A stretch of 64,000 nt of DNA from Pusillibacter faecalis (lineage in GTDB: Bacteria > Bacillota > Clostridia > Oscillospirales > Oscillospiraceae). Below are positions 1 through 64,000 of the stretch, in pieces. Where the stretch lies: the NCBI RefSeq assembly GCF_018408705.1, contig NZ_AP023420.1, positions 310,001 to 374,000 of the forward strand, in the 5' to 3' direction. The notes below the pieces were generated by a model, which was given only the letters and a program-made list of their open reading frames with translations, was not told the origin of the DNA and did not search any database. Every line of letters starts with the position of its first letter. Positions within the stretch are counted from its first letter, which is position 1. Both the position numbers and the translations under genes were made by a program.

Positions 1-390
1 GAGATCCACGCCCATGTCCTTGGCCAGCTTTTTCAGGTCGTCCTTGTTCATTTCTTCCAGCTGTGCGGGATCCAGGTGGCCCTCCACCATGTCGGTGTTT
101 TCACCGCTATGGTTGCCGTCGTGGTTCTCCTGGCTCTCCTGGGCGCCCTCTGTTGCGTCCGCAGCCTCCTGGGTGTCCTGGGTGGTGTCGGCGTTCTCGG
201 CGCCGTCCTGGCCGCCGTCAGCGTCCTGCGGGGGCATTGTGGCCTCCTCCGCCGCGTCGTCGGTCATTTTGGCGCTTTCAGCAGAAAGCCACGCCTGCAC
301 CATGCGCTTGTCATAGGCGGGGAGGGTGTCGCCCGCCTGATACATACGCCCGCCGTACAGGATCGGGCGCTGTGCTGTCAGTCGCTTCAT
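1..390 (-). CDS. Phage head-region protein with HeH/LEM-like C-terminus (partial, runs off window)
   Basis: An open minus-strand frame of 130 codons starts at ATG 390 after the ribosome site GGGAGGAAAGGAAC and reaches the window edge without a stop. The first 40 residues look folded (KRLTAQRPILYGGRMYQAGD). Residues 45-105 are a low-complexity Asp/Glu/Gln/Asn linker. The end (LEEMNKDDLKKLAKDMGVDL) resembles the short helix-extended-loop-helix (HeH/SAP/LEM) motif often found at the end of small head proteins encoded just after the capsid gene. Its position after the DUF2190 gene agrees. The function is not known; the protein may continue past the edge. Confidence 0.75.
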   Translation of the reverse strand, partial: MKRLTAQRPILYGGRMYQAGDTLPAYDKRMVQAWLSAESAKMTDDAAEEATMPPQDADGGQDGAENADTTQDTQEAADATEGAQESQENHDGNHSGENTDMVEGHLDPAQLEEMNKDDLKKLAKDMGVDL

Positions 391-409
391 GTTCCTTTCC
401 TCCCGGCTC

Positions 410-757
410 TTAGCCCAGCAGCTTCACCAGTACGGTTTCGTCTGCGCTGGCCGCAGGGGCGGCAGCGTAACCCGCCGGAATGTTGTTCACCTTGCTGGAA
501 CTCTCGCCGGTGGAGGCCACGGTGGTGATCTTCTTGGCGGTTTCGTCGTAGTACACCGCCGCGCCCATGGTCATGGCACCGGTGGCCTTTTCCATCTCAA
601 AGACGCCCACCACATGGAGGTGGCCGGTTTCGCCGGCGGCAATATCTTCACCAGCCACGCCGATCCTGGTTCCCAGGCTCACCACTTCGCCGTTTTTAAC
701 TGCGGCGCTGGCCTTGTAGTCCAGCACCTCGCCTTTCTGCCAGTATTTTGCGGTCAT
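410..757 (-). CDS. DUF2190 family protein (likely capsid decoration/cement)
   Basis: The product has 115 residues with the DUF2190 pattern: an N-terminal KYWQKGEVLDYKASAAVKNGEVV stretch, then a small beta-rich domain with a Gly-rich centre and a Val-Tyr-Tyr-Asp strand. In phages this family sits next to the major capsid gene and is thought to stabilise or decorate the shell. The start ATG follows CAGGAGGTAAGAGAAC. The gene lies 16 bases after the capsid gene in the same transcript. Family assignment is from sequence resemblance; the decoration role is inferred from family and position. Confidence 0.82.
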   Translation of the reverse strand: MTAKYWQKGEVLDYKASAAVKNGEVVSLGTRIGVAGEDIAAGETGHLHVVGVFEMEKATGAMTMGAAVYYDETAKKITTVASTGESSSKVNNIPAGYAAAPAASADETVLVKLLG

Positions 758-773
758 GTTCTCTTACCTCCTG

Positions 774-2324
774 TTAAATAGTCGTGCCGGGGTTCTTGGC
801 GATACCGCGGAAGTCAACCGCAGTAATGCCCCAGTCCAGCCAAATGTCCCACACAAAGCCCAGGCGGCCCGGAACCTCGCTGCGGCGAATGGTGGGGGTT
901 TCCTGGCCGTTCAGGTAATCAACCTGCAGGCTCTTGGCGTAACGCTGATCGCCGGCGACAAACCAGGGGATCGCGTTGCCGTCACCGGCCAGGACGTTCA
1001 GGGCGCCCTCCTCAATGACCTGCAGTTTGTTGCGATACTGGTACAGCGCATTTGCGGTGTGGCTGCCGATCCCGGTCACGTCGATCATGGCGGTTTCCAG
1101 GATCTGCGACATCTTAAAGCCGTAGCCCACGGGTACGATCACGTACTTGGGTTCCACCATGATGGAATCACCAAACGGGTCTTTCTGGTGCAGCAGTTTC
1201 AGCATGGCGGCCTGCAGGGTGTCAATGGACGGGGCGGCGCCGCTGGCGATCAGGTTGTTGTGGGCATTGTCGAACAGGGAAACACCGTCGAAAATGGCGG
1301 GGTTGTCGATCAGGATCTTGTAAACCTGCTTGTTGATCGTGCGCTTGGCACTCATGGCGTAAAGGCCGGGCATTTCGGTGATGAAACCCACGTCGTCGTT
1401 GATAAACGCCTGGCGGGTCATGCTGAACTGGCGGCCAAAGGTGTCGATCTGGCGCTGGGGAAGCAGTTCCGTCTTGGGGGTGTCGGCTTTCAGTTCGCCG
1501 TTTTCACCCACGCGCAGGAACTCACCGGCGCCGCCGGCCAGATAGCTGTGATCCTTGGTGGGCTTAAAGTCGCTCACGCTGCCCTTGGTGGTCCACAGCT
1601 GGAACGTGGTGGGGATCTCCTGGTACATCTGGACAATGTTCTTGCGGATCGCGTTGTCCAGGATCGCGGGAAACGCCGCGGTGGGGTTGAAGAACTGGCG
1701 GCAAGCCTCGTTCCACAGGTCGTCCTTGCTCATACGCAGCAGGGAGGTGGTGGTGCCCACGCCGTCGCGGGCCATGCACTCAATGGCCAGATCGCGCAGG
1801 GAGTAGCCGCGCATTTCCTCCGCACCCTTGGCGGGGTTCTGGACATTCACACCGGTCCGCAGCAGCATGGCGTCCACAGCTGCCTGGCGGAAGTTGTCGC
1901 CCTCGTCGCCGTTCATGCGGCTGGAAACAGGGGCGCCGTGTTTCAGCAGATAGTCCACCGCCGCCTGTCTTACGGTGTCCATGGTGTCGCCGTTGCTGAT
2001 ATACTTCGCGGGATCCATGCCCGCCTGACGGCACAGCGCGGTAATGTCGCTCACGCGCTGGCGCTCCGTTGCGACGGCCTGGCGGGCTGCCTCGGTGGGG
2101 TCGGTTCCCTGCTGGCCGTTATCGTTGCCCATACCGCGGGCGCCGCCGGTGGGATCCTCGCCGCCCTGGCCCTCCGCACCCTGGGCAGGGTTGTTGCCCG
2201 CCGCGTCGATCTGGCGCTGCAGGCCGTCAAACTCTGCTCTTTCCTCTGCCGTCAGGTCACGGCCGGCGGCGCGGGCGCCGCTCACAATAGCCTGCTGACG
2301 GGCGATCATTTCCTGAATGGTCAT
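774..2324 (-). CDS. Major capsid protein (Mu gpT / HK97-fold type)
   Basis: This 516-residue protein begins with a charged helical region (about residues 1-35, ERAEFDGLQRQIDAA) like the delta/scaffold region of HK97-fold capsid proteins. A Gly/Asn/Gln-rich linker follows (about 42-75), then a long shell domain. The later part (FGRQFSMTRQAFINDD, VSLFDNAHNNL, QILETAMIDVTGIG) resembles the Mu-like major head subunit gpT family. It forms the icosahedral shell. The gene lies directly after the prohead protease, which would remove the N-terminal part during maturation. The ribosome site GAGGAGGCAAAACAACC precedes the ATG. Confidence 0.88.
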   Translation of the reverse strand: MTIQEMIARQQAIVSGARAAGRDLTAEERAEFDGLQRQIDAAGNNPAQGAEGQGGEDPTGGARGMGNDNGQQGTDPTEAARQAVATERQRVSDITALCRQAGMDPAKYISNGDTMDTVRQAAVDYLLKHGAPVSSRMNGDEGDNFRQAAVDAMLLRTGVNVQNPAKGAEEMRGYSLRDLAIECMARDGVGTTTSLLRMSKDDLWNEACRQFFNPTAAFPAILDNAIRKNIVQMYQEIPTTFQLWTTKGSVSDFKPTKDHSYLAGGAGEFLRVGENGELKADTPKTELLPQRQIDTFGRQFSMTRQAFINDDVGFITEMPGLYAMSAKRTINKQVYKILIDNPAIFDGVSLFDNAHNNLIASGAAPSIDTLQAAMLKLLHQKDPFGDSIMVEPKYVIVPVGYGFKMSQILETAMIDVTGIGSHTANALYQYRNKLQVIEEGALNVLAGDGNAIPWFVAGDQRYAKSLQVDYLNGQETPTIRRSEVPGRLGFVWDIWLDWGITAVDFRGIAKNPGTTI

Positions 2325-2339
2325 GGTTGTTTTGCCTCC

Positions 2340-2981
2340 TCAATGATAAAGATTTTTGTTGATCTGGATCTGCTTTTCATAAACAGAAAGGTCCTTGGCC
2401 GTCGCCTGCTCCGGGTCGTCGGCTCTGCCCACGCCCACGGTGGCGTCCGCCGGCACGGAAACAATGGACACCTCCAGCGGCGTCCATTTGCGGGCGATCT
2501 GGCAGGGGCCTGTAAAACGTCCGTCCGCGGAGGTCTTACCGGCCACCACTTCCTCCCAGCTGTCCACGCTGTAACGCACGGACGTGGTTTTCAGGGTGCC
2601 GGATTTGACTTTGCCGAAAATCTTTTCGGCGTCGTCGTCCGTGTCGAACTCCACTTCGGCCATGCCGCGGTGGTTCTCCACCCATGCGCGGATCACTTTT
2701 CCCACCACCTTGTCGGTGTCGTGGTTGAAAAGCAAAACGCCCACGTCGTTCAGGCGGGAGAGATCCAGCGCGTTCTCCGCGTGATCCAGGATTTCCATAC
2801 CAAACCAACGGCGGTATGGCTCCTCGCTGGAAAAGCTGATCGTGCGCCTGCGGCTGTCCTCCTGGCCCTCTGCGCGGCTGTTGGCCTCAATGTGGCCCAT
2901 GCTTCGCTGCCCGCTGTTTCTGTCCCTCTTGGGGTCATTTGCCTGCGGTGTTCTGCTGTGCTGCTGTCGTTCCATTTCCAA
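2340..2981 (-). CDS. Prohead protease, S78/U35 (HK97 gp4-like)
   Basis: A serine protease of 213 residues that trims the capsid delta domain and scaffold during prohead maturation. The catalytic signatures are visible: the His in GVLLFNHDTDKVVGKV (about residue 90) and the Ser in the strand LEVSIVSVPAD (about residue 172). The first about 45 residues are polar and variable. The frame opens with TTG at 2981, which has AGGAGG at good distance. The ATG six bases later (2975) is the alternative start but is too far from the ribosome site. The gene overlaps the end of the portal gene by 47 bases, a translational-coupling arrangement. Confidence 0.9.
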   Translation of the reverse strand: MEMERQQHSRTPQANDPKRDRNSGQRSMGHIEANSRAEGQEDSRRRTISFSSEEPYRRWFGMEILDHAENALDLSRLNDVGVLLFNHDTDKVVGKVIRAWVENHRGMAEVEFDTDDDAEKIFGKVKSGTLKTTSVRYSVDSWEEVVAGKTSADGRFTGPCQIARKWTPLEVSIVSVPADATVGVGRADDPEQATAKDLSVYEKQIQINKNLYH

Positions 2982-4416
2982 AAATTACACCTCCTAACTC
3001 GACGCCGACGGATCGGCCATATTCCAGGACCTCGGCCATTTCATTGACGGCCTCTTTCCAGTCCTTGCCCTGTTCCGCGCAAACGTCCTGAAACGTCTTT
3101 TGCCCGGATTGCAGGGCGGTTTTTCCGGCGGTGCTTTCCTTTGCCGGGTCGATCCACTTCTTGGGGGCTTTCGTCCAGGTGTGGGAAAGGTATTCCGCCT
3201 TTTTATCCCAAAAGCCGGGCATATCAACCAGCCCGGAGAGATAACAGGAGATAACAAAGGTTTCGTACACCTCCGACATGAAATCTGTTAGCAGTTCCAC
3301 GTCCTCGGTGTATGTGTTTTCGTCCTCAATAGCATTTTGCCGTGCGGAGGAATAGGTGGCCCCGCTCATGTCGCGGCTGACGGCCTCATAACTCAAGCCC
3401 TGGCCTGCGGCAATTAGACCCTGCTGGGTTTTCAGGAACCCGGCTGCGTCGCTGCCGGAACCTTTCGGATCCACCACCTGGATTTCGTCACCGGCGCCCA
3501 GGCTCTGGATCATGCCGGGGGCCAGTTTCTTGCCCTCATAGTCCATTCCGCCGTCCGGCGTTCTGGTGCCGCCGCGGCCAAAACCGCCCGCCGGGATTGC
3601 CCGCTTGATGAACACAGCCAGGCAGGCCGCGATCCGCTCCTTGACGGAAACGGCGGTTATAAACTCATTCGTGTCGCGCACTCTGGTGATCGTGGGGGCC
3701 ATGTCGGACATTTCGCGCAGCTGGCTGGGCCGCTTCTTGGATTTGTAGAAATACACGTCCTTGGCCTCGACGTAAACGGGGTCGTTCAGGCTCCAGCCCT
3801 CAATGTCGTATTGATTGATCCAGTAGCCCACCGGCCTGCGCCATTGGTTGTATTCGATCCCGCCCACGACGCGGTTTCCCTGGTACTTCGGCTTGCTGGC
3901 GGTCACGTCCAGTTCGTCCACCTCAATGGCCTGCAGCTGGAACGGGACCAGCCCCTGCTTAGTGTAGCGGTAAAGGAACAGCAGGCCGCCGTCCACCTTT
4001 TTGCGGTCTACCGCCATACGCAGCATTTGGTTGAAACTCTGTTCGCCGGTCACGTCGCAGTTTCTGGCCTTGCACCATTGGCGCCATGCCTTTTCCAGCT
4101 TTTCGTCCAGTTCGTCGTTTCCGGTTTTAGCCTGGAGGGTGTAACCCTTGCCCACCACGTTGCGCTTGTATGCGTGGAGGATAGACTGGGCAATATCACT
4201 GTTGCGCTCCAGGTCGCGGGCGCGGGCGCGTACCACGTCACGGCTGAAACGGTCCGTAACCTCCGCACTTTCGTTGTGTACCCGCCACCCGGCATTTAGG
4301 CGCCCATACCCTGCGGCGTCATATCCGCGCAGGATCTCCAGCTGCTGCCGCCATGCCTCGCGCTCACAGGCGCGGCGCGGGGAAACGGCGGCCACAATTT
4401 TGTCAAAGGCTCCCAT
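2935..4416 (-). CDS. Phage portal protein, lambda (gpB) family
   Basis: A 493-residue lambda-type portal. The N-terminus AYKRNVVGKGYTL and the central QFNQML-like and DGGLLFLYRY segments are characteristic of the family, as is the ATYSSARQNAIEDENTY region near residue 350, which matches the SYSSARLALLE block of lambda gpB relatives. A dodecamer of this protein forms the DNA entry vertex and docks the terminase. It starts at ATG after GGGAGGTAACC, two bases after the joiner gene, and runs into the prohead protease gene. There is no sign of damage. Confidence 0.92.
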   Translation of the reverse strand: MGAFDKIVAAVSPRRACEREAWRQQLEILRGYDAAGYGRLNAGWRVHNESAEVTDRFSRDVVRARARDLERNSDIAQSILHAYKRNVVGKGYTLQAKTGNDELDEKLEKAWRQWCKARNCDVTGEQSFNQMLRMAVDRKKVDGGLLFLYRYTKQGLVPFQLQAIEVDELDVTASKPKYQGNRVVGGIEYNQWRRPVGYWINQYDIEGWSLNDPVYVEAKDVYFYKSKKRPSQLREMSDMAPTITRVRDTNEFITAVSVKERIAACLAVFIKRAIPAGGFGRGGTRTPDGGMDYEGKKLAPGMIQSLGAGDEIQVVDPKGSGSDAAGFLKTQQGLIAAGQGLSYEAVSRDMSGATYSSARQNAIEDENTYTEDVELLTDFMSEVYETFVISCYLSGLVDMPGFWDKKAEYLSHTWTKAPKKWIDPAKESTAGKTALQSGQKTFQDVCAEQGKDWKEAVNEMAEVLEYGRSVGVELGGVIFGNGTTAAQQNTAGK

Positions 4417-4418
4417 GG

Positions 4419-4643
4419 TTACCTCCCGTCAAAGAACGCCACAAAGGTGCGATCCAGCAGGCAGTTGTCCGTCCCGCTGTCGATCTGCGCCTCCAGGTCG
4501 TCACGAATGGCTTTCAGCTGGGCCAGGTCCGCCCGCGTCAGGGATCGGCTGCCGATCTTGTATGACTGGCCGCCGGCCAGAACGGCGGAAATGGCGCTGT
4601 TTACCTGTTCCAGCATTTCAGCCGCTTTTGTGTTTGTACTCAT
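4419..4643 (-). CDS. Small head-tail joining protein (gpW-like, DUF6148-type)
   Basis: A 74-residue protein encoded between terminase and portal, the position of lambda gpW. The middle part, GGQSYKIGSRSLTRADLAQL, matches the short helical gpW/DUF6148-like proteins of Clostridia prophages. gpW seals the portal after packaging and provides the tail attachment site. The ATG at 4643 is preferred because CAGGAGGCCACCAA precedes it; an upstream ATG at 4667 would overlap the terminase gene and lacks a ribosome site. The assignment to gpW rests on size, position and this motif. Confidence 0.75.
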   Translation of the reverse strand: MSTNTKAAEMLEQVNSAISAVLAGGQSYKIGSRSLTRADLAQLKAIRDDLEAQIDSGTDNCLLDRTFVAFFDGR

Positions 4644-4657
4644 TTGGTGGCCTCCTG

Positions 4658-6502
4658 TCAGATCCATGTGTCATTTTGGTTGATCCAGTTTTCTTCCTGG
4701 CTTTGTTGCGGTTCCTGCTTGGCCGGTTTCCGCGGCTCCGGTGCCGCCGCCTGTCCCTCCACGCTTTTCAGGTACAGGGACCGGACGCCCATAACGTCCG
4801 CCGCCGCGGCTGCGTACACCTCGCAGTCCAGGTAATGGTTGTCAGCGTGGGAGGATTTCAGCACCCATTTCTGGACCTCTTTCCCGCCGGATCGCTCGGT
4901 TACCTTGTGTTCCGCCGTTACCTGTTCGGCGTATTCCATGTCGCAGTCCTTGTAAACCTGCCAGGAACCTGTCCCGTTCGGCTTCCGCATACGGGCTGCG
5001 ATCTGGTCTTTATACTTGCCGCCGTCCACCAATACCAGGGTCATGCCGTGGGCCTTGCTTCCGGCCTTATTGACCACGGAAAGGCGGTAATGGGACAGCA
5101 TGGTGCTGGTGCCCTTGCATGGCAGCACCCAGTCCGAATTGATGGCGCAGAACTCGTAAACTTCGTCGGTCTGGTCGCCGCTGTCCATCAGGGCCAGGTT
5201 GACCATGGCCGTGTCGCCGTTCGGCAGGGAAAACTCCACGTTCATGGCCTTTTCCACCTCTGCCATGGAAAGCGCCTGCCCGTGGGCCACGTTCTGGCTG
5301 GTCATGTAGTCGCCCCATGCGCGGATCGTCCAGTACAGACAATTTTCCTGTACGTCGATCCCGCCGGTAATTAGCTTCGTCCAGGGCGGCAGCGTCCACT
5401 CCGGCGTTTCCGTCTGCCGCTCCATGACCAACTCCGCGTTGGTTTTCAGCTTCGTGTCCTCCCACGGCTCCGCCAGCCAGCTGTTGGTGAAGTTGTGCAG
5501 CAGTTCCGGGTCGTCTTTGCTCCGCATGAACTCCCGCGCAATATCGGAAAAACGGGTGAACGGGGAATACAGGGTGTTCAGCCAAAAGGCCACGCTTTTG
5601 GGGTTCTTCGTCCGTTGCTTCACAGCCTGCCAGCGGCCAGCCCGTAGCATTTTCCCCTTGTCCTGATCCGTAATCACGGCCCCGCAGGCTTGGCACACAT
5701 ACACGGCCATTTCCGCCCGGTCGGTGTTTTCCGGTACGTCGTCCTTGCTGGGCCATTTCAGGCAGCCGAATTTCAGTTCTATATACTGCCCACAATGCGG
5801 GCACGGGACAAAGTAATGCTTTTCAGCCTCCGCCGCCTCTTTGGCTTTCCAGATATGGCCCGTTTTCAGGGTGGGGGTGGAGGCCATAAAGATTTTGCGG
5901 TTGAAAAAGGTTTTTGTACGCTCTCGCGCCAGGGAAACGGGGTCGGCCTCTTTCTTGGACGCGCCCGGAAACTTGTCCACTTCGTCCAGAAACAGGTAAC
6001 GTATATTCGTGCTGGCCAGATCCGCCGGGCTGTTCGCTCCCGTCAGGTACACGGTCATGTCGGAAAACTTTAGCGCCAGTTTCTTGCTGTCGTTCTTCCG
6101 CCACTTGTCAGCCAGAACCTTGCAGCTTTTCACCATTGGCTCCAGTTTGCTTTCCGTGGTGCGCTCCGCCAGGTCGTCCGACGGGTAAACCACCATGGCC
6201 GGGGCCGGATCCTGCGCGATCAGGCTTCCCAGCATATTCTCCATGGCAGACGTGCCGCCCACCTGGGTGGGCTTCACGAACACGATTTCCTCCACCATGT
6301 CGTCGGAAAAGGCGTCCATGATCTCCACCAGGTACGGGGTCACGCTGTTGCTCCATGGGCCTGGGATCGCGTTTCCGTCCGGCAATACGCGGTATTTAGC
6401 CGCCCACTCCGAAACCGTCAGGCGTTCCACAGGGCGCAGCACTTGAATGGCGTTATAGATCCACGGCGGCACGGTATAGGGTTCCTGCTTGTACTTCCTC
6501 AT
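4658..6502 (-). CDS. terL: Terminase large subunit, GpA family
   Basis: This 614-residue packaging motor of the lambda gpA family cuts concatemeric DNA and pumps it into the prohead using ATP. A Walker-A-like loop KPTQVGGTS is at residues 77-85 and the Walker B LFLDEVD at 170-176. A Cys pair cluster (CPHCGQY and CQACGAV, about 235-280) looks like a zinc-binding insert. The C-terminal half holds the nuclease region (GIDVQENCLYW, then VLVDGGKYKDQIAARM). The ATG overlaps the terS stop (ATGA-type coupling). Full length for the family. Confidence 0.93.
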   Translation of the reverse strand: MRKYKQEPYTVPPWIYNAIQVLRPVERLTVSEWAAKYRVLPDGNAIPGPWSNSVTPYLVEIMDAFSDDMVEEIVFVKPTQVGGTSAMENMLGSLIAQDPAPAMVVYPSDDLAERTTESKLEPMVKSCKVLADKWRKNDSKKLALKFSDMTVYLTGANSPADLASTNIRYLFLDEVDKFPGASKKEADPVSLARERTKTFFNRKIFMASTPTLKTGHIWKAKEAAEAEKHYFVPCPHCGQYIELKFGCLKWPSKDDVPENTDRAEMAVYVCQACGAVITDQDKGKMLRAGRWQAVKQRTKNPKSVAFWLNTLYSPFTRFSDIAREFMRSKDDPELLHNFTNSWLAEPWEDTKLKTNAELVMERQTETPEWTLPPWTKLITGGIDVQENCLYWTIRAWGDYMTSQNVAHGQALSMAEVEKAMNVEFSLPNGDTAMVNLALMDSGDQTDEVYEFCAINSDWVLPCKGTSTMLSHYRLSVVNKAGSKAHGMTLVLVDGGKYKDQIAARMRKPNGTGSWQVYKDCDMEYAEQVTAEHKVTERSGGKEVQKWVLKSSHADNHYLDCEVYAAAAADVMGVRSLYLKSVEGQAAAPEPRKPAKQEPQQSQEENWINQNDTWI

Positions 6503-7101
6503 GGCGCCGCGTCCTCCCGCTCCTCCATGATCGCACCATCAGAGAACGCGGCCAGCAGGCTTTCCAACTCTTTCCGCATGGCCTTTTCCATGGCACGGAT
6601 CGCCACTGTGTCAGCATAGCCGGACATGGTTCCGGCCATGCGCGGGGGTATATTCATGGCGAATTTCTTAAAGCTGGACATGAACTCGGTTAGTTCCTCG
6701 GTGGCGTGATCTGCCGCCAGGTAACGCCCCTCTGCAATCGCCGTTTTCAGGCGGTGCAGCTGTCCTTGGCTTTCTTTCAGTTCAACCTCCGCCTCCAGCT
6801 TTTTCAGCGTCAACTCCGCCGCCCGGCTGTTTTCGCCGGTTTCCTGGGCTTTCGCCTCGACGTATGCCACATAACGCTGGACCGTGGCGCAGGTTCTATA
6901 TTTGCGGGCACCGCCGCCGGGCGGGATCTCTGTTTCCAGGACGCCCTCCTGGGTCAGCTGTTGCACACGGCGGACCGTTTTCCCCAGCAGCTGGGAGATC
7001 ACCGTGGTGCTGGACCACTCCGGCACCGTGCCGGACAGCACCGCCGGCTTTTCGCTCTTTGCCCGCTTTCCGGTGCCGCCGGTCTGCTTCTTTTCCGCCA
7101 C
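6499..7101 (-). CDS. terS: Terminase small subunit (Nu1-like)
   Basis: About 200 residues. After a basic N-terminus comes a winged-helix-like DNA-binding segment (VISQLLGKTVRRVQQLTQEG, then GGGARKYRT) of the Nu1 type, followed by a long charged helix (about 80-115) and a helical C-terminal part that would contact terL. It recognises the packaging site on phage DNA. GTG at 7101 is chosen because AAGGAGG lies 8 bases ahead; an earlier GTG at 7110 overlaps that ribosome site. It is the first gene after the 0.5 kb noncoding region, as expected if cos lies there. Confidence 0.85.
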   Translation of the reverse strand: MAEKKQTGGTGKRAKSEKPAVLSGTVPEWSSTTVISQLLGKTVRRVQQLTQEGVLETEIPPGGGARKYRTCATVQRYVAYVEAKAQETGENSRAAELTLKKLEAEVELKESQGQLHRLKTAIAEGRYLAADHATEELTEFMSSFKKFAMNIPPRMAGTMSGYADTVAIRAMEKAMRKELESLLAAFSDGAIMEEREDAAP

Positions 7102-7196
7102 CGGCGCCACCTCCTTTTTGCTCCGGCAGGGTGCCCCGCCGGTTTCGCTTTTCCGGTTTTGGTCGATTTCGTTTTTTTCGCCGCTCCTTTTTCGAC

Positions 7197-7220
7197 TTAT
7201 ACCCCCGTAGGGGGGTATAA
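7197..7220. repeat. Perfect inverted repeat, 10-bp arms, 4-nt loop
   Basis: TTATACCCCC and GGGGGTATAA flank the loop GTAG. The site lies 96 bp upstream of the terS start. It could be a terminase-binding element or a transcriptional structure. Confidence 0.6.
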
Positions 7221-7364
7221 CTTTCCCGGCATTTCAAAAAACCGTAACGTAACAGCCGGATTTTTTTCTGTTTTCACAGGGTAAAACGTCGGGCTTTCCT
7301 TGCCCCGCACGGCTTTTCCTGCTGGGGAGTACCTACACAGGGGGGTGCGGGATCCTTAACGGGT

Positions 7365-7398
7365 GCCCTGGGTGCCCCTCGGCAAAGGCACCCAGGGC
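7365..7398. repeat. Perfect inverted repeat, 12-bp arms, 10-nt loop
   Basis: GCCCTGGGTGCC and GGCACCCAGGGC are separated by 10 bases. There is no T-run on either side, so it is not an obvious intrinsic terminator. It is a candidate protein-binding or cos element ahead of terS. Confidence 0.6.
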
Positions 7399-7502
7399 GG
7401 GAGGGTTAGGCCGGGCCGCCGCGTATGCACACGCCGCAGCGGCGCAGGGTGAAAGGAGGAAAGCCCCCGCGGTACACTCCCCGGCCATGGTGTGGAAAGC
7501 AA

Positions 7503-7532
7503 AGAACCACCGGCCTTTCGGCTGGTGGTTCT
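7503..7532 (-). terminator. Hairpin terminator after the sigma-like late regulator
   Basis: A 13-bp stem (GAACCACCAGCC / GGCCGGTGGTTC plus one A-T pair, one G-U pair) with a 4-base loop is followed on the minus strand by TTTGCTTTCC. It would separate early from late transcripts, leaving terS and the head genes to be driven by a new promoter in the packaging region. Confidence 0.5.
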
Positions 7533-7618
7533 CGATATTCGTTTCAGGGCTTCACCCCTGCGCTGCTTTCCATGCTATCAGTATAGCACGGTCAATAGTC
7601 CAAAAGCGTCCAAACTTT

Positions 7619-8149
7619 TCAGGGGCGATTATTCCGCCCGTGCGGCCCTGCCCGCTGCTGCTTCCGGGCCATGTATTCCTCCAGCAGTTTCCGGTTGCGC
7701 TTGTTCTCCAGGATTTTATCCAGGGCGGCGTTGTAGTAGTTGAACACATTGGACCGGCTCATGTAAAGGGCCTCTGCGATCTTATCCCAGCCCCGGCAAT
7801 CTATGTGACGCATTTCCACCACGGTGCGCTCGGTGGAGTTGGCGGGTAATACGTCGATCAAGTCCATAACGTTCAGGACGGCCTTGGCCATTTCCTCCCG
7901 CTGCTCCTCGATCCTGTCCTCCACTTCGGAGATCCGAAAGACAACGGACACGGATCCGTCCGTCTTTGTCGGCTTGGTCGGCGGCGTCAACCTGAACGCG
8001 GACCCCGTACTGGGCGCCCGCAGTTCGCTGGAAAGGACGCGGTGGCGCTCCTCCAGGATCCGCTTTTTCCCCACAGCCGTGTGGTACTGCTGCAGGTATT
8101 CCTTGACAGCCTCACGGCCCAGGGTTTCGTCCGTTGTCTTTTTGCTCAT
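7619..8149 (-). CDS. Sigma-70 region 4-like phage late transcription regulator (ArpU/RinA type)
   Basis: A 176-residue protein whose last 70 residues form a sigma-region-4-like helix-turn-helix (TERTVVEMRHIDCRGWDKIAEALYMSRSNVFNYY is its core, cited here as adjoining pieces TERTVVEMRH and WDKIAEALYMSRSNVFNYY). The first half is a charged coiled region. Such proteins, encoded last in the early operon and just before terS, switch on late genes in Firmicute phages. ATG 8149 is chosen over the longer frame because GAGGTGTGAGA precedes it and the extension would run through the neighbouring gene. The role is inferred from fold and position. Confidence 0.75.
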   Translation of the reverse strand: MSKKTTDETLGREAVKEYLQQYHTAVGKKRILEERHRVLSSELRAPSTGSAFRLTPPTKPTKTDGSVSVVFRISEVEDRIEEQREEMAKAVLNVMDLIDVLPANSTERTVVEMRHIDCRGWDKIAEALYMSRSNVFNYYNAALDKILENKRNRKLLEEYMARKQQRAGPHGRNNRP

Positions 8150-8151
8150 TC

Positions 8152-8674
8152 TCACACCTCGGTAATGTCGTACCCAAAACGGTCCTTTAGCATTTTCTTT
8201 TTCATGGCATACTTGGCCGTTCTGGTGGCCTTGCTCTTTACGTCCTCCACCACATAGCGCCAGCTGTCGCATGGCCAGCCCGCGGCGGCTGCCTTGTTTT
8301 CTTCCGCCGCGTCCCGCTCCCAGTATGTAAAATCCGCCTTGTAGCGGATCGCCCGCACCCGCTTTCCCTCCGTGTCGGTAAAGGCTTCCTGCAGGGTGAA
8401 ATCCACCTGGAGGCGCAGATCACGGATCTGTCCAGCTTCCTGGCGGGCGGCCAGGGCGTCGAACCTGCGGGCTTCTTTCTGGCTGGCGAAATGCAGGACG
8501 GCCCCGGAGGCTGTCACCCGCTCGGTGGGGGTGTTGTGGTATTTCGTGCCCTTTGCCGGATCCTGCGGCGGCGCGGCGGGAGGTGCTGGCCCCCCGCCGC
8601 TGTTGCTGCTCCATGTACTTTTTCATGGCCTGCGCCTGGTATTTCGGCGGCAGGTCGGAAACGTTTATGGCCAT
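8152..8674 (-). pseudogene. DUF1064 (phage endonuclease-like) gene interrupted by one extra base
   Basis: The frame starting at ATG 8674 (MAINVSDLPPKYQAQAMKKY) matches the usual N-terminus of DUF1064 proteins. The remaining domain (ASQKEARRFDAL, ADFTYWERD, VVEDVKSKATRTAKYAMKKK) is in the next frame, ending at 8152. The frames join if one base is removed from the C6 run at 8590-8595, giving 173 residues with a Pro-rich linker before KGTKYHNTPTERV. DUF1064 proteins resemble Holliday-junction resolvase/VRR-like nucleases; EDVKSK is the PD-(D/E)XK-like core. An indel, a sequencing error and programmed slippage are all possible. Alternatively a short GTG-started form from 8517 could be made. Confidence 0.65.
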
Positions 8675-8675
8675 G

Positions 8676-8861
8676 TTATTTCTTGGCCTCCTTATGCGGG
8701 CAAACAATTTTTCCCTCCGCCGTTCTGCAAAAGAACGGGAGTTCTTTTAACATTTCATTCAGCGCATAGCGCAGATTAAAGCGGGCGCAGGACACAGCGC
8801 CATATTTCCAGAGTGGGCAGTCCGTACATTGTGGGCTTGCCGGTGGCTTTTCTGCTTTCAC
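8676..8861 (-). CDS. Small cysteine-containing phage protein
   Basis: A 61-residue protein with CTDCPLWKYG and later single Cys residues (SCARF, FFCRT, VCPHKE), suggesting a small metal-binding fold. It starts at GTG 8861, overlapping the stop of the upstream gene (GTGA), and its stop overlaps the ribosome site of the DUF1064 gene. The tight coupling on both sides supports it as a real gene. No family is recognised. Confidence 0.65.
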   Translation of the reverse strand: MKAEKPPASPQCTDCPLWKYGAVSCARFNLRYALNEMLKELPFFCRTAEGKIVCPHKEAKK

Positions 8862-9247
8862 TTCTCCGCTCCGTTCTTGATCATGCGTTCCCGCTTTTCA
8901 TTTAGGGCTGCCAGGGTCATTTTGACGACGCTTTTTCGCCATGTATTGATCTGGCTTTGATCCTCCGATGCAGTAATATCCCGCAATAGACTGCGCTGGA
9001 CGTTTATAGCGCTTTCCAGGACTACCGGGACATATTTTGCGGCCCGTTCCTTTCTCCGGCGCTCTCTGGCCGTTCTAAACGCCGCACCGATTAGGGCCGC
9101 CGCCAGTATGAACCCGCCCATAGCCCAGTTTGTCAGGCCGATTTCTATTCGTAGCACCGCCAGCGCGAACTCTGCCAGTCCCCAACAGACTACCAATAGC
9201 GTCATTTCAGCGCATATAATCAGTGCGTTTTTGAAATATTCTTTCAC
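8858..9247 (-). CDS. Small phage membrane protein, two predicted TM helices
   Basis: The protein has 129 residues from GTG 9247, which has AGGAGGT at 6 bases; the longer upstream frame runs through the ASCH gene and is not used. Two hydrophobic segments are seen, at about residues 8-32 (NALIICAEMTLLVVCWGLAE) and 38-56 (WAMGGFILAAALIGAAF). A basic helical cytoplasmic region (RTARERRRKERAAK) and an amphipathic tail follow. The function is unknown; superinfection exclusion or a holin-like role are possibilities without direct support. Confidence 0.68.
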   Translation of the reverse strand: MKEYFKNALIICAEMTLLVVCWGLAEFALAVLRIEIGLTNWAMGGFILAAALIGAAFRTARERRRKERAAKYVPVVLESAINVQRSLLRDITASEDQSQINTWRKSVVKMTLAALNEKRERMIKNGAEK

Positions 9248-9249
9248 GC

Positions 9250-9639
9250 TTATACCTCCTCCGCGTCCGGGATCTCCCCATACTGCCACGACATTGGCGG
9301 ACGGTCCAGGCCGAACTCTGCCAGAGGGCTGGGTGCGTCGAACTTCTCCGGTGACTGGACGATCCAGCCGGAAAGCCGTCTGCCTTTTGCGTATTTCAGC
9401 AGATCCTCCCGCGGAACGCATGACATTTCTTCCAGGTCTTGCATGGTTCGGTATGATACTTCCCCAGGGCAAAGGAATTGACCTTGCACCGCTCCGGTGC
9501 CGCTGACGTACACCAGAACGGTCACGGGCCATTCAAGCCTTTCATTTTGCGGGTGTGTCTTTCGGATTTCCAACGTTTTTTCGCCGTCCAGGATCTTCTC
9601 CCACCACTCCGGTTTCATGCTCATAAGCACAGCCAGCAT
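9250..9639 (-). CDS. ASCH domain protein
   Basis: A 129-residue product with the ASCH fold signature at its N-terminus: VLMSMKPEWWEKILDGEKTL followed by EIRKTHP and a VLVYVSGTGAVQGQF strand. ASCH/PUA-like domains bind RNA or modified nucleotides and are common as single-domain proteins in phage early regions. ATG 9639 follows GGAGGTTAAT; the longer frame has no ribosome site. It sits between two small genes of the same transcript. The actual ligand is unknown. Confidence 0.8.
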   Translation of the reverse strand: MLAVLMSMKPEWWEKILDGEKTLEIRKTHPQNERLEWPVTVLVYVSGTGAVQGQFLCPGEVSYRTMQDLEEMSCVPREDLLKYAKGRRLSGWIVQSPEKFDAPSPLAEFGLDRPPMSWQYGEIPDAEEV

Positions 9640-9640
9640 A

Positions 9641-9898
9641 TTAACCTCCGTCCTTGCCGGGCAGCGGAATGATCCGGCACTTATCCGTTGCAAACTCCGC
9701 CACATGGTAAAGCGCCATGCAGGCCAGCATGATGTCCGCCATAATGTCGTCCGCGTCCTCTTTCCCGCGCCCGTCCTTGTTCTGTTTCAGAAATCCAGCG
9801 GCCAGCACGTTCCCCAGTTCCTCCAGGTTCTTGGCCGCTTCCTGCCAGCGTTCTTTCGGCACGGTGTAACCGATCTCCACTTTCTCGGTGTTTTCCAT
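9641..9898 (-). CDS. Uncharacterised phage protein
   Basis: The product is an 85-residue, mainly helical, acidic protein (KERWQEAAKNLEELGNVLAA; ADDIMADIMLACMALYHVAE). It starts at ATG after GGAGGTGTGAGCC and ends one base before the ASCH gene. No family is recognised. Its place in the tightly packed operon and its good ribosome site support it. Confidence 0.7.
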   Translation of the reverse strand: MENTEKVEIGYTVPKERWQEAAKNLEELGNVLAAGFLKQNKDGRGKEDADDIMADIMLACMALYHVAEFATDKCRIIPLPGKDGG

Positions 9899-9901
9899 GG
9901 C

Positions 9902-10645
9902 TCACACCTCCCAGGGGAAAGCAGAGGCAGGGAGATCCGGGAAATACTTCCGCAGATTGTCCTTGAAGAACACAGGGATCTCGTTCTCCTCGCAAAATGC
10001 CACGATGTTGTCCACCCACTCGCGGGCGGGCGTCACCTTGTCCGGTCGGTTGCCGGTTTCGGCGCCCAAGATCACCCACTCCGGTAAACCCTCCGCCGCG
10101 GCCATGTCCACCGGCCCCAGCAGCGGCTCCATGCTCCAAAAGCTGTTGACGTTCACACCCTGCATGACGTACATTCCCACCGCGTCCATGTTCGCCACGG
10201 TGCTGCCATACCAGAAATTGCTTTCGTGGGGCAGGAGGGCCAGGTGGTCCAACTCCAGATACCGGGCCGGGTTCTTCGTCAGGAACAAATAGCGGTGCTG
10301 GGGTGCCTTGCGGCAGGCGTCCAGCACCTCCACGATCCAGGAGGTTGGCACCCAGCGCCCAAACAGATCCGCCATGCTGCAAACAAACACGGTCTGCGGT
10401 TCCTCTGTGTTCTGCGGCTGGCCCAGGCGGTAGCGGTGCAGGGTAGGCTCGAAACCATACGGGTATGGCGTCGCCTTGATCTTCTCCGGCAGCACATGGA
10501 GGCCGCCGGTCAGCAGGGCCGGATCCTCCAGCCCTGCGTTGAAGCGTGTGGCCGTCCGCCTGGCGTAGCAGTACGGGCAGCCATGGCGGCAGCCGGTTAC
10601 AGGGTTCCAGGACATTGTGGCCCAGTCAATTTTCGTCTTGTTCAT
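9902..10645 (-). CDS. Phage Gp37/Gp68 family protein (DUF5131, radical-SAM-like)
   Basis: A 247-residue protein starting MNKTKIDWATMSWNPVTGC and carrying the triad CRHGCPYCYARR (Cys at about residues 20, 24, 27), the CX3CX2C pattern of radical SAM iron-sulfur proteins. Members of the Gp37/Gp68 (DUF5131) family are found in many phages and in bacteria; the substrate is not established. ATG 10645 follows GAAAGGAGCGACGAAG and overlaps the upstream stop. The frame upstream of it (KRKERRR) is not used. Confidence 0.85.
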   Translation of the reverse strand: MNKTKIDWATMSWNPVTGCRHGCPYCYARRTATRFNAGLEDPALLTGGLHVLPEKIKATPYPYGFEPTLHRYRLGQPQNTEEPQTVFVCSMADLFGRWVPTSWIVEVLDACRKAPQHRYLFLTKNPARYLELDHLALLPHESNFWYGSTVANMDAVGMYVMQGVNVNSFWSMEPLLGPVDMAAAEGLPEWVILGAETGNRPDKVTPAREWVDNIVAFCEENEIPVFFKDNLRKYFPDLPASAFPWEV

Positions 10646-11022
10646 TCTTCGTCGCTCCTTTCGCTTTTCCACTCGTTCACTATGCACTCGTTACAGTCGA
10701 AACTCTGGCAGTACACGCAAATGTCCACGCCGTCGGCCATGGCCGCGCGGACGATTGCCTGGAAGTCCGGCAGGTTCACCTTTCGGCGCGGTTTCAGTTC
10801 CGCCAGAATGTCGCCCAGGTATTCCGACGCCTGCCAGTCGCCATAGATACGCGCCGGGGCTTCCTGTTCCTCGGTTTCCGGGTTCATAGTCCAGAGGGCA
10901 ACACACCCGCCGTCCGGGTCATGCTCCCACCGCGCCGGTGTCTGGCTTATGATTTTCCCATCTGCGCCCCGCGTCGTCAGGCCTATGGTGGCCGTTCCCT
11001 TGGCTATGCAAATAATACTCAT
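10642..11022 (-). CDS. Uncharacterised phage protein with C-terminal Cys cluster
   Basis: The 126-residue protein has a beta-rich N-terminal half (MSIICIAKGTATIGLTTRGA) and a C-terminal cluster (CVYCQSFDCNECIV) that looks like a small zinc site. It is coupled to the Gp37/Gp68 gene by a 4-base overlap, suggesting that the two are translated together. No family is recognised. Confidence 0.68.
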   Translation of the reverse strand: MSIICIAKGTATIGLTTRGADGKIISQTPARWEHDPDGGCVALWTMNPETEEQEAPARIYGDWQASEYLGDILAELKPRRKVNLPDFQAIVRAAMADGVDICVYCQSFDCNECIVNEWKSERSDEE

Positions 11023-11040
11023 GCTTTACCGCCCTTTCCA

Positions 11041-12858
11041 TTACACGGCCACCAGCCGCTCCAGCTGTGCCATGGTCGTGATTGTTGTTCCGCACCATTC
11101 CGGCAGGTTTGCCCGAACCAGGGCCGTGGCAAACGGTGGCGGTACTGCGTTCCCGCACCTTGCCACTTGCTTGGTTTTCCCGTACTCCTTGCCGGTGTAA
11201 TCTTTGTCGATTTTATAATCATCAGGAAAGCCGTTCGCCCTGTACAATTCCCGCGGCGTCAGCATACGCAGCCCTATATCAGCCATGAAATACCAGGCGC
11301 CTCCGATCAAAAACAGGATCACCTCATTGTCCGCCAGCGTGTAGCCGCAATACTCATTCAGGGCGGCACGGATTTTTGGCCAGTTTCGGAGATCGGCGCC
11401 CGGTGTCGCTTTTACCACTTCGGTGGTAATCACCCCATGATGGCCTCCGCCAGCGGTTATTGTTTGCACCGGCTCCGTTGCAGGCCCGCCCAGGTTTGTA
11501 CCTTTCAGTTTGACCATGCTGGCCATTGTGATAGCTTCACGATCCCGCGTCGTGACCGTGTGAAGCGGTGCGCCCGCGCTCTGGTTGTGGTCGCCGCTGT
11601 AATACTTTGTCAGCGTAGCCGCCGCCAGGCCGTAGCGGTTGGAGGCGTCAATGGTCATAACAGGTTCTTTGACGCTTTGGCCTCGCACTCGCTCCGATTG
11701 CTCCGTGTGGTACTGGATCATGGCCGGACACGCCACGCACTCCTCCGCTTTTGACACCTGGGTGTGCGTCGGCTCCATTACGCTGCGCCCGCGGTCCCCG
11801 CCGCCGGTCTGCCCGATTGCGGCCAGGGTTGGCGTAATCAGCATTTGGTTTCCTGCGGTTGTCACGGTATGCACTGGGGCGCCCGCGGCTGCCCCCACGC
11901 TGTTGGTGGTATTCGTTACCGTCAGCGGCGCCATGACAGGGGAGGCCACGCCGTACCCGTGTTTTGCTGTCACAGTTTGAAGCGGCCCGCTCATTTCTTG
12001 CCCGCGGAAATCCCCAGCATGGTTGACAATCACCAGAAACGGATCCGCCGATTTTATCACGAACTTGTCCACGCCTCTGGCCACACGCCGCATAGTATTG
12101 GGACGGAGGGGGCGCTGCGCCGAAAGCCCATATTTTTCCTTGATCTCTGCGCGGCTGTCAAAAATGGACGGGCACGGCAGGCTCCAGTCTATGATTTCCG
12201 CCGCGCTGCGCCATGGTTTTTTCTTTCCGCTCTTTACCTCCGGGCTGTCTGCCGGTGCGTGTGTTGGTTCCGGCCATACAATAGGCCGCCCGTCATGCCT
12301 GGCAATCAGGAAAAACCGCTTTCGCGTTGTGGGCGCTCCATAATCCGCGGCCACAAGTTCGCGCCACTCGACGGCATACCCCAGGTTTTTAAGCTGCTCC
12401 AGCCATTTGTGGAAAGTTTGGCCCACCAGTTTTTTGACAGGCTTTCCTTTTCGCACAGGCCCCCACGTTTGGAACTCCTCCACGTTCTCCAGAATAATCA
12501 CGCGCGGACGGACCGTTCCGGCCCAGCGCAGGACGATCCATGCAAGCCCGCGTATATTTTTGTCAACAGGTTTCCCACCCTTGGCCTTGCTGAAATGCTT
12601 GCAATCCGGGGAGAACCAGGCCAGGCCCACGGGGCGCCCTTGGCAGACTTCCACCGGGTCCACGTCCCACACGCTGGCTTGAAAATGGCGCGTGTGCGGG
12701 TGGTTCGTCTTGTGCATTAAAATGGCGTCAGGATCGTGGTTCACCGCTATGTCTACCACGCGGCCCGTGGCTAATTCGATCCCGGTTGACGCGCCACCGC
12801 CGCCGGCGAAATTGTCCACTATGATTTCGTCCAGGAAATTGATCTGCGCCCCACTCAT
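11041..12858 (-). CDS. DNA cytosine-C5 methyltransferase with repeat-containing target domain
   Basis: A C5-cytosine methyltransferase of 605 residues. Motif I is DNFAGGGGASTG (15-26); the catalytic Cys is C86 in SPDCKHFS, a variant of the usual PCQ loop; motif VI is ENVEEF (124-129); motif VIII is in GAPTTRKRFFLIA; motifs IX-X are in the last 80 residues (CGNAVPPPFATAL). Residues about 285-470 carry six spaced copies of a [G/A/E]-P-x-x-T-[V/I]-[T/S/D] strand, replacing an ordinary target recognition domain. ATG 12858 is used; the longer frame overlaps the DUF4406 gene. It probably protects phage DNA from host restriction. Confidence 0.9.
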   Translation of the reverse strand: MSGAQINFLDEIIVDNFAGGGGASTGIELATGRVVDIAVNHDPDAILMHKTNHPHTRHFQASVWDVDPVEVCQGRPVGLAWFSPDCKHFSKAKGGKPVDKNIRGLAWIVLRWAGTVRPRVIILENVEEFQTWGPVRKGKPVKKLVGQTFHKWLEQLKNLGYAVEWRELVAADYGAPTTRKRFFLIARHDGRPIVWPEPTHAPADSPEVKSGKKKPWRSAAEIIDWSLPCPSIFDSRAEIKEKYGLSAQRPLRPNTMRRVARGVDKFVIKSADPFLVIVNHAGDFRGQEMSGPLQTVTAKHGYGVASPVMAPLTVTNTTNSVGAAAGAPVHTVTTAGNQMLITPTLAAIGQTGGGDRGRSVMEPTHTQVSKAEECVACPAMIQYHTEQSERVRGQSVKEPVMTIDASNRYGLAAATLTKYYSGDHNQSAGAPLHTVTTRDREAITMASMVKLKGTNLGGPATEPVQTITAGGGHHGVITTEVVKATPGADLRNWPKIRAALNEYCGYTLADNEVILFLIGGAWYFMADIGLRMLTPRELYRANGFPDDYKIDKDYTGKEYGKTKQVARCGNAVPPPFATALVRANLPEWCGTTITTMAQLERLVAV

Positions 12859-13157
12859 GTTTCCGGCCCTCCAAACGTCGCCAGGTCGAAACAGGTCTGT
12901 TTCCCAACGTACTGGCACCACGCCCATTCCAGCATGGCGCCGCGGCTGTCCTGATAGTCCTGCATGAACAGAACCACGTCCGCCGCCTCCATCATGGCGA
13001 AACACAGGCGCATATAATCCACGGGGCGCAGCCCCTCCGGCGCCGTGGCGGGGTTCAGTACGATATGGCCCGCCGCCGCCAGCTTCTTTTCCACCTCTCG
13101 GAACTTGGCTTTATAACGCCTGTCCCCGGTGATCTTGCCTGATATGTAGATTTTCAC
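12855..13157 (-). CDS. DUF4406 protein (nucleoside deoxyribosyltransferase-like fold)
   Basis: The protein has 100 residues, beginning MKIYISGKITGD, with AAGHIVLNPATAPEG and the helix DYMRLCFAMMEAADVVLFM, then DSRGAMLEWAWCQYVGK. This is the pattern of DUF4406, related to nucleoside 2-deoxyribosyltransferases; the Asp and Glu in ADVV and LEW are the usual conserved acids. GTG start after AGGAGGGTTTTCT. It overlaps the C5 methyltransferase start by 4 bases. It might process modified nucleotides, but this is inference. Confidence 0.85.
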   Translation of the reverse strand: MKIYISGKITGDRRYKAKFREVEKKLAAAGHIVLNPATAPEGLRPVDYMRLCFAMMEAADVVLFMQDYQDSRGAMLEWAWCQYVGKQTCFDLATFGGPET

Positions 13158-13168
13158 AGAAAACCCTC

Positions 13169-13918
13169 CTATTCGTTGAAAATCTCGAAATACTCCTGGT
13201 ATGGGTAACCGCTGATCTCATGCCACCCGCTCCGGCAGGTGGATCCGTCGTCGAACTTATACAGCACGGCGCCCTTTCTCGCTTTCGGGTCCTTTCTCCA
13301 GCTGGACGCAGGCACGGCGGTGTATGTGATTTCCGGCTTGTCCATGTTCTGCGTTTTGCTGTACCGCTTCCCGCGCTTGCCGATCTCTCTGTACCTCTCC
13401 ATGGTGGAACGGCTTTCTTTCATCAGGTAGGCGGCCAGCTTGTAGTGGTTGCCGCGCCTGTCCATAGGCTTGAAGCTGATACCTCCGCCGCCTCTTGGGA
13501 CATTCTCCCACGCCTCCGTGATGATCTCCGGATCCATGCGGGAAATGATAACGTGAATGTGCGGGTTGGTCATGCGCTTGGTTTCTATGACCACCACGGC
13601 CTTGAACGTGATCCCGCGCTTTTTGCAGAGTTTCCGCAGGTTCCGCAGAAAAGCGGCCTTGTTCTCCAGGATCTCCTCGAAAGAACTGTCCTTGACGTAG
13701 TAGTGTAGAACGGCGTGGAGATCCCTATGGCCGAAATTGGCGTTTATATCCCACCGCAAATGTTCCTCCGCCACCCGCTCGTTGATCCGCTCCTGCTTCT
13801 CGGTGGTGTGCCCAGTATTGGGGCCGCGCTTCACTCCTTTTGTGTGAACCCGGAAAGATTGCATTTTCTTGTGTTCGACACACGGACCAGCTTTCACCAC
13901 CCTATGAACGTAGGCCAT
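13169..13918 (-). CDS. HUH-type replication initiator (Rep, G2P/ORF2-like)
   Basis: The 249-residue protein carries the HUH nickase signature: NPHIHVIIS with His120 and His122, preceded by the strand FKAVVVIETKR, and a downstream helix NHYKLAAYLMKES with Tyr159 and Tyr164 as candidate nucleophiles. Such enzymes nick one strand at an origin and start rolling-circle replication, as in filamentous phages, RCR plasmids and P2 gpA. ATG follows GGAGGCACCC. No primase, helicase loader or recombinase is seen in this arm, so this is the likely replication initiator. A possible antisense RNA lies in its leader. Confidence 0.82.
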   Translation of the reverse strand: MAYVHRVVKAGPCVEHKKMQSFRVHTKGVKRGPNTGHTTEKQERINERVAEEHLRWDINANFGHRDLHAVLHYYVKDSSFEEILENKAAFLRNLRKLCKKRGITFKAVVVIETKRMTNPHIHVIISRMDPEIITEAWENVPRGGGGISFKPMDRRGNHYKLAAYLMKESRSTMERYREIGKRGKRYSKTQNMDKPEITYTAVPASSWRKDPKARKGAVLYKFDDGSTCRSGWHEISGYPYQEYFEIFNE

Positions 13919-14004
13919 GGGTGCCTCCTTTTCTGCTGCTGGTCACTTTACTAATCACTCTTACCGGCGCTATACGGGGCCGTGGCCCCGTCGCTTTTTC
14001 CGGC

Positions 14005-14033
14005 TTGTATTCCGCCCGGGAACCTGATATAAT
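14005..14033 (+). promoter_or_regulatory. Plus-strand extended -10 promoter inside the minus-strand prophage operon
   Basis: TTGTAT (14005-14010), 17 bases, then TG-A-TATAAT (14025-14033): a perfect -10 with the extended TG element and a weak -35. It points against all surrounding genes. Confidence 0.55.
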
Positions 14034-14039
14034 ATAGGT

Positions 14040-14117
14040 ATATCGGACGGTTTTCCGTCGTCTATATTGCCACCTGCGCCGTGTTGACAGCACCGGGCGC
14101 AGGTGGCTTTTCTTTTT
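14040..14117 (+). ncRNA. Candidate antisense small RNA in the rep leader
   Basis: A transcript from the extended -10 promoter would start near 14040. It would form an imperfect hairpin (GACGG-TTTT-CCGTC core, 14048-14062), then a perfect 12-bp stem (GCCACCTGCGCC / GGCGCAGGTGGC, 14069-14107) followed by TTTTCTTTTT, a textbook intrinsic terminator. It would be about 78 nt and fully complementary to the mRNA leader 120-200 nt upstream of the HUH rep start. The same layout is used by countertranscribed RNAs of rolling-circle plasmids. The sequence elements are seen; the RNA itself and its role are inferred. Confidence 0.45.
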
Positions 14118-14349
14118 ATGCCAGGTAATCCTTGGCCATTTCCAGCAATTCCGCCGCGTGTTCCTGGTCAATGATTTTGACCTTGCCGGGCTTCTTCGGA
14201 TCTGCGTCGATGGCCCAGCACGTTTTCTTTGCCAGCATTTCCCGCTTGTTCAGTTCCTTGTCCAGCCTGCTTTTGTAATAGTCCCGGTCTTTCCCCCAGG
14301 CCACAAACTCCAGAAACTCCTCTGCGGTCATATTTACAGTTACTTCCAC
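14116..14349 (-). CDS. Uncharacterised small phage protein
   Basis: A helical, charged protein of 77 residues (MTAEEFLEFVAWGKDRDYYK; DQEHAAELLEMAKDYLA). GTG start after AAGGAGGGCACC, directly behind the methyltransferase gene. Its stop codon lies in the T-tract of the plus-strand terminator at 14069-14117. No family is recognised. Confidence 0.68.
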   Translation of the reverse strand: MEVTVNMTAEEFLEFVAWGKDRDYYKSRLDKELNKREMLAKKTCWAIDADPKKPGKVKIIDQEHAAELLEMAKDYLA

Positions 14350-14359
14350 GGTGCCCTCC

Positions 14360-15274
14360 TTACGGCGTGGCCGCTGCTATTCTGTCAGCTGCCATTTGTG
14401 CATAGTCGGGGTTGATCTCGCAGCCTATGAAATCGCGCCGCAGGCGCTTGGCCACCACTCCGGTGGTGCCGCTCCCGGCGAACGGATCCAGGACCGTGCC
14501 GCCCAATGGGCTGCCTGCTAAAATACATGGTTCAATCAGCTTTTCAGGAAACACGGCAAAATGGGCGCCGCGAAAGCCGTTTGTGCTTACGGTCCACACG
14601 TCCCGCTTGTTCCGGCGGCCCGTCTGGTTTTCTCGGTTCCCGTGGCTCTCGCGCTCCACCTGGGCGCTGTTGTCGTGTGCCCGCCCGCCGGTGTAGGCAC
14701 CGCCGCCGCGGAACGTCCTGGCGTTTCCCTTGGTTGATGTAACGGGTTCGCTGATTGCCGCCGCGTCGAAATAATAGCGTTCCGATCTGGAAAGCAGGAA
14801 AATATATTCGTGGCTCTTGGTGCAACGATCCCGGACGCTCTCCGGCATACAGTTGGATTTGTTCCATATAATATCCTGGCGCAAATACCACCCGTCTGCC
14901 CGGAGGGCAAAAGCCAGCTGCCAGGGAACGCCGATCAGGTCTTTGTATTTGTAGCCCCGCGGCGTATGCTTTGCCGTGTGGCCGCAGGAATTACGGGTGT
15001 TCGTCGGCGGCTGGCTTCCTGATCTGGTGGCGTAACTGTCGCCCATGTTCACCCACAGGGTTCCGTCTGCCCGCAGAACCCGCCGGACCTCACGGAAAAC
15101 GGAAACCAGCGATTGCAGGTATTCCTCCACGCTGGCCTCGTTTCCGATTTGACCAGCCGCGCCATAATCTCGCAAATTATAGTAGGGCGGGGAGGTGACG
15201 CAGGTATGGACGCTTTCGGGTGGTAAATGCCGCAGTTGCTCCAGCGCGTCGCCTGTCAGGATTATTTCAGCCAT
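14360..15274 (-). CDS. Site-specific DNA methyltransferase, beta class (N4-cytosine or N6-adenine)
   Basis: A 304-residue exocyclic-amino methyltransferase. Motif IV TSPPY is at residues 27-31 and motif I ([16 protein letters not shown]) near the C-terminus, so the motif order is that of the beta class. SPPY rather than DPPY is typical of N4-cytosine enzymes, though some N6-adenine enzymes have it. The region between ([29 protein letters not shown]) matches the family closely. ATG 15274 follows GGAGGTGCCCGCCA; the upstream extension is out of the coding pattern. No restriction enzyme partner is present. Confidence 0.9.
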
Positions 15275-15635
15275 TGGCGGGCACCTCCAGCAGTTTCGCC
15301 CATGGCCTTGCCATAGGGATCTCCGGTGCGCCGATCCAGCCCCATGTCCGTTCATATTTCTCGGTCATGCTTTTGGCCAGGGTGGCAGCCTCCGCCGCCG
15401 TGTAAAACAGCTTCTTTCCAATGTCGTCCAGCTTATAATATCCCGGCTTCGGGAACCCGTCCGGCCCGGTGAAAAGCAGGCGCACCTCCGTATAACCGCC
15501 GGTGAAAAAACCGCGCACCGTGCCCTTGCACACGCAGTATTCCAGGAGAGGCCCAGCGCGGTTTTGCACGGAATAGAGGTGTTCAAAAACGGCGTACATT
15601 TCCGTGCCGATCTCCGGCCTTTCAACTCTCGCCAT
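15267..15635 (-). CDS. Uncharacterised phage protein
   Basis: A beta-rich protein of 122 residues ([55 protein letters not shown]). The N-terminal part resembles the small beta-barrel proteins common in Clostridia phage early regions, but no family can be named. ATG 15635 follows GGAGGCGGCAGACA. It overlaps both neighbours by a few bases. Confidence 0.68.
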
Positions 15636-16014
15636 TGTCTGCCGCCTCCAATTTCTCCGCCAGGGCCTCAATGGTGGCCGCCGCTTCCTCCAGTTCCGTG
15701 GCCAGGAGGTTCCGGCCAAAACGGTCCCGCTGGTGCATAGCCTCCAGGCGGAGGTCTGCGGCCTGCCGCTTATATGGGTTCGTGCTGTCGGTCTTAACCG
15801 GGCCGCTGCCGGTGTATGCCCGTTTCAGCCACCAGGTAGGGCTATTCCGTTCAGCTTGGTGGGCGCAGTTTTCAGCGTCGCAGTTCTCCGCGTCGCAGCT
15901 GTCACAAAATACCCGGTGGAAATCGTCGTCCCACGGGCCGGACAGGATAGGGAGGGCACCCAGGAAGTCCCCCAGGGCCTCCGGGGAGGCCGTGATCCTT
16001 TCAAAGTTATTCAC
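15622..16014 (-). CDS. Uncharacterised phage protein with duplicated Cys motif
   Basis: The 130-residue protein carries FCDSCDAENCDAENCAHQAE near residue 40, in which CDAEN is repeated in tandem (a 15-bp DNA duplication), and ends with a coiled-coil-like helix (ATELEEAAATIEALAEKLEA). The N-terminal SPEALGDFLGALP segment and Cys-rich part recall small zinc-binding phage proteins. GTG 16014 is chosen because AGGAGGCCGGGCG precedes it and it overlaps the upstream stop (GTGA). Confidence 0.68.
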   Translation of the reverse strand: MNNFERITASPEALGDFLGALPILSGPWDDDFHRVFCDSCDAENCDAENCAHQAERNSPTWWLKRAYTGSGPVKTDSTNPYKRQAADLRLEAMHQRDRFGRNLLATELEEAAATIEALAEKLEAADNGES

Positions 16015-16598
16015 CGCCCGGCCTCCTCTTTGTGGAGGTCCACACCCTCCAGAGCGTTCCACACGGCCCGCTCCCATTCCTTTGCCCAGCCGGAACAGGC
16101 TTTCCGTACTGCGTTAATCACCACGGCCTCGCCGTCGGCCTCCCACAGCAGGCGATCCTTGTCGATCACGTCCGCGCCGATATGCTCCGCCGGATCCCGC
16201 TCGATCATGTCCACCAGGTACAGGGGAACGCCCCAGCAGGCACCGCCGCCGGGCGGCTGGTAAATCTGGAACCCCTGCATAATCACCGGCACCATGGTGA
16301 CCTCCTCGCCGCGGTCACCGCCGCGCCAGTGGTCCATATCGTCCGCCGCCGTTTCTCTCAAAACCAGCTGCGGCTCCGTGTCCTTAATGATCGACGTGGG
16401 CATATCTCGCTCCGGGATCATGCCCATGTGTTCCACGATGGTGGCCAACACCTTGCGCGGCAGCAGGGCGCGGTTGGCCAGAACAAACCAGTTTTCTGTG
16501 TAGATGGCCACGGCGTCGCCTGTGTTCATTACGACATAGCCGCTGTTTTTATAGGCCCGCTTTATGGCTCTCACCAGCCCCTTTTCGCTGATAAGCAT
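16011..16598 (-). CDS. Uncharacterised phage protein
   Basis: The protein has 195 residues from ATG 16598, preceded by AAAGGAGGGTTTCAAAAA. The N-terminal half (LISEKGLVRAIKRAYKNSGY, then WFVLANRALLPRKVLATIVE) is a mixed alpha/beta fold. The C-terminal part is Trp-rich (EWERAVWNALEGVDLHKEE). No known catalytic motif is visible. It is coupled to the next gene by a 4-base overlap. Confidence 0.7.
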   Translation of the reverse strand: MLISEKGLVRAIKRAYKNSGYVVMNTGDAVAIYTENWFVLANRALLPRKVLATIVEHMGMIPERDMPTSIIKDTEPQLVLRETAADDMDHWRGGDRGEEVTMVPVIMQGFQIYQPPGGGACWGVPLYLVDMIERDPAEHIGADVIDKDRLLWEADGEAVVINAVRKACSGWAKEWERAVWNALEGVDLHKEEAGR

Positions 16599-16614
16599 TT
16601 TTTGAAACCCTCCT

Positions 16615-16902
16615 TTATATAATGTGCGGCATGGGCACCGGCTTGTCCTCTGCGCCAGCTCTCCACACCTCTGCGTCCCGTATTTCTGTCCAGTCACAGC
16701 CCCAAACCTCCGCCGCGTTCAGCAGGGCGGCAAAATTGGAACCGTGCGGCACCACGACGGTGCCATATTTCCGGCTTACCACTCTGGCGCAGCCGCTGGC
16801 CTGCCAGCGTTCCCGCCGTGCCCGCTCCGTCACAGACGTTTCATACTTGCGGGCGGCCTCGCGGGTTACACCCCGCCCCAGGCGTTCACCGTACATTCCC
16901 AT
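16615..16902 (-). CDS. Uncharacterised phage protein
   Basis: The protein has 95 residues: a basic N-terminal helix (GVTREAARKYETSVTERARR) and a short alpha/beta end (FAALLNAAEVWGCDWTEIRD). ATG 16902 is chosen from AAGGAGGCCATGGAAAC; it lies inside the 3' end of the transglycosylase gene, overlapping by 37 bases. No family is recognised. Confidence 0.62.
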   Translation of the reverse strand: MGMYGERLGRGVTREAARKYETSVTERARRERWQASGCARVVSRKYGTVVVPHGSNFAALLNAAEVWGCDWTEIRDAEVWRAGAEDKPVPMPHII

Positions 16903-17798
16903 GTTTCCATGGCCTCCTTGACTGCCTTGGAGTAGTCGGTGGAGGTGATCCCGCTGTCCCATGCGCTTCTTGCGCCGCCCTCGCCCATGTTGTAGGCCAT
17001 GGCAGCCTTTTCGACGCTGCTATACTTGGCCAGATACAGGCCCAGCTTGTAGCAGCCGCCCGCGATATTCCCGGAGGCGGTGGTGGGGTCCAGCCCCGTG
17101 GCCGCCTGGATCTCCGCATGGTAGGAACCGCCGGGGCCGGGGTTTAACTGCATGATCCCCACCTCACCAGAGGCGCCCACGGCGTCCATGTCGAAATTGC
17201 TTTCCGTCTGTGCCACCGCCAGGGCCAGAGGATAGGGGCAGCCGTATTCCTCGCAGTACGTCCTCATGTAGTCCTGCCATTCGTAGGGCATAGGAACCGC
17301 CAGGGAGAAATAACCCTGCGCCAGCAGCGCCTCCTCGATCTTTTCCGTTTCCTGCGGGTCCTCCATGTATTCCTCCTCCTCCGCCGCCGCGGTGAACAGC
17401 AATTCCGTGGGCAGGATTGCCGCCGGGGCCGCCGACGCTTCCGACGTGGCAGGTTCCGCCGCCGGTTCCTCGCTGTATGCCTTGGCCACCATGACCACGC
17501 AGACGGCGACGAACAGCGCCAGGGCGATAAAGGCCAGAACCTTATTGCGCCGGCGGGCTTTGCGCTCCCGCTCCGCCGCGCGGGCGGTTCTGCGCTCCTT
17601 GGCCGCCTTGACCTCCGCCGCGGCCTGTTTCAACTCACGGGCGGACACCGCCGCCCGGTAAACGGCCAGATCGTCCTCCACGGCAGAGATCCGCACCCCC
17701 TGGGTGGTCTGCTCGGTGGTGATGGCCGCCACGTCCTGCTCCAGCTTGTCCACGCGCCGCTCCATGCGGCGGGCGTATTTTTCGCCTTTCTGGCTCAT
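16866..17798 (-). CDS. Membrane-anchored lytic transglycosylase (SLT domain)
   Basis: This protein has 310 residues in three parts. Residues 5-80 are a highly charged coiled coil (KLEQDVAAITTEQTTQGVRI). Residues 86-108 form one membrane helix (KVLAFIALALFVAVCVVMVA). After an Ala/Pro/Glu linker, an SLT domain occupies about 165-300 with catalytic Glu199 in AVAQTESNF, GIMQLNP and AYNMGEGG. It would cleave peptidoglycan glycan strands from the outer face. It is encoded among early DNA genes, not with tail or lysis genes. The start overlaps the stop of the preceding small gene (ATGA). Confidence 0.87.
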   Translation of the reverse strand: MSQKGEKYARRMERRVDKLEQDVAAITTEQTTQGVRISAVEDDLAVYRAAVSARELKQAAAEVKAAKERRTARAAERERKARRRNKVLAFIALALFVAVCVVMVAKAYSEEPAAEPATSEASAAPAAILPTELLFTAAAEEEEYMEDPQETEKIEEALLAQGYFSLAVPMPYEWQDYMRTYCEEYGCPYPLALAVAQTESNFDMDAVGASGEVGIMQLNPGPGGSYHAEIQAATGLDPTTASGNIAGGCYKLGLYLAKYSSVEKAAMAYNMGEGGARSAWDSGITSTDYSKAVKEAMETWECTVNAWGGV

Positions 17799-17974
17799 TT
17801 CTTCGTTACCTCCTTTTTTCTGGTGGCCCGCCCGGTCACCTCATAGGTGATGCCGAACCGGCGGCGTCCGCACTCCGAACAGGTGATTTTCTCACACCTC
17901 TGCGCGACGGGTTTTACAGTCTTACCCCTGGCCGCCAGATCGACGGCGCAGGGCTTACATAACAGTTTTGTCAT
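17795..17974 (-). CDS. Very small zinc-ribbon-like protein
   Basis: A 59-codon gene between the HD and transglycosylase genes. The product has two Cys pairs, LLCKPCAV near the start and ITCSECGRRRFGI in the middle, the CXXC...CXXC layout of a zinc ribbon, and a basic tail (RATRKKEVTKK). Its ATG overlaps the stop of the HD gene and its TGA overlaps the ATG of the transglycosylase gene (ATGA on both sides). This coupling is the main evidence that it is translated. Confidence 0.7.
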   Translation of the reverse strand: MTKLLCKPCAVDLAARGKTVKPVAQRCEKITCSECGRRRFGITYEVTGRATRKKEVTKK

Positions 17975-18615
17975 TCGTCCGTGCCCCTTTCGTCAATATG
18001 GGCGGCGCACATATCAGCCTCATGCAGCCGCCACACCCATGGCGTTGCTTCCATGGCCGCGGACAGGTCCCGCAGGTCTGTGCGGGCCGCCGTGTCATAG
18101 GCTCCCATGTGCCAGCGGATTGCCAGGGCTTCGTGATCCTCCAGGCGGATAAAGCGGGCGATCTGGTACAGGCTCTTTTCTCCGTGCCCCAGCGGGAGGG
18201 GATCCCGGAACGTATAGCCCAGGTAATCCTCCCACACGCCCGTTTCCGGGTTCCTGCGGCGCTTGGTTTCGGCGTGGTACACGCCAGCCTTACACACGTC
18301 ATGCAGCAGCCCCAGGATCGCCACGGTTTCCTCCTCCTGCTCGGAGAGGGTGGCAGGCCCCGGCGCGTCCTCTTTCGTCAGGTCGCGGATCGTGATTTCC
18401 CGCAGACGACGGTAAACGTTCAGGCTGTGAATAACCAGGCCACCGGGGAAAGCGCCGTGGTGCTTGGCTCCCGCCGGGGCCTCGAAAAAGTCCGTTTCAT
18501 TCTCCAGGCGCTCCAGCAGTTCCTCCGCACCGTCGCGGTGGACGCTGGCCAGAAACAGATCCTTGAAATGTTGGGCCACGGTTTGCAGCCCGTTTCTCTC
18601 TAAAAAATCAGACAT
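17971..18615 (-). CDS. HD-domain phosphohydrolase
   Basis: The 214-residue protein has the metal-binding pattern of an HD hydrolase: HHGAFPGGLVIHSLNV (about residues 51-66), LLHDVCKAGVY (about 103-113, with the paired His-Asp), GHGEKS and AIRWHMGAY. Such enzymes hydrolyse nucleotides or cyclic nucleotides; phage members may act on dNTPs or signalling nucleotides, so it could counter a defence signal, but the substrate cannot be read from sequence. ATG follows AGGAGGAACGGCAA. Confidence 0.85.
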   Translation of the reverse strand: MSDFLERNGLQTVAQHFKDLFLASVHRDGAEELLERLENETDFFEAPAGAKHHGAFPGGLVIHSLNVYRRLREITIRDLTKEDAPGPATLSEQEEETVAILGLLHDVCKAGVYHAETKRRRNPETGVWEDYLGYTFRDPLPLGHGEKSLYQIARFIRLEDHEALAIRWHMGAYDTAARTDLRDLSAAMEATPWVWRLHEADMCAAHIDERGTDE

Positions 18616-18627
18616 TTGCCGTTCCTC

Positions 18628-19201
18628 CTATGCTTCCGGGGCTTCGTTGCCCCAGGCGTCCCAGCCGTCAGCCCTCTGGCGGGCGAACATTTCCAGCCTG
18701 GGCACGTCGCCCAGCAGTTCCACGATCCGCCGGCGGGTTTCGTCTGGTTTCTTGCTGTGCCCCTCGAACGGGGCTTCTATAATCTGGTGGACATTGTGGG
18801 CGCGGATCTGCGCCTTGGCCTTAAAGCCCGGCGTGACGCCCAGCAGGCAAACCTCCGCGTTTGCGCGGGTATAGGCGCCCATGCCCATGAAATTGCCGCC
18901 GTTCTTCCGGTTCTTTTTGACCCACACGAAAGCTGCGGTTTTGTATGTAAAGCCCCACGCCTCCATGACCTTGATGGCCTCCGCGATATTGGGGAATGTC
19001 GCCCACATGAAACAAGCGCACCCCCCCCCCGCAGATTTCGCGCACCGGCAGGGCGCATATTTCCGCGGTGGTCATGGTGGGGTAATGCTGTTTTGCAATC
19101 CCGTGGGAACTTTTCGTGTTCCCGCCCTGGGAATATGCCCACGGCGGATCCGCATAGATCACGCTGTACTGTTTGGCGGGTAGTGGGATATGGTCAGGCA
19201 T
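18628..19201 (-). pseudogene. MT-A70 family adenine methyltransferase, frame broken at a G10 tract
   Basis: The frame from ATG 19201 encodes MPDHIPLPAKQYSVIYADPP followed by W (catalytic DPPW, 18-21) and runs to EICGGG. The rest (FMWATFPNIAEAIKVMEAWG, then FVWVKKNRK and PDETRRRIVELLG) lies in another frame ending at 18628. Both join into a normal 190-residue MT-A70 enzyme if the run of ten Gs (19021-19030, C10 on the plus strand) is nine. MT-A70 enzymes make N6-methyladenine. With ten Gs translation leaves the frame and the protein is truncated. Phase variation, a true lesion or a sequencing error are alternatives. Confidence 0.8.
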
Positions 19202-19448
19202 GGCCGTTCACCTCCCGCTTTCCGCTGGCGGCTTGATCTGCCACGAAATAAAGGGCCTCCGCGTTTGAAAATGTCGTAGCCCGTGCCAGCCCCTCCGCCT
19301 CCGCAATCATCAGATCCGCGTCAAGCCCTAATATTCCAGCCGCAGCCCTGACGGCCTTTTCCGCCTCCAGGTATTCGTTGATTGCGGCCAGCTGCGGGGA
19401 GGTGTAGGCCGTCACCAGGGCCGCGGTCATGTCGTTACGCTCTGCCAT
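19194..19448 (-). CDS. Uncharacterised small phage protein
   Basis: An 84-residue, Ala-rich helical protein (AAINEYLEAEKAVRAAAGIL; AEGLARATTFSNAEALYFVA). ATG 19448 follows GAGGAGGCGGCAGGCAC; the longer frame has no ribosome site. It overlaps the start of the MT-A70 gene by 8 bases. No family is recognised. Confidence 0.66.
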   Translation of the reverse strand: MAERNDMTAALVTAYTSPQLAAINEYLEAEKAVRAAAGILGLDADLMIAEAEGLARATTFSNAEALYFVADQAASGKREVNGHA

Positions 19449-19764
19449 GTGCCTGCCGCCTCCTCTCCATGGCGGTGGTGACTTCCTCCACCATGCCGCG
19501 CTCCCGCAGGCCCTCAACGGAAAGGCGGTGCGCCTCATGGTACAGCTGCCCGCCCGCCGCGTCGTGCGTCGTGATCGTCAGGATCGGGTGCCCCAGGGAG
19601 GAGGAAAGAAACGCTTTCGTGTGGCCGTCGTCCGTCGTCCATTCCAGCCAGTAATCCGGGCGGCCATTCGCTTTCTGGAAATCCACGCGGCGCATACCCG
19701 GCAGGGGCTTGTATGTCGCCACCAGATTGTAAAGGCTGGTTTTGTTGGCTTTCAGCCTCAACAC
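19435..19764 (-). CDS. Uncharacterised phage protein
   Basis: The product is 109 residues and looks like a beta-barrel with a helical end (LRLKANKTSLYNLVATYKPL; YWLEWTTDDGHTKAFLSSSL). GTG 19764 has GGAGG at 7 bases and is preferred over an in-frame ATG 24 bases upstream. It overlaps both neighbouring genes. No family is recognised. Confidence 0.65.
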   Translation of the reverse strand: MLRLKANKTSLYNLVATYKPLPGMRRVDFQKANGRPDYWLEWTTDDGHTKAFLSSSLGHPILTITTHDAAGGQLYHEAHRLSVEGLRERGMVEEVTTAMERRRQAHGRA

Positions 19765-20075
19765 GGGGCCACCTCCGTTCTGTACCATTCCAGGATCCGC
19801 TTGGCGTACTTCTTGCGGATCCGTTTCTTTTTGGTGTGGCGGTAGCGGTTATAAAGCGGGCGGTTGTCAACCGACGCCCAGCGCAGCGCCGTTTCCATTT
19901 CCTGCTGTGCTGCCACCTCCGCCGCCACCTGCTGGATCCATCTGCAGAAACTGTTTACCGTGGTCAGAACGCCCGCCGTGATCTCGCGGATCGCCTTGGC
20001 CAGTTCCTCGCAGTTCGCCGTGGCCTGCTCCGCGGTTATGCCCATCTGCGGCACCAGCATAGTGTTTTCACTCAT
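19758..20075 (-). CDS. Uncharacterised phage protein
   Basis: The protein has 105 residues with a helical centre (ANCEELAKAIREITAGVLTT) and a strongly basic C-terminus (YRHTKKKRIRKKYAKRILEW) that could bind nucleic acid. ATG 20075 follows GGGAGGGCTTTCCAC, just inside the end of the preceding gene. No family is recognised. Confidence 0.66.
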   Translation of the reverse strand: MSENTMLVPQMGITAEQATANCEELAKAIREITAGVLTTVNSFCRWIQQVAAEVAAQQEMETALRWASVDNRPLYNRYRHTKKKRIRKKYAKRILEWYRTEVAPC

Positions 20076-20292
20076 GTGGAAAGCCCTCCCCATTCTCCCA
20101 GCCCAGCAGGATATGGTGGGCCAGGTCGTTCATATCGCGCCGCGCTTCCTCCAGCGTCAGCAATTTGTGGTAGGAAATCCCGGCGGCCTCCAGCTTGTCC
20201 CGGAAAGCCTTGGCCGCTTTGACCGCCGCCGTGATCTCCGCCCTGTCGTCCGCCACCTCCACCGCGGAAATGGCTGTGCTTCTGTTGTCCAT
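20068..20292 (-). CDS. Uncharacterised small phage protein
   Basis: A 74-residue acidic helical protein (VEVADDRAEITAAVKAAKAF; LTLEEARRDMNDLAHHILLG). It is the first of four overlapping small genes ending with the MT-A70 gene. No family is recognised; the operon position and length are the evidence. Confidence 0.62.
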   Translation of the reverse strand: MDNRSTAISAVEVADDRAEITAAVKAAKAFRDKLEAAGISYHKLLTLEEARRDMNDLAHHILLGWENGEGFPHE

Positions 20293-20315
20293 GGCGTTCT
20301 CCTCTCGCGTCCGTA

Positions 20316-20567
20316 TCAGGTGCCCGCCTGCTGGGGCTTGCCTCTGCGTCGGAGGTTAGCCTGGAAACGGCGTTGCGCCAGTTCCGGGTCATAGACGGGG
20401 CGCTGGTTCCGGTCCAGCTTTTCGCCGTCCTGGCCTCTCCGTAATTCTGCGTAGATCGTTTTTCTGGATTTCCCCAGGTGCGTGGCGATCTCCGCCACAC
20501 TCGCGTAATTGCGCCACGCCTTGGCGATATACTCCCGTTCGGCGGGGCTAATGTATTTTTCACTCAT
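20316..20567 (-). CDS. HTH_38-type helix-turn-helix protein
   Basis: This 83-residue protein begins with a helix-turn-helix like that of IS30 transposases and sigma-like regulators: ISPAEREYIAKAWRNYASVA, then EIATHLGKSRKTIYAELRRG. The basic tail (AQRRFQANLRRRGKPQQ) could also touch DNA. No transposase catalytic domain follows, so it is a stand-alone DNA-binding protein, probably a phage regulator. ATG lies after AGGTGAAAAAGCC. Confidence 0.75.
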   Translation of the reverse strand: MSEKYISPAEREYIAKAWRNYASVAEIATHLGKSRKTIYAELRRGQDGEKLDRNQRPVYDPELAQRRFQANLRRRGKPQQAGT

Positions 20568-20624
20568 GGCTTTTTCACCTCCGATTCTTTGTTGCGGGCG
20601 GTGTTCACCGCCCGCAGTATGCCT

Positions 20625-21434
20625 TTAATGCCAAACTTGGTACAGAGATCCGTTACACATCAGCCAGGACATACCCGCGCAGTCAAAGCGGATCCAATTC
20701 CAGTCTGTGCTTTCGTAGTAGGCCACGCCCTGAACAACAATCCGCCCTGCCTCGAACCCCCATTCTCTATTGACTTCCAGTACAGCCTCTGCGGTGGTAA
20801 TTTCGGTTTCGCAGTTGTTCACGCTCCACCTTGTTCTGTCAGTTTGGTATGCCTCCACGGCGTCCGGCCTGTCCAGACACCAGCCAAACACCGCATACCC
20901 TAAAACGCCGCTTGGCTCCAGCTTTTTTTCTGCCACCATGGCCGCCAGGGCATTGTATGTTTCGGCTGCATTTGCGTGTTTTCTACGCAGATTTGCCTCC
21001 GCCAGAAACTCCTCCTGTGTAATCATGATCCCGTGGCTTGATTTCCACACCCGATCATATCCGGCTTTCAGGCTCTCCTCGGTGGAAAACAGCCAACCAC
21101 GATCCAGCACGAACTTTTCAAATGCCGTCAGTTTCCCAGTGTCTGCCGTGTCGCGGATCTGTTTACTTAACATTTCTCCATAATGCGGCATGGCTGACTG
21201 CTCGTTTTTCTGTTCTTCTTCGCTTTCCTCGATCCAGATGTTTACGCTCTTACCGTCCGGCAGGTTCACCTCCAGGCGGTCCCCCATGTCGCTGATCCAT
21301 GCGTTTATGTCGCCTGCTGTACTGCGGTATACTGGGTAACCCGCCCGGTTGCTGGCCTCACCATTCTTTTCATAATCGGTCGGAAAAATCTTGTTTACTT
21401 CGGCCCATGCGGCCTCTCTGTTCATAACTTTCAT
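20625..21434 (-). CDS. Uncharacterised protein, first gene at the prophage right end
   Basis: The protein has 269 residues. The N-terminal part (REAAWAEVNKIFPTDYEKNG; DINAWISDMGDRLEVNLPDG) and middle helix bundle (KLTAFEKFVLDRGWLFSTEE) are followed by a Trp- and Cys-containing alpha/beta end. There is no known catalytic motif. It is the last phage-like gene before the host pyr promoter. Its codon use is less GC-biased than that of the structural genes. Confidence 0.7.
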   Translation of the reverse strand: MKVMNREAAWAEVNKIFPTDYEKNGEASNRAGYPVYRSTAGDINAWISDMGDRLEVNLPDGKSVNIWIEESEEEQKNEQSAMPHYGEMLSKQIRDTADTGKLTAFEKFVLDRGWLFSTEESLKAGYDRVWKSSHGIMITQEEFLAEANLRRKHANAAETYNALAAMVAEKKLEPSGVLGYAVFGWCLDRPDAVEAYQTDRTRWSVNNCETEITTAEAVLEVNREWGFEAGRIVVQGVAYYESTDWNWIRFDCAGMSWLMCNGSLYQVWH

Positions 21435-21462
21435 TGTTTATCTCCCGTTCTTTCGACAAAAA

Positions 21463-21502
21463 AATAAGAGTAACAAGGGGTTTTCCCTTTGTTACTCTTA
21501 TT
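21463..21502 (-). terminator. Strong minus-strand hairpin with T7 tract at the prophage edge
   Basis: A stem of about 17 bp (AATAAGAGTAACAA paired with TTGTTACTCTTATT, continued by G-C/G-U pairs) with a TTTT-type loop is followed on the minus strand by TTTTTTT. It lies upstream of the first phage gene, so it would stop minus-strand transcription entering the prophage from outside, or act as an attenuator for the phage operon. Confidence 0.65.
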
Positions 21503-21540
21503 GATAGCATTTTCGTTCTCTGAGATCTGAAAATTTTTCG

Positions 21541-21569
21541 TTGACAAGCCGCTATATTTTTAGTATACT
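21541..21569 (+). promoter_or_regulatory. pyr operon promoter
   Basis: TTGACA (21541-21546), 17 bases, TATACT (21564-21569). Transcription would begin near 21576, leaving a leader of only about 30 nt before pyrC. There is no room for a PyrR-type attenuator. Confidence 0.85.
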
Positions 21570-21605
21570 AAAAAGTCGAGAAAACTGTTGAAGGGGGATT
21601 CGCAC

Positions 21606-22877
21606 ATGAGTCTGCTGCTGACCGGCGGGACCGTCTTTTGGAAAGGACATTTTCAGAATATGGACCTGGCAATGGATCAGGGCCGTATTGTTTCCGTTCC
21701 TCAGGAGGCACCTTCCGTCATTTCCTTACCCAACTGTTTGATTGTTCCAGGTTTCGTCGATGTGCATGTGCATCTTCGGGAGCCTGGTTTTTCTTATAAG
21801 GAGACAATCTCCACCGGGACAGCGGCAGCGGCCGCCGGAGGATACACGGCGGTGTGTGCCATGCCAAACCTGAGCCCGGTGCCGGACGGTCTGGAGCACC
21901 TGCGCGTTCAGCAGGAGCTGATCGCGCGCCATGCCAAAGTCCGGGTCTATCCCTATGGCTCCATCACTCAGGGCGAACAGGGTTCGGAGCTGGCAGACCT
22001 GGCAGCGCTGGCCCCGTATGTGGCCGGCTTCTCCGACGACGGCCGGGGCGTTCAGTCCGAACCGCTGATGCGCCGGGCCATGGAGCTTGCAAAAAAGCTG
22101 GAGCGGCCGATTGTTGCCCACAGCGAGGACGAGTCCCTTCTATCCCCCGGCTGGGCCGTCCATGACGGAGACTTTGCCCGTCGGCACGGCCTCATCGGCA
22201 ATAATCCAGAGAGTGAGTGGCGGCAGGTGGAGCGGGATCTGCGGCTGGTCCGGGAGACCGGCTGCCGCTACCATGTCTGCCACGTCTCTACGAAAGAGAG
22301 CGTGGCTCTCATCCGCGCCGCCAAGGCGGAGGGCCTGCCCGTCTCCTGCGAGACCGGCCCTCACTACCTGGTGCTGTGCGACGAAGACCTGCTGGATGAG
22401 GGCCGCTTCAAGATGAATCCCCCCATCCGCTCCGCCGCGGACCGGGACGCCCTGGTAGAAGGCCTGCTGGATGGCACGGTTGACTGCATTGCAACGGATC
22501 ACGCCCCTCACAGCGCCGAGGAAAAGTCCGAGGGACTTCGCGGCAGCCTTAACGGCATCGTGGGGCTGGAGACGGCCTTTCCGGTGCTCTACACCCAGCT
22601 GGTGCGCCCCGGCGTCCTCCCACTGGATACTTTGATTCGTGCCCTATGCGTCGCCCCCCGGCGGCTGTTCGGCCTTCCGGGCGGCGCGCTGGACGAGGGC
22701 GCGGACGCGGACCTTGCTGTGCTGGATTTGAACCGCCCCCATATGATCGACAGCGGTACGTTCCGCTCCCTGGGCCGCGCCACGCCTTTTGACGGCTGGA
22801 GCGTCAGCGCCGCTGTCGCCATGACCATCTGCGGCGGCGAAATCGTCTACCACGATCTGCCGACGCGGGAGGCGTGA
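21606..22877 (+). CDS. pyrC: Dihydroorotase, class I
   Basis: This 423-residue enzyme closes N-carbamoyl-aspartate to dihydroorotate, step 3 of UMP synthesis. The metal-site motif DVHVHLREPG is at residues 52-61; later ligands are in HSEDE, HVCHVS and ATDHAPHS, and KMNPPIRS matches the substrate loop. ATG 21606 follows AAGGGGGATTCGCAC; a TTG 18 bases upstream in the same frame lacks a ribosome site. It is the first gene of the pyr operon and is transcribed from the strong promoter just upstream. Confidence 0.96.
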   Translation: MSLLLTGGTVFWKGHFQNMDLAMDQGRIVSVPQEAPSVISLPNCLIVPGFVDVHVHLREPGFSYKETISTGTAAAAAGGYTAVCAMPNLSPVPDGLEHLRVQQELIARHAKVRVYPYGSITQGEQGSELADLAALAPYVAGFSDDGRGVQSEPLMRRAMELAKKLERPIVAHSEDESLLSPGWAVHDGDFARRHGLIGNNPESEWRQVERDLRLVRETGCRYHVCHVSTKESVALIRAAKAEGLPVSCETGPHYLVLCDEDLLDEGRFKMNPPIRSAADRDALVEGLLDGTVDCIATDHAPHSAEEKSEGLRGSLNGIVGLETAFPVLYTQLVRPGVLPLDTLIRALCVAPRRLFGLPGGALDEGADADLAVLDLNRPHMIDSGTFRSLGRATPFDGWSVSAAVAMTICGGEIVYHDLPTREA

Positions 22878-22953
22878 TGGCTCCTTTGGCAGGGACGCTC
22901 ACTCCTCCGCATTTTCGATGAATGCCGCCCGTGGCGGCGGAAGGGAAACTTCT

Positions 22954-23691
22954 ATGAAGCAATCACTCTTTACTTTGGAGCACACCCGGCAGCTGGGCAG
23001 TGATATCTATGAACTGGTTCTCTCCGGAGACACCTCTGCCATCACTGCGCCAGGACAATTCGTTAACATCGCCCTGCCCGGAAACTTTCTGCGCCGCCCC
23101 ATCTCTGTTTGCAACTGGACAGAGCATGCCCTGATGCTGTTGGTCCGAGTGGTGGGCGAAGGCACTCACACGCTGGTTCGCTCTGTTCCCGGAACGGAAT
23201 TAGACGTGCTCAGCGGCCTGGGCAACGGCTTTGATATCGTGCAGGCCGGTTCCTCGCCCCTGTTGGCAGGCGGCGGTATCGGCATCGCGCCGCTGTATGG
23301 CCTGGCACAGCGGCTTCTGGAGCAGGGCTGTACCCCCACGGTGGCACTGGGGTTCCGCACCGGACAGGACGTCTTCTATTTAGAGGAGTTCGCAGCTCTG
23401 GGCTGCCGGCTGCTCCTGGCCACGGAGGATGGAAGCCTGGGCACCCGCGGCTTTGTCACCGACTGCATCCGCAATGTGCCGGAGTGCACCTATGTCTTCG
23501 CCTGCGGTCCTCTGCCCATGCTCCGCGCCGTCCACAGTCTTCCTCAGCTCACCGGCGGGCAGTTCAGCTTTGAGGCCCGGATGGGCTGTGGCTTTGGCGC
23601 ATGCATGGGCTGTACAGTGCCCACCGCAAACGGCTCCAAGCGGGTATGCAAGGATGGCCCCATCCTGTACAAGGAGGAAATCGTATGGTAG
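22954..23691 (+). CDS. pyrK: Dihydroorotate dehydrogenase B electron-transfer subunit
   Basis: This 245-residue iron-sulfur flavoprotein passes electrons from PyrD to NAD. An FAD-binding barrel covers about residues 1-95 (RRPISVCNW, VGEGTHTLV) and an NAD-binding domain about 100-210 (LLAGGGIGIAPLYGLAQRL). The C-terminal 2Fe-2S loop carries CGFGACMGC and a fourth Cys in KRVCKDGPI. ATG 22954 follows GGAAGGGAAACTTCT; the ATG at 22918 lacks a ribosome site. It overlaps pyrD, its obligate partner. Confidence 0.94.
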   Translation: MKQSLFTLEHTRQLGSDIYELVLSGDTSAITAPGQFVNIALPGNFLRRPISVCNWTEHALMLLVRVVGEGTHTLVRSVPGTELDVLSGLGNGFDIVQAGSSPLLAGGGIGIAPLYGLAQRLLEQGCTPTVALGFRTGQDVFYLEEFAALGCRLLLATEDGSLGTRGFVTDCIRNVPECTYVFACGPLPMLRAVHSLPQLTGGQFSFEARMGCGFGACMGCTVPTANGSKRVCKDGPILYKEEIVW

Positions 23692-24599
23692 ATCTGACTG
23701 TCACCCTGGCGGGGGTGGCGCTGAAAAATCCCATCATCCCCGCCTCCGGCACCTTTGCCTATGGCCGGGAGTATGCGGAGGTTTATGACTTGGACATTCT
23801 GGGGGCCTTCTCCTGGAAAGGTACCACTGCCCAGGCCCGCCTGGGCAATCCCCAGCCCCGCATCGCGGAAGTCCCCTCCGGTATGCTGAACGCCGTGGGC
23901 CTGCAAAATCCCGGCATCGACGCGGTCATCGCACAGGAGGTCCCCCACATTGCTGAAATCTTTCACGGTCCCGTCATTGCCAACGTGGGGGGCTTCTCCG
24001 TGGAGGAGTACGCGGAGAACTGCCGGAAGCTGGACGGTGTGGACCAGGTGAAAATTCTGGAGGTAAACATCTCCTGTCCCAACGTCCACGCTGGCGGAAG
24101 GAACTTCGGCTCTGATCCCGCCTCCGCCGCCCAAGTCGCTCGTGCCGTGAGAGCCGTGACAAAAAAGCCGGTATTCATGAAGCTTTCCCCCAATGTGACG
24201 GACGTTGCGGAGATTGCCCGCGCCTGCGAAGCGGAGGGGGCTGATGGGCTGTGCCTCATCAATACCCTGTTAGGGATGCGCATTGACCTGAGGACGAAGC
24301 GGCCCCTGCTGGCCAACCGTACCGGCGGGCTGTCCGGTCCCGCCGTGTTCCCGGTGGCGCTGCGGATGGTGTGGGACGTATACGAGGCCGTGAAACTGCC
24401 CATCATCGGCTGCGGCGGCGTCTCCTCCGCGGAGGACGCGGCGGAGATGATGCTGGCCGGCGCCTCCGCCGTAGAGGTGGGCGCCGCCAACCTGCGGGAC
24501 CCCCTGGCCTGCAAAACCATAATTGAGGCCCTGCCCGGCGTCTGCCAGCGGTTGGGCGTCACCCAGATTTCAAATTTGACAGGAGGCGCACATTCATGA
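23685..24599 (+). CDS. pyrD: Dihydroorotate dehydrogenase, class 1B catalytic subunit
   Basis: The 304-residue FMN barrel oxidises dihydroorotate to orotate. The catalytic base Cys131 is in [10 protein letters not shown], which marks class 1B, the NAD-linked form that needs PyrK. FMN-binding Lys is in [17 protein letters not shown] near residue 45, and the C-terminal phosphate loop is [11 protein letters not shown]. It starts at ATG 23685 after AAGGAGGAAATCGT, overlapping pyrK by 7 bases, which suggests coupled synthesis of the heterotetramer. Confidence 0.95.
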
Positions 24600-25300
24600 G
24601 TGCAAAAGATGTGATCATTGCCCTAGACTTTCCCACCCGTGAGGAGGCTCTGGGCTTTTTGGACCAGTTCCCTGCCGGGGAAAAGCCCTTTGTGAAGATC
24701 GGCATGGAGCTCTTCTACGCCGAGGGGCCACAGATGGTCCGGGAGATCAAGTCCCGGGGCCACAGGATTTTCCTGGATTTGAAGCTCCACGACATTCCCA
24801 ACACCGTGGGCCGGGCCATGGCGGTGCTCAGCCGTCTGGATGTGGATATGGTGAACCTGCACGCTTCCGGTGCCTCCGCCATGATGCGCGCCGCCCTGGA
24901 GGGGCTGACCCGGCCTGATGGCACCCGCCCCATCCTCATTGCCGTGACCCAGTTGACCTCCACCGACGCAGCGACGCTAAAAAACGAGCTGCTCATTGAC
25001 ACTCCTATGGCGGAGACAGTGATGGCCTATGCCAAAAATGCCGCAGACAGCGGCCTCGACGGCGTGGTTTGCTCTCCCCTGGAGGCGGCGCTGGTAAAGG
25101 AGCAGTGCGGGGAGAGTTTCCTCACCGTCACCCCCGGCATCCGCTTTGCCGACAGCACCGTGGGAGACCAGAAGCGCATCATGACTCCGGAGAAGGCCGG
25201 CAGGTCCGGCTGCGACTACATTGTGGTGGGCCGTCCCATCACCCAGGCTGCGGACCCCGTGGCCGCGTACCGCCGGGCGGTAACGGACTTTTTTGGCTGA
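24596..25300 (+). CDS. pyrF: Orotidine 5'-phosphate decarboxylase
   Basis: The 234-residue barrel converts OMP to UMP, the last step. The catalytic tetrad is visible in [12 protein letters not shown] (Asp61, Lys63, Asp66). The phosphate-binding end is in [14 protein letters not shown]. The ATG overlaps the pyrD stop by 4 bases. Length and motifs are those of the short-form PyrF. Confidence 0.95.
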
Positions 25301-25312
25301 GGAGGAACCATC

Positions 25313-25837
25313 ATGGAACTGCTGACCTATTTTCAAAATCGACGCAGCGTGCGCAGCTATACCGGCGCCCCTGTCCCGGAGGAGGCAGTGAACCAGATTC
25401 TCCAGGCTGGAATGCTCTCCGCCAGCGGCAAGGCCCTGCGTCCTTGGGAGTTTATTGTGGTGCGGAACAAAGAGACGCTCCGTGCCCTGGCTGAGTGCCG
25501 GAAGCCTGCCGCCAAAATGCTTCAGGACGCAGACTGCGCCATTGTGGTGCTGGGAGACGAGGCCCGCTCGGACGTGTGGGTGGAGGACTGCTCTGTTGTC
25601 ATGGCCAACATGCATCTGATGGCCGACGGTCTGGGCGTCGGCAGCTGTTGGGTCCAGGGCCGTCTGCGGGAGGCTTCTGCCGGCGGCAGCAGCGAGGCCT
25701 TTGTCCGAAAGCTCCTGGGTTTCCCCGAGCATCTCCGTCTGGAGGCCATTTTAACCCTTGGGATGCCTGTCCAGCGCCCGGAGCCCCACTGCCTGGAGAA
25801 GCTGCCCACAGAGAAGATCCACCGGGAGACCTATTAA
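25313..25837 (+). CDS. Nitroreductase family flavoprotein within the pyr operon
   Basis: The product has 174 residues with the FMN-binding pattern of nitroreductases: NRRSVRSYTG (about 9-18), LSASGKALRPWEFIVV (about 36-51), DCSVVMANMHLMADGLGVGS and a C-terminal LTLGMP. It should reduce nitro compounds or quinones using NAD(P)H and FMN; the true substrate is unknown. It lies 12 bases after pyrF and 57 before pyrE, with AGGAGG at the start, so it is cotranscribed with pyrimidine genes. No pyrimidine-specific feature was seen. Confidence 0.88.
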   Translation: MELLTYFQNRRSVRSYTGAPVPEEAVNQILQAGMLSASGKALRPWEFIVVRNKETLRALAECRKPAAKMLQDADCAIVVLGDEARSDVWVEDCSVVMANMHLMADGLGVGSCWVQGRLREASAGGSSEAFVRKLLGFPEHLRLEAILTLGMPVQRPEPHCLEKLPTEKIHRETY

Positions 25838-25894
25838 CCCCACGACCAGGCCCCATGCGGGCCGGTCTGGCCATTGAGAGAAAGGAAAGGAACC

Positions 25895-26536
25895 ATGAAT
25901 CTGGAACGTACCATTGCCCATGATCTGCTGAGTATCGGCGCAGTCTTTCTACGACCGGACGAGCCCTTCACCTGGGCCAGCGGCATCAAAAGTCCCATCT
26001 ACTGCGACAACCGTCTGACTCTGACCGCCCCCACCGTCCGCACCCACGTGGAAGAGGGATTGGCGGAGCTGGTCCGCACCCACTATCCAGAGGCCCAGGT
26101 GCTGATGGGCACCTCCACCGCAGGCATCGCTCACGCCGCCATTGTGGGTCATCTCATGAATCTGCCCATGGGCTATGTCCGCTCCGGCAACAAGGACCAT
26201 GGCCGTCAGAACCGCATCGAGGGCAGGCTGGAAAAGGGCCAGAAGGTAGTGGTGGTGGAAGACCTGATCTCCACTGCCGGAAGCTGCATTGAGGTGGTGG
26301 AGGCTCTGCGGGATGCCGGCGCGGAAGTTCTTGGCATCGTCTCTATCTTCACCTACGGCCTCCAAAAGGGTCTGGACCGGCTTGCCGCTGCACACATCAC
26401 CAATGTCAGCCTCTCTAACTTTGACGCGGTATGTGAGGTGGCTGCTGAGGAAGGGCAGATCCGTCCGGAGGACATCGAGCGGCTCAGGGCGTTCCGCTCC
26501 AATCCCTCGGACGAGGGATGGATTGCGGTGAAATAG
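25895..26536 (+). CDS. pyrE: Orotate phosphoribosyltransferase
   Basis: This 213-residue enzyme joins orotate and PRPP to OMP. The PRPP-binding motif [14 protein letters not shown] is at about residues 117-130, and the flexible loop [11 protein letters not shown] at 100-110. ATG 25895 follows AAAGGAAAGGAACC; the longer frame upstream is not preferred. It lies downstream of the nitroreductase gene in the same transcript. Confidence 0.95.
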
Positions 26537-26676
26537 CCCCCTCCGTCTTCGTTGAAGAAGCGTCCCGCTCCTCTCGCGCTTTTGCCATTTCTTTGCCGGG
26601 TTTTAGCCCCTCTCTTGTTCTTTTCCGGCGTTCGCCGGGATTATCTACCTACGGCCATTTCAGAAGGAGGAACTTC

Positions 26677-27600
26677 ATGCCCAGAAACATCATTGATGTC
26701 ATCGACCTCTCTGTGGAGGAGATCGACGAGCTGATTGCCACTGCGGAGGACATTATCACCACCCCCGTCAAATATCAGGACATCTGCGCCCACAAACAAC
26801 TGGCAACCCTGTTCTTTGAGCCCTCTACCCGCACCCGTCTCAGCTTTGAGTCCGCTATGCTTGCTCTCGGCGGCAGCGTGCTAGGCTTCTCCGAAGCCAA
26901 TTCCAGCTCCACCGCCAAGGGTGAGACTGTGGGGGACACCGTCCACACCGTCAGCTGCTATGCCGACATCATCGCCATGCGCCATCCCAAGGAGGGCGCG
27001 CCTTATGCCGCCGCTCAGTTCAGTGAGGTGCCCATCATCAATGCAGGTGACGGTGGTCACAACCACCCCACCCAGACCCTGACAGACCTTTTGACCATCC
27101 ACCGGGAGAAGGGGCGTCTGAATGGCTTTACCATTGGCTTTTGCGGCGATCTGAAATTCGGACGCACCGTCCACTCCCTGGTGAACGCCCTGAGCCGGTA
27201 TGAGAACATCAACTATGTGCTCATCTCCCCCGCAGAGCTGAAGCTTCCCCGTTATGTGAAGGAGGAGGCCTTGAAAAAGCGCGGCATCCACTACACCCAG
27301 ACCACGGACCTGGAGTCCGTCATCCCCCAGCTGGACATTCTCTACATGACCCGGGTGCAGAAGGAGCGGTTCTTCAACGAGGAGGATTACCTGCGCTTAA
27401 AGGACAGCTATATCCTCACCCCGGAGAAGCTGGTAAACGCCAAAGCGGACCTGTCCATTCTCCATCCCCTGCCCCGGGTGAACGAGATCTCCGTGATGGT
27501 GGACAAAGACCCCCGCGCCGCCTACTGGAAGCAGGTGAAAAACGGAAAGTTTATCCGCATGGCGCTGATTATGAAGCTGCTGGGACTGACGCCGTCCTGA
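26677..27600 (+). CDS. pyrB: Aspartate carbamoyltransferase catalytic chain
   Basis: The 307-residue catalytic chain combines carbamoyl phosphate and aspartate. The carbamoyl-phosphate site [13 protein letters not shown] is at about 47-58 and HPTQTL at 130-135; the aspartate loop is near [13 protein letters not shown] 26677 follows AGAAGGAGGAACTTC. A 140-base gap separates it from pyrE, containing only a small GC hairpin (CCGGCG-TT-CGCCGG, near 26626-26639). With pyrI downstream, the enzyme should be the regulated class B type. Confidence 0.95.
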
Positions 27601-27640
27601 GCATCCATCCGACCATCTTCAAAATTGCAGGAGGGCTTTT

Positions 27641-28066
27641 ATGAATATTGACAGCATTCAAAACGGCGTGGTTCTGGACCACATTCAGGCCGGCAAGAGC
27701 ATGGACATCTACCGGTATCTGCACCTGGATGAGCTGGACTGCTCTGTGGCCATCATCAAAAACGTCCGCAGCGGCCGCATGGGGAAGAAGGACATCATCA
27801 AGATTGACTCCCCCATGGAGGTGGACCTGGATGTACTGGGCTACATCGACTCCAATATCACCGTGAACGTCATCCGCAACGGTCAGCTGGTGGCGAAAAA
27901 GCATTTGCAGCTCCCCCAGAAGCTGGTGAACATCATCCATTGTAAAAATCCCCGGTGCATCACTGTGGCGGAGCCGCAGCTGGACGCCATCTTTTTACTC
28001 AGTGACGCGGACACCCACACCTACCGTTGTGCGTACTGCGAGACCGCAAAGGATAAAAAATTTTGA
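27641..28066 (+). CDS. pyrI: Aspartate carbamoyltransferase regulatory chain
   Basis: A 141-residue regulatory subunit. The N-terminal nucleotide-binding domain (residues 1-95) includes NVRSGRMGKKDIIKID. The C-terminal zinc domain has the four Cys ligands C101, C106, C130 and C133 (HCKNPRC and YRCAYCE). It binds ATP/CTP/UTP and adjusts PyrB activity. RBS CAGGAGGGC lies ahead of the ATG. It is the last gene of the operon, followed by a terminator. Confidence 0.95.
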   Translation: MNIDSIQNGVVLDHIQAGKSMDIYRYLHLDELDCSVAIIKNVRSGRMGKKDIIKIDSPMEVDLDVLGYIDSNITVNVIRNGQLVAKKHLQLPQKLVNIIHCKNPRCITVAEPQLDAIFLLSDADTHTYRCAYCETAKDKKF

Positions 28067-28083
28067 ACTCCCCCGACATCCGG

Positions 28084-28112
28084 CGGGCCGCCCTTTCAGG
28101 CGGCCCGTTTTT
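28084..28112 (+). terminator. pyr operon terminator
   Basis: CGGGCCGCC - CTTTCA - GGCGGCCCG followed by TTTTT: a perfect 9-bp stem 18 bases after the pyrI stop. Confidence 0.92.
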
Positions 28113-28114
28113 GG

Positions 28115-28143
28115 TTGACAGCTTCCGGGCGGGATGCTATCAT
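28115..28143 (+). promoter_or_regulatory. Strong promoter for the RNA/CD3324 unit
   Basis: TTGACA (28115-28120), 17 bases, TATCAT (28138-28143), beginning 3 bases after the pyr terminator T-tract. The start point would be near 28150. Confidence 0.8.
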
Positions 28144-28149
28144 AAGGGT

Positions 28150-28257
28150 GATTTCCAAGTGAGGTGTGTGGATGTCGGTCCTGTAACAAGTGGAACTATG
28201 GCTAAAGGGAGGGGCGTGGGCCCCTCTTATGGTGTTGCATCCGCATCTCTGGAAATC
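28150..28257 (+). ncRNA. Candidate structured RNA (free RNA or leader of the CD3324-family gene)
   Basis: The predicted start coincides with the first base of a closed domain. GATTTCCA (28150-28157) pairs with TGGAAATC (28250-28257), TGTGGATG (28167-28174) with CATCCGCA (28238-28245), and GAGGGGC (28209-28215) with GCCCCTC (28220-28226), leaving a large single-stranded region. A T6 run follows at 28278-28283. The layout (long closing stem, big bubble) recalls 6S RNA, but it is too short for one, and no riboswitch consensus I know matches. Existence is inferred from promoter plus pairing. Confidence 0.4.
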
Positions 28258-28318
28258 CAATAAGAAGAGAGGAATCGTTTTTTGCATTGTAACAACTGTG
28301 CTTCGGTGCATAGCGCAT

Positions 28319-28357
28319 AGCAGAGGCTATGGCGCCGAAGGGCATATAGCCTCTGCT
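28319..28357 (+). repeat. Perfect 12-bp hairpin in the CD3324 leader
   Basis: AGCAGAGGCTAT and ATAGCCTCTGCT flank a 15-base loop, 34 bases upstream of the CD3324-family start. There is no T-run behind it, so it is a leader structure rather than a terminator. Confidence 0.6.
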
Positions 28358-28390
28358 CCATTCCAATTCATCAGATCTTGGAGGAGCACC

Positions 28391-28663
28391 ATGCGCTATA
28401 TGAAGGCGGCTGACGTCCTGCCGCCGGATCTGCTGAAGCAGATTCAAACCTATATTGACGGCGAATATCTATATATCCCCCGGCGCGCGGAGACGCGCAG
28501 CGCCTGGGGCGCAGCCAATGGCCGCAAGGCGGAAACCCTGGCCCGAAATTTGGAAATCTATCGGCGCTATCGGGAGGGGACGCCTGTTGCGCGGCTGGCT
28601 GAGGAGTACTTTCTGACGCCGAAAAGTGTCTCAAAGATCATCGCCCGTCTGAGAAACAACTAA
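28391..28663 (+). CDS. CD3324 family protein
   Basis: The protein has 90 residues beginning MRYMKAADVLPPDLLKQIQT and YIDGEYLYIPRRAE, the hallmark of the CD3324 family of Clostridia. A helix-turn-helix-like end follows (VARLAEEYFLTPKSVSKIIA). The family has no established function; the C-terminal part suggests DNA binding. ATG 28391 follows TTGGAGGAGCACC. A leader of about 240 nt with strong secondary structure precedes it, so post-transcriptional control is likely. Confidence 0.85.
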   Translation: MRYMKAADVLPPDLLKQIQTYIDGEYLYIPRRAETRSAWGAANGRKAETLARNLEIYRRYREGTPVARLAEEYFLTPKSVSKIIARLRNN

Positions 28664-28670
28664 ATGGCAA

Positions 28671-28706
28671 GGCGCCGTGCGGAGTCCCGCGCGGCGCCAG
28701 TTTTCT
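28671..28706 (+). terminator. Terminator after the CD3324-family gene
   Basis: GGCGCCGTGCGG - AGT - CCCGCGCGGCGCC followed by AGTTTTCTTCT. Confidence 0.85.
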
Positions 28707-28786
28707 TCTGAAGCGAGTGGGCGGTTGCCTTGCCGCCGTCTCTGTTGTATGCTGGATACAGCGGAGAGAAAAGGAGGAAATGAATC

Positions 28787-29185
28787 ATGTCTCAGCGCAT
28801 TCCGCAAAAGCCCAAACGCCGCCCGGCGGATTTCCGCAGTGACCCCTGCGGCGATGTCTTCACCTGCCGGTCCTGTGGCTGGCCTGTGGGCCCCGCCGAC
28901 GCGGGGACCCGGCACCGCAACCACTGCCCCAACTGTCTCGCCAGCGTCCACCTGGACGACGAGCCGGGAGACCGCTCCGCCGAGTGCGGGGGACTCATGG
29001 AGCCGGTGGCGGTCTGGGTCCGCAAGGGCGGCGAGTGGGCCATCATCCATCGCTGCCGCGTCTGTGGTGTGCTACATTCTAACCGGGTGGCGGCGGACGA
29101 CAACCCCTCGCTGCTGATGTCTCTGGCAGTGAAGCCCCTGGCCAGCCCCCCCTTCCCCCTGCACCGGCTAGAGAAGCTTATATAA
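28787..29185 (+). CDS. RNHCP domain protein
   Basis: A 132-residue protein built around the motif RHRNHCPNCL that names the RNHCP family, with further Cys pairs CRSCGWPV and CRVCGVLHSNR that probably form zinc sites. The function is unknown. RBS AAAGGAGGAAATGAATC lies ahead of the ATG. It is a single-gene unit between two terminators. Confidence 0.88.
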   Translation: MSQRIPQKPKRRPADFRSDPCGDVFTCRSCGWPVGPADAGTRHRNHCPNCLASVHLDDEPGDRSAECGGLMEPVAVWVRKGGEWAIIHRCRVCGVLHSNRVAADDNPSLLMSLAVKPLASPPFPLHRLEKLI

Positions 29186-29216
29186 AAAAACGCGGCCCGT
29201 ACATGGACCGCGTTTT
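29184..29216. terminator. Bidirectional terminator
   Basis: AAAAAAACGCGG...CCGCGTTTT serves the plus-strand RNHCP gene and the minus-strand radical SAM gene, which converge here. Confidence 0.85.
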
Positions 29217-29220
29217 GCCG

Positions 29221-30090
29221 TTATACGCCGCGCCAGGCCTCCGGCCGCAGCTTGCTCATGTCTTGCTTGGCCCGCTGAATCTCCGCCAGCATGGCATCCT
29301 TATCCTGGTTCAGCGTTCCCTTCAAAAGCAGGTAGTTGGAGGCGTGGTTCATCCGGAACACGCTGCCTGGGCTGTCCAGGTTCTCCACCAGCAGCCGGGT
29401 TTCCTCCAGCACCTGGGCCTGGGTCAGCAGCTGGAAGGTTCCCGCGTGGACCCAGTCGTACAGAGGCGTCTCCTCCTCCACCACCAGCGTCAGCATCCCG
29501 ATATACTCCGGGTTCATGGCGTTGAAAGCCTTGGCCGTCTCAATGGCGTGCTGCTCCAGCAGGGGTTGGCCGCCCAGGCCCGTGATGGCCGTGACGGAGA
29601 GGGCCATGCCGCAGCTGCGAACCTTCTGTCCCATGGCGATAATCTCCGCCGCCGGGTGGCCCTTGCGCATGAGCTTCAAAACCTCGTCGCTGCCAGACTC
29701 CAACCCCATATAGATCATCGTCAGGCCCTTGTCCCGGAGGGTCCTCAGCTCCTCCTCCGTCCGCAGGCGGATGCTGGAGGGCGAGCCGTAGGTGGTGACA
29801 CGCTGGCACTCCGGAAACAGCTCCCGAATGGTGTCGAGAATCGTGTAGAGCTCCGACGCCTTGCGCACTAACGCATCCCCATCTGCCAAAAACACCCGCT
29901 CCACATGGCGGTAGGTCTGGCGGGCCAGCCGGAAGTCCTCCAAAATCTCGTCCATAGGCCGCAGTTTGAACCGCTTTTCCTTATACATGTCGCAGAAGGC
30001 GCAGGTATTGTGGCTGCACCCATAAGTCACCTGCACAATGAGGCTGTACGCCTCAGAGGGGGGACGGAATACTCTTCCAAAATATCTCAT
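29221..30090 (-). CDS. Radical SAM protein
   Basis: A 289-residue radical SAM enzyme. The iron-sulfur motif is GCSHNTCAFCDMYKEKRF with spacing CX4CX2C, one longer than the usual CX3CX2C but known in this subfamily. The SAM-binding barrel follows (FLADGDALVRK, YMGLESGSDEVLKLMRKGH). The substrate is unknown. ATG 30090 is used, with GGAGG at 10 bases; it lies just inside the end of the aminotransferase gene, so the two are coupled. Confidence 0.87.
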   Translation of the reverse strand: MRYFGRVFRPPSEAYSLIVQVTYGCSHNTCAFCDMYKEKRFKLRPMDEILEDFRLARQTYRHVERVFLADGDALVRKASELYTILDTIRELFPECQRVTTYGSPSSIRLRTEEELRTLRDKGLTMIYMGLESGSDEVLKLMRKGHPAAEIIAMGQKVRSCGMALSVTAITGLGGQPLLEQHAIETAKAFNAMNPEYIGMLTLVVEEETPLYDWVHAGTFQLLTQAQVLEETRLLVENLDSPGSVFRMNHASNYLLLKGTLNQDKDAMLAEIQRAKQDMSKLRPEAWRGV

Positions 30091-31370
30091 ACTCCCAGCG
30101 CCTCCAACGCAGACAGCTTCAGGCAGGTACACAGCACCGCGATGGCCTGCTCCAACTCCTCAACTGGCGGCAGGGAGGGCGCAATACGGATGTTGCTGTC
30201 CTGCGGGTCCTTTCCATAGGGGAAAGTGGCTCCGGCGTCAGTCATGGTGACGCCAGCCTCCTTACACAGTGCCAAGGTCCGCTTTGCGGTGCCGGGCATG
30301 GCGTTCAGGGAGACGAAGTAACCACCCTTGGGCCGCTGCCAAGAGGCGATCTCCAGCGGGGCGATCTCCCGATCCAGTGCATCCACCACGCAGCGGAATT
30401 TCGGCCCCATGATGGCGGCGTGCTTCTTCATCAGCTCCAGGGTGTGGGCCTTATCCTTGAGATACAAGACGTGGCGCTGCTGGTTGACCTTGTCAAAGCT
30501 GATAACCTGGATGCTCAGAAGCTTCTCCATATAAGCCATATTTGCCTCGGAGCAAGCAAAGCAGGAGATACCGCCTCCCGGAAGCGTCACCTTGGAGGTA
30601 GAGGCGAACTCAAAGACCATATCGGGATTGCCCGCCTGCTCACACAAGGCGAGAATATCCGGAAACTTCACATAGTCCCCCTCAAACTCATGAATGCAGT
30701 AGGCGTTGTCCCACATGATGGTGAAGTCCGGCGCGGCAGGCTTTAGGGCCGCCATGCGGCGGATCACCTTGTCGGAGTAGATGATGCCGTCTGGGTTGGA
30801 GTACTTGGGCACGCACCAGATGCCCTTCACCGCGGAATCCTTCACCGCCTCCTCCACTGCGTCCATATCGGGTCCCTCGTCGGTCATGGGGATCGTGATG
30901 AGCTCAAAGCCAAAGGACTCCGTGACCTTGAAATGGCGATCATAGCCAGGAGCAGGGCAGAGCCATTTGATGTTCTCTTCCCTGCACCAGGGCCGGGGAC
31001 TGTGGAGCAGGCCATGGGTGTAACCCTTGGAGATCGTATCGTACATTAGCTGCAGGCTGGCATTGCCGCCCACAAACACCTGCCATGGCCGACAGCCAAG
31101 AATCTCGGCAAAGAGCCGCTTGGCAGCGGGCAGGCCGCTGAGCTCGCCATAGTTGCGCACGTCGATGCCGTCGGACACATAGTCCTGCGGGTCCTGCATC
31201 AGCGAGAAGATATCGCTCACCAGGTCCAGCTGCTGCTTTCCTGGCTTTCCGCGTGCCATGTTCAGCTTCAGGCCCTTTGCCTTCCAAAGCTCAAATTCCT
31301 GCCGCACACGGGTGTACTCCGCTCCGCGCTCTTCCCTGGTCATGTTGGGGTAAGCGGTCATAGGGATCAT
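30087..31370 (-). CDS. Aspartate aminotransferase, class Ic (PF12897 type)
   Basis: This 427-residue PLP enzyme has GYDRHFKVTESFGFE (substrate/PLP pocket), PKYSNPDGIIYS, MWDNAYCIHEF and the PLP lysine Lys260 in STSKVTLPGGG. These match the long, class-I-like aspartate aminotransferase family of Firmicutes. It exchanges amino groups between aspartate and 2-oxoglutarate. ATG 31370 follows CTGGAAAGGATGATCCC. The radical SAM gene follows with a 4-base overlap. Confidence 0.92.
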   Translation of the reverse strand: MIPMTAYPNMTREERGAEYTRVRQEFELWKAKGLKLNMARGKPGKQQLDLVSDIFSLMQDPQDYVSDGIDVRNYGELSGLPAAKRLFAEILGCRPWQVFVGGNASLQLMYDTISKGYTHGLLHSPRPWCREENIKWLCPAPGYDRHFKVTESFGFELITIPMTDEGPDMDAVEEAVKDSAVKGIWCVPKYSNPDGIIYSDKVIRRMAALKPAAPDFTIMWDNAYCIHEFEGDYVKFPDILALCEQAGNPDMVFEFASTSKVTLPGGGISCFACSEANMAYMEKLLSIQVISFDKVNQQRHVLYLKDKAHTLELMKKHAAIMGPKFRCVVDALDREIAPLEIASWQRPKGGYFVSLNAMPGTAKRTLALCKEAGVTMTDAGATFPYGKDPQDSNIRIAPSLPPVEELEQAIAVLCTCLKLSALEALGV

Positions 31371-31463
31371 CCTTTCCAGTATTGAATTTCATGGTATAGT
31401 ATACCCTATTTCCCCATCCCCTTGCAAGGCCGGATTCTCTGTCAAAATCCACACAAAACGGCT

Positions 31464-31497
31464 CGCCCGCCGCCGGATTTTCCGGCAGCGGGCGGGT
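31464..31497 (-). terminator. Terminator after the Cys-rich protein gene
   Basis: A GC-rich stem (CCCGCCCGCTGCCGG / CCGGCGGCGGGCG with one bulge) and AAAA loop is followed on the minus strand by AGCCGTTTTG. Confidence 0.7.
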
Positions 31498-31507
31498 CGA
31501 GCAGCCT

Positions 31508-31846
31508 TCAGCAGCAGCCGCAGCCGATGCAGCTGTTGTCCGCGCAGGAGATGGTGGGCTCTCCGGCGGTCAGGTTCACGCCGTAGCGGATGGGAACAGA
31601 TACACAGATCTGCTGGGTCATTGTGACCGTGCAGCAGCTCCCCGACGCGTCGGTGACGCAGGTAATACTGGGGCTTCCCTGGCACGCCACGGTCACAGTT
31701 CCGACGGAAGCGGTAGGAGTTAAAGCGAAAGGCGCGGCAATGTCCACGCACTGAGTACCGGTTTTGTTGCAGCCGCCCACAGGGCAGTTGTCCTCCGCCT
31801 GATAGGGCAGGATGGGCTCGTGTTCATAGGCTTCACTGATACGCAA
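31508..31846 (-). CDS. Cysteine-rich protein, possibly spore-surface
   Basis: About 112 residues with 12 Cys, including NCPVGGCNKTGTQC near the start and a terminal SCADNSCIGCGCC. The middle (VGTVTVACQGSP, TCVTDASGSCC, ICVSVPIRYGV) is Thr/Val/Ser-rich and beta-like. The pattern resembles Cys-rich outer-layer or spore appendage proteins of spore formers, but no family is certain. TTG 31846 is preferred because GAGGG lies 6 bases ahead; an in-frame ATG at 31894 has no ribosome site. Single-gene unit. Confidence 0.68.
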   Translation of the reverse strand: MRISEAYEHEPILPYQAEDNCPVGGCNKTGTQCVDIAAPFALTPTASVGTVTVACQGSPSITCVTDASGSCCTVTMTQQICVSVPIRYGVNLTAGEPTISCADNSCIGCGCC

Positions 31847-32022
31847 AGCAATCCCTCGTTTCCTGGATATTGTACCCGGCTGGGTACGTTCCATTCTATG
31901 CCGTTGGGTGCCGGAGCGCTCCTCAAGCGCGGGGTGTTATTTTTGAAAAGAGGGGCTTCCCTTTTTCCGCGGATATGTTATAGTGATGCTAAGAATTCGT
32001 TAAAGGAAGAGAGGCGTCTCCT

Positions 32023-33396
32023 ATGGAAGAAAAACAGGAGCAAAAGTTTCAGCAGATGACCGAGACGCCGGTGGGGCGGCTGATCTGCCACCTGGCCCTG
32101 CCCTGTATCATCAGCATGCTTGTAACCGCTTTCTATAATATGGCGGATACCTTTTTCGTAGGCATGCTTCAGAGCAACAGTGCCACCGCCGCCGTTGGCG
32201 TTGTCTTCTCCCTGATGGCTGTGCTGCAGGCCATCGGCTTCTTCTTCGGGCACGGCAGCGGTAACTTCATTTCCCGGGAGCTGGGCCGGCACCACTATGA
32301 GGAGGCCTCCAATATGGCCGCCACCGGTTTTTTTTCCGCACTGTTTTCCGGCCTAGTTCTGTGTATCCTGGGGCAGATCTTTCTGGAGCCCCTGGCCTAT
32401 CTCCTGGGGTCTACGGACACTATTTTGCCTTACTCCACGGCCTACCTCCGGGTGATCCTCCTGGGCGCCCCCTGGATGACCGCCTCTCTGGTGCTCAATA
32501 ACCAGCTGCGTTTCCAGGGAAGTGCCGTCTACGGTATGGTGGGCATCACCAGCGGTGCGGTGCTGAACATCGCCCTGGACCCCCTGCTGATCTTCGTCTT
32601 CGATATGGGGGTGGCCGGGGCGGCCTGGGCCACCATCTTCAGTCAATTTGTCAGCTTTTGCCTGCTGCTGGTGGGCTGCACCCGGGGCGGGAATCTCCAG
32701 ATCCATGTCTCTCGGGTCCAGCTGAAATGGGACTATTTCTCCATGATTATCCGGGGCGGCCTCCCCTCCCTTGCGCGGCAGGGCCTTGCCTCCTTCGCCA
32801 CCATCTGCCTGAACTGGGCCATCCGCCCCTATGGGGATGCCGCCATCGCCGCCATGGGCGTTGTCCAACGGATCGCCATGTTCGGCGGCTCTGCCATGAT
32901 CGGCTTCGGACAGGGCTTCCAGCCTGTGTGCGGTTTCAACTACGGCGCGCAACTCTACAGCCGGGTGCGGGAGGGCTTCTGGTTTTGCGTGAAGAGCTCC
33001 ACTGTTTTCCTGCTGGTGGTGAGCACCCTGGGCTTTGCCTTTGCCCCACAGCTGATTGCCCTGTTCCGGGATGACCCGGAGGTCGTCGCCATCGGTGCCG
33101 TGGCTCTGCGGTGCCAGTGCGTCACCTTCTGTGCCATGGGCTGGGTCACAATGAGCAACATGATGCTCCAAACCATCGGCCAGACCGTTCCAGCCACGTT
33201 TCTCGCCATGGCCAGGCAGGGGATCTTCTTCGTTCCGCTGGTCTGGATTCTCCCCTTATTCCTGGGTCTCACGGGCGTGCAGATCACGCAATCTGCCTCC
33301 GACCTGCTAACGCTGGCCTGCGCTATCCCGATCCAGCTTTCAGCCCTTCGTAAATTATCCCTCCCGGATCATACGCCCATCCAGAATGGCACCTGA
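32023..33396 (+). CDS. MATE family efflux transporter
   Basis: This 457-residue membrane protein has 12 hydrophobic helices in two similar halves. MATE signatures include LICHLALPCIISMLVTAFYN near residue 25 and ADTFFVGML after it, then GFGQGFQPVCGFNYGAQLYS in the second half. It exports cationic drugs or metabolites using Na+ or H+. ATG 32023 follows GGAAGAGAGGCGTCTCCT. No regulator is next to it. Confidence 0.93.
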   Translation: MEEKQEQKFQQMTETPVGRLICHLALPCIISMLVTAFYNMADTFFVGMLQSNSATAAVGVVFSLMAVLQAIGFFFGHGSGNFISRELGRHHYEEASNMAATGFFSALFSGLVLCILGQIFLEPLAYLLGSTDTILPYSTAYLRVILLGAPWMTASLVLNNQLRFQGSAVYGMVGITSGAVLNIALDPLLIFVFDMGVAGAAWATIFSQFVSFCLLLVGCTRGGNLQIHVSRVQLKWDYFSMIIRGGLPSLARQGLASFATICLNWAIRPYGDAAIAAMGVVQRIAMFGGSAMIGFGQGFQPVCGFNYGAQLYSRVREGFWFCVKSSTVFLLVVSTLGFAFAPQLIALFRDDPEVVAIGAVALRCQCVTFCAMGWVTMSNMMLQTIGQTVPATFLAMARQGIFFVPLVWILPLFLGLTGVQITQSASDLLTLACAIPIQLSALRKLSLPDHTPIQNGT

Positions 33397-33399
33397 AAA

Positions 33400-33435
33400 A
33401 ACACCGCCGCAGCCTTTTGGGACTGCGGCGGTGTT
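33400..33435. terminator. Bidirectional terminator between MATE and clpC
   Basis: AACACCGCCGCAG pairs perfectly with CTGCGGCGGTGTT; A-run on the left, CTCTTT on the right. Confidence 0.9.
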
Positions 33436-33452
33436 CTCTTTGATTGGCTGGA

Positions 33453-35906
33453 TCACTTGCTCACACAGAGCTTAGAATCCTCCACCGTGAGCTTCGCGGT
33501 GTCGCCTTCCCGTAGGGTGCCGTCCAGCATCTTCTCCGCCACGGCGTCCTCTACCTGGCTCTGGATGGCACGGCGCAGGGGTCTTGCGCCGTACTTGGGA
33601 TCATAGCCCTCCTTGGCCAGTTCCACAATAGCCGCTTCGCTGGCATCCAAATGAATCCCCATAGACTCCATCCGAGCGGACACAGTCTTCAGCATCCGGC
33701 GGGCCACCTCTTGGATGTTCTCTTCCGTCAGGGAGCGGAATACGATGATGTCATCAATCCGGTTGAGGAACTCCGGCCGGAAAGTCTGGCGCAGCTCCGC
33801 CATCACGGTCTCCTTTGCCTGCTGGAAGCGCTTTTCCGCATCGGGGTCGCTACCCCGCTCCTCTGCCGAGAAGCCCAGACGCCCAGAGGCCGCGGTCAGA
33901 CTCTTGGCACCGATGTTACTGGTCATTACGATCACCGTGTTCTTGAAGTCCACGGTGCGGCCCTGGGAGTCCGTGATCCGTCCATCATCCAGAATCTGGA
34001 GCAGCACGTTCCACACATCCTCGTGGGCCTTTTCAATCTCGTCAAAGAGTACCACGGAATAGGGCTTGCGGCGGACCTTCTCCGTCAGCTGGCCGCCCTC
34101 GTCGTGGCCCACATACCCCGGAGGGGAGCCAATCAGGCGGGACACCGTGTGCCGCTCCATGTACTCGGACATGTCGATGCGGATCATGGCGTTCTCATCA
34201 CCAAACATGGCCTCCGCCAAGGATTTGCACAGCTCTGTCTTGCCAACACCGGTGGGGCCCAGGAAGAGAAAGCTGCCGATAGGGCGCTTGGGGTCCTTCA
34301 GGCCCACTCTGCCCCGGCGGATTGCCCGGGCCACAGCCTTCACAGCCTCGTCTTGTCCAACCACCCGCTCATGGAGCGTATCTTCCATTCGCAGCAGGCG
34401 CGCGCCCTCGTCCTCTGTCAGCCGGGTGACGGGAATGCCGGTCCAGCCGGCCACCACGGCCGCGATGTCGTCCGCGTTGACGGGCCGGTGCTGGGTGTGG
34501 TTCTGGCGGCGCTTATCCCGCTCTGCCTCCACCTGGTCGCGGTAGTTCTTTTCAATGTCCCGCAGCTGCGCAGCGGTCTCATAGTCCTGGTTTTCAATGG
34601 CGGCTTCCTTGTCCCGGGTCAAAACCGCCAGCTTCTCCTCTAGGCTCTTGACCTCCGGAGAGATCTCCTCCGCCTCCATCCGGACCCGGCTGGCCGCCTC
34701 ATCCATCAGGTCGATGGCCTTATCCGGCAGGAAGCGGTCGTTAATATAGCGGGCAGAAAGGCTCACCGCCGCCTCCAGCGCCTCGTCGGTGATCTGGAGA
34801 TTGTGGTGCTTCTCATACTTCTCCCGCAGGCCCTTCAGAATCTCCAAGGATGCCTCCTGGCTGGGCTCACCCACCTGCACCGGCTGGAACCGGCGCTCCA
34901 AGGCCGCATCCTTTTCAATATACTTGCGGTACTCGTTGAGCGTGGTGGCACCGATCACCTGAATCTCGCCCCGGCCCAGAGCCGGTTTGATGATATTGGC
35001 GGCGTCCACAGCGCCCTCGGCGCTGCCGGCGCCCACGATGGTGTGGAGCTCGTCAATAAAGAGGATGACATTGCCAGCCTTTTTGACCTCCTCCATCACC
35101 TTTTTGATCCGCTCCTCAAACTCACCCCGGTACTTGGTGCCGGCCACCATGCCGCTGAGGTCGAGAGACAAAATTCGTTTATCCAGCAAGTCGTCCGGCA
35201 CATCACCCATGACAATCTTCCGGGCCAGCCCTTCGGCAATGGCAGTCTTGCCAACGCCTGGCTCACCAATCAGGCAGGGATTGTTCTTAGTGCGGCGGGA
35301 GAGAATCTGGATCACACGCCGGATCTCATCATCCCGGCCGATCACCGGGTCCAGCCTGCCAGAGCGGGCATCAGCCGTCAGGTCTCTGGTAAACTCCTTC
35401 AGGGTCTTGGTTTTTCCGCCATCCTCCCGCGCGGCGGCGGCACGGTTTTCTGCTGCGCGGCTCTTGGGCGTTTCGCCAAGCTTCTGCATGAGTGCTGTGT
35501 AGAGGTGTTTGGCATCGACGCCGGCAACCCTCAGCATTCGGACGGCCATGTTGTTGCCCTCCCGCAGAAGACCTGCCAGCAGGTGCTCGGTACCGATATA
35601 ATTATAGCCGCCCCGTACAGAGTCCTCCATGGCAATCTCCACCACCCGGCGGGCTCGGGGAGTCAACCCCTGGGCAGGGTTGCTGCCGGGCAGCCCCACG
35701 CCCACGCTCTTTTTGATGATCTCCACCAGCATATCGTCGGTGAGTCCAGCCTCGGCCAGCACCGTGTGGGCAAGGCCGTCGCTCTCCCGCATCAGGCCCA
35801 GCAGCAGGTGCTCGGTTCCCACATATCCGTGGCCCAGCTCCCCGGCCGCTTCCTGGCTCAACCGCAAGGCCTCCTCCGCTCTGGGACTGAATTTATTCTC
35901 ATTCAT
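33453..35906 (-). CDS. clpC: ATP-dependent Clp protease ATP-binding subunit
   Basis: An 817-residue AAA+ unfoldase. It has two Clp_N repeats (residues 1-145), a first ATPase domain with GEPGVGKTA and [11 protein letters not shown], a UVR-like coiled middle region (about 420-465, [18 protein letters not shown]), and a second ATPase domain with [18 protein letters not shown] and a final D2-small domain. It feeds substrates to ClpP. It is the last gene of the ctsR operon and so is heat-induced via CtsR. ATG after AGGAAAGGTAAAGACAC. Confidence 0.96.
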
Positions 35907-35936
35907 GTGTCTTTACCTTCCTTTCCTCAGGGAGTA

Positions 35937-36428
35937 TTACTCGCCGCTCTTTTGTTCTTTGTGGTCCGCCTCTAGCTTGTGGATCTGATCCCGCAGCTCC
36001 GCAGCCCGCTCGAAATTCTCCTGATGAACCGCCTTCTTCATCTCCACTTTCAGTGCGTTGAGCTGGCGCAAGTAGGAGAAGCGGCTCTGCTCCTCTTTCT
36101 CCACCAGGTCCTCCTCTTTTTTCGTCTCCTGCTGCCGAGCAGGCGCGGCGCTCAGCGCCGGCATGTCAGCGAAGAAGTCGTCAAAGGGGTCTTCCAGCAT
36201 CCTGCCCATCAGGCTGGGAGAAAAGAAGTCGTTAAAGAAGCTGCTCCCAAACAGGCTGCCTCTGCCGAAGAAGTTCTGCATCATCCTCTGGCTGTGGGCG
36301 TTGATCCGCTGGGTGTAGCCCAGCTTCTCCGCGCACTCGCTGCAAAGATGCTTTTCTTCCACATGACCGTTGATATTACTCTGGTAAACAAAGGTCACTT
36401 CATTCTTGCCACAATTTTCGCATTTCAT
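35937..36428 (-). CDS. mcsA: McsA-like zinc finger/UvrB-UvrC motif protein
   Basis: The protein has 163 residues. The zinc-binding N-terminus has CENC (3-6) and CSEC (29-32). A UVR-type coiled motif closes it (LKVEMKKAVHQENFERAAEL). In Bacillus McsA activates the arginine kinase McsB and releases CtsR. Here mcsB is absent between mcsA and clpC, so its partner must be elsewhere, or it acts alone. It lies between ctsR and clpC. RBS AAGGAG precedes the ATG. Confidence 0.9.
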   Translation of the reverse strand: MKCENCGKNEVTFVYQSNINGHVEEKHLCSECAEKLGYTQRINAHSQRMMQNFFGRGSLFGSSFFNDFFSPSLMGRMLEDPFDDFFADMPALSAAPARQQETKKEEDLVEKEEQSRFSYLRQLNALKVEMKKAVHQENFERAAELRDQIHKLEADHKEQKSGE

Positions 36429-36550
36429 AAGTCATATCTCCTTCATATAAGCGTATTGTTAATCACCATGTGATAGGTTCCACCGGAATCTTCGTCCCTG
36501 CCGGGCACTCCGGCGGTCGGTTCTTCTCCTCAAGAGGAAGTCTGCCCCTT

Positions 36551-37003
36551 TTATACCTGAAGAATCAGAACCTGCTTCATAATATCCGCCCGGACCTGAT
36601 TGCGGCTCTCTCGCGGCACAGCCCCCAGAGCTTTATCGCCCAGGGCCGCCAGCAACGCCTGCCCGATCTCCTCCGCCAGCGCCCCGGACTGCACCAGGTT
36701 GCTGAGGATCGCTCTGGCAGACGGCAGATCCACCTGAGCACCCAAGGAGTTGATGACATGCATCATCAGCGTCTGCCGGTCTACCCGTACCCGTGTGATA
36801 CGGATATATCCGTTTCCGCCCCGGCGGCTTTCCACGATATAGCCCCGCTCCGGTGAAAACCGTGTGGACATTACATAATTGATCTGGCTGGGTACGCAGT
36901 TAAAGCGTTGGGCCAAATCATTGCGCTGAACCTCCAGCACACCATTCTCGGCTTCCTCCAGACTCTGCTGCAGGAAACTGGCAATCAAATCTGTAATCCC
37001 CAC
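36551..37003 (-). CDS. ctsR: Heat-shock repressor CtsR
   Basis: A 150-residue repressor of clp genes. The winged helix-turn-helix is in the N-terminal half (RNDLAQRFNCVPSQINYVMS, then RFSPERGYIVESRRGGNGYI with the Gly-rich heat-sensing wing). The C-terminal dimer region is SARAILSNLVQSGALAEEIG. It starts at GTG 37003. Two CtsR boxes flank its own promoter, so it represses itself and clpC. Confidence 0.95.
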   Translation of the reverse strand: MGITDLIASFLQQSLEEAENGVLEVQRNDLAQRFNCVPSQINYVMSTRFSPERGYIVESRRGGNGYIRITRVRVDRQTLMMHVINSLGAQVDLPSARAILSNLVQSGALAEEIGQALLAALGDKALGAVPRESRNQVRADIMKQVLILQV

Positions 37004-37039
37004 TTGATGTCCATCCCCTTCCGTTTAATCAAATTTGAC

Positions 37040-37124
37040 TTTGACTTTCTTTGATCTTTATTCTGGTGTCAGTATACCACGTTTCCCGCAAATGTCAAGA
37101 TTTTATTTTTGACTTTCTTTGACC
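37040..37124 (-). promoter_or_regulatory. ctsR operon promoter between two CtsR boxes
   Basis: Read on the minus strand: box 1 GGTCAAA-GAA-AGTCAAA (37108-37124), -35 TTGACA (37093-37098), 16 bases, -10 TATACT (37071-37076), box 2 GATCAAA-GAA-AGTCAAA (37040-37056). Both boxes are the heptad tandem repeat bound by CtsR, one upstream of the -35 and one downstream of the start. Confidence 0.92.
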
Positions 37125-37226
37125 AATTTGAAAATATTTTATGAACAGTTAGTCTTTACAAACCTTATGTTTGACCGTTTCCTGCAATTTTTGTGAAAAA
37201 TTATTGTTAACTTCTTCACGGCCCTC

Positions 37227-37254
37227 TTGCTTTTTTAAAATTGTATGCTACAAT
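37227..37254 (+). promoter_or_regulatory. Ferredoxin promoter
   Basis: TTGCTT (37227-37232), 16 bases, TACAAT (37249-37254) with an extended TG-C element. Confidence 0.7.
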
Positions 37255-37284
37255 AGGGGTACAATTTTTATGGAGGTGCTTCCC

Positions 37285-37458
37285 ATGGCCTACAAAATCA
37301 CGTCTGCCTGCGTGAGCTGCGGCACTTGCGCGGACGCTTGCCCCGCTGGTGCTATCAGCCAGGGTGATGACCAGTACGTCATCGACGCCGGCGCTTGCCT
37401 GGACTGCGGTTCTTGCAGCGACGCCTGCCCCACCGGCGCCATCGTCCCCGAGGGCTGA
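37285..37458 (+). CDS. 2[4Fe-4S] ferredoxin
   Basis: The 57-residue clostridial-type ferredoxin carries two CXXCXXCXXXCP clusters, CVSCGTCADACPAG and CLDCGSCSDACPTG, arranged as the internal duplication typical of the family. It carries low-potential electrons for fermentative enzymes. ATG 37285 follows GGAGGTGCTTCCC. Single-gene unit with its own promoter and terminator. Confidence 0.95.
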   Translation: MAYKITSACVSCGTCADACPAGAISQGDDQYVIDAGACLDCGSCSDACPTGAIVPEG

Positions 37459-37477
37459 GATCCTAAACGGGATACAT

Positions 37478-37512
37478 AAAAACACCGCGAGCCCTGTGCT
37501 TGCGGTGTTTTT
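37478..37512 (+). terminator. Ferredoxin terminator
   Basis: AAAAACACCGC and GCGGTGTTTTT form the stem; the T-run is part of the right arm. Confidence 0.88.
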
Positions 37513-37584
37513 ATCTGTTTTTCAGGTCCTTGCACTCCGACTTTCTTTTTAGTATAATACCTATAACCATTCGGGAGGTGCTCT

Positions 37585-38313
37585 GTGGAACATTGGGAAG
37601 TCCTTGCCCCTGGCGGCTACCGCTTTGTCTATGACGACGCGCTCTTCCGTCCCAGTACAGACACCTTTCTCCTCGCCTCCCTGCCCCGTCTGAAACCGGG
37701 ACTGCGGGTATGTGACCTGGGCTGCGGCACTGGCCTGCTTAGCCTGTTGCTTTTACAGCGCCAGCCGGCGCTTTTCGTCACCGGAATTGATCGCTTACCG
37801 GCAGCAACTGAACTCGCCCGGAAGGCCGCCGAGATCAACGGCTTGGCAGAGCGCCTGACGATTTGCTCTGGAGACCTGCGGGACCCGCTCCTCCCTGCTG
37901 GCGGCTTCGATCTCGCGGTTTGCAATCCGCCCTATTACCCGGTTGGAAGCGGAGGACTCCCCGCCGGCTGTGCTCTGCGTTCCGCCAGGTCCGAGGCCAC
38001 CTGCTCTCTGCCGGAGCTCTGCCAAGCGGCAGCCAGAGCTTTGCGATGGGGAGGCAGCTTCTGCCTGGTCCACAAGCCGGAACGTCTAGCCGATCTATGC
38101 TGTGCCCTGCGGGAGACAGGTCTGGAACCCAAGCGGCTTCGCCTGGTCTGCAAAAACGCCGCCAGCGCCCCCTCCCTGATTTTGCTGGAAGCCCGGCGCG
38201 GCGGACGGCCGGGGCTGGCTATAGAGCCCGCCCTATTGCTGCAAACCTCAGACGGCACTCCTACAGCAGAGGTAAACGCCATCTATTTCAGACAACAGGA
38301 GGATTTATCATGA
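37585..38313 (+). CDS. trmN6: tRNA1(Val) adenine-37 N6-methyltransferase (YfiC/TrmN6 type)
   Basis: This 242-residue class-I methyltransferase has SAM motif I CDLGCGTGLLSLLLL (about 43-57) and the catalytic tetrad NPPYY (about 114-118) of N6-adenine enzymes. The N-terminal YRFVYDDALFRPSTDTFLLA block is characteristic of YfiC-type tRNA methyltransferases. GTG start after GGGAGGTGCTCT. It is coupled to rsmI by a 4-base overlap, the arrangement common in Firmicutes. Confidence 0.87.
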   Translation: MEHWEVLAPGGYRFVYDDALFRPSTDTFLLASLPRLKPGLRVCDLGCGTGLLSLLLLQRQPALFVTGIDRLPAATELARKAAEINGLAERLTICSGDLRDPLLPAGGFDLAVCNPPYYPVGSGGLPAGCALRSARSEATCSLPELCQAAARALRWGGSFCLVHKPERLADLCCALRETGLEPKRLRLVCKNAASAPSLILLEARRGGRPGLAIEPALLLQTSDGTPTAEVNAIYFRQQEDLS

Positions 38314-39149
38314 GGGGTACGCTCTATCTGGTCGCCACCCCCATCGGCAACCTGGGGGACTTCTCCCCCAGGGCGGTGGAGACACTGCGGACCGTGGACT
38401 TCCTTGCCGCCGAGGATACCCGGGTCTCGCTGAAGCTTTGCAATCACTTTGAGATCAAAAAATCCCTGGTCAGCTATCACGAGCACAACCATGTCACGGC
38501 GGGAGCTTCCATTTTGCAGCGGCTCCTGGCCGGGGAGTCCTGTGCTTTGGTAACGGATGCCGGCACCCCCGCCATTTCCGACCCGGGGGAGGATTTGGTG
38601 CGCCTGTGTGCGGAGCAGCAGGTTCCAGTGGTCTCTATCCCCGGCTGCTGCGCTGGCATCAGTGCCCTGGCAGTCAGCGGCCTGCCTACCGGCCGCTTCG
38701 TGTTCGAGGGCTTTCTCCCCGTCAACCGGAGGAACCGCCGGGAGCGGCTGGAAGCCTTGCGGCGGGAAGAGCGCACCATACTCTTTCACGAGGCTCCCCA
38801 CAAGCTCCTCTCCACGCTGGAGGACCTCTCCGCCGCCTTCGGCCCGGACCGCCGTATCGCCCTGTGTCGGGAGCTGACCAAGCTCCACGAGGAGGTCCGC
38901 CGCACTACCCTGGCAGAGGCTGCCGCTTTCTATCGGGATAACACCCCAAAAGGAGAGTTCGTCCTGGTAGTGGCAGGCGCGGAGGCTGAACTTCGAGCCG
39001 CTGTTCCACTGGATGAGGCCGTTGCACAGGTGCATGCTTTGAAATCCCAGGGCATGCGTTTGAAGGACGCAGTCCGAGAGGTGGCGGAGCTCACGGGGCT
39101 TTCCAAAAACGATCTTTATGCCGCTGCCCTGGATGCGCCGGTTTCATAA
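38310..39149 (+). CDS. rsmI: 16S rRNA (cytidine-1402-2'-O)-methyltransferase
   Basis: A 279-residue tetrapyrrole-methylase-fold enzyme that 2'-O-methylates C1402 of 16S rRNA. It begins MRGTLYLVATPIGNLGDFSP, with AAEDTRVSLKLCNHF, YHEHN, VTDAGTPAISDPGEDLV and PGCCAGISALAVSGL, all family blocks. ATG 38310 follows AGGAGGATTTATC. Confidence 0.95.
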   Translation: MRGTLYLVATPIGNLGDFSPRAVETLRTVDFLAAEDTRVSLKLCNHFEIKKSLVSYHEHNHVTAGASILQRLLAGESCALVTDAGTPAISDPGEDLVRLCAEQQVPVVSIPGCCAGISALAVSGLPTGRFVFEGFLPVNRRNRRERLEALRREERTILFHEAPHKLLSTLEDLSAAFGPDRRIALCRELTKLHEEVRRTTLAEAAAFYRDNTPKGEFVLVVAGAEAELRAAVPLDEAVAQVHALKSQGMRLKDAVREVAELTGLSKNDLYAAALDAPVS

Positions 39150-39236
39150 ATCGCACGCCCCCGGCCTCCATGACATGAGCCTCTTTCCGTGCCGCTGAAA
39201 TCCGCAGCGTCCCTGTATACCTTCCAATCATTCAAG

Positions 39237-39261
39237 CGCCTCCGCAGTACCTGCGGAGGCG
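39237..39261. terminator. Hairpin between rsmI and abrB (convergent)
   Basis: CGCCTCCGCAG - TAC - CTGCGGAGGCG, a perfect 11-bp stem. The downstream T-content is weak on both strands. Confidence 0.65.
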
Positions 39262-39270
39262 TGTTATCGT

Positions 39271-39513
39271 TTATAGGCCCTTCAGCTCTTTTAGACATTT
39301 TGGACAGACATTTTTCCCTTTAAACTCTGTCACATCTTTAACAGCGTCGCAGAAGATACAGCTTGGCTTATATTTTTTTAGAATGACGGACGAGCCCTCC
39401 ACATAGATTTCCAGTGCATCCTTTTCTGCTATATCCAAGGTCCGGCGCATCTCGATGGGCAGTACAATCCGGCCCAATTCGTCAACCTTCCTCACGATCC
39501 CTGTTGATTTCAC
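39271..39513 (-). CDS. abrB: AbrB family transition-state regulator with C-terminal zinc site
   Basis: The protein has 80 residues: an N-terminal swapped-hairpin DNA-binding domain (MKSTGIVRKVDELGRIVLPI, then EMRRTLDI) and a C-terminal part with CIFC and CPKC pairs that form a zinc-ribbon end, common in Clostridia AbrB proteins. It controls the growth-to-sporulation transition. ATG after AGAGAAGGAGTCATACTG. spo0A, its usual repressor, is also in this window, 19 kb away. Confidence 0.9.
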   Translation of the reverse strand: MKSTGIVRKVDELGRIVLPIEMRRTLDIAEKDALEIYVEGSSVILKKYKPSCIFCDAVKDVTEFKGKNVCPKCLKELKGL

Positions 39514-39559
39514 AGTATGACTCCTTCTCTCATTTAAATTGATACGTTATGATAAACAG

Positions 39560-39589
39560 ACAATAGCATATTTCGTTGCCTCTTGTCAA
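39560..39589 (-). promoter_or_regulatory. abrB promoter
   Basis: Minus strand: TTGACA (39584-39589), 18 bases, TATTGT (39560-39565). Confidence 0.65.
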
Positions 39590-39658
39590 TTTTTGTCCAA
39601 AAATTTAAGATTTAATTCATAATCCCAACAAAAATTTAAATGAAAGGGGAAAGAGGCT

Positions 39659-40243
39659 ATGGCAATGGCGTGGGTATGGACCGGGATGGTCCTGCTGTCT
39701 CTAATCTTCGGCATCGCCACCGGAAATCTGGATGAAGTTGCAAATGCCGCTCTGGAAGGCGCTGGTTCCGCCGTGGAGCTGAGCATCTCCATGGCGGGCA
39801 TTCTGTGTCTTTGGAGCGGGGTGATGGAAATCATGAACGCCTGCGGGCTGTCCGCCGGACTGGCGCGAGCTTTCCGGCCCATTTTGCGCCGCCTGCTGCC
39901 AGAAGCCAGTCGGGATGAGGAGACATTAGCCGCAGTTTCAGCCAACGTTTCAGCCAATCTTCTGGGCCTGGGTAACGCCGCCACACCGCTTGGAATCCGG
40001 GCGGCCCGTCGTATGGCCCGAAGCTGTGACGGCGTTGCAAGCAATGAGCTCTGCCTGTTGGTGGTGTTAAACACAGCCTCTATCCAGCTTCTGCCGACCA
40101 CCATCGCCTCCCTCCGGGCAGCTGCAGGCTCTCAGACTCCATTTGACATCCTGCCGGCAGTGTGGCTCAGTTCCGCCATGTCTGTGGCCGCAGGACTGGC
40201 TGCGGCATGGCTCCTCTCCCGGCGTAAAAGGAGACGGCTATGA
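39659..40243 (+). CDS. spmA: Spore maturation protein A
   Basis: The 194-residue membrane protein of the SpmA/nucleoside-gate family has WVWTGMVLLSLIFGIATGNL, GILCLWSGVMEIMNACGLSA and the ANVSANLLGLGNAATPLGIR block. With SpmB it is needed for spore-core dehydration. ATG 39659 follows GGGGAAAGAGGCT. It overlaps spmB by 4 bases. Confidence 0.93.
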   Translation: MAMAWVWTGMVLLSLIFGIATGNLDEVANAALEGAGSAVELSISMAGILCLWSGVMEIMNACGLSAGLARAFRPILRRLLPEASRDEETLAAVSANVSANLLGLGNAATPLGIRAARRMARSCDGVASNELCLLVVLNTASIQLLPTTIASLRAAAGSQTPFDILPAVWLSSAMSVAAGLAAAWLLSRRKRRRL

Positions 40244-40758
40244 ACGTCAGTTCTCTGGTGATTCCGCTTCTCCTCTCGGCTGTGGCGGTATATGGTATGG
40301 GGCGGAAGGTGGATGTTTACAGCGCTCTGACCCACGGCGCCGAGGAGGGGCTGACCGTTCTTCTGCGTATCATTCCGGCGCTGGTGGGACTGCTGACTGC
40401 TGTGAGCATGTTCCGCGCCTCCGGAGCCATGGAATTTCTCTCCAGCCTATGCGCGCCAGTACTGGATCTTCTGGGCATTCCGCCTGAGACGACCCCGTTG
40501 ATGCTCATCCGGCCTGTATCAGGCAGCGGCGCGCTGGCAGTAGCCAGCGATCTGCTGACCACGCACGGGCCTGACAGCTATGTGGGCCGGGTTGCCGCTG
40601 TTATGTTGGGCAGTACGGAAACCACCTTTTATACCATTGCCGTCTACTTCGGCTCTGCCGGTATTTATAAGACTCGGCACACAGTTCCTGCCGCGCTGGT
40701 GGCTGATCTGACTGGTTTTTTCGCCGCAGCCCTGTCCGTCCGGATTTTCTTTGGGTAG
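40240..40758 (+). CDS. spmB: Spore maturation protein B
   Basis: The 172-residue membrane partner of SpmA has the gate-domain segments GAEEGLTVLLRIIPALVGLL, VSGSGALAVASDLL and STETTFYTIAVYFGSAG. The ATG overlaps the spmA stop (ATGA), implying coupled translation. Confidence 0.93.
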   Translation: MNVSSLVIPLLLSAVAVYGMGRKVDVYSALTHGAEEGLTVLLRIIPALVGLLTAVSMFRASGAMEFLSSLCAPVLDLLGIPPETTPLMLIRPVSGSGALAVASDLLTTHGPDSYVGRVAAVMLGSTETTFYTIAVYFGSAGIYKTRHTVPAALVADLTGFFAAALSVRIFFG

Positions 40759-40812
40759 ACCCAAATCCGCTGTCACATCGGTACAGAGCTCTGGTGCGCC
40801 GGCTGGAAATGC

Positions 40813-41175
40813 TTATGAAGCTGCCCGGAGTTTTTGTATGGCCTCTTCCCTGGTTGCAACAAAGAAAAACTGCCCTCCCCGGTTGGATTCAAAAATAAAG
40901 TCCCTCAAAGGCTTGCTGGTATAGCGGGAATAGTCTCCATAAACAGCGGCTTTAATCTGGTAGTTCGTAAACTTCTGCAGGATTTCTCCCGCAAGCCCCG
41001 TGCTGAGTATAAAAAAGTGTTCGCTGACTGTCTCTTTTGCAAGCACGATCTTGGTTGCCCCGGTTTTATATTTGACGGTAATTGCCATTTCCAGCGCGGA
41101 TTGTGCGTCCTTCACAAGCACTTCTCCGCCGGAAATCACCGCAATGCCGGTCCCTTTGATCACTTCAATCTTCAT
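40813..41175 (-). CDS. DUF4180 protein
   Basis: The protein has 120 residues with the DUF4180 pattern: MKIEVIKGTGIAVISGGEVL, then QSALEMAITVKYKTGATKIV, SEHFFILSTGLAGEILQKF and GDYSRYTSKPLRDFIFESN. The family is a small alpha/beta protein of unknown function, found beside regulators. RBS AGGAGGATGTC lies just ahead of ATG. Single gene. Confidence 0.88.
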   Translation of the reverse strand: MKIEVIKGTGIAVISGGEVLVKDAQSALEMAITVKYKTGATKIVLAKETVSEHFFILSTGLAGEILQKFTNYQIKAAVYGDYSRYTSKPLRDFIFESNRGGQFFFVATREEAIQKLRAAS

Positions 41176-41260
41176 GACATCCTCCTAACATAGATATTCC
41201 CAATCTGTTCTGCAATAAAATATTACTCTGCCGGTTTTGGGTCTCTCCCATTCATATGGT

Positions 41261-41294
41261 CAAACGGCATAACCGCTGGCGGTTATGCCGTTTG
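41261..41294. terminator. Perfect 15-bp hairpin after the GerMN gene
   Basis: CAAACGGCATAACCG - CTGG - CGGTTATGCCGTTTG lies 12 bases past the GerMN stop. No T-run follows on the minus strand. Confidence 0.7.
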
Positions 41295-41305
41295 CTCTCA
41301 GATTC

Positions 41306-42181
41306 TCACTTCTCCGGTACCTCCAAAGCAACAGGCCCGTAGCAGGACGCATATTCTCCGTCCACCAGAAATCTCGTCTCGCTGACGTTCTCCAGCGCAC
41401 ACAGCGACCTGGTCAATGCCTCCAGCGCCATGTCCAGCGCCGCGTCTTCCGGCAAATCTCCCAGCAAGCCAGAGGATAGATTGACATAGCAAATGTCTTC
41501 CTCCAGCCAAACACTTCTGGGACGGAACCCCTCGGGAAACGCAGGCGCCAAATCACTGTCCAGGGGACCATTTTCCAGCGCCCGCGCCACGGCACTCACC
41601 TGTGTGTCCCCCTCATAGAGCTCCAACGTCCGCTCCTCCGGCTGCAAGACTCCCGACTCATCCGGAAAATAGAGCGTTACCTCCGCTGTGCCAACCACGT
41701 CTCCCTCCGGGGCTACCAGCACATCCCTGGCCGTGAACACCTGCTTGCTGCGATAGGCCAGCTCCTGTCCGCGGACTGTAATCTGTACCGACAGGATATC
41801 CGGCAGCTGGGTGAGCGTCAGCGTGATCGCCTGATCCGCTAACGTCAGCTCCACTCCGGAGAGCATGCCATAAGCGGAGGACAAGTCTACAACCGCCCGG
41901 CTCCCCTTCAGCTCCAGGGACAGCAGGGAGGTGCCTGCCGGAATCGCATTTTTCAGCGTCTCGTCCGTCGGCCCCGCCAGCAGCGCCTCCAGAAGGGCAC
42001 GGGCCGGAGCCTCCGTCGGCTCCAGCTGTACGCTCTCTGTCCGAAGGGCTCCTTCACCCGCAGCGGAACGCAGGTCTCGTTCTTGAAAATACAAAACATA
42101 CCCGTCTGACGGTTCCGCCCCGCCGCTGCAGCCGGAGAGAAGCAGCAAAACACACAGCAGCGCCGCGATTCGCTTTCTCAT
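41306..42181 (-). CDS. GerMN-domain lipoprotein
   Basis: The protein has 291 residues. A lipoprotein signal ends in the lipobox LLLLSGCSGG (Cys about 18). Two GerMN domains follow (about 60-150 with TLTQLPDILSVQITVRGQEL, and about 165-285 with LNLSSGLLG-like CYVNLSSGLLGDLPEDAAL). GerMN domains occur in spore germination protein GerM and in lipoproteins next to sensor kinases. ATG 42181 follows GGAGGAGGGGGAGGC and overlaps the kinase stop, so it is likely part of the signalling unit. Confidence 0.9.
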   Translation of the reverse strand: MRKRIAALLCVLLLLSGCSGGAEPSDGYVLYFQERDLRSAAGEGALRTESVQLEPTEAPARALLEALLAGPTDETLKNAIPAGTSLLSLELKGSRAVVDLSSAYGMLSGVELTLADQAITLTLTQLPDILSVQITVRGQELAYRSKQVFTARDVLVAPEGDVVGTAEVTLYFPDESGVLQPEERTLELYEGDTQVSAVARALENGPLDSDLAPAFPEGFRPRSVWLEEDICYVNLSSGLLGDLPEDAALDMALEALTRSLCALENVSETRFLVDGEYASCYGPVALEVPEK

Positions 42182-43530
42182 GCCTCCCCCTCCTCCGCGC
42201 TCCAGCGAACGGTGAACACCGCTCCGCCGCCAGGCCGGTTGGCGGCCTCCACTGTGCCGCCCTGGCGGCGCACGGTATCGCTGACGATGGAAAGTCCCAG
42301 GCCCGTGCCTCCGGCCGCCCGGGAGCGCGCCTTGTCCACCCGGTAGAACCGCTCGAAAATCCGCGGAAGGTCCTCCTCCGGAATCCCCGGTCCCCGATCC
42401 GCGACAGTTAGAACCACTTGCCCTCCGCACTTGCGAAGCGACACCTGGACGGCAGCTCCGGCAGAATATTTCAGAGCGTTGTCCGTCAGGTTATAAATCA
42501 CCTGATACAGTTCGTCCCGGGTACTTCGGACAGCGCATCCCTCCGCAGCCTCGTAGGTCAGGTCTACGCCCTTTTCCTGCGCCACCAGGCTCATCATCCG
42601 CATCACCTGCTCCAATACCGGCAGGACATCCTCTACGGCCGCCTGCTCCAAAATTCCGCTGTCCAGCCGGGTCAGGCGCAGCAGGTCCTCGGTAATGCGG
42701 GTCAGTCGCTCCGCCTCAGACCCAATATCTGCAACAAACTCCCGGGTGGTCTCCCGGTCAATGTTTTCGGTTTGCAGAATAGAATCCGTCAGTAGGCGAA
42801 TGGCCGCCAGGGGCGTTTTCAACTCATGGGAGGCGTCGGATACAAAACGCCTGCGGGCATTTTCCGTCACCTGGAGACGGTCGGTCAGGCTGTTGAACTC
42901 CTCCCCCAGCTGGGCAATCTCGTCGCCGCCGCGAATCTCCGTGCGGTGGCTGTAAGCTCCCTCCCGCACCTGGCGGATGGCTGTCAGCAGCTGGCCCAGC
43001 TTTTTGGTCAGGGCACGGGAGATGATGCCGCTGAGCACCAGCGCCACCACCCCCACCACCGCCGACAGCCGCAGCAGGTTCTCCTGAAGGCCCTCCAGCA
43101 GCGCCGCCTGCTCTGTGTCGTACTCATAGGCGTACACCGCGCCAATGATCTGGTTTTGGTACAGCACCGGAGAGGAGGCCCGACTGCGGAAGGCCCCTCC
43201 CTCATAGGTACAGGAAAACGCGTCGTTGCCCAGCAATGCCTGGACAATCTCTGTGTAAAGAACATATTGTCCCACCGCACCGCCGGTCTCTCGCGTGTCA
43301 TAGAGGACTAGACCGGCTCCGTCCGTTACTAGGATACGGCTCAGCCCGGTCTCTTCCACCACCGCGATGGCTGCCGCCACATTCTCCTCCGTCAACCGGT
43401 CCAGGCCTGAGAGGGAGTACCCCATCACAGAGACGCTGCTTTGCAGCGACACCTCCTTGGAGTAGAATACCAGGTCCTGGGACACCAGCAGAGGATAGGT
43501 ATTCAGCAGCACCAGCACCGCCGCCATCAA
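42178..43530 (-). CDS. Sensor histidine kinase (N-terminus uncertain)
   Basis: A kinase of at least 450 residues: membrane helix near the start, extracellular sensor (about 25-155), second membrane helix (about 156-172), HAMP (about 173-225), HisKA with His235 in FVSDASHELKTPLAAIRL and an HATPase domain (NLTDNALKYSAG, DRGPGIPEEDLPRIFERFYR, GTGLGLSIV). The frame stays open upstream to the regulator stop (WNSLGVKFGLSYIV) without a usual start codon; TTG 43530 would cut the first helix. An ATG at 43573 is in another frame and would join if one base of the C3 at 43559-43561 were extra. Confidence 0.88.
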   Translation of the reverse strand: MMAAVLVLLNTYPLLVSQDLVFYSKEVSLQSSVSVMGYSLSGLDRLTEENVAAAIAVVEETGLSRILVTDGAGLVLYDTRETGGAVGQYVLYTEIVQALLGNDAFSCTYEGGAFRSRASSPVLYQNQIIGAVYAYEYDTEQAALLEGLQENLLRLSAVVGVVALVLSGIISRALTKKLGQLLTAIRQVREGAYSHRTEIRGGDEIAQLGEEFNSLTDRLQVTENARRRFVSDASHELKTPLAAIRLLTDSILQTENIDRETTREFVADIGSEAERLTRITEDLLRLTRLDSGILEQAAVEDVLPVLEQVMRMMSLVAQEKGVDLTYEAAEGCAVRSTRDELYQVIYNLTDNALKYSAGAAVQVSLRKCGGQVVLTVADRGPGIPEEDLPRIFERFYRVDKARSRAAGGTGLGLSIVSDTVRRQGGTVEAANRPGGGAVFTVRWSAEEGEA

Positions 43531-43582
43531 AACGATGTAGCTCAGGCCGAACTTAACTCCCAGGCTGTTCCATACCCTCTGC

Positions 43583-44260
43583 CTATCCTTTGAAATAATA
43601 CCCCACCCCCCATTTGGTCATGATGTGTTCCGGCTCTGCCGGGTCCTGCTCCAGCTTTTCCCGCAGGCGGCGGATATGGACATCCACCGTTCGGTAATCC
43701 CCGGCATAGGTATAGCCCCACACCACGTTCATCAGATTCTCCCGACTGTAGACCCGCCGGGGATTGCGCATCAAGAGTTCAATAAGATCGTATTCCTTGG
43801 CGGTCAGGTCCACAGTCTTCCCGCCCCGGATGGCAACCCGTTCCTCCGTGTTCAAGGACAGGTCCCCAGCTGTCAGTACGCTTCCCTGCTGGCGCTGAAC
43901 CCCGGCTGCCCGCCGCAGTAGTGCCCGCACCCGCGCCTTGAGCTCCAGGATGTTAAAGGGCTTGGTCAGGTAGTCGTCCGCCCCGCACTCAAATCCCATC
44001 AGCTTGTCCGCGTCCTCGCTCTTTGCCGTCAGCATAATGATGGGCACGTTGGAGAACTCCCGAATCCGCATGCAGGCCTCCAGTCCGTCCACCTCCGGCA
44101 TCATCACATCCAAAATTAAAAGGTCAAACCGGTTATTTCGGGCCAGCTCTACAGCGGCGGCGCCGTCATAGGCGCACTCCACCTCATAGCCCTCGTTTTC
44201 CAAATTGAACTTGATTCCCTTCACCAGGGTCTTTTCATCATCTACTACCAGAATCTTCAT
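43583..44260 (-). CDS. OmpR/PhoB family response regulator
   Basis: A 225-residue regulator. The receiver domain (1-120) has phospho-acceptor Asp51 in LLILDVMMPEVDG and the acid pair VVDDEK. The winged-helix output domain (about 130-225) has DLTAKEYDLIELLMRNPRRV and DVHIRRLREKLEQDP. It pairs with the histidine kinase encoded next, and the GerMN lipoprotein closes the set. ATG after GAGTAAGACTG. Confidence 0.94.
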   Translation of the reverse strand: MKILVVDDEKTLVKGIKFNLENEGYEVECAYDGAAAVELARNNRFDLLILDVMMPEVDGLEACMRIREFSNVPIIMLTAKSEDADKLMGFECGADDYLTKPFNILELKARVRALLRRAAGVQRQQGSVLTAGDLSLNTEERVAIRGGKTVDLTAKEYDLIELLMRNPRRVYSRENLMNVVWGYTYAGDYRTVDVHIRRLREKLEQDPAEPEHIMTKWGVGYYFKG

Positions 44261-44265
44261 CAGTC

Positions 44266-44628
44266 TTACTCCCCGTTTACCGTAACGCGGCCCTCCAGGG
44301 CCGCGAGCTTTGCCTCGCCAATGCCGGAGACCTCCATCAGCTCCTCTACCGCGGCAAAGGGGCCGTGGGTCTCGCGGTATTCCAGAATCCTCCTAGACAG
44401 CTCCTCCCCGATTCCCGGCAGCGCCATCAGTTCCTCCGCTGTTGCGGTGTTCAAATCCAACGGGCGCACATCCGGCATGAACGCCTCCTGCGCCGCCGCC
44501 AGATCTGTTTCCACACCGCCATCTTCCATCTCTCTCCGGTCATGCTGGGAAAGCGCCAAAAGCCCACAGAGAAAGATCCCTGTCAGACCCAGTAAACACC
44601 ATTCCGTTTTCGTCACTTTTCCAAACAT
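44266..44628 (-). CDS. ComEA-like helix-hairpin-helix protein
   Basis: A protein of 120 residues with an N-terminal membrane anchor (WCLLGLTGIFLCGLLALSQH) and a C-terminal double helix-hairpin-helix: LDLNTATAEELMALPGIGEE and VEELMEVSGIGEAKLAALEG. This is the DNA-binding part of the competence protein ComEA; the usual SLBB/beta domain is missing, so it is a short form. ATG 44628 follows CAGGAGTTCAACAGGGAGC. It lies just upstream of the response regulator gene on the same strand. Confidence 0.85.
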   Translation of the reverse strand: MFGKVTKTEWCLLGLTGIFLCGLLALSQHDRREMEDGGVETDLAAAQEAFMPDVRPLDLNTATAEELMALPGIGEELSRRILEYRETHGPFAAVEELMEVSGIGEAKLAALEGRVTVNGE

Positions 44629-44636
44629 GCTCCCTG

Positions 44637-44665
44637 TTGAACTCCTGTCTTTTTTTTGATATACT
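44637..44665 (+). promoter_or_regulatory. Promoter of the dac leader/structured RNA
   Basis: TTGAAC (44637-44642), 17 bases, TATACT (44660-44665) with extended TG-A element. The start point would be near 44672, 323 nt before the carboxypeptidase start. Confidence 0.75.
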
Positions 44666-44671
44666 ACAGGT

Positions 44672-44941
44672 CGGAGATCCACGATTTTTGTCGGAGACTT
44701 CCGGTTACTCCTGGCTCGGCGTCGCCAGGGATGCCATCGGTGACCTGTTGAAGTGATCTGCGCCCTTCAAAGGGGTTCCAGTCACCTTTTATGATATTAA
44801 TGGCTTTGGGCACTCTACCCATACATGACTGCGGGGCAGGCTGCGTTCTTTGCGCGGCCCTCCGGTCAAGAGAAAGAGCTTTTACGCCTTTGAAATTGCG
44901 GCAGGCTCTGCTGTGTCTGGACCGACGGCTGAAGCTGCCGC
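44672..44941 (+). ncRNA. Candidate structured leader RNA upstream of the D,D-carboxypeptidase gene
   Basis: The 320-nt leader has no open frame and shows dense pairing: TCCTGGC (44709-44715) with GCCAGGGA; GGTGAC (44739-44744) with GTCACC (44781-44786); TTGAAG (44748-44753) with CTTCAA (44765-44770) nested inside; GTCGG near 44670 with CCGAC (44922-44926); and GCGGCAG (44898-44904) with CTGCCGC (44935-44941) followed by CCTTT. GTCGGAGA occurs twice (44670, 44690). No riboswitch or T-box consensus is recognised. It may be a leader or a separate RNA. Confidence 0.4.
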
Positions 44942-44994
44942 CCTTTAGAAAATGCCGCTACGGATGATTATAACATAAATCGCAGGAGTTGAGT

Positions 44995-46368
44995 ATGAAA
45001 ATCAAACGCTTTTTGTCGCTTTTTTTTGCCGTGATGATCAGCTTGCATCTGGCACCCCTGGCTGCCGCAGATGCGGATTCCCCTGTCCTGCCGGAGGACC
45101 CCAATATCCTGGCCAAGGCCGCGCTGCTGGTGGATGCCAACACCGGCCTCCCCATCTATGCCAAAAATGAGCATGAAGAGCTCTATCCCGCCAGTTTGAC
45201 TAAAATTATGACCGCATTGCTGGTGTTTGAGGCGATAGAGGACGGAAAACTCTCTATGGACCAGATGCTCACTGCCTCCAGCAGCGCCCTGATGGGGCTG
45301 GCTGACGATGGCAGTACGGCCGGCATCCAAGTTGGCGAAACCATGTCTGTGCAGAATCTGCTGTACTGTATGCTGGTGGTCTCTGCCAATGAGGCGTGCA
45401 ACATCCTGGCCGAGGCTGTCAGCGGTTCGGTTAGCGCCTTTGTGGATGCCATGAATGCCAAGGCGAAGGAGCTGGGCTGTGAGAATACACACTTTGTCAA
45501 CCCCAACGGTCTCCACGACCCTCAGCACTATACCTCTGCCTGGGACCTGTATCTAATCACCGCTGCAGCCATGCAGTATGACGGATTTATGACCATCTGC
45601 GACACCGCCCATGTGGTAATTCCCGCCACGAATATGAGCGAGGAGCGGGATTACTGGACCACGAACCATCTGCTCTCCACATGGCGGGTCATCGGTTATC
45701 GAGACACCCGCGCCCACGGCATCAAGACCGGCTCCACAGACGACGCTGGCCACTGTCTGGTCTCCTCCGCCATGCACGGAAGCCTCCATTTCATCAGTGT
45801 GATCTTAGGCGCAGAGCGGGTGGAGGAACATGGCGTAGGCAATATCCGCAGTTTTTCCGAGACCTCCCGGATGTTTGACTATGGGTTTGACAATTTCTCT
45901 TATCAGACCGCGATTTTGGAGTCCGAGGAGATTCAGGAGGTCCCCGTGGAGCTCTCGGAGATGGATCATGTGACCGTCCACCCCGCTCAGGACACCGAGG
46001 TGCTCATGCCCAAGACCCTCTCTCCGGAGGACTTGGAGCGGAGCGTGGAGCTGCAGGAGGTGGTGGAGGCGCCGGTAGCAGCCGGACAAAAACTGGGAAC
46101 TCTCACCCTCAGCTATGACGGGATCACCTATGCCACTGTGGATCTGTTGGCCAGCTTTGATGTGGAGGCCAGCCGGATTCAAACGCTTCTTCGGGATATC
46201 CAGGACTTTTTCAGCAAACCGGTTGTGCGGATTGTGGGAGTTGTGCTCCTTCTCCTGCTGATCTTCCTGGTGGTGTGGAAGCTCTTCCTTGGGCGCCGGC
46301 GCTACCGTTATGGCCGTAGCGTTGGCCGTCGGAACCGAAGCTCCTACCGGGGCCGCCGCAGGCATTGA
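44995..46368 (+). CDS. D-alanyl-D-alanine carboxypeptidase (DacF-like, membrane-anchored)
   Basis: A low-molecular-weight penicillin-binding protein of 457 residues. The signal peptide covers residues 1-25 (FLSLFFAVMISLHLAPLAAA). The catalytic motifs are SLTK (Ser67, Lys70), SAN (130-132) and KTGST near 245. A beta-rich C-terminal domain follows, then, unusually for the family, a true membrane helix (VGVVLLLLLIFLVVWKLFLG) and an Arg-rich tail. It trims the terminal D-Ala of peptidoglycan. ATG 44995 follows GCAGGAGTTGAGT. Confidence 0.94.
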   Translation: MKIKRFLSLFFAVMISLHLAPLAAADADSPVLPEDPNILAKAALLVDANTGLPIYAKNEHEELYPASLTKIMTALLVFEAIEDGKLSMDQMLTASSSALMGLADDGSTAGIQVGETMSVQNLLYCMLVVSANEACNILAEAVSGSVSAFVDAMNAKAKELGCENTHFVNPNGLHDPQHYTSAWDLYLITAAAMQYDGFMTICDTAHVVIPATNMSEERDYWTTNHLLSTWRVIGYRDTRAHGIKTGSTDDAGHCLVSSAMHGSLHFISVILGAERVEEHGVGNIRSFSETSRMFDYGFDNFSYQTAILESEEIQEVPVELSEMDHVTVHPAQDTEVLMPKTLSPEDLERSVELQEVVEAPVAAGQKLGTLTLSYDGITYATVDLLASFDVEASRIQTLLRDIQDFFSKPVVRIVGVVLLLLLIFLVVWKLFLGRRRYRYGRSVGRRNRSSYRGRRRH

Positions 46369-46378
46369 TTCTTAGCAA

Positions 46379-46409
46379 AAAAACGGGAGGCTAAAAGCCT
46401 CCCGTTTTT
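46379..46409. terminator. Bidirectional terminator between dac and gerQ
   Basis: AAAAACGGGAGGCT and AGCCTCCCGTTTTT form a perfect 14-bp stem with a 3-base loop. Confidence 0.92.
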
Positions 46410-46959
46410 ACCATTGATTTTGTCCCTGCTGGCTAAGCAGCTGGTTGCATAGCTCCCGCCGCCGGATATCATAAAACTCCATGTACTTTAGGGAGTAAAT
46501 ATCACACACAATGTAGCGGTCTCGCGGTTCCTGGTAAATCGTCACATAGTCATTGCCCACGTCGTACAGAATGCCTTCCCAGGAGACGGTATTTTGAACA
46601 CCGATCAAAAATGTAGCCACAATGTAGTTCCCCTTATTGCGGATCAGCATGGCCTTTAGAGAGCCGATATATGCCTCGTTTACGGTGGTGGGGCTGGTGA
46701 TTACCTCACTGGGCACATTGTTTTGCATTTCCAGTCCATTGATCGAGGTCATCTGCCCGTTTCGGCTGACAAAGGCTCCTCCCTGCTGCGGTCCCATGGG
46801 TGGGGCATCCTGCAGACCCGCCCATGCTTCGTTCCACGTTGTATCTGGCATAGGTGCCGCCGGCCCGATCTCTCCGGCCCAGCGTTCCCGAACCGCCTGT
46901 GCGCTCTCACCGGGGCCGGCCGGTGCCGGTGTCCCGATGTTATTCCGAATATTTGCCAT
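46408..46959 (-). CDS. gerQ: Spore coat protein GerQ-like
   Basis: The protein has 183 residues. The first about 80 are Pro/Gly/Gln-rich. The C-terminal domain (ENGEAYIGSLKAML-like NEAYIGSLKAMLIRNKGNYI, VSWEGILYDVGNDYVTIYQE, YIVCDIYSLKYMEFYD) matches GerQ. In Bacillus GerQ holds CwlJ in the spore coat, and the two genes are neighbours as here. ATG 46959 follows GAGAGGTGTCATT. Confidence 0.88.
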   Translation of the reverse strand: MANIRNNIGTPAPAGPGESAQAVRERWAGEIGPAAPMPDTTWNEAWAGLQDAPPMGPQQGGAFVSRNGQMTSINGLEMQNNVPSEVITSPTTVNEAYIGSLKAMLIRNKGNYIVATFLIGVQNTVSWEGILYDVGNDYVTIYQEPRDRYIVCDIYSLKYMEFYDIRRRELCNQLLSQQGQNQW

Positions 46960-46970
46960 AATGACACCTC

Positions 46971-47411
46971 TCAAGTTTTGTAATAAGCATCTGTGGGGTT
47001 ATAGAAGCAATGGTCGCCGATCCGGGTCTGCCAGTACCCCACGTCTGATGGAAACCTGGAGCGGCAGGTGGGGCCGAAGGGGTTGTAGAACCACAGCGAA
47101 TCCGCCACCTCTGGTATCCGGTTTCCCGCGATCGCCCAGTCGGCAATGTCATAGTGAATCTGTTCGGGCCGCATATTGTAGATATTTTGAGGATTATATA
47201 CGCCATTTTCCGTCTCACTGGCGCACACAAATTGATAGGGCTGAAAGATGATGTTGCGGATGCTTCCCTGACCCACCCGGGCGTACTCGCCGCCCGTGGC
47301 GTTGACCCGGTTCATGACAACCCCCGCCACCGCCTTCATCCCAATCTCTCCCTCGCCGCCCGCCTCACATTGGATCAGACGGGCCAGCAATTCTCGGTCG
47401 GAATAAGCCAT
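46971..47411 (-). CDS. cwlJ: Spore cortex-lytic hydrolase, SleB/CwlJ domain
   Basis: The 146-residue hydrolase consists only of the SleB/CwlJ domain, with catalytic Glu16 in RLIQCEAGGE, then VAGVVMNRVNA, IIFQPYQFVC and DSLWFYNPFGPTC. It has no signal peptide, as in CwlJ. It breaks cortex peptidoglycan during germination. It is followed by gerQ after 11 bases, the classic cwlJ-gerQ pair. ATG 47411 follows GAGGAGGGAACCCAAC. Confidence 0.9.
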   Translation of the reverse strand: MAYSDRELLARLIQCEAGGEGEIGMKAVAGVVMNRVNATGGEYARVGQGSIRNIIFQPYQFVCASETENGVYNPQNIYNMRPEQIHYDIADWAIAGNRIPEVADSLWFYNPFGPTCRSRFPSDVGYWQTRIGDHCFYNPTDAYYKT

Positions 47412-47476
47412 GTTGGGTTCCCTCCTCGTTGCCGGCGGCCCGCCGGCAGGTGGATTCATCTCATACTATGCAAACA

Positions 47477-47505
47477 CCCCGCCGCCGGTGTCTCCGGCAG
47501 CGGGG
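47477..47505 (-). terminator. Terminator after the glycosyltransferase gene
   Basis: Minus strand CCCCGCTGCCGG - AGACA - CCGGCGGCGGGG followed by TGTTTG. Confidence 0.75.
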
Positions 47506-47545
47506 CTGCTCATATGAATATGGTTTTTAGCGCCGGAACGCTTCA

Positions 47546-48676
47546 TTACCCTCTCTGCTCCCGGATCGCCATGCGGAACATCTCCTCCGTCTGCTGAATG
47601 GAGTGCTCCAACGTATACTGCTTGGCGTGCTCGGCGTAGCGCAGTTCCATCTCCCGGCGCTCCTCCGGATGCTCCAGCCACCAGTCAATCCGCTCCGCCA
47701 GAACATCCGTATCCCCGGCCGGGAACAGGCTCCGTTCATCCAGGGCAAACTGCGGGGTGGCAGACCGGGGAGAATCCGCGATCACAGGCACCAGGCCGCA
47801 GGCAAATGCCTCCATACAGCTCATGGCTTCGATTTCCGCGTCGGAGGTGTGAACGTATAGATCCGCCATGTGCAGAATTTCCAAAAGACGTGCGGGCTCG
47901 TAAAAACTCATGACGATTGGATTGGGCAGCTTCTCCGCCAGACGGCGGTATTTTTTCTCCAGCGGTCCCCTGCCAGCCAAGATCACCTGAATCTCTTTGG
48001 CGTGGCGGCACTTCGTGCAGGCTGCAATCAGCTCGTCCTGCCGCTTCTCGCCGGCATAGCGTCCCACCATCAGCACATTGAAAAATCCCTGCATCCAAGT
48101 CTCCTTTGGCTGCTTTCCATAGAAATACTCAGGACTGATGCCATTGGAGATCACATGGAGCTGTGCAGTATAACCATGCTGGCGGAGCTGCTCCGCAATC
48201 ATATTGCTGGGGCAGTGGATGTGGGTAAAGCGGTTGAAAAAGCTGTCCCGGAAGCGGTTGTATACAAAGTCATTCGCTCGCTGGCTGTTGCCCAGGTGCA
48301 GGGTAAAGGTAATGTTCTCCGGCTGGCAGTGAAAGGCTGCCGTGTGGGGGATTCCAAGCTTTTCCACATGCTTGAGTCCCATGACAGCCAGGGGAGAGGG
48401 CATCATGAAATGCACCACATCCGCCCAGGCCGCCGCCTTTTCAAACACATGCCGGTTCGGAATCGCCAGCCGCATCCCCTGGCTGGTGATCAAATGCTCC
48501 ACAATGGGGAAAAAGCGCATCTGCCTCACGGCATACTTATAGTCCGCCGGCTTACCGGTGGCAATCACCCGCACCTCGTTGCCGTGGTCTCTCAAGGCCT
48601 GGGCAAATCTGCGGGCGCTGATGGTCGTTCCATTGTTAGCATCGTCAAACTGATCGATGACCAATACGATCTTCAT
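47546..48676 (-). CDS. Glycosyltransferase family 4
   Basis: The 376-residue GT-B glycosyltransferase has an N-terminal acceptor domain (QFDDANNGTTISARRFAQAL) and a C-terminal Glycos_transf_1 domain (NVLMVGRYAGEKRQDELIAA, ADLYVHTSDAEIEAMSCMEA with the EX7E-type acids, FACGLVPV). It resembles diglucosyl-diacylglycerol and capsule-type GT4 enzymes; the acceptor cannot be read. ATG after GTAAGGAGACAGC. The TSCPD gene lies 9 bases upstream on the same strand. Confidence 0.9.
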   Translation of the reverse strand: MKIVLVIDQFDDANNGTTISARRFAQALRDHGNEVRVIATGKPADYKYAVRQMRFFPIVEHLITSQGMRLAIPNRHVFEKAAAWADVVHFMMPSPLAVMGLKHVEKLGIPHTAAFHCQPENITFTLHLGNSQRANDFVYNRFRDSFFNRFTHIHCPSNMIAEQLRQHGYTAQLHVISNGISPEYFYGKQPKETWMQGFFNVLMVGRYAGEKRQDELIAACTKCRHAKEIQVILAGRGPLEKKYRRLAEKLPNPIVMSFYEPARLLEILHMADLYVHTSDAEIEAMSCMEAFACGLVPVIADSPRSATPQFALDERSLFPAGDTDVLAERIDWWLEHPEERREMELRYAEHAKQYTLEHSIQQTEEMFRMAIREQRG

Positions 48677-48685
48677 GCTGTCTCC

Positions 48686-48940
48686 TTACTGCTTGTGCAT
48701 GGCGCTCTCCAGATTTCTAGCCAGCTGATCCGGGCAGGAGGTGTCCTTAAAGCCGCACCGAATGCCCTTGAGCCGCTGGATGGCCTCCTCCGCAGGCATG
48801 CCCCGCACCAGGGCCGCGATGCCTTGCAGATTGCCGCTGCAGCCGCCGACAACTTCCAGTTTCTGAATCATTCCCTGATCGTCCACCTCGACCCGCATGG
48901 CCTGGGCGCAGACGCCTCTGGGGTGAAATGTATATGTCAT
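48686..48940 (-). CDS. TIGR03905-type TSCPD domain protein
   Basis: An 84-residue protein of the small TSCPD family: TYTFHPRGVCAQAMRVEVDD, GGCSGNLQGIAALVRGMPAE and the end DTSCPDQLARNLESAM, containing the defining T-S-C-P-D. The function is unknown; the same domain ends some ribonucleotide reductases. ATG 48940 follows GAAAGAGGGAGACACT. Likely cotranscribed with the glycosyltransferase gene. Confidence 0.9.
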   Translation of the reverse strand: MTYTFHPRGVCAQAMRVEVDDQGMIQKLEVVGGCSGNLQGIAALVRGMPAEEAIQRLKGIRCGFKDTSCPDQLARNLESAMHKQ

Positions 48941-49047
48941 AGTGTCTCCCTCTTTCCAATAGAATACACGGCTTGATGTTACCACAGCCCGGATCAAAAA
49001 GCAAGCGCTTCAGTGGGGAATCCTGCCGCAGATCCCCAGAAAAGCAC

Positions 49048-49097
49048 TTGACATGCTCGATATTCGATATTATACTGCAATTAGAATATCGATATTC
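49048..49097 (+). promoter_or_regulatory. padR promoter with overlapping palindromic operator
   Basis: TTGACA (49048-49053), 17 bases, TATACT (49071-49076). GAATATCGATATTC (49084-49097) is a perfect 14-bp palindrome just after the start point, and a related CGATATTCGATATT lies between -35 and -10 (49058-49071). Autoregulation by the PadR protein is likely. Confidence 0.75.
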
Positions 49098-49120
49098 GAT
49101 GATTTGAGAGGAGGACCGGT

Positions 49121-49447
49121 GTGGCACGAGAAAAATTTCAGACGCTGACGGAACAGATGTTTTATATTCTCCTCTGTCTACGGCAGGAACAGTGCGGCGC
49201 GGATATCATGGCCCAGGTGTCTGCGCTGACTCGGGAGCGAGTCACGGTGGGTCCCGGAACACTCTATAACCTGCTGGAGAGCTTTTTACAGGCAGGAATG
49301 ATCCGGGAGACCCGTGTGGAAGGCCGTCGGCGCAGCTATCTGATCACGCAAAGTGGCGAACAGGCTTTAAAAGAAGAATACCGCCGCCTGCTGGCTTTGG
49401 CAGCGGACTATGAGCGTTGTACGCAGCAAGGAGGGAATCAGCCATGA
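49121..49447 (+). CDS. PadR family transcriptional regulator
   Basis: The 108-residue winged-helix protein has TLTEQMFYILLCLRQEQCGA, ERVTVGPGTLYNLLESFLQA and EGRRRSYLITQSGEQALKEE, the PadR signature with the conserved GTLY and RRRY-like wing. GTG start after GAGGAGGACCGGT. It overlaps the DUF2812 gene by 4 bases, the widespread PadR-DUF2812 pairing, so it probably represses itself and that gene. Confidence 0.93.
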   Translation: MAREKFQTLTEQMFYILLCLRQEQCGADIMAQVSALTRERVTVGPGTLYNLLESFLQAGMIRETRVEGRRRSYLITQSGEQALKEEYRRLLALAADYERCTQQGGNQP

Positions 49448-50850
49448 GGAATACCAAACGGGAACTGCCCCTGTTTTCCATGTATGACCACACCGGTATG
49501 GAACGGCACTTGGAGGAGATGGCCGTCCAAGGCTGGATGCTGGAAAAAACCACCGGTTTCGGCTGGGTCTACCGGCGGTGCGAGGCACGGCGCGTCCGCT
49601 ATGCCGTCACCTATTTCCCGAAGGCCTCTGCCTATGAACCGGGTCCCAGTGAGGACAAGCAGATTTTTCAGGACTATTGTGCTCAAGCCGGATGGGAGCT
49701 AGTGTCTGACGCCGCCCAAATGCAGATCTTCCGCACGGAGGCGGAGAATCCCCTGCCTATAGAGACAGACGCGGCGATCCAGGTGGACAATATCCACCGG
49801 GCTATGAAACGCAGCTTCCTTCCCTCCCACTTCGCTCTGATGGCGGTGTCGCTGCTGTGGGCCGGGCTGCTGGGCTGGCGGCTTATAACAGACCCCATTG
49901 GACTTTTGAGCAGCAACTCCAATCTGTTTACTGCTTTTTGCTGGACAATTGTACTGGCGCTGAGCCTGTTAGAGGTGGGCGGCTACTTTCTCTGGCACCG
50001 CAGGGCCAAAGCCGCCGCGATGCGGGACGGCAGCTTTACCCCCACCCGCAGCCACCGGCGCCTGCAGGCGGTGATGCTGGTGGTAGTGCTCATGGCCCTG
50101 GTCGTCTGGCTGCTGGCCTCGGCGCTGGATTCCGGGCGGACGCTGGCACTTGCCCTGGCAGGCCTCCTTCATGTGATGATCCTTGTGGCCCTCGTCAACC
50201 TGCTCACCCGTTTTTTAAAGCGGAGGAAGGTATCTGCCCGGACCAACCGCACCGTCACACTGGTCTCTGCCGTGGTGCTCTCTAGCCTCTCCCTGGTGCT
50301 AATGGGCTATGGCATCTTCCGCATGATCGACCACGGCTGGTTCGGTGAGCACCAGGGTGCGGATACGTATACCTTCCATGGGTTGACCTGGGACGTTTAC
50401 CGCGACCCTCTCCCCCTAACAGTGGAGGACCTGATAGACATAGACGCATCTGATTCCTACTCCTATGAGTGGCGAGATGATTCCTCTGTTTTGCTGGCCA
50501 ATCTGGAGGCCACTCAGCATGCTCGGCTGGACGTCCCGGAACCAATACCGGAGCTGGACTACCAGATCATTCTCGTCAAGCTCCCTCTCTTTTACAGCCT
50601 GTGCAGAGACAGTTTCCTCTCCCGGGCCGCCCGGCACAATGACCAGATGCCCCCGGAGTACTGGGATGAATACCGCTTAACGGACTTCCCTGCCTGGGAC
50701 GCTCAGTCGGTCTATCAGCTCTACCGGGCCGGAGAACCCTGCGACCGATATCTGGTCTGCTGGCCGGACCGCATCCTGCAGATCGACTTCAACTGGACGC
50801 CCACTGCCAAGCAGGCGGCTCTCGCGGCGGAAAAGCTTCGAGCTATCTGA
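49444..50850 (+). CDS. DUF2812 membrane protein
   Basis: The protein has 468 residues. The N-terminal DUF2812 domain (about 1-120) has LPLFSMYDHTGMERHLEEMA and a WELVSDAAQMQIF strand. Four to five membrane helices follow between about 135 and 300 (FALMAVSLLWAGLLGWRLIT; LQAVMLVVVLMALVVWLLAS), and an extracytoplasmic C-terminal domain of about 150 residues. It is paired with PadR. The function is unknown; the family is linked to envelope stress or antibiotic response by gene neighbourhood. Confidence 0.88.
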   Translation: MRNTKRELPLFSMYDHTGMERHLEEMAVQGWMLEKTTGFGWVYRRCEARRVRYAVTYFPKASAYEPGPSEDKQIFQDYCAQAGWELVSDAAQMQIFRTEAENPLPIETDAAIQVDNIHRAMKRSFLPSHFALMAVSLLWAGLLGWRLITDPIGLLSSNSNLFTAFCWTIVLALSLLEVGGYFLWHRRAKAAAMRDGSFTPTRSHRRLQAVMLVVVLMALVVWLLASALDSGRTLALALAGLLHVMILVALVNLLTRFLKRRKVSARTNRTVTLVSAVVLSSLSLVLMGYGIFRMIDHGWFGEHQGADTYTFHGLTWDVYRDPLPLTVEDLIDIDASDSYSYEWRDDSSVLLANLEATQHARLDVPEPIPELDYQIILVKLPLFYSLCRDSFLSRAARHNDQMPPEYWDEYRLTDFPAWDAQSVYQLYRAGEPCDRYLVCWPDRILQIDFNWTPTAKQAALAAEKLRAI

Positions 50851-50875
50851 CCTGCCGCGCACCTGCAACCCCAGG

Positions 50876-50904
50876 TTGACAATTTGCCCGCTCTGTGGTA
50901 TGGA
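50876..50904 (+). promoter_or_regulatory. Possible promoter of the XRE membrane regulator
   Basis: TTGACA (50876-50881), 17 bases, TATGGA (50899-50904): a perfect -35 with a weak -10. Confidence 0.5.
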
Positions 50905-50959
50905 ATATCCCACTCTCTTCTGGTAGCATGGGCCTATCCAATTCTCAGGAGGAATGCAC

Positions 50960-51730
50960 ATGACTTTGGGTGATAAGATCTATCAGCTCAGAAAAGAACG
51001 GGGACTCTCCCAGGAGGCCCTGGCAGAGCAGCTGGGCGCCACGCGGCAGGCAGTCAGCAAGTGGGAGACCAATCAGGGCTTTCCGGAGACGGAGAAGCTA
51101 TTGCGCCTGTCCAGTATTTTGGGGGTATCCACGGATTTTCTTTTAAAGGATGAGCAGACGGCCAGATCAGCCGAAGCCGGCTACTATGTGAGCCGGGAGA
51201 TGGCGGCGGGTTTTCTCGCCAACACCCGGCAGGTATGCCGGTATCTTGGCGCTGGCTTTTTCTGCTGGGCCATAACGGGTGTGCCCTATGTCCTGCTGCG
51301 AGATATCCCGGAACTGCGGCTGTTTGGCATGGCTTTTTTCGTGGTGTTAGGCGTTATTCTGGTGGTGCTGGCCATGTTCACGGAGCAGGAGTCCTATCGG
51401 GTTTTGAAGAGGGAGCCATTATTGTTCGACTATGCGTATCTCCGGGAGCTGACAGAGGAATACCGTGTCCGAAAGCGAAAATACACCGTCATCGCTGTGC
51501 CCTCTACCATCTTGTTCGTATTGGGCGTCCTGGCTCTGGCGTACACAGCCCGTGGCGTCGTTCCCTGGAGCGCCCTCCACGTGCTGATCTTTCTCGGATG
51601 GGCAGCGGGCCTTCTGGGGTTTGTCTATGCTCTCGGCATGATGGAGTCGTATGAGCTTCTAGTGCACAATGACCAGTATGCCTCTCGTACGCTGTTCCGG
51701 CTCCGGCGCAGACTCCGGCAAAAGCTATAA
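50960..51730 (+). CDS. XRE-family helix-turn-helix protein with membrane domain
   Basis: The protein has 256 residues: an N-terminal HTH (residues 3-58, YQLRKERGLSQEALAEQLGA, RQAVSKWE, GVSTDFLL) joined to a C-terminal domain with four membrane helices (LGAGFFCWAITGVPYVLL; LFGMAFFVVLGVILVVLAMF; TILFVLGVLALAYTARG; WAAGLLGFVYALGM). This is a common Firmicute architecture for membrane-tethered regulators of unknown signal. ATG 50960 has AGGAGG at 8 bases; ATG 50954 is too close to it. Confidence 0.87.
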   Translation: MTLGDKIYQLRKERGLSQEALAEQLGATRQAVSKWETNQGFPETEKLLRLSSILGVSTDFLLKDEQTARSAEAGYYVSREMAAGFLANTRQVCRYLGAGFFCWAITGVPYVLLRDIPELRLFGMAFFVVLGVILVVLAMFTEQESYRVLKREPLLFDYAYLRELTEEYRVRKRKYTVIAVPSTILFVLGVLALAYTARGVVPWSALHVLIFLGWAAGLLGFVYALGMMESYELLVHNDQYASRTLFRLRRRLRQKL

Positions 51731-51748
51731 CCCTCAGATGTACATGAA

Positions 51749-51790
51749 GGCCCCACGCGGCGCTGCCGCGTGGGGCCGTTGTTCCTTTTT
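51749..51790 (+). terminator. Terminator after the XRE gene
   Basis: GGCCCCACGCGGC - GCT - GCCGCGTGGGGCC, then GTTGTTCCTTTTT. Confidence 0.9.
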
Positions 51791-51824
51791 CGGCCAAAAG
51801 CCAGCTTTTGCTGGTTGTAAAAAC

Positions 51825-52796
51825 TCACCTTTCGGTGAACGCTGTCCGCAGGCGTTCCAGGTTGCCCTCCATCAGGGTGAGGTAGGTGGCGCCGCCATCC
51901 ATTTCCGCCTGGGTGACGTTATGGCAGGTATGGAAGAGGGAAGTCCCGGCTCCGGTGGCTTCAGCAATACTGTCCGCCACCAGGTGATTGGAAAACTCAA
52001 TATACCATACCGTCCCGATCTGCTCTGACTCCACCTTCTCCGTTAAAAAGGCGATGGTGGCCGCCGAGGGCTCAGTCTGCGTGGAGCAACCCGGGAAAGC
52101 CGCATAATACTCCACGCCGTACCGCTCTACAAAGTACCGTAAGGGGAAGCGGTCTCCAAAAACCAGCACCGGCTGGTCAATGCTTGCAAAAAGCTCCTGG
52201 AATTCCAAATCCAGCGCCTCCAGCTCCCCGGCGTAGCTTCCTGCGTTCTCCTGATAGGTCTCGGCGTTAGCTGCATCCAGCTCCACCAGCACATCCGAAA
52301 TGGCCATGGTAATGGAGCTGGCATTGCGGGGTGAGGTCCAGACATGCTCATCCATCTCCATCACCTCTCCCAGGCCATAACCATCACTGTGATCATGGCC
52401 CTCATGGTCGTGGCCTGGAGTCTCCTGCATCCCCTCCACGGTTGTCTCTTCCAGAAGCTCCACGCACTGGGTCATCCGCAGTGTCTCCCCCTGCGGCTCC
52501 ACAGCGGAGAGAATCGTATCCACCCAGGCGTCACTCTCACCGCCAAGGCAGATGAACAGATCGCACTCCTGCACCGCCAGAATGTCCGCGGGTGTTGGCT
52601 CATAGGAGTGGCTCTCCATCCCCGGCGGAAGCAGCAGCGTCACATCCGCCAAGTCCCCAGCTACAGCCCTGGCAAAATCATAGGCTGGAAATACGGTGGT
52701 CACAATTTGCAATTTTGCTCTCTCCGGTTCCTGCATTGGCTGGGCACAGCCGGAGAGCAGCGTCAGTCCCAGCAACAGGGGCAGTATTTTTTTCAC
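51825..52796 (-). CDS. Zinc ABC transporter substrate-binding lipoprotein (ZnuA/AdcA-like)
   Basis: A 323-residue cluster-9 binding protein. The lipoprotein signal ends at LTLLSGCAQP. The first metal His is in GMESHSYEPTPADI, followed by a His-rich acidic loop (PGHDHEGHDHSDGYG), the second His in MDEHVWTSPRNA, then a later His/Asp region. It captures Zn or Mn for an ABC importer. The ATPase and permease genes are not adjacent, so it is an orphan here. GTG start after AGGAGGACCATACT. Confidence 0.92.
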   Translation of the reverse strand: MKKILPLLLGLTLLSGCAQPMQEPERAKLQIVTTVFPAYDFARAVAGDLADVTLLLPPGMESHSYEPTPADILAVQECDLFICLGGESDAWVDTILSAVEPQGETLRMTQCVELLEETTVEGMQETPGHDHEGHDHSDGYGLGEVMEMDEHVWTSPRNASSITMAISDVLVELDAANAETYQENAGSYAGELEALDLEFQELFASIDQPVLVFGDRFPLRYFVERYGVEYYAAFPGCSTQTEPSAATIAFLTEKVESEQIGTVWYIEFSNHLVADSIAEATGAGTSLFHTCHNVTQAEMDGGATYLTLMEGNLERLRTAFTER

Positions 52797-52853
52797 AGTA
52801 TGGTCCTCCTGTCTGTCTTTGCCAGACGCCAGTGTATCATGCTCTGCGGCTTT

Positions 52854-53357
52854 TTACAAGATTGGAAGATCCACAATGCTGATTTTTTGCCGCATAGCGT
52901 ACTCCACTGTATACCGGGTTCCGCCGGCAGAACCGTCAAAGGCGGCGATGAGCAGGGAGGCGTGGTCCACCATATACCGGTCCCTGCGCTGCATGCAGGA
53001 CGGCGTATATCTGGCAGACACCAGCGTTTCATAGTCACACCGCGCCACCAAAGCCTGGTAGCGCGCCCGCTGATCCGGAGGCCAGGCGTTCGCCTGGGTG
53101 GGACATGGGATGGCCGCTTCCACTGTGACGCCTGGAAGCCGCTCCCGCAGCTCCAGTACGCACTCGCAAAAATAGAGGTCACAGCCCTGTGCCATGCCGC
53201 AGAGGAAATGCCGGAACCCTTGCTCGTAAGCGGTCTCCACCGCATCGGCAATACGCTTTTTTAAATGTAGGCACCTGGGATCTTGCTCGTGGCAGCCCCA
53301 GGGCAGCTTGCCGGGGCGGTGCCCGGTAAAACAGCAGGACTCCTGCCTAGCCGGCAT
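52854..53357 (-). CDS. SLOG-domain protein (YpsA/DUF1273-like)
   Basis: The 167-residue Rossmann-like protein has SCCFTGHRPGKLPWGC near the start, FRHFLCGMAQGCDLYFCECV, AAIPCPTQANAW, then YMVDHASLLIAAFDGSAGGT and YTVEYAMRQKISIVDLPI. These are the SLOG nucleotide-ligand-binding blocks. YpsA affects cell division in Bacillus, but the role here is unknown. ATG 53357 after GGAGGGATGACGG. Single gene. Confidence 0.87.
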   Translation of the reverse strand: MPARQESCCFTGHRPGKLPWGCHEQDPRCLHLKKRIADAVETAYEQGFRHFLCGMAQGCDLYFCECVLELRERLPGVTVEAAIPCPTQANAWPPDQRARYQALVARCDYETLVSARYTPSCMQRRDRYMVDHASLLIAAFDGSAGGTRYTVEYAMRQKISIVDLPIL

Positions 53358-53431
53358 CCGTCATCCCTCCTTCCCCTTGACAGTATAGAACATCCGTTCG
53401 TATTTGTAAAGAAAATTTCTAAAATTCGGGC

Positions 53432-53460
53432 TTGCATTTTATGTTTGGCCGTCGTATACT
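53432..53460 (+). promoter_or_regulatory. ribU promoter
   Basis: TTGCAT (53432-53437), 17 bases, TATACT (53455-53460). Confidence 0.8.
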
Positions 53461-53485
53461 ACAACCAGAAAACAACTGAATCTTT

Positions 53486-53604
53486 GTCTTCAGGGCGGGG
53501 TGCAAGTCCCCACTGGCGGTAAAGTCCGCGACCGGCTGATGGGTTATCAGCCGCTGACCTGGTGAAACTCCGGGACCAACAGTATAGTCTGGATGGAAGA
53601 AGAT
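53486..53604 (+). promoter_or_regulatory. FMN riboswitch (RFN element)
   Basis: The conserved RFN core is clear: CTTCAGGGCGGGGTGCAAGT, then CCCCACTGGCGGTAAAGTCC, GCGACCGGCTGATGGG (with variable hairpin), TGACCTGGTGAAACTCCGGG and ACCAACAGTATAGTCTGGAT followed by GGAAGAAGATG. It binds FMN in the nascent RNA and turns down ribU when flavin is plentiful. Confidence 0.96.
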
Positions 53605-53619
53605 GATTGCGGCAAAGCC

Positions 53620-53650
53620 GCGCGTTTTGATACGCGCTCCTTTGTTGTTT
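53620..53650 (+). terminator. Riboswitch expression-platform terminator
   Basis: GCGCGT - TTTGAT - ACGCGC followed by TCCTTTGTTGTTT, directly after the FMN aptamer. Confidence 0.75.
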
Positions 53651-53712
53651 GTTCACCTTGGAGAAGCCAAAGCATCCAGGGTGTTTTCAAATAACAAAAG
53701 GAGTGTATTTTT

Positions 53713-54414
53713 ATGTCTGAACCCAACACCAATGCCATCCCCTCCGTCCGTCAGCGCACCCAGGTCAAGACTCTCACCTCTTTGGCCATGCTGACAGCCA
53801 TCGCCTATGTGATGATGTACCTCAGCAAGCTGCTGCCTCAGGTCTCCGGTTTTCTGCAGCTGGATGTCAAGGATACCGTCATCTGTATTGGCGGCTTTGT
53901 GTTCGGGCCTCTGGCCGCCGCCATCATCTCCATTGTGGTGGCTGTGGTAGAAATGTTTACCGTCAGTGATACCGGTCCGATCGGCTGCATCATGAATGTG
54001 CTGGCCACCGTCTCCTTCTGCTGCACTGCTTCCTTTGTGTACAAGAAAATGCATACCAAGCGGGGCGCCGTCGTCGGTCTGAGCTTGGCCGTGGTCGTCC
54101 TCACCGCCGTGATGGTGCTGTGGAATTATTTGATTACGCCGTTGTACATGACTGGCTTCTCCCGCTCGGATATCGCCGATATGCTGGTCCCCATCTTCCT
54201 CCCCTTTAATCTGGTCAAGGGCGGATTGAACATGGCTTTGATCCTAGTCCTCTATAAACCTGTTGTCACCGCTCTGCGGAAGGCACATTTGGTACCGGAG
54301 TCCCAGACAATTCCGCAGGGCGGAAGCAAGGTGAATGCGGGCTTTGTTCTATTTTCTCTGGCTCTTCTGGCTACTTTTGTGACTCTGGCCCTGGTGCTGA
54401 TGGGCATTCTTTAA
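53713..54414 (+). CDS. ribU: Riboflavin ECF transporter substrate-binding protein RibU
   Basis: A 233-residue ECF S-component with six membrane helices (TLTSLAMLTAIAYVMMYLSK; DTVICIGGFVFGPLAAAIIS; NVLATVSFCCTASFVYKKM). The LKDTVI-like LQLDVKDTVI block is typical of RibU. It binds riboflavin and works with the shared EcfAAT module encoded elsewhere. The FMN riboswitch upstream confirms the substrate. RBS AAAAGGAGTGTATTTTT. Confidence 0.94.
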   Translation: MSEPNTNAIPSVRQRTQVKTLTSLAMLTAIAYVMMYLSKLLPQVSGFLQLDVKDTVICIGGFVFGPLAAAIISIVVAVVEMFTVSDTGPIGCIMNVLATVSFCCTASFVYKKMHTKRGAVVGLSLAVVVLTAVMVLWNYLITPLYMTGFSRSDIADMLVPIFLPFNLVKGGLNMALILVLYKPVVTALRKAHLVPESQTIPQGGSKVNAGFVLFSLALLATFVTLALVLMGIL

Positions 54415-54420
54415 ACTTAT

Positions 54421-54457
54421 CAAAGAAGCGGGGACGCGTGGCGTCCCCGCTTCTTTG
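54421..54457. terminator. Perfect 16-bp hairpin terminator after ribU
   Basis: CAAAGAAGCGGGGACG - CGTGG - CGTCCCCGCTTCTTTG. It serves ribU and, on the other strand, possibly the GNAT gene. Confidence 0.85.
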
Positions 54458-54539
54458 ATGAACGGCTTTCAGCCGGCATTCCTTTGGAAGTTAAGCAGCA
54501 CGAACCAATCAGCGGCCTGCTATGCAATACAAAATGCTG

Positions 54540-55148
54540 TCAGACGGTTTTGCTGTAGAGGAAGCAGGTCAGCGGAATCTTTTTATGGCCCAGATCTATG
54601 AGAATCTCTCGTTCTTCTGATTTTTCAAAGCCTCTTCGCTCATAGAATTGATATGTGCAGGCGTTGTCTGTGTAAAGATAAATCTGTTTGCCATGCACCT
54701 CCGCTTCCAGTGCCGACAACAGCGCACTCCCCACACCCTTCATCTTACATGCAGGATCAGCGGCTAAAAAAACAATCTCTCCATCCGGATGATGGTTTTT
54801 GCAAAAGGCGGAAAGCATCTCCCGGTTGGCATGATCATACGCACCAACGCCATTTCCCGCAGCAATCCACTGTAGGATCTCAAAGCTCTTCACCAAAATG
54901 GAGCGCCAGATACTGCGGTACCGCTTCGTCTCTCCCTTCATATCCGCAAGCAGCACACCGGCAAACTCCCCATCTACATACGCACTATAAGCTCTTGTTG
55001 CGCGGTTCAGCTCCATGTACCAAACATATTTGCTGTAAAGGGCAAGCGCCCACGTCTGATCCAAATACCAATTCAGGTGCATGCCTTCCACAGCAAAGCT
55101 CTGTGCCTTCTGATAATCCCGTCTTTGGATTTGCTTAATTTCTATCAT
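54540..55148 (-). CDS. GNAT family N-acetyltransferase
   Basis: The protein has 202 residues with GNAT motif A/B in IVFLAADPACKMKGVGSALL and SALEAEVHGKQIYLYTDNAC, ending TYQFYERRGFEKSEER. It transfers acetyl from acetyl-CoA to an unknown amine. ATG 55148 after AAGGGGGCCC. It is transcribed divergently from dinB. Confidence 0.88.
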   Translation of the reverse strand: MIEIKQIQRRDYQKAQSFAVEGMHLNWYLDQTWALALYSKYVWYMELNRATRAYSAYVDGEFAGVLLADMKGETKRYRSIWRSILVKSFEILQWIAAGNGVGAYDHANREMLSAFCKNHHPDGEIVFLAADPACKMKGVGSALLSALEAEVHGKQIYLYTDNACTYQFYERRGFEKSEEREILIDLGHKKIPLTCFLYSKTV

Positions 55149-55325
55149 GGGCCCCCTTGCCTCCTATATGCTGACGGTGCCCTTCTATCATGCCACATCG
55201 CCAGGGCCTTTTCAAGTAGGGTTATGGATCTGATGTACGCTGAAAGATGCCTTTGTTTTCCGACTCTTTTCAAGCTGGACGGAGTGTGGTACACTGATAT
55301 ACATATACAAAAGGGAGGTGGTTCT

Positions 55326-56534
55326 CTGGACCCGGTCATTCTACACTGTGATTTGAACGGCTTTTATGCCTCTGTAGAGCTGCTCTCCCATCCGGACCTG
55401 CGGGATGTCCCTATGGCCGTCTCCGGCGATCCCTCCTCCCGCCATGGGATTATCCTGGCTAAAAACGAGCCAGCAAAGCGGTTTGGCGTGCAGACGGCCG
55501 AAACCATCTGGCAGGCAAAAAAGAAGTGTCCCGACCTTGTCCTGCTGCCACCCCACCATGGACTGTATCGGGAATACTCTCAAAAGGTCAACGCCATCTA
55601 TGATGAGTATACCGATTTAGTGGAGCCCTTTGGCATTGACGAAAGCTGGCTGGATATGACCCATACCCTGCACCTCTTTGGCGGAGATGCCAAAGCTTTT
55701 GCGGACTCCCTGCGTGCACGTGTCCGGCGGGAACTGGGGCTGACACTCTCCGTAGGCATTAGCTTCAACAAGGTCTTTGCCAAACTTGGAAGCGATTACC
55801 GCAAGCCTGACGCCACCACTGTGATCTCCCGTGAAAATTGGCAGCAGCTCGTATGGCCGCTGCCGGTGGGAGACCTTTTGTACGTGGGCGGCGTCGCCAA
55901 AAAGCTTCTCAAACCGTATGGCGTGGAGACCATCGGCCAGCTGGCTGCCTGCCGCCCGGATACGCTGGAGACGCTTCTTGGCAAAATGGGCCTGCAGCTC
56001 CATGCCTACGCCAATGGCCTGGACCGCTCTCCCGTTCGCTCCCGCTTCGATGCCGAGCCGGCCAAGTCTGTCGGCAACGGCACCACATTTTCTCAAAATC
56101 TGACGACACGGATTCAGGTGCAGGCAGGCATTGCCGTGCTGGCTGATTCCGTGGCCACACGCCTGCGGCGCCATGGGTTGTATGCCGGCGGACTGCAGGT
56201 GACTGTCCGAGACCCCCAGTTTCATGACCGCTCCCGCCAATGTCAGCTGTCCTCTCCCACCCATCTTATCCGGGATTTGACCGGAACTGCCATGGAACTG
56301 GTGGATCAGCTCTGGAGTCCCCCCGCCCCTATTCGGGCAATCACCGTCACTGCTCTCCACCTGATTCCCGAGGGAGAGGCCTATGAACAGACAGATCTCT
56401 TCGCTGCTGCCCCGAAACGGGAAAAGCAGGAGAAACTGGAGGGTGCTATGGAACACATCCGAAAAAAATATGGCGGCGGCGCTATTGTCTTTGGCGCTGC
56501 GCAGCCGGAAAAAGAGGAGGACCCTTTTCCATGA
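55326..56534 (+). CDS. dinB: DNA polymerase IV (Y family), likely CTG start
   Basis: This 402-residue translesion polymerase has catalytic acids in ILHCDLNGFYASVELL and GIDESWLDMT, a thumb with two helix-hairpin-helix-like segments (VGDLLYVGGVAKKLLKPYGV) and a little-finger domain with GNGTTFSQN. The frame has no ATG, GTG or TTG at the right place: GGGAGGTGGTTCT is followed by CTG 55326, giving LDPVILHCDL, the expected N-terminus. A GTG 45 bases upstream (55281) is in the apparent promoter. It overlaps the cyclo-ligase gene by 4 bases. Confidence 0.9.
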   Translation: MDPVILHCDLNGFYASVELLSHPDLRDVPMAVSGDPSSRHGIILAKNEPAKRFGVQTAETIWQAKKKCPDLVLLPPHHGLYREYSQKVNAIYDEYTDLVEPFGIDESWLDMTHTLHLFGGDAKAFADSLRARVRRELGLTLSVGISFNKVFAKLGSDYRKPDATTVISRENWQQLVWPLPVGDLLYVGGVAKKLLKPYGVETIGQLAACRPDTLETLLGKMGLQLHAYANGLDRSPVRSRFDAEPAKSVGNGTTFSQNLTTRIQVQAGIAVLADSVATRLRRHGLYAGGLQVTVRDPQFHDRSRQCQLSSPTHLIRDLTGTAMELVDQLWSPPAPIRAITVTALHLIPEGEAYEQTDLFAAAPKREKQEKLEGAMEHIRKKYGGGAIVFGAAQPEKEEDPFP

Positions 56535-57118
56535 CAAAATCTGAGGAAAAAAAGCAGATGCGACGCATGATCCGCGCGCTGGAGCGGGAGCTGCCCGCTG
56601 CCTATAAGGCGCAAAGCAGCGCCGGCATTGCAAGACACCTGTTAGCTATGCCGGAATACCAGGCTGCGGTGACGGTATTTTGCTTTGTAGGCACGGATCG
56701 GGAGATCGACACCACGGCCGTCTTGAAAGACGCCCTCTCCAGCAGAAAACGGCTGTGCGTCCCCCTGTGTGTGGGAGACGGCCTGATGGAGCTGCGGCAA
56801 ATCACCGCATTGGATCAGCTGGTTCCTGGGGCCTATGGCATCCTAGAGCCTTCCGCCGACGCACCCCTGGTGGACGCAGATGCAGTGGATTTCGCGGTGC
56901 TGCCGTGTCTGAGCTGCAGCCACGGTGGGCATCGCCTGGGACAAGGCGGCGGTTTTTACGATCGCTTTCTCGCCCGCTACCGCGGCGGCGCTGTATTGGT
57001 ATGCCGGGAGAAGCTGATCCGGGAGGATATCCCTTTGGAGCCTCATGACTGTCCTGTGCCTTGGGTTTTAACAGAGCGTGGGTTGTGGGAGGATGGAATT
57101 CCCGCCCGGCTGGGATAA
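56531..57118 (+). CDS. 5-formyltetrahydrofolate cyclo-ligase
   Basis: The 195-residue enzyme converts 5-formyl-THF to 5,10-methenyl-THF using ATP. It has KKQMRRMIRALERELPAAYK at the start, VFCFVGTDREIDTT, and the C-terminal phosphate loop HRLGQGGGFYDRFLARYRGG. The ATG overlaps the dinB stop. The folate enzyme glyA follows after its own promoter, so one-carbon genes cluster here. Confidence 0.93.
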   Translation: MTKSEEKKQMRRMIRALERELPAAYKAQSSAGIARHLLAMPEYQAAVTVFCFVGTDREIDTTAVLKDALSSRKRLCVPLCVGDGLMELRQITALDQLVPGAYGILEPSADAPLVDADAVDFAVLPCLSCSHGGHRLGQGGGFYDRFLARYRGGAVLVCREKLIREDIPLEPHDCPVPWVLTERGLWEDGIPARLG

Positions 57119-57171
57119 GAACGCCTCTTGATTTGCGCAAATTTCTATGCAAGTTTCCAGCGCGGCGCGTC

Positions 57172-57200
57172 TTGTAAAATGTCGAAATTTCAGGTATAAT
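57172..57200 (+). promoter_or_regulatory. glyA promoter
   Basis: TTGTAA (57172-57177), 17 bases, TATAAT (57195-57200). The leader is about 30 nt, too short for a riboswitch. Confidence 0.85.
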
Positions 57201-57236
57201 GAAGCGCATATTCTCTTTACCAAGGAGGGCATTTCA

Positions 57237-58484
57237 ATGCTCCAGCAATCCATGGATTTCCTTTCTCAGTATGACCCCGAGGTTGGTGCCTCTATCCGGG
57301 AAGAGTTTACCCGGGAATGCCGCAACATTGAACTCATTGCCTCGGAGAATCTGGTCAGCGAGGCCGTAATGTTAGCCATGGGCACCTGCCTGACCAACAA
57401 ATATGCCGAGGGCTACCCCGGTAAGCGCTATTATGGCGGCTGTTATGCTGTGGATGTCACGGAAGAAATCGCCCGCCAGCGGGCCTGCCAGCTCTTTGGC
57501 TGCCGGTATGCCAATGTCCAGCCTCACTCCGGTGCCAATGCCAATCTGGCCGCTTTTGTAGCCCTGATCCAGCCCGGCGACACGGTGTTGAGCATGAACC
57601 TAGCCCATGGCGGGCATCTCAGCCATGGCAGCCCGGTGAATATCTCTGGCAAGTACTTCCACATTGTGCCCTATGGGGTAGAGGATGATACCGAGGTCAT
57701 CAACTACGACAGGGTCATGGAACTGGCCAAAGCCTGCCGCCCCAAGCTGATCCTGGCCGGTGCCAGCGCCTATCCCCGGGCCATTGACTTTGCGAAATTC
57801 CGCGAGATTGCAGATGCTGTCGGCGCTTATCTAATGGTGGATATGGCCCACATCGCAGGTCTGGTAGCGGCTGGGGTCCATGCCTCCCCCATTCCCTATG
57901 CCGACGTTGTGACCACCACTACCCACAAGACTCTGCGCGGCCCCCGGGGTGGTCTGATTCTCTGTAACGATGAGGAGATTTACAAGAAGATTAACTCCGC
58001 TGTGTTCCCCGGCACACAGGGCGGTCCCTTGGAGCACATCATCGCCGCCAAAGCCGTGTGCTTTGGCGAGGCATTAAAGCCAGAGTTCAAAGCGTATGGG
58101 CAGCAGGTGGTGAAAAATGCAAAGGTTCTCTCTCAAGAGCTGACCAAGCAGGGTTTCCGCCTGGTCTCTGGCGGCACGGATAACCATCTGATGCTGGTGG
58201 ACGTCCGGAATTTCAAAATCACCGGTAAGGAATTTGAGCGCCGCCTGGATGAGGTACAGATCACCGTTAATAAAAACGCCATTCCCAATGACCCGGAAAA
58301 GCCCTTTGTCACCAGCGGCATCCGAGTGGGCACCCCTGCCGTCACCTCCCGCGGCTTCAAGGAGCCGGAGATGGTGCAAATCGCCAAGCTGCTGGGCATG
58401 GCGGCCCAGGATTTCGCCTCCAACGCCGATCAGATCCGGTCTGAGGTGAACGCTCTGTGCGGCCGGTTCCCGATCTATACCTGA
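57237..58484 (+). CDS. glyA: Serine hydroxymethyltransferase
   Basis: A 415-residue PLP enzyme converting serine and THF to glycine and methylene-THF. Signatures: [35 protein letters not shown], and PLP-Lys231 in [20 protein letters not shown] 57237 follows CAAGGAGGGCATTTCA. Full length. Confidence 0.97.
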
Positions 58485-58529
58485 TGCGTCAGAGCATAGC
58501 AGGAAAACCGCTCTACGCTTTTCAGTCAT

Positions 58530-58579
58530 ATCAACACGCCTGGTGGGCTGCGGCGCTGCAGTCCACCAGGCGTGTTGAT
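58530..58579. terminator. Perfect 17-bp hairpin after glyA, no T-tract
   Basis: ATCAACACGCCTGGTGG and CCACCAGGCGTGTTGAT flank a GC-rich loop (58547-58562). It lies 46 bases past glyA. Neither side has a T-run, so termination would have to be assisted. Confidence 0.6.
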
Positions 58580-58819
58580 GATAGATCTGTCCGGCGAAGA
58601 CTCCGCTCATCGCCCCTGTTAAGGTTGCTCAACAGGTAACATGACAGAGCTCTTCGTCGATAAAACAATCAGATTTCCGCTACTTTCGTTTTTTCTCTGT
58701 ATAAACAACGCGTCTTGATTCCCTGGGTTTTACCATCCAAGAAACCAGAAGTATCGAGTATTTTCTAAAGGACTCATCTGCTGCGGTCCCTGCCGAGGTT
58801 GGATGTCACTGCTCCGCAC
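58580..58819. other. Intergenic stretch with no supported feature
   Basis: No reading frame with a ribosome site, no promoter of good quality and no strong repeat were found. The base composition is more AT-rich than the flanking genes. Confidence 0.6.
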
Positions 58820-59584
58820 TCAAACTGTCATACCCTTGCCATTCTTCCGCTCCAGCAGCAACCGGTCCGCAATCATGGCAATAAATTCGCTGTTGGTGGG
58901 CTTTCCCTTGGCATTGGAAACCGTATAACCGAAATATTTCTGTAGGGTCTCTAAATCGCCACGGTCCCAAGCCACCTCAATGGCGTGGCGGATCGCCCGC
59001 TCCACGCGTGAGGGCGTGGTTCCAAAACGTTTGGCTACAGCCGGATACAGCACCTTCGTCACCGCATTGATCACTTCAATATCATTGACCGCAATGATAA
59101 TCGCCTCTCTGAGATACTGATAGCCTTTAATGTGCGCCGGCACGCCAATCTCATGAATGATGGTTGTCACTTGGTTTTTCAGCGCTGCGGCAGCCTCTTC
59201 CGGGGCGGCTGGAGCACCGAATACAAGACGGACCCGGTCCAGCAAGGCCTCTGGTTCACAGGGCTTCGGCAGAAAATAGGCCGCGCCCAGGCCCATGACC
59301 TCTGCCACCACCTGATCCGTGCAAAATGCAGAGAGGACGACTGCCCGGGTTCTCCCGCTCTGTTCCCGAAGCTGCCGCAAAATTCCAACGCCGTCGATTC
59401 CCGGCAAAACTAAATCAATCATTGCCAAATCCGGCTGCAGCTGGTTGATCAGCCGTAACGCCTCTGTTCCGTCCCCCGTGTCCCCCACCACCGTAAACTC
59501 CTCTGATTTCTCAATGTTTTCCCTCAGCATGGAGCGGAACTCTTCATTGGCATCTGCCAGCAAAATGGTTCTTTTGTTATCCAT
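58820..59584 (-). CDS. spo0A: Sporulation master regulator Spo0A
   Basis: The 254-residue response regulator has a receiver domain (1-125) with phospho-Asp57 in [13 protein letters not shown]. The C-terminal DNA-binding domain (about 140-254) has [40 protein letters not shown] and [12 protein letters not shown], the Spo0A signature helix. It starts sporulation when phosphorylated. The upstream region carries Spo0A boxes, suggesting self-control. Confidence 0.97.
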
Positions 59585-59712
59585 GATTCCCTCGTCCTTT
59601 ATACAGATTTCCGATTTGCGACGGATTCATAACGCATCAAATCGACTTTTCTATAAATTAGCATAAATTTACAGGATTTTCAAGCTGTAACTGTAAATTA
59701 ATTCCAGAATTA

Positions 59713-59731
59713 TTCGACATCTTTTTCGAGA
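59713..59731 (-). promoter_or_regulatory. Spo0A boxes upstream of spo0A
   Basis: TGTCGAA (59713-59719, read on the minus strand) is a perfect 0A box; TCTCGAA (59725-59731) is a 6/7 match 12 bases away. They lie about 130-147 bases ahead of the spo0A start. Confidence 0.65.
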
Positions 59732-59836
59732 CTCTTAACATAATCCCTTTTTTATGAAGGTGAGAACAGCTTAATATGTAATTTTTTGCGGATGCTATCC
59801 ACAATTCCGGCGCAGAGATGCGGCGGGTCGAAAGAG

Positions 59837-59874
59837 AGCCAGAGATTCGGCATGTGAAGACCGAACCTCTGGCT
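59837..59874 (-). terminator. gdhA terminator
   Basis: AGCCAGAG..TTCGG pairs with CCGAA..CTCTGGCT around a 10-base loop; on the minus strand CTCTCTTTCG follows, 32 bases after the gdhA stop. Confidence 0.75.
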
Positions 59875-59905
59875 GTTCTTACAAATTATGGAGAGTCACT
59901 GGCGC

Positions 59906-61256
59906 TTAGAAGATGCCCTGAGCCATCATCGCATCCGCCACCCGCTGGAACCCTGCAATATTGGCACCAGCTACCAGATTATACCCGAGGCCGTACTTCT
60001 CCGCAGCCTCCACACTCATCGTGTAGATGTTGTTCATAATCTGCCGCAAACGCTGGTCCACTTCCTCCTCTGTCCACACCAGACGCTCACTGTTCTGCGC
60101 CATCTCCAGCGCACTGGTAGCCACGCCGCCAGCATTCACCGCCTTGCTGGGCGCCACAATCACCCCCGGCTGAGACATCAGATACGACAGTGCCTCGTTG
60201 GTGGTGGGCATGTTCGCCACCTCAATGTAGTACTTCACCCCATTGCCAACAATCTGCCTGGCATGCTCCAAGTGCACGTCATTCTCCATCGCGGACGGCA
60301 TGCATACATCCACCTTCACTCCCCAGGGCTTCTCACCCGGATAGAAGGCAACGCCGAACTTATCTGCATAGTCCTTCACCTGGTTCCGTCCGGACGCCCG
60401 CATCTCCACGATGTAGTCAATCTTCTTCTTTGTGGTCACTCCGTCCGGATCATAGATGTACCCGTCCGGGCCGGAGAGAGTCACCACCTTGGCGCCCAAA
60501 TCCGCCGCCTTCTGGCAGATGCCCCATGTCACGTTGCCAAACCCCGCGCACGCGATGGTCTTGCCCTCAATGCTCTCGCCTTCGTGCTTCAAGACGTTTT
60601 CCAGATAGTATACCGCGCCATACCCCGTTGCCTGAGGACGTACCAGGGACCCGCCCGAGGCAAAGTCCTTGCCGGTCAGTACCCCGTTTTCCCATGCGCC
60701 GCGCAGACGCCGGTACTGGCCGAACAAATAGCTGATCTCCCGGGTCCCCACGCCCATGTCACCTGCCGGCACGTCCACGTCCGGCCCGATGAACCGGTGC
60801 AGCGCCGTCATGAACGACTGGCAGAACCGCATGATCTCCGCATCCGACTTCCCCGTGGGATCGAAGTCGCTGCCGCCCTTCCCGCTGCCGATGGGCAGTC
60901 CCGTCAGCGCGTTCTTGAACGTCTGCTCGAACGCCAGAAACTTGATGATCCCCCAGGTTCACGTCCTTCCGGAACCGCAATCCTCCCTTGTACGGCCCGA
61001 TCGCTCCGTTGAACTGCGTCCGGTACCCCGTGTTCGTGTGCCACGTCCCGTCGTCCGCCATCCACGTCACCCGGAAGCTGAACGTCCGCTCAGGCTCCAC
61101 CATCCGGCTCAGCAGGTCCGCCGCCTCGTACTCTGGATGCTGCTCGATCACCGGCTCCAACGAGGAGAACACCTCCTCCACCGTCTGTACAAACTCCGGC
61201 TCGTCTCCGTGTTTCCCCTTCACTTCTTCGATCACTCTTGCCAGATACCCATTCAT
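59906..61256 (-). pseudogene. gdhA: NAD(P)-specific glutamate dehydrogenase gene with a +1 frameshift
   Basis: From ATG 61256 the product reads as a normal GdhA through FNGAIGPYKGGLRFRKDVNL. The frame is then lost, and resumes in another frame with IIKFLAFEQTFKNALTG, GSGKGGSDFDPTGKS and the full Rossmann domain (CAGFGNVTWG) to 59906. Removing one base from the C5 run at 60950-60954 restores an intact 449-residue enzyme. As written it yields a 177-residue junk-tailed product. The rest of the gene is undamaged, so a recent lesion or an assembly error is likely. GdhA interconverts glutamate and 2-oxoglutarate with ammonia. Confidence 0.88.
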
Positions 61257-61379
61257 CTCTTCGTTTCTCCTTTTTTGATAAAATCCGTTCAATTCTGATG
61301 GATGTTGTTATCAATCCGTTTTCTCTATGTAACAAATGGTAGTATGGATGCTGACATGGAGCCGGTAAAAGCTCTCCTT

Positions 61380-62516
61380 TTATAGGCTCTGTAAAAGCTT
61401 CGCTACCAGCGCAGTGCGGCGGGCAATATGGTCAATATGGATATACTCATTGGGGTTATGCAGGAACTCACCGGACGTACCCAAGCCATCCAATGTCGGA
61501 ACACCGGCATCTGATGTAAAGTTGCCGTCGCTGCCTCCGCCGATGGGAACTCCCTTGACCTCCAGACCGCAGCTCTTTCCCAGCTCCACAGCCTTTTGAA
61601 ACAGTTTCGGGTCTGCCACCATCACCGGCTTGTCAATTTTGCCCTGTACCTCCAGCTGGATGCCGGGGCCCAGCGCCTTGAGCGCCATAATCTGCTGATG
61701 CACCTGCTGGGACGTCTCCCTGGTCTTGTAGCGGACGTCCATCGTCAGCTGTGCCGTCTCCGGGATCATACAGGTCTCCGGCTCACCGCCCCGAATGGCT
61801 GTGGGCGCCAAAGTCACATCCTCCAGCTCCTTGTCCCACTGCTCCAGAAACAATAGCTGCCGGGCCACCTCCATCAGCGGGCTGATGGCCAAATGGGGAT
61901 TGGAGCCAGAGTGAGCCGCCTTGCCATGGGCAATCAGCGTGTAAGTTCCCCGGCCAGAGCGGCTGGTCTTCAACGCGCCCAGATCATTGACTCCCGGCTC
62001 CATGACAAATACCGCCTCGTACTGCCGCGCCTTCTCCACGATCAGGTCGCTGGAGTGGAAGCTGCCGGTCTCCTCGTCGCCGTTGAAGAACACGCCGATG
62101 GTTTTTCCAGGCATCAGGTTCAGCTCCTGCAAAGCCTTGATGGCGAAATACGCCATGATGATGCCGCCCTTCATATCCAGTACACCGGGACCGAAGGCCT
62201 TACCATCTTCTACCTTAAAAGGCATGGTCTTCAACGTTCCCACAGGGTACACTGTGTCATAGTGCCCCACAAACAAAATACCCTTGGGACCTTCTCCCAG
62301 TTCTCCATACACATGGTCTCCGCAGGATTCCTGGGGGAGCCGCTGCATCCGGAAACCAAGTCCCCCAAAGGTCTCCTCCAGGAATCTGCTGCATTTGTCG
62401 GACGCCTCCTTGTGTTCAAAGGAGGGCGACTCCAGCTCCACAAATTTCTGGAGCAGCTGTAAATATGCGGGGACTTGGCCTTCCAGATAGCTTACGATCT
62501 TGTCATCAGACATCAT
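61380..62516 (-). CDS. M20 family metallopeptidase (carboxypeptidase G2-like)
   Basis: The 378-residue two-zinc peptidase has metal ligands in LFVGHYDTVYPVG (His85, Asp87), LDMKGG (Asp114), and the general base/ligand pair in NGDEETGS (Glu148, Glu149). A dimerisation insert is in the middle and the last His ligand in LHNPNEYIHI. It resembles glutamate carboxypeptidases that release C-terminal amino acids from peptides or folates. ATG 62513 (the second codon) has the better distance to GGGAGGAAAC. Confidence 0.9.
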   Translation of the reverse strand: MMSDDKIVSYLEGQVPAYLQLLQKFVELESPSFEHKEASDKCSRFLEETFGGLGFRMQRLPQESCGDHVYGELGEGPKGILFVGHYDTVYPVGTLKTMPFKVEDGKAFGPGVLDMKGGIIMAYFAIKALQELNLMPGKTIGVFFNGDEETGSFHSSDLIVEKARQYEAVFVMEPGVNDLGALKTSRSGRGTYTLIAHGKAAHSGSNPHLAISPLMEVARQLLFLEQWDKELEDVTLAPTAIRGGEPETCMIPETAQLTMDVRYKTRETSQQVHQQIMALKALGPGIQLEVQGKIDKPVMVADPKLFQKAVELGKSCGLEVKGVPIGGGSDGNFTSDAGVPTLDGLGTSGEFLHNPNEYIHIDHIARRTALVAKLLQSL

Positions 62517-62529
62517 GTTTCCTCCCTCT

Positions 62530-63105
62530 TTATTCCTGCGGCAAAATCTCCACTATGTCCATGGGGTGGATGCTGGCCGCGTTGGCTTCCTCCACGTCCA
62601 CGTGCATCATGGGCTCCTCCATGCCATCTGTGAAGACCACCTGCACATCACCGAAGATCAACTGCCGCTCGCCGCTGACCTTGACCTGGACCATCTGATC
62701 CTTTTGGAGACCGTACTCGGCCGCCTGCTCCGGCGTGAAGTGAATATGCCGCAGGGCTACCATCGCCACGGAGTCGAAATCAATCCTGCCGCAGGGGCCG
62801 ATCACCGTCAGCGGAGCCAAGTCCTTGGACCCAGAAATTCGTACCGGCGCTTCAATGCCCAGCACAAAGTTGTCCGCCCGCAGGATCTCCACCTGGGTGT
62901 AGCTCCGCAGGGGACCCAGCACCCTCACGCCAGAGATCTCGCCCTTGGGTCCCTTCAGCGTCACCGTTTCGTTGGCGGCAAAGATGGGCGGGGCCATGGG
63001 GCGCTTCACCGTCAGCTCATAGCCCTTTCCGAACAGGATGTCACATGCCTCCCGGTTCAAATGGATATGTCGGTTTGAGATAATCACATGGGTCGTATTC
63101 TTCAT
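62530..63105 (-). CDS. pduL: Phosphate propanoyltransferase (PduL-type phosphotransacylase)
   Basis: A 191-residue zinc phosphotransacylase made of two related beta-barrels. His ligands are HIHL (His13, His15) and LRHIHFTPEQAAEYGL (His120, His122); KRPMAPPIFAANETVTLKG and RILGPLRSYTQVEI-type blocks match PduL. It lacks the microcompartment-targeting peptide, so it is a free enzyme. It exchanges CoA and phosphate on acyl groups. It follows butyrate kinase, suggesting that the pair makes ATP from acyl-CoA. ATG 63105 follows GAAGGACGGAACAAC. Confidence 0.92.
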   Translation of the reverse strand: MKNTTHVIISNRHIHLNREACDILFGKGYELTVKRPMAPPIFAANETVTLKGPKGEISGVRVLGPLRSYTQVEILRADNFVLGIEAPVRISGSKDLAPLTVIGPCGRIDFDSVAMVALRHIHFTPEQAAEYGLQKDQMVQVKVSGERQLIFGDVQVVFTDGMEEPMMHVDVEEANAASIHPMDIVEILPQE

Positions 63106-63121
63106 GTTGTTCCGTCCTTCT

Positions 63122-64000
63122 TCAGTCGTTTCGCTCCGTGTCGTAATCCCGCACAAGCTCCTCTCCCCGGAGCATCCGCAGCGTTCCATCCACCAGAGCC
63201 TGCATCTCCACCGCTCCGGGAACCACCTCCACGGGGGCGATGAACTCCACCCGCGCCTTCAGCCGCTCCACCAGGCGTGCAGACCGGGCGATCTCACCAG
63301 TGAGGATCACGCGGTCCACCTGGCCGTTCATGACGGTGGCCATGCCGCCGATGTCCTTGGCGATCTGGTAGATCATGGCGTTGAAGTAAAAGTCCGCCTT
63401 CTCATCTCCCGCGTCAATGCGGCGCTCCACCTCCTGGATGTCGCTGGTGCCGAGATAGGCCACCAGACCGCCGCCGCCCATCTGGCGCTTGAACGCGGCA
63501 TCGTAGTCCCATTCGCCGGAGAAACACTTCTTTGTAAAGGCGATCATCGGCAGGGCCCCCGCCCGCTCCGGGGAGAAGGCGTTGATGTGGCTATCAATGA
63601 TTCTGCCCTTTTCATGGGCGTTGACGGTGATACCGCCTCCCAGATGGCAGATGATGAAGTTATAATCCTCATATCGACCACCCAGCTGCCCAGCGATTTT
63701 GTGTCCCGCCGCCTTTTCATTCAGGGGATGGCCCGCGCCCCGCTGGATGGGCAGCTCCGGAAGGCCGGAGACCTTGGCGAGGTCGATAAAGTCGTCTGCC
63801 AGAGGTGCGTCGTAGATGTAGCCGGGGACACCGTATTTTTCCATCAGGCCGATGGAGATCATCACGCCCAGATTGGAGGCGTGGGGCCAGGGGGCCCGGC
63901 TGCACTCCTCCACCATCAGCGGGGTGATGGCGTAGCCGCCGCAGTGAATGGGCCGGCCCCCGCCGCCCCGGGAGACAATGGCATCCAGTTCCCGGATGCC
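63122..64000 (-). CDS. buk: Butyrate kinase (5' part outside window)
   Basis: The C-terminal 292 residues of an acetokinase-fold enzyme. The visible motifs are HCGGYAITPLMVEEC, WPHASNLGVMISIGLM, YNFIICHLGGGITVNAHEKG (phosphate loop), NAFSPERAGALPM, KCFSGEWDYDA and VAYLGTSDIQEVERRI, all of the butyrate kinase family rather than AckA. It converts butyryl-phosphate and ADP to butyrate and ATP. The frame is open to the right edge without a start. pduL follows 16 bases later. Confidence 0.92.
   Translation of the reverse strand, partial: GIRELDAIVSRGGGGRPIHCGGYAITPLMVEECSRAPWPHASNLGVMISIGLMEKYGVPGYIYDAPLADDFIDLAKVSGLPELPIQRGAGHPLNEKAAGHKIAGQLGGRYEDYNFIICHLGGGITVNAHEKGRIIDSHINAFSPERAGALPMIAFTKKCFSGEWDYDAAFKRQMGGGGLVAYLGTSDIQEVERRIDAGDEKADFYFNAMIYQIAKDIGGMATVMNGQVDRVILTGEIARSARLVERLKARVEFIAPVEVVPGAVEMQALVDGTLRMLRGEELVRDYDTERND

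Follow-up and report, generated by a model that had tools for sequence, protein, structure and literature searches.

What is a transcription unit that faces against a phage replication gene doing in the leader of that gene? The window, the whole stretch of 64,000 nucleotides of Pusillibacter faecalis DNA analysed here, lies inside a 2.9-Mb contig and carries its tailed-phage genes on the minus strand. One of these encodes an HUH replication initiator (Rep), and its leader holds a promoter on the plus strand with a terminator close behind it (Table 1). Promoter, terminator, their conservation and a fixed antisense orientation at diverse rep leaders can all be read from the sequence itself, which gives good support to an antisense transcription unit in the HUH rep leader. 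Its product is probably a countertranscribed RNA that acts, like those of plasmids, to reduce the synthesis of Rep.

Table 1. Features of the antisense unit and its surroundings (positions in the window)
Feature	Position	Strand	Remarks
Whole antisense transcription unit	14005-14117	+	Leader of HUH rep gene (13169-13918, −)
−35 element TTGTAT	14005-14010	+	Read directly; TTG in 21/21 distinct copies
Extended −10 TG-A-TATAAT	14025-14033	+	TG 14025-14026, TATAAT 14028-14033
Predicted 78-nt antisense RNA	14040-14117	+	Start set 7 nt past −10
First hairpin of RNA, GACGG-TTTT-CCGTC	14046-14059	+	Fold
Terminator	14069-14117	+	Stem-loop 14069-14107, T-rich tail 14108-14117
Inverted repeat around −10	14012-14050		Arm c 14012-14018, arm b 14044-14050
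Upstream ORF, 77 aa	14116-14349	−	Stop codon touches end of antisense unit
rep, HUH replication initiator, 249 aa	13169-13918	−	PF23343, phrog_3584
DUF4406 gene, after rep	12855-13157	−	Pfam
Stem C, rep leader	13974-13991	−	Present with rep, missing from copies without adjacent rep
Conserved box GTAAGAGTGATTAGTAAAGTGACC	13941-13964	−	Adjoins stem C
Small terminase	6499-7110	−	
Terminase large subunit	4658-6502	−	
Portal	2935-4416	−	

The Rep protein scores 34.4 bits against PF23343 (cut-off 27.8) and matches phrog_3584 with an E value of 6.2e-41; its HxH motif reads HIH in the translation, and a comparison with solved structures found no relative (best E 0.72). Read directly, the promoter consists of TTGTAT, a 17-nt spacer and then TGATATAAT, an extended −10 promoter exactly where the initial annotation had placed it. 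The terminator stem of 12 bp (GCCACCTGCGCC/GGCGCAGGTGGC) is followed by the tail TTTTCTTTTT, which ends at 14117. The 78-nt RNA is predicted to fold into two hairpins at −38.8 kcal/mol, the second being the terminator itself, so that the two stem-loops and 12-bp stem first described are one too many if the terminator is taken separately. Measured from the Rep start at 13918, the RNA lies opposite the leader 122-199 nt upstream, in agreement with the 120-200 nt first assigned to it.

Judged by consensus alone, the unit does not stand out, because a simple scan of the region finds counts near those of shuffled sequence (4 promoters against 1.8 and 7 terminators against 5.6) and lists neither part of the unit: the −35 element has 3 of the 6 consensus letters, and the loop of the 12-bp terminator exceeds the limit of the scanner. 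A scan of the window with Rfam at the curated threshold gave no match to the antisense unit. Its only match lies elsewhere, an ordinary FMN riboswitch (RF00050, 53482-53608, 115.1 bits).

The unit is more than chance because it is conserved in relatives of rep. Loss of promoter and terminator in close relatives that keep rep had been named at the outset as the result that would speak against the proposal, and the opposite was found: both are retained in 17 of 17 close relatives (Rep 63-100% identical; 15 distinct sequences). They are present as well in all seven contigs that were found through the hairpin and have no rep directly after it. TTG and TATAAT occur in 21 of 21 distinct copies, the window included; the search expression required both, yet it missed none of these loci. 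The spacer is 17 nt long in 20 of these copies and 16 nt in one, while TG is kept in 19 and followed by any of the four bases. In the terminator 95.8% of cells are paired, and its stem has eight G.U cells on the plus strand and none on the minus strand, an excess that fits a plus-strand terminator, four of the eight being one pair within one lineage. The first hairpin has 91.6% of its cells paired, and both sides of one pair have changed. Copies of the window type show almost no variation in the terminator stem and loop, and more in the RNA start region and spacer. This near-invariance exceeds what sense-antisense pairing needs, since such pairing is complementary whatever the sequence.

The unit is also found away from rep. 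The loop pattern matched 19 viral contigs, made up of seven known rep loci, seven units without a rep directly after them and five unrelated sequences (L043, L045, L053, L055 and L057), which share the loop pattern only, the rest of the unit being missing. In six of the seven units with no rep directly after them the next frame starts like the DUF4406 protein of the window, L040 having a different frame; the one scanned, directly after the unit of L042, is DUF4406 (E 6.9e-30). Another phrog_3584 rep is present in five of these seven contigs, and the two without it are fragments of 6.3 and 4.1 kb. Where the contigs are whole (L040, L042 and L044), the unit precedes the start of this other rep by 2.6, 4.0 and 5.2 kb, respectively. 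The five such reps have no unit in their own 330-nt leaders, even at relaxed thresholds. Two further model matches were excluded from the relatives: in L062 the match is a terminator flanked by convergent genes, and L063 lies between repressor-like and integrase-like frames, as read from the sequence.

These same copies bear on where Rep might act. The −10 segment TGATATAAT is reminiscent of rolling-circle nick sites, a role that was dropped because the unit persists without an adjacent rep, where stem C and the box are absent. That absence makes stem C and the box the better candidates for the Rep origin, of which stem C may form part, with GTAAGAGTGATTAGTAAAGTGACC as a candidate Rep recognition or nick region. 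The reps of L069-L071 are preceded by a similar hairpin and a box containing TAGTAA.

Rep leaders were surveyed with a strict detector, which demanded 5 of the 6 letters of TATAAT, a summed score for the −10, TG and −35 elements, a terminator end 35-180 nt downstream and a unit no more than 330 nt from the rep start. Across both surveys, of the bacterial family and of the class, the unit stands antisense in 26 of 119 leaders, five of these 26 being already known or expected, and sense in 0 of 119, against 8 of 1325 antisense control tiles; the remaining 93 of the 119 leaders have no unit by this detector. In the family, phrog_3584 was matched in 90 of 300 genomes, and the set of 91 leaders comprises the best 96 of 132 places minus the window and four places at a contig edge or with a partial match. 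Antisense units were detected in 15 of the 91, sense units in none, and shuffles gave 0 of 273. Tiles from the same loci yielded 6 of 1093 on either strand, an enrichment in leaders with a Fisher probability of 2.3e-13. Four loci (L132, L137, L139 and L140) are records seen before as L009-L012, of which L009 is the copy in Flavonifractor sp. An100, and L060 came from model R1; independent family units number 10 of 86. Three of the six antisense tile matches (L084, L099 and L103) are located 1.3-2.0 kb upstream of the rep that was scored, before a second rep match. L080, L084, L099 and L103 each have two rep-family matches in tandem, and the antisense unit precedes both. Units past the 330-nt limit, in L064, L065 and L067 (−314 to −324) and in L094 (−478), fall outside the 15. 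Relaxing the promoter threshold to 7 gave 19 of 91 antisense and 4 of 91 sense units; matches also appeared in 32 and 16 of 1093 tiles and in 2 of 91 shuffles, and only the strict setting was used because of this rise in sense, tile and shuffle matches.

The class survey covered 28 loci drawn from 53 places, one per genome, minus the window and one already used. Eleven of the 28 leaders carry an antisense unit, the one in L219 being weak, and none a sense unit; shuffles gave 0 of 280, and tiles 2 and 3 of 232. Among more distant reps, taken over about 400 nt with neither fixed starts nor tiles, the count is 5 of 20 antisense and 0 of 20 sense; two of the five (L017 and L033) are weak and have no TG, and the distant rep L018 is the same place as L230. 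The distant rep of Butyrivibrio phage Arawn has no unit. Single-linkage clustering at 45% identity of 118 Rep proteins from the two surveys, one truncated protein being omitted, gave 33 clusters, and the unit occurs in nine of them. L069 and L146 belong to different clusters and have nearly the same unit, which suggests exchange of units from rep to rep. Among viral contigs, all eight relatives of the L069 rep have the unit when the thresholds are slightly loosened. For the L146 rep the count is 9 of 42 relatives, several with a short upstream region (2 of 44 were omitted as partial), and no relative of the L087 Rep turned up in a search. L071, too, carries nearly the L069/L146 unit, these being in different Rep groups, and the terminator hairpins of L021, L022 and L024 are similar to that of the L069/L071/L146 unit.

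The structure of the unit holds a second regularity. The spacer between −35 and −10 (arm c) is complementary to the RNA segment ahead of the terminator (arm b), and this complementarity recurs in diverse units, with arms CCCCGGAG/CTCCGGGG in L069, GCCGAAAC/GTTTCGGC in L087, GCGCTTCT/AGAAGCGC in L060 and CCGCCGAT/ATCGGCGG in L064. In 19 units the unit's own arms pair at a mean of −15.1 kcal/mol versus −10.2 for crossed arms, a value that none of 20000 permutations reached. The observed mean was reached in 31 of 20000 permutations for 10 later units and in 0 of 20000 for a set of 20 units from which near copies had been removed. The b:c pairing is absent in L107, L221, L226 and L233, and there is little of it in L134, L080 and L099. 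In the window type 83.8% of b:c cells are paired and two pairs are changed on both sides; wobbles number 17 and 17, favouring neither strand. Because the antisense RNA starts past one arm, the rep mRNA alone can form the b:c stem. Segment b is shared by the a:b and b:c pairings.

We infer transcription of the RNA, its pairing with the mRNA and, through this pairing, a lower level of Rep. The plus-strand promoter would produce a short antisense RNA, stopped at its own terminator, which would base-pair with the rep operon mRNA in its leader and reduce the amount of Rep; more genome copies would then make more antisense RNA, a copy-number feedback. A free rep mRNA would fold the b:c stem, and antisense RNA that covers b would release c. 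In the MQRVKR subtype of Rep, the freed c could pair with the Shine-Dalgarno sequence and start codon and mask translation as in pSK41. For the window type, the first guess at the output step is decay of the duplex by RNase III, which would need no masking segment and would suit a unit that lies far upstream of rep in one operon.

Translation-start masking was examined by prediction. The match of segment c to the Shine-Dalgarno sequence or start codon has a p value of at most 0.05 in five of nine MQRVKR-subtype units (L131 and L179, 0.002; L172, 0.006; L133, 0.038; L174, 0.050) and lies above 0.05 in the others (L134, 0.062; L171, 0.086; also L135 and L146). When the antisense region was masked in 34 leaders, Shine-Dalgarno access fell by at least 0.15 in nine, two of them among the 13 window-type leaders and four of them near copies (L207-L211), and rose by more than 0.12 in three; the masking fold produced no such fall in L131, L133 and L172. 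Shine-Dalgarno masking was rejected for the window, where access is predicted at 0.70 whether or not the antisense region is masked and segment c does not match the translation start (p 0.97). An attenuator ahead of the window rep was likewise rejected, as stem C is followed by ATAGCGCCGG and there is no U-run. The antisense unit at the heart of the initial annotation stands on its sequence; the copy control proposed with it goes a step beyond, the window having neither attenuator nor Shine-Dalgarno masking and one lineage carrying the unit before DUF4406.

The complementary arms invite another explanation, in which the repeat would serve as an operator, and control of the operon would come from the process of antisense transcription rather than from its RNA product. 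Such a regulated, interfering promoter would account for a repeat that flanks the −10 element in diverse units and for wobbles that favour an RNA stem on neither strand, but the gap between the b and c arms, counted by hand, varies between 18 and 43 nt, which is awkward for one kind of protein, the arms are wholly different between units and the transcript ends after about 75 nt. This explanation is unlikely. A lagging-strand origin (sso), at which host RNA polymerase primes the displaced strand in rolling-circle replication, is more unlikely again. The primers of such origins have a polarity antisense to rep, so a primer made here would share the fixed antisense orientation and could be flexible in its place, as the lineage with the unit away from rep would allow, and the inverted repeat around the −10 element is in keeping with a folded strand. 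Against this, the unit has a full double-strand promoter with 17-nt spacing, its −10 element would sit in the loop of the folded strand and its strong intrinsic terminator would release the RNA. A trans-acting phage small RNA with other targets, for which the position antisense to rep would be secondary, could explain why the terminator loop is nearly invariant in the window type and why the unit is kept before DUF4406; antisense placement at diverse rep leaders, with differing hairpins, makes it decidedly improbable. A chance likeness to a promoter and a terminator, which the silence of the simple scanner and the small regional excess would permit, can be dismissed in view of the 17 relatives that keep both parts and the leader enrichment with its strict strand bias.

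The countertranscribed RNA favoured here has its nearest kind in the countertranscribed RNAs of plasmids, and its anatomy is like that of pSK41 RNAI. RNAI of the staphylococcal RepA_N plasmids is outlined as an RNA of about 83 nt with two stem-loops, some 100 nt upstream of the translation start (PMC5703833); the window RNA is likewise counter-transcribed to the rep leader, with 78 nt, two hairpins and a distance of 122 nt. Unlike pSK41, which encodes a RepA_N theta initiator on a plasmid, the window has a PF23343/phrog_3584 HUH Rep, and it showed no induced ribosome-site masking, for which there is only a hint in another Rep subtype. The 87-nt RNAI in the pT181 rep leader and RNAIII of pIP501 act by attenuation, according to the same source (PMC5703833). 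They share with the window an antisense RNA in the rep leader. Their competing mRNA stems may have a counterpart in a:b and b:c, which here have no link to a terminator; no stem with a U-run stands ahead of the window rep, and the initiator family is different. The window is filed under neither pT181 nor pSK41 because it lacks a defining feature of each. In the pMV158 RNAII/CopG type a small repressor gene, cop, is cotranscribed ahead of rep; the 77-aa upstream ORF of the window has no Pfam or PHROGs match.

Non-coding RNAs at replication loci are known from phages and hosts as well. In the RNA-based origins outlined for extrachromosomal mycobacteriophage prophages, an initiator RNA replaces Rep (PMC7157519); both cases concern tailed-phage prophages and a non-coding RNA linked to their replication, and here the predicted RNA is antisense to an HUH rep leader of a prophage within a 2.9-Mb contig. 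Lambda OOP, a short RNA at the phage replication region, is described as acting against CII (PMC5869508), and ArrA, an antisense RNA over the dnaA leader of Bacillus subtilis, as controlling a host gene (PMC12112137); unlike the window unit, neither has to do with an HUH rep. A further paper treats the HUH Reps of plasmids and viruses and mentions a Clostridiales group of unknown elements (PMC6668415). Titles and abstract openings in the open-access literature held no recognised report of an antisense RNA at a tailed-phage HUH rep.

The same design before related rep genes of Clostridia suggests a plasmid-like brake on phage replication. If so, plasmid-style copy control would operate in tailed phages of common gut bacteria, and prophage replication would be held by RNA as well as by any repressor present. 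More tentatively, and with the odds against so broad a picture, widespread and fast-evolving antisense cassettes might gate the HUH initiators of Clostridia tailed phages and pass between reps, their diverging hairpins setting compatibility groups and the RNA of a resident prophage silencing an incoming phage rep with a matching leader. Hairpin groups would in that case make prophage compatibility predictable from sequence. The surveys yield some thirty candidate units open to direct testing. Six loci (L131, L133, L134, L094, L172 and L179) share a conserved TTGAATAGC close to the antisense RNA start. In one copy, L014 (3791-3910), the terminator hairpin carries its loop in the opposite orientation to that of the other copies, as though it had flipped inside its own inverted repeat, and this copy still has a terminator.
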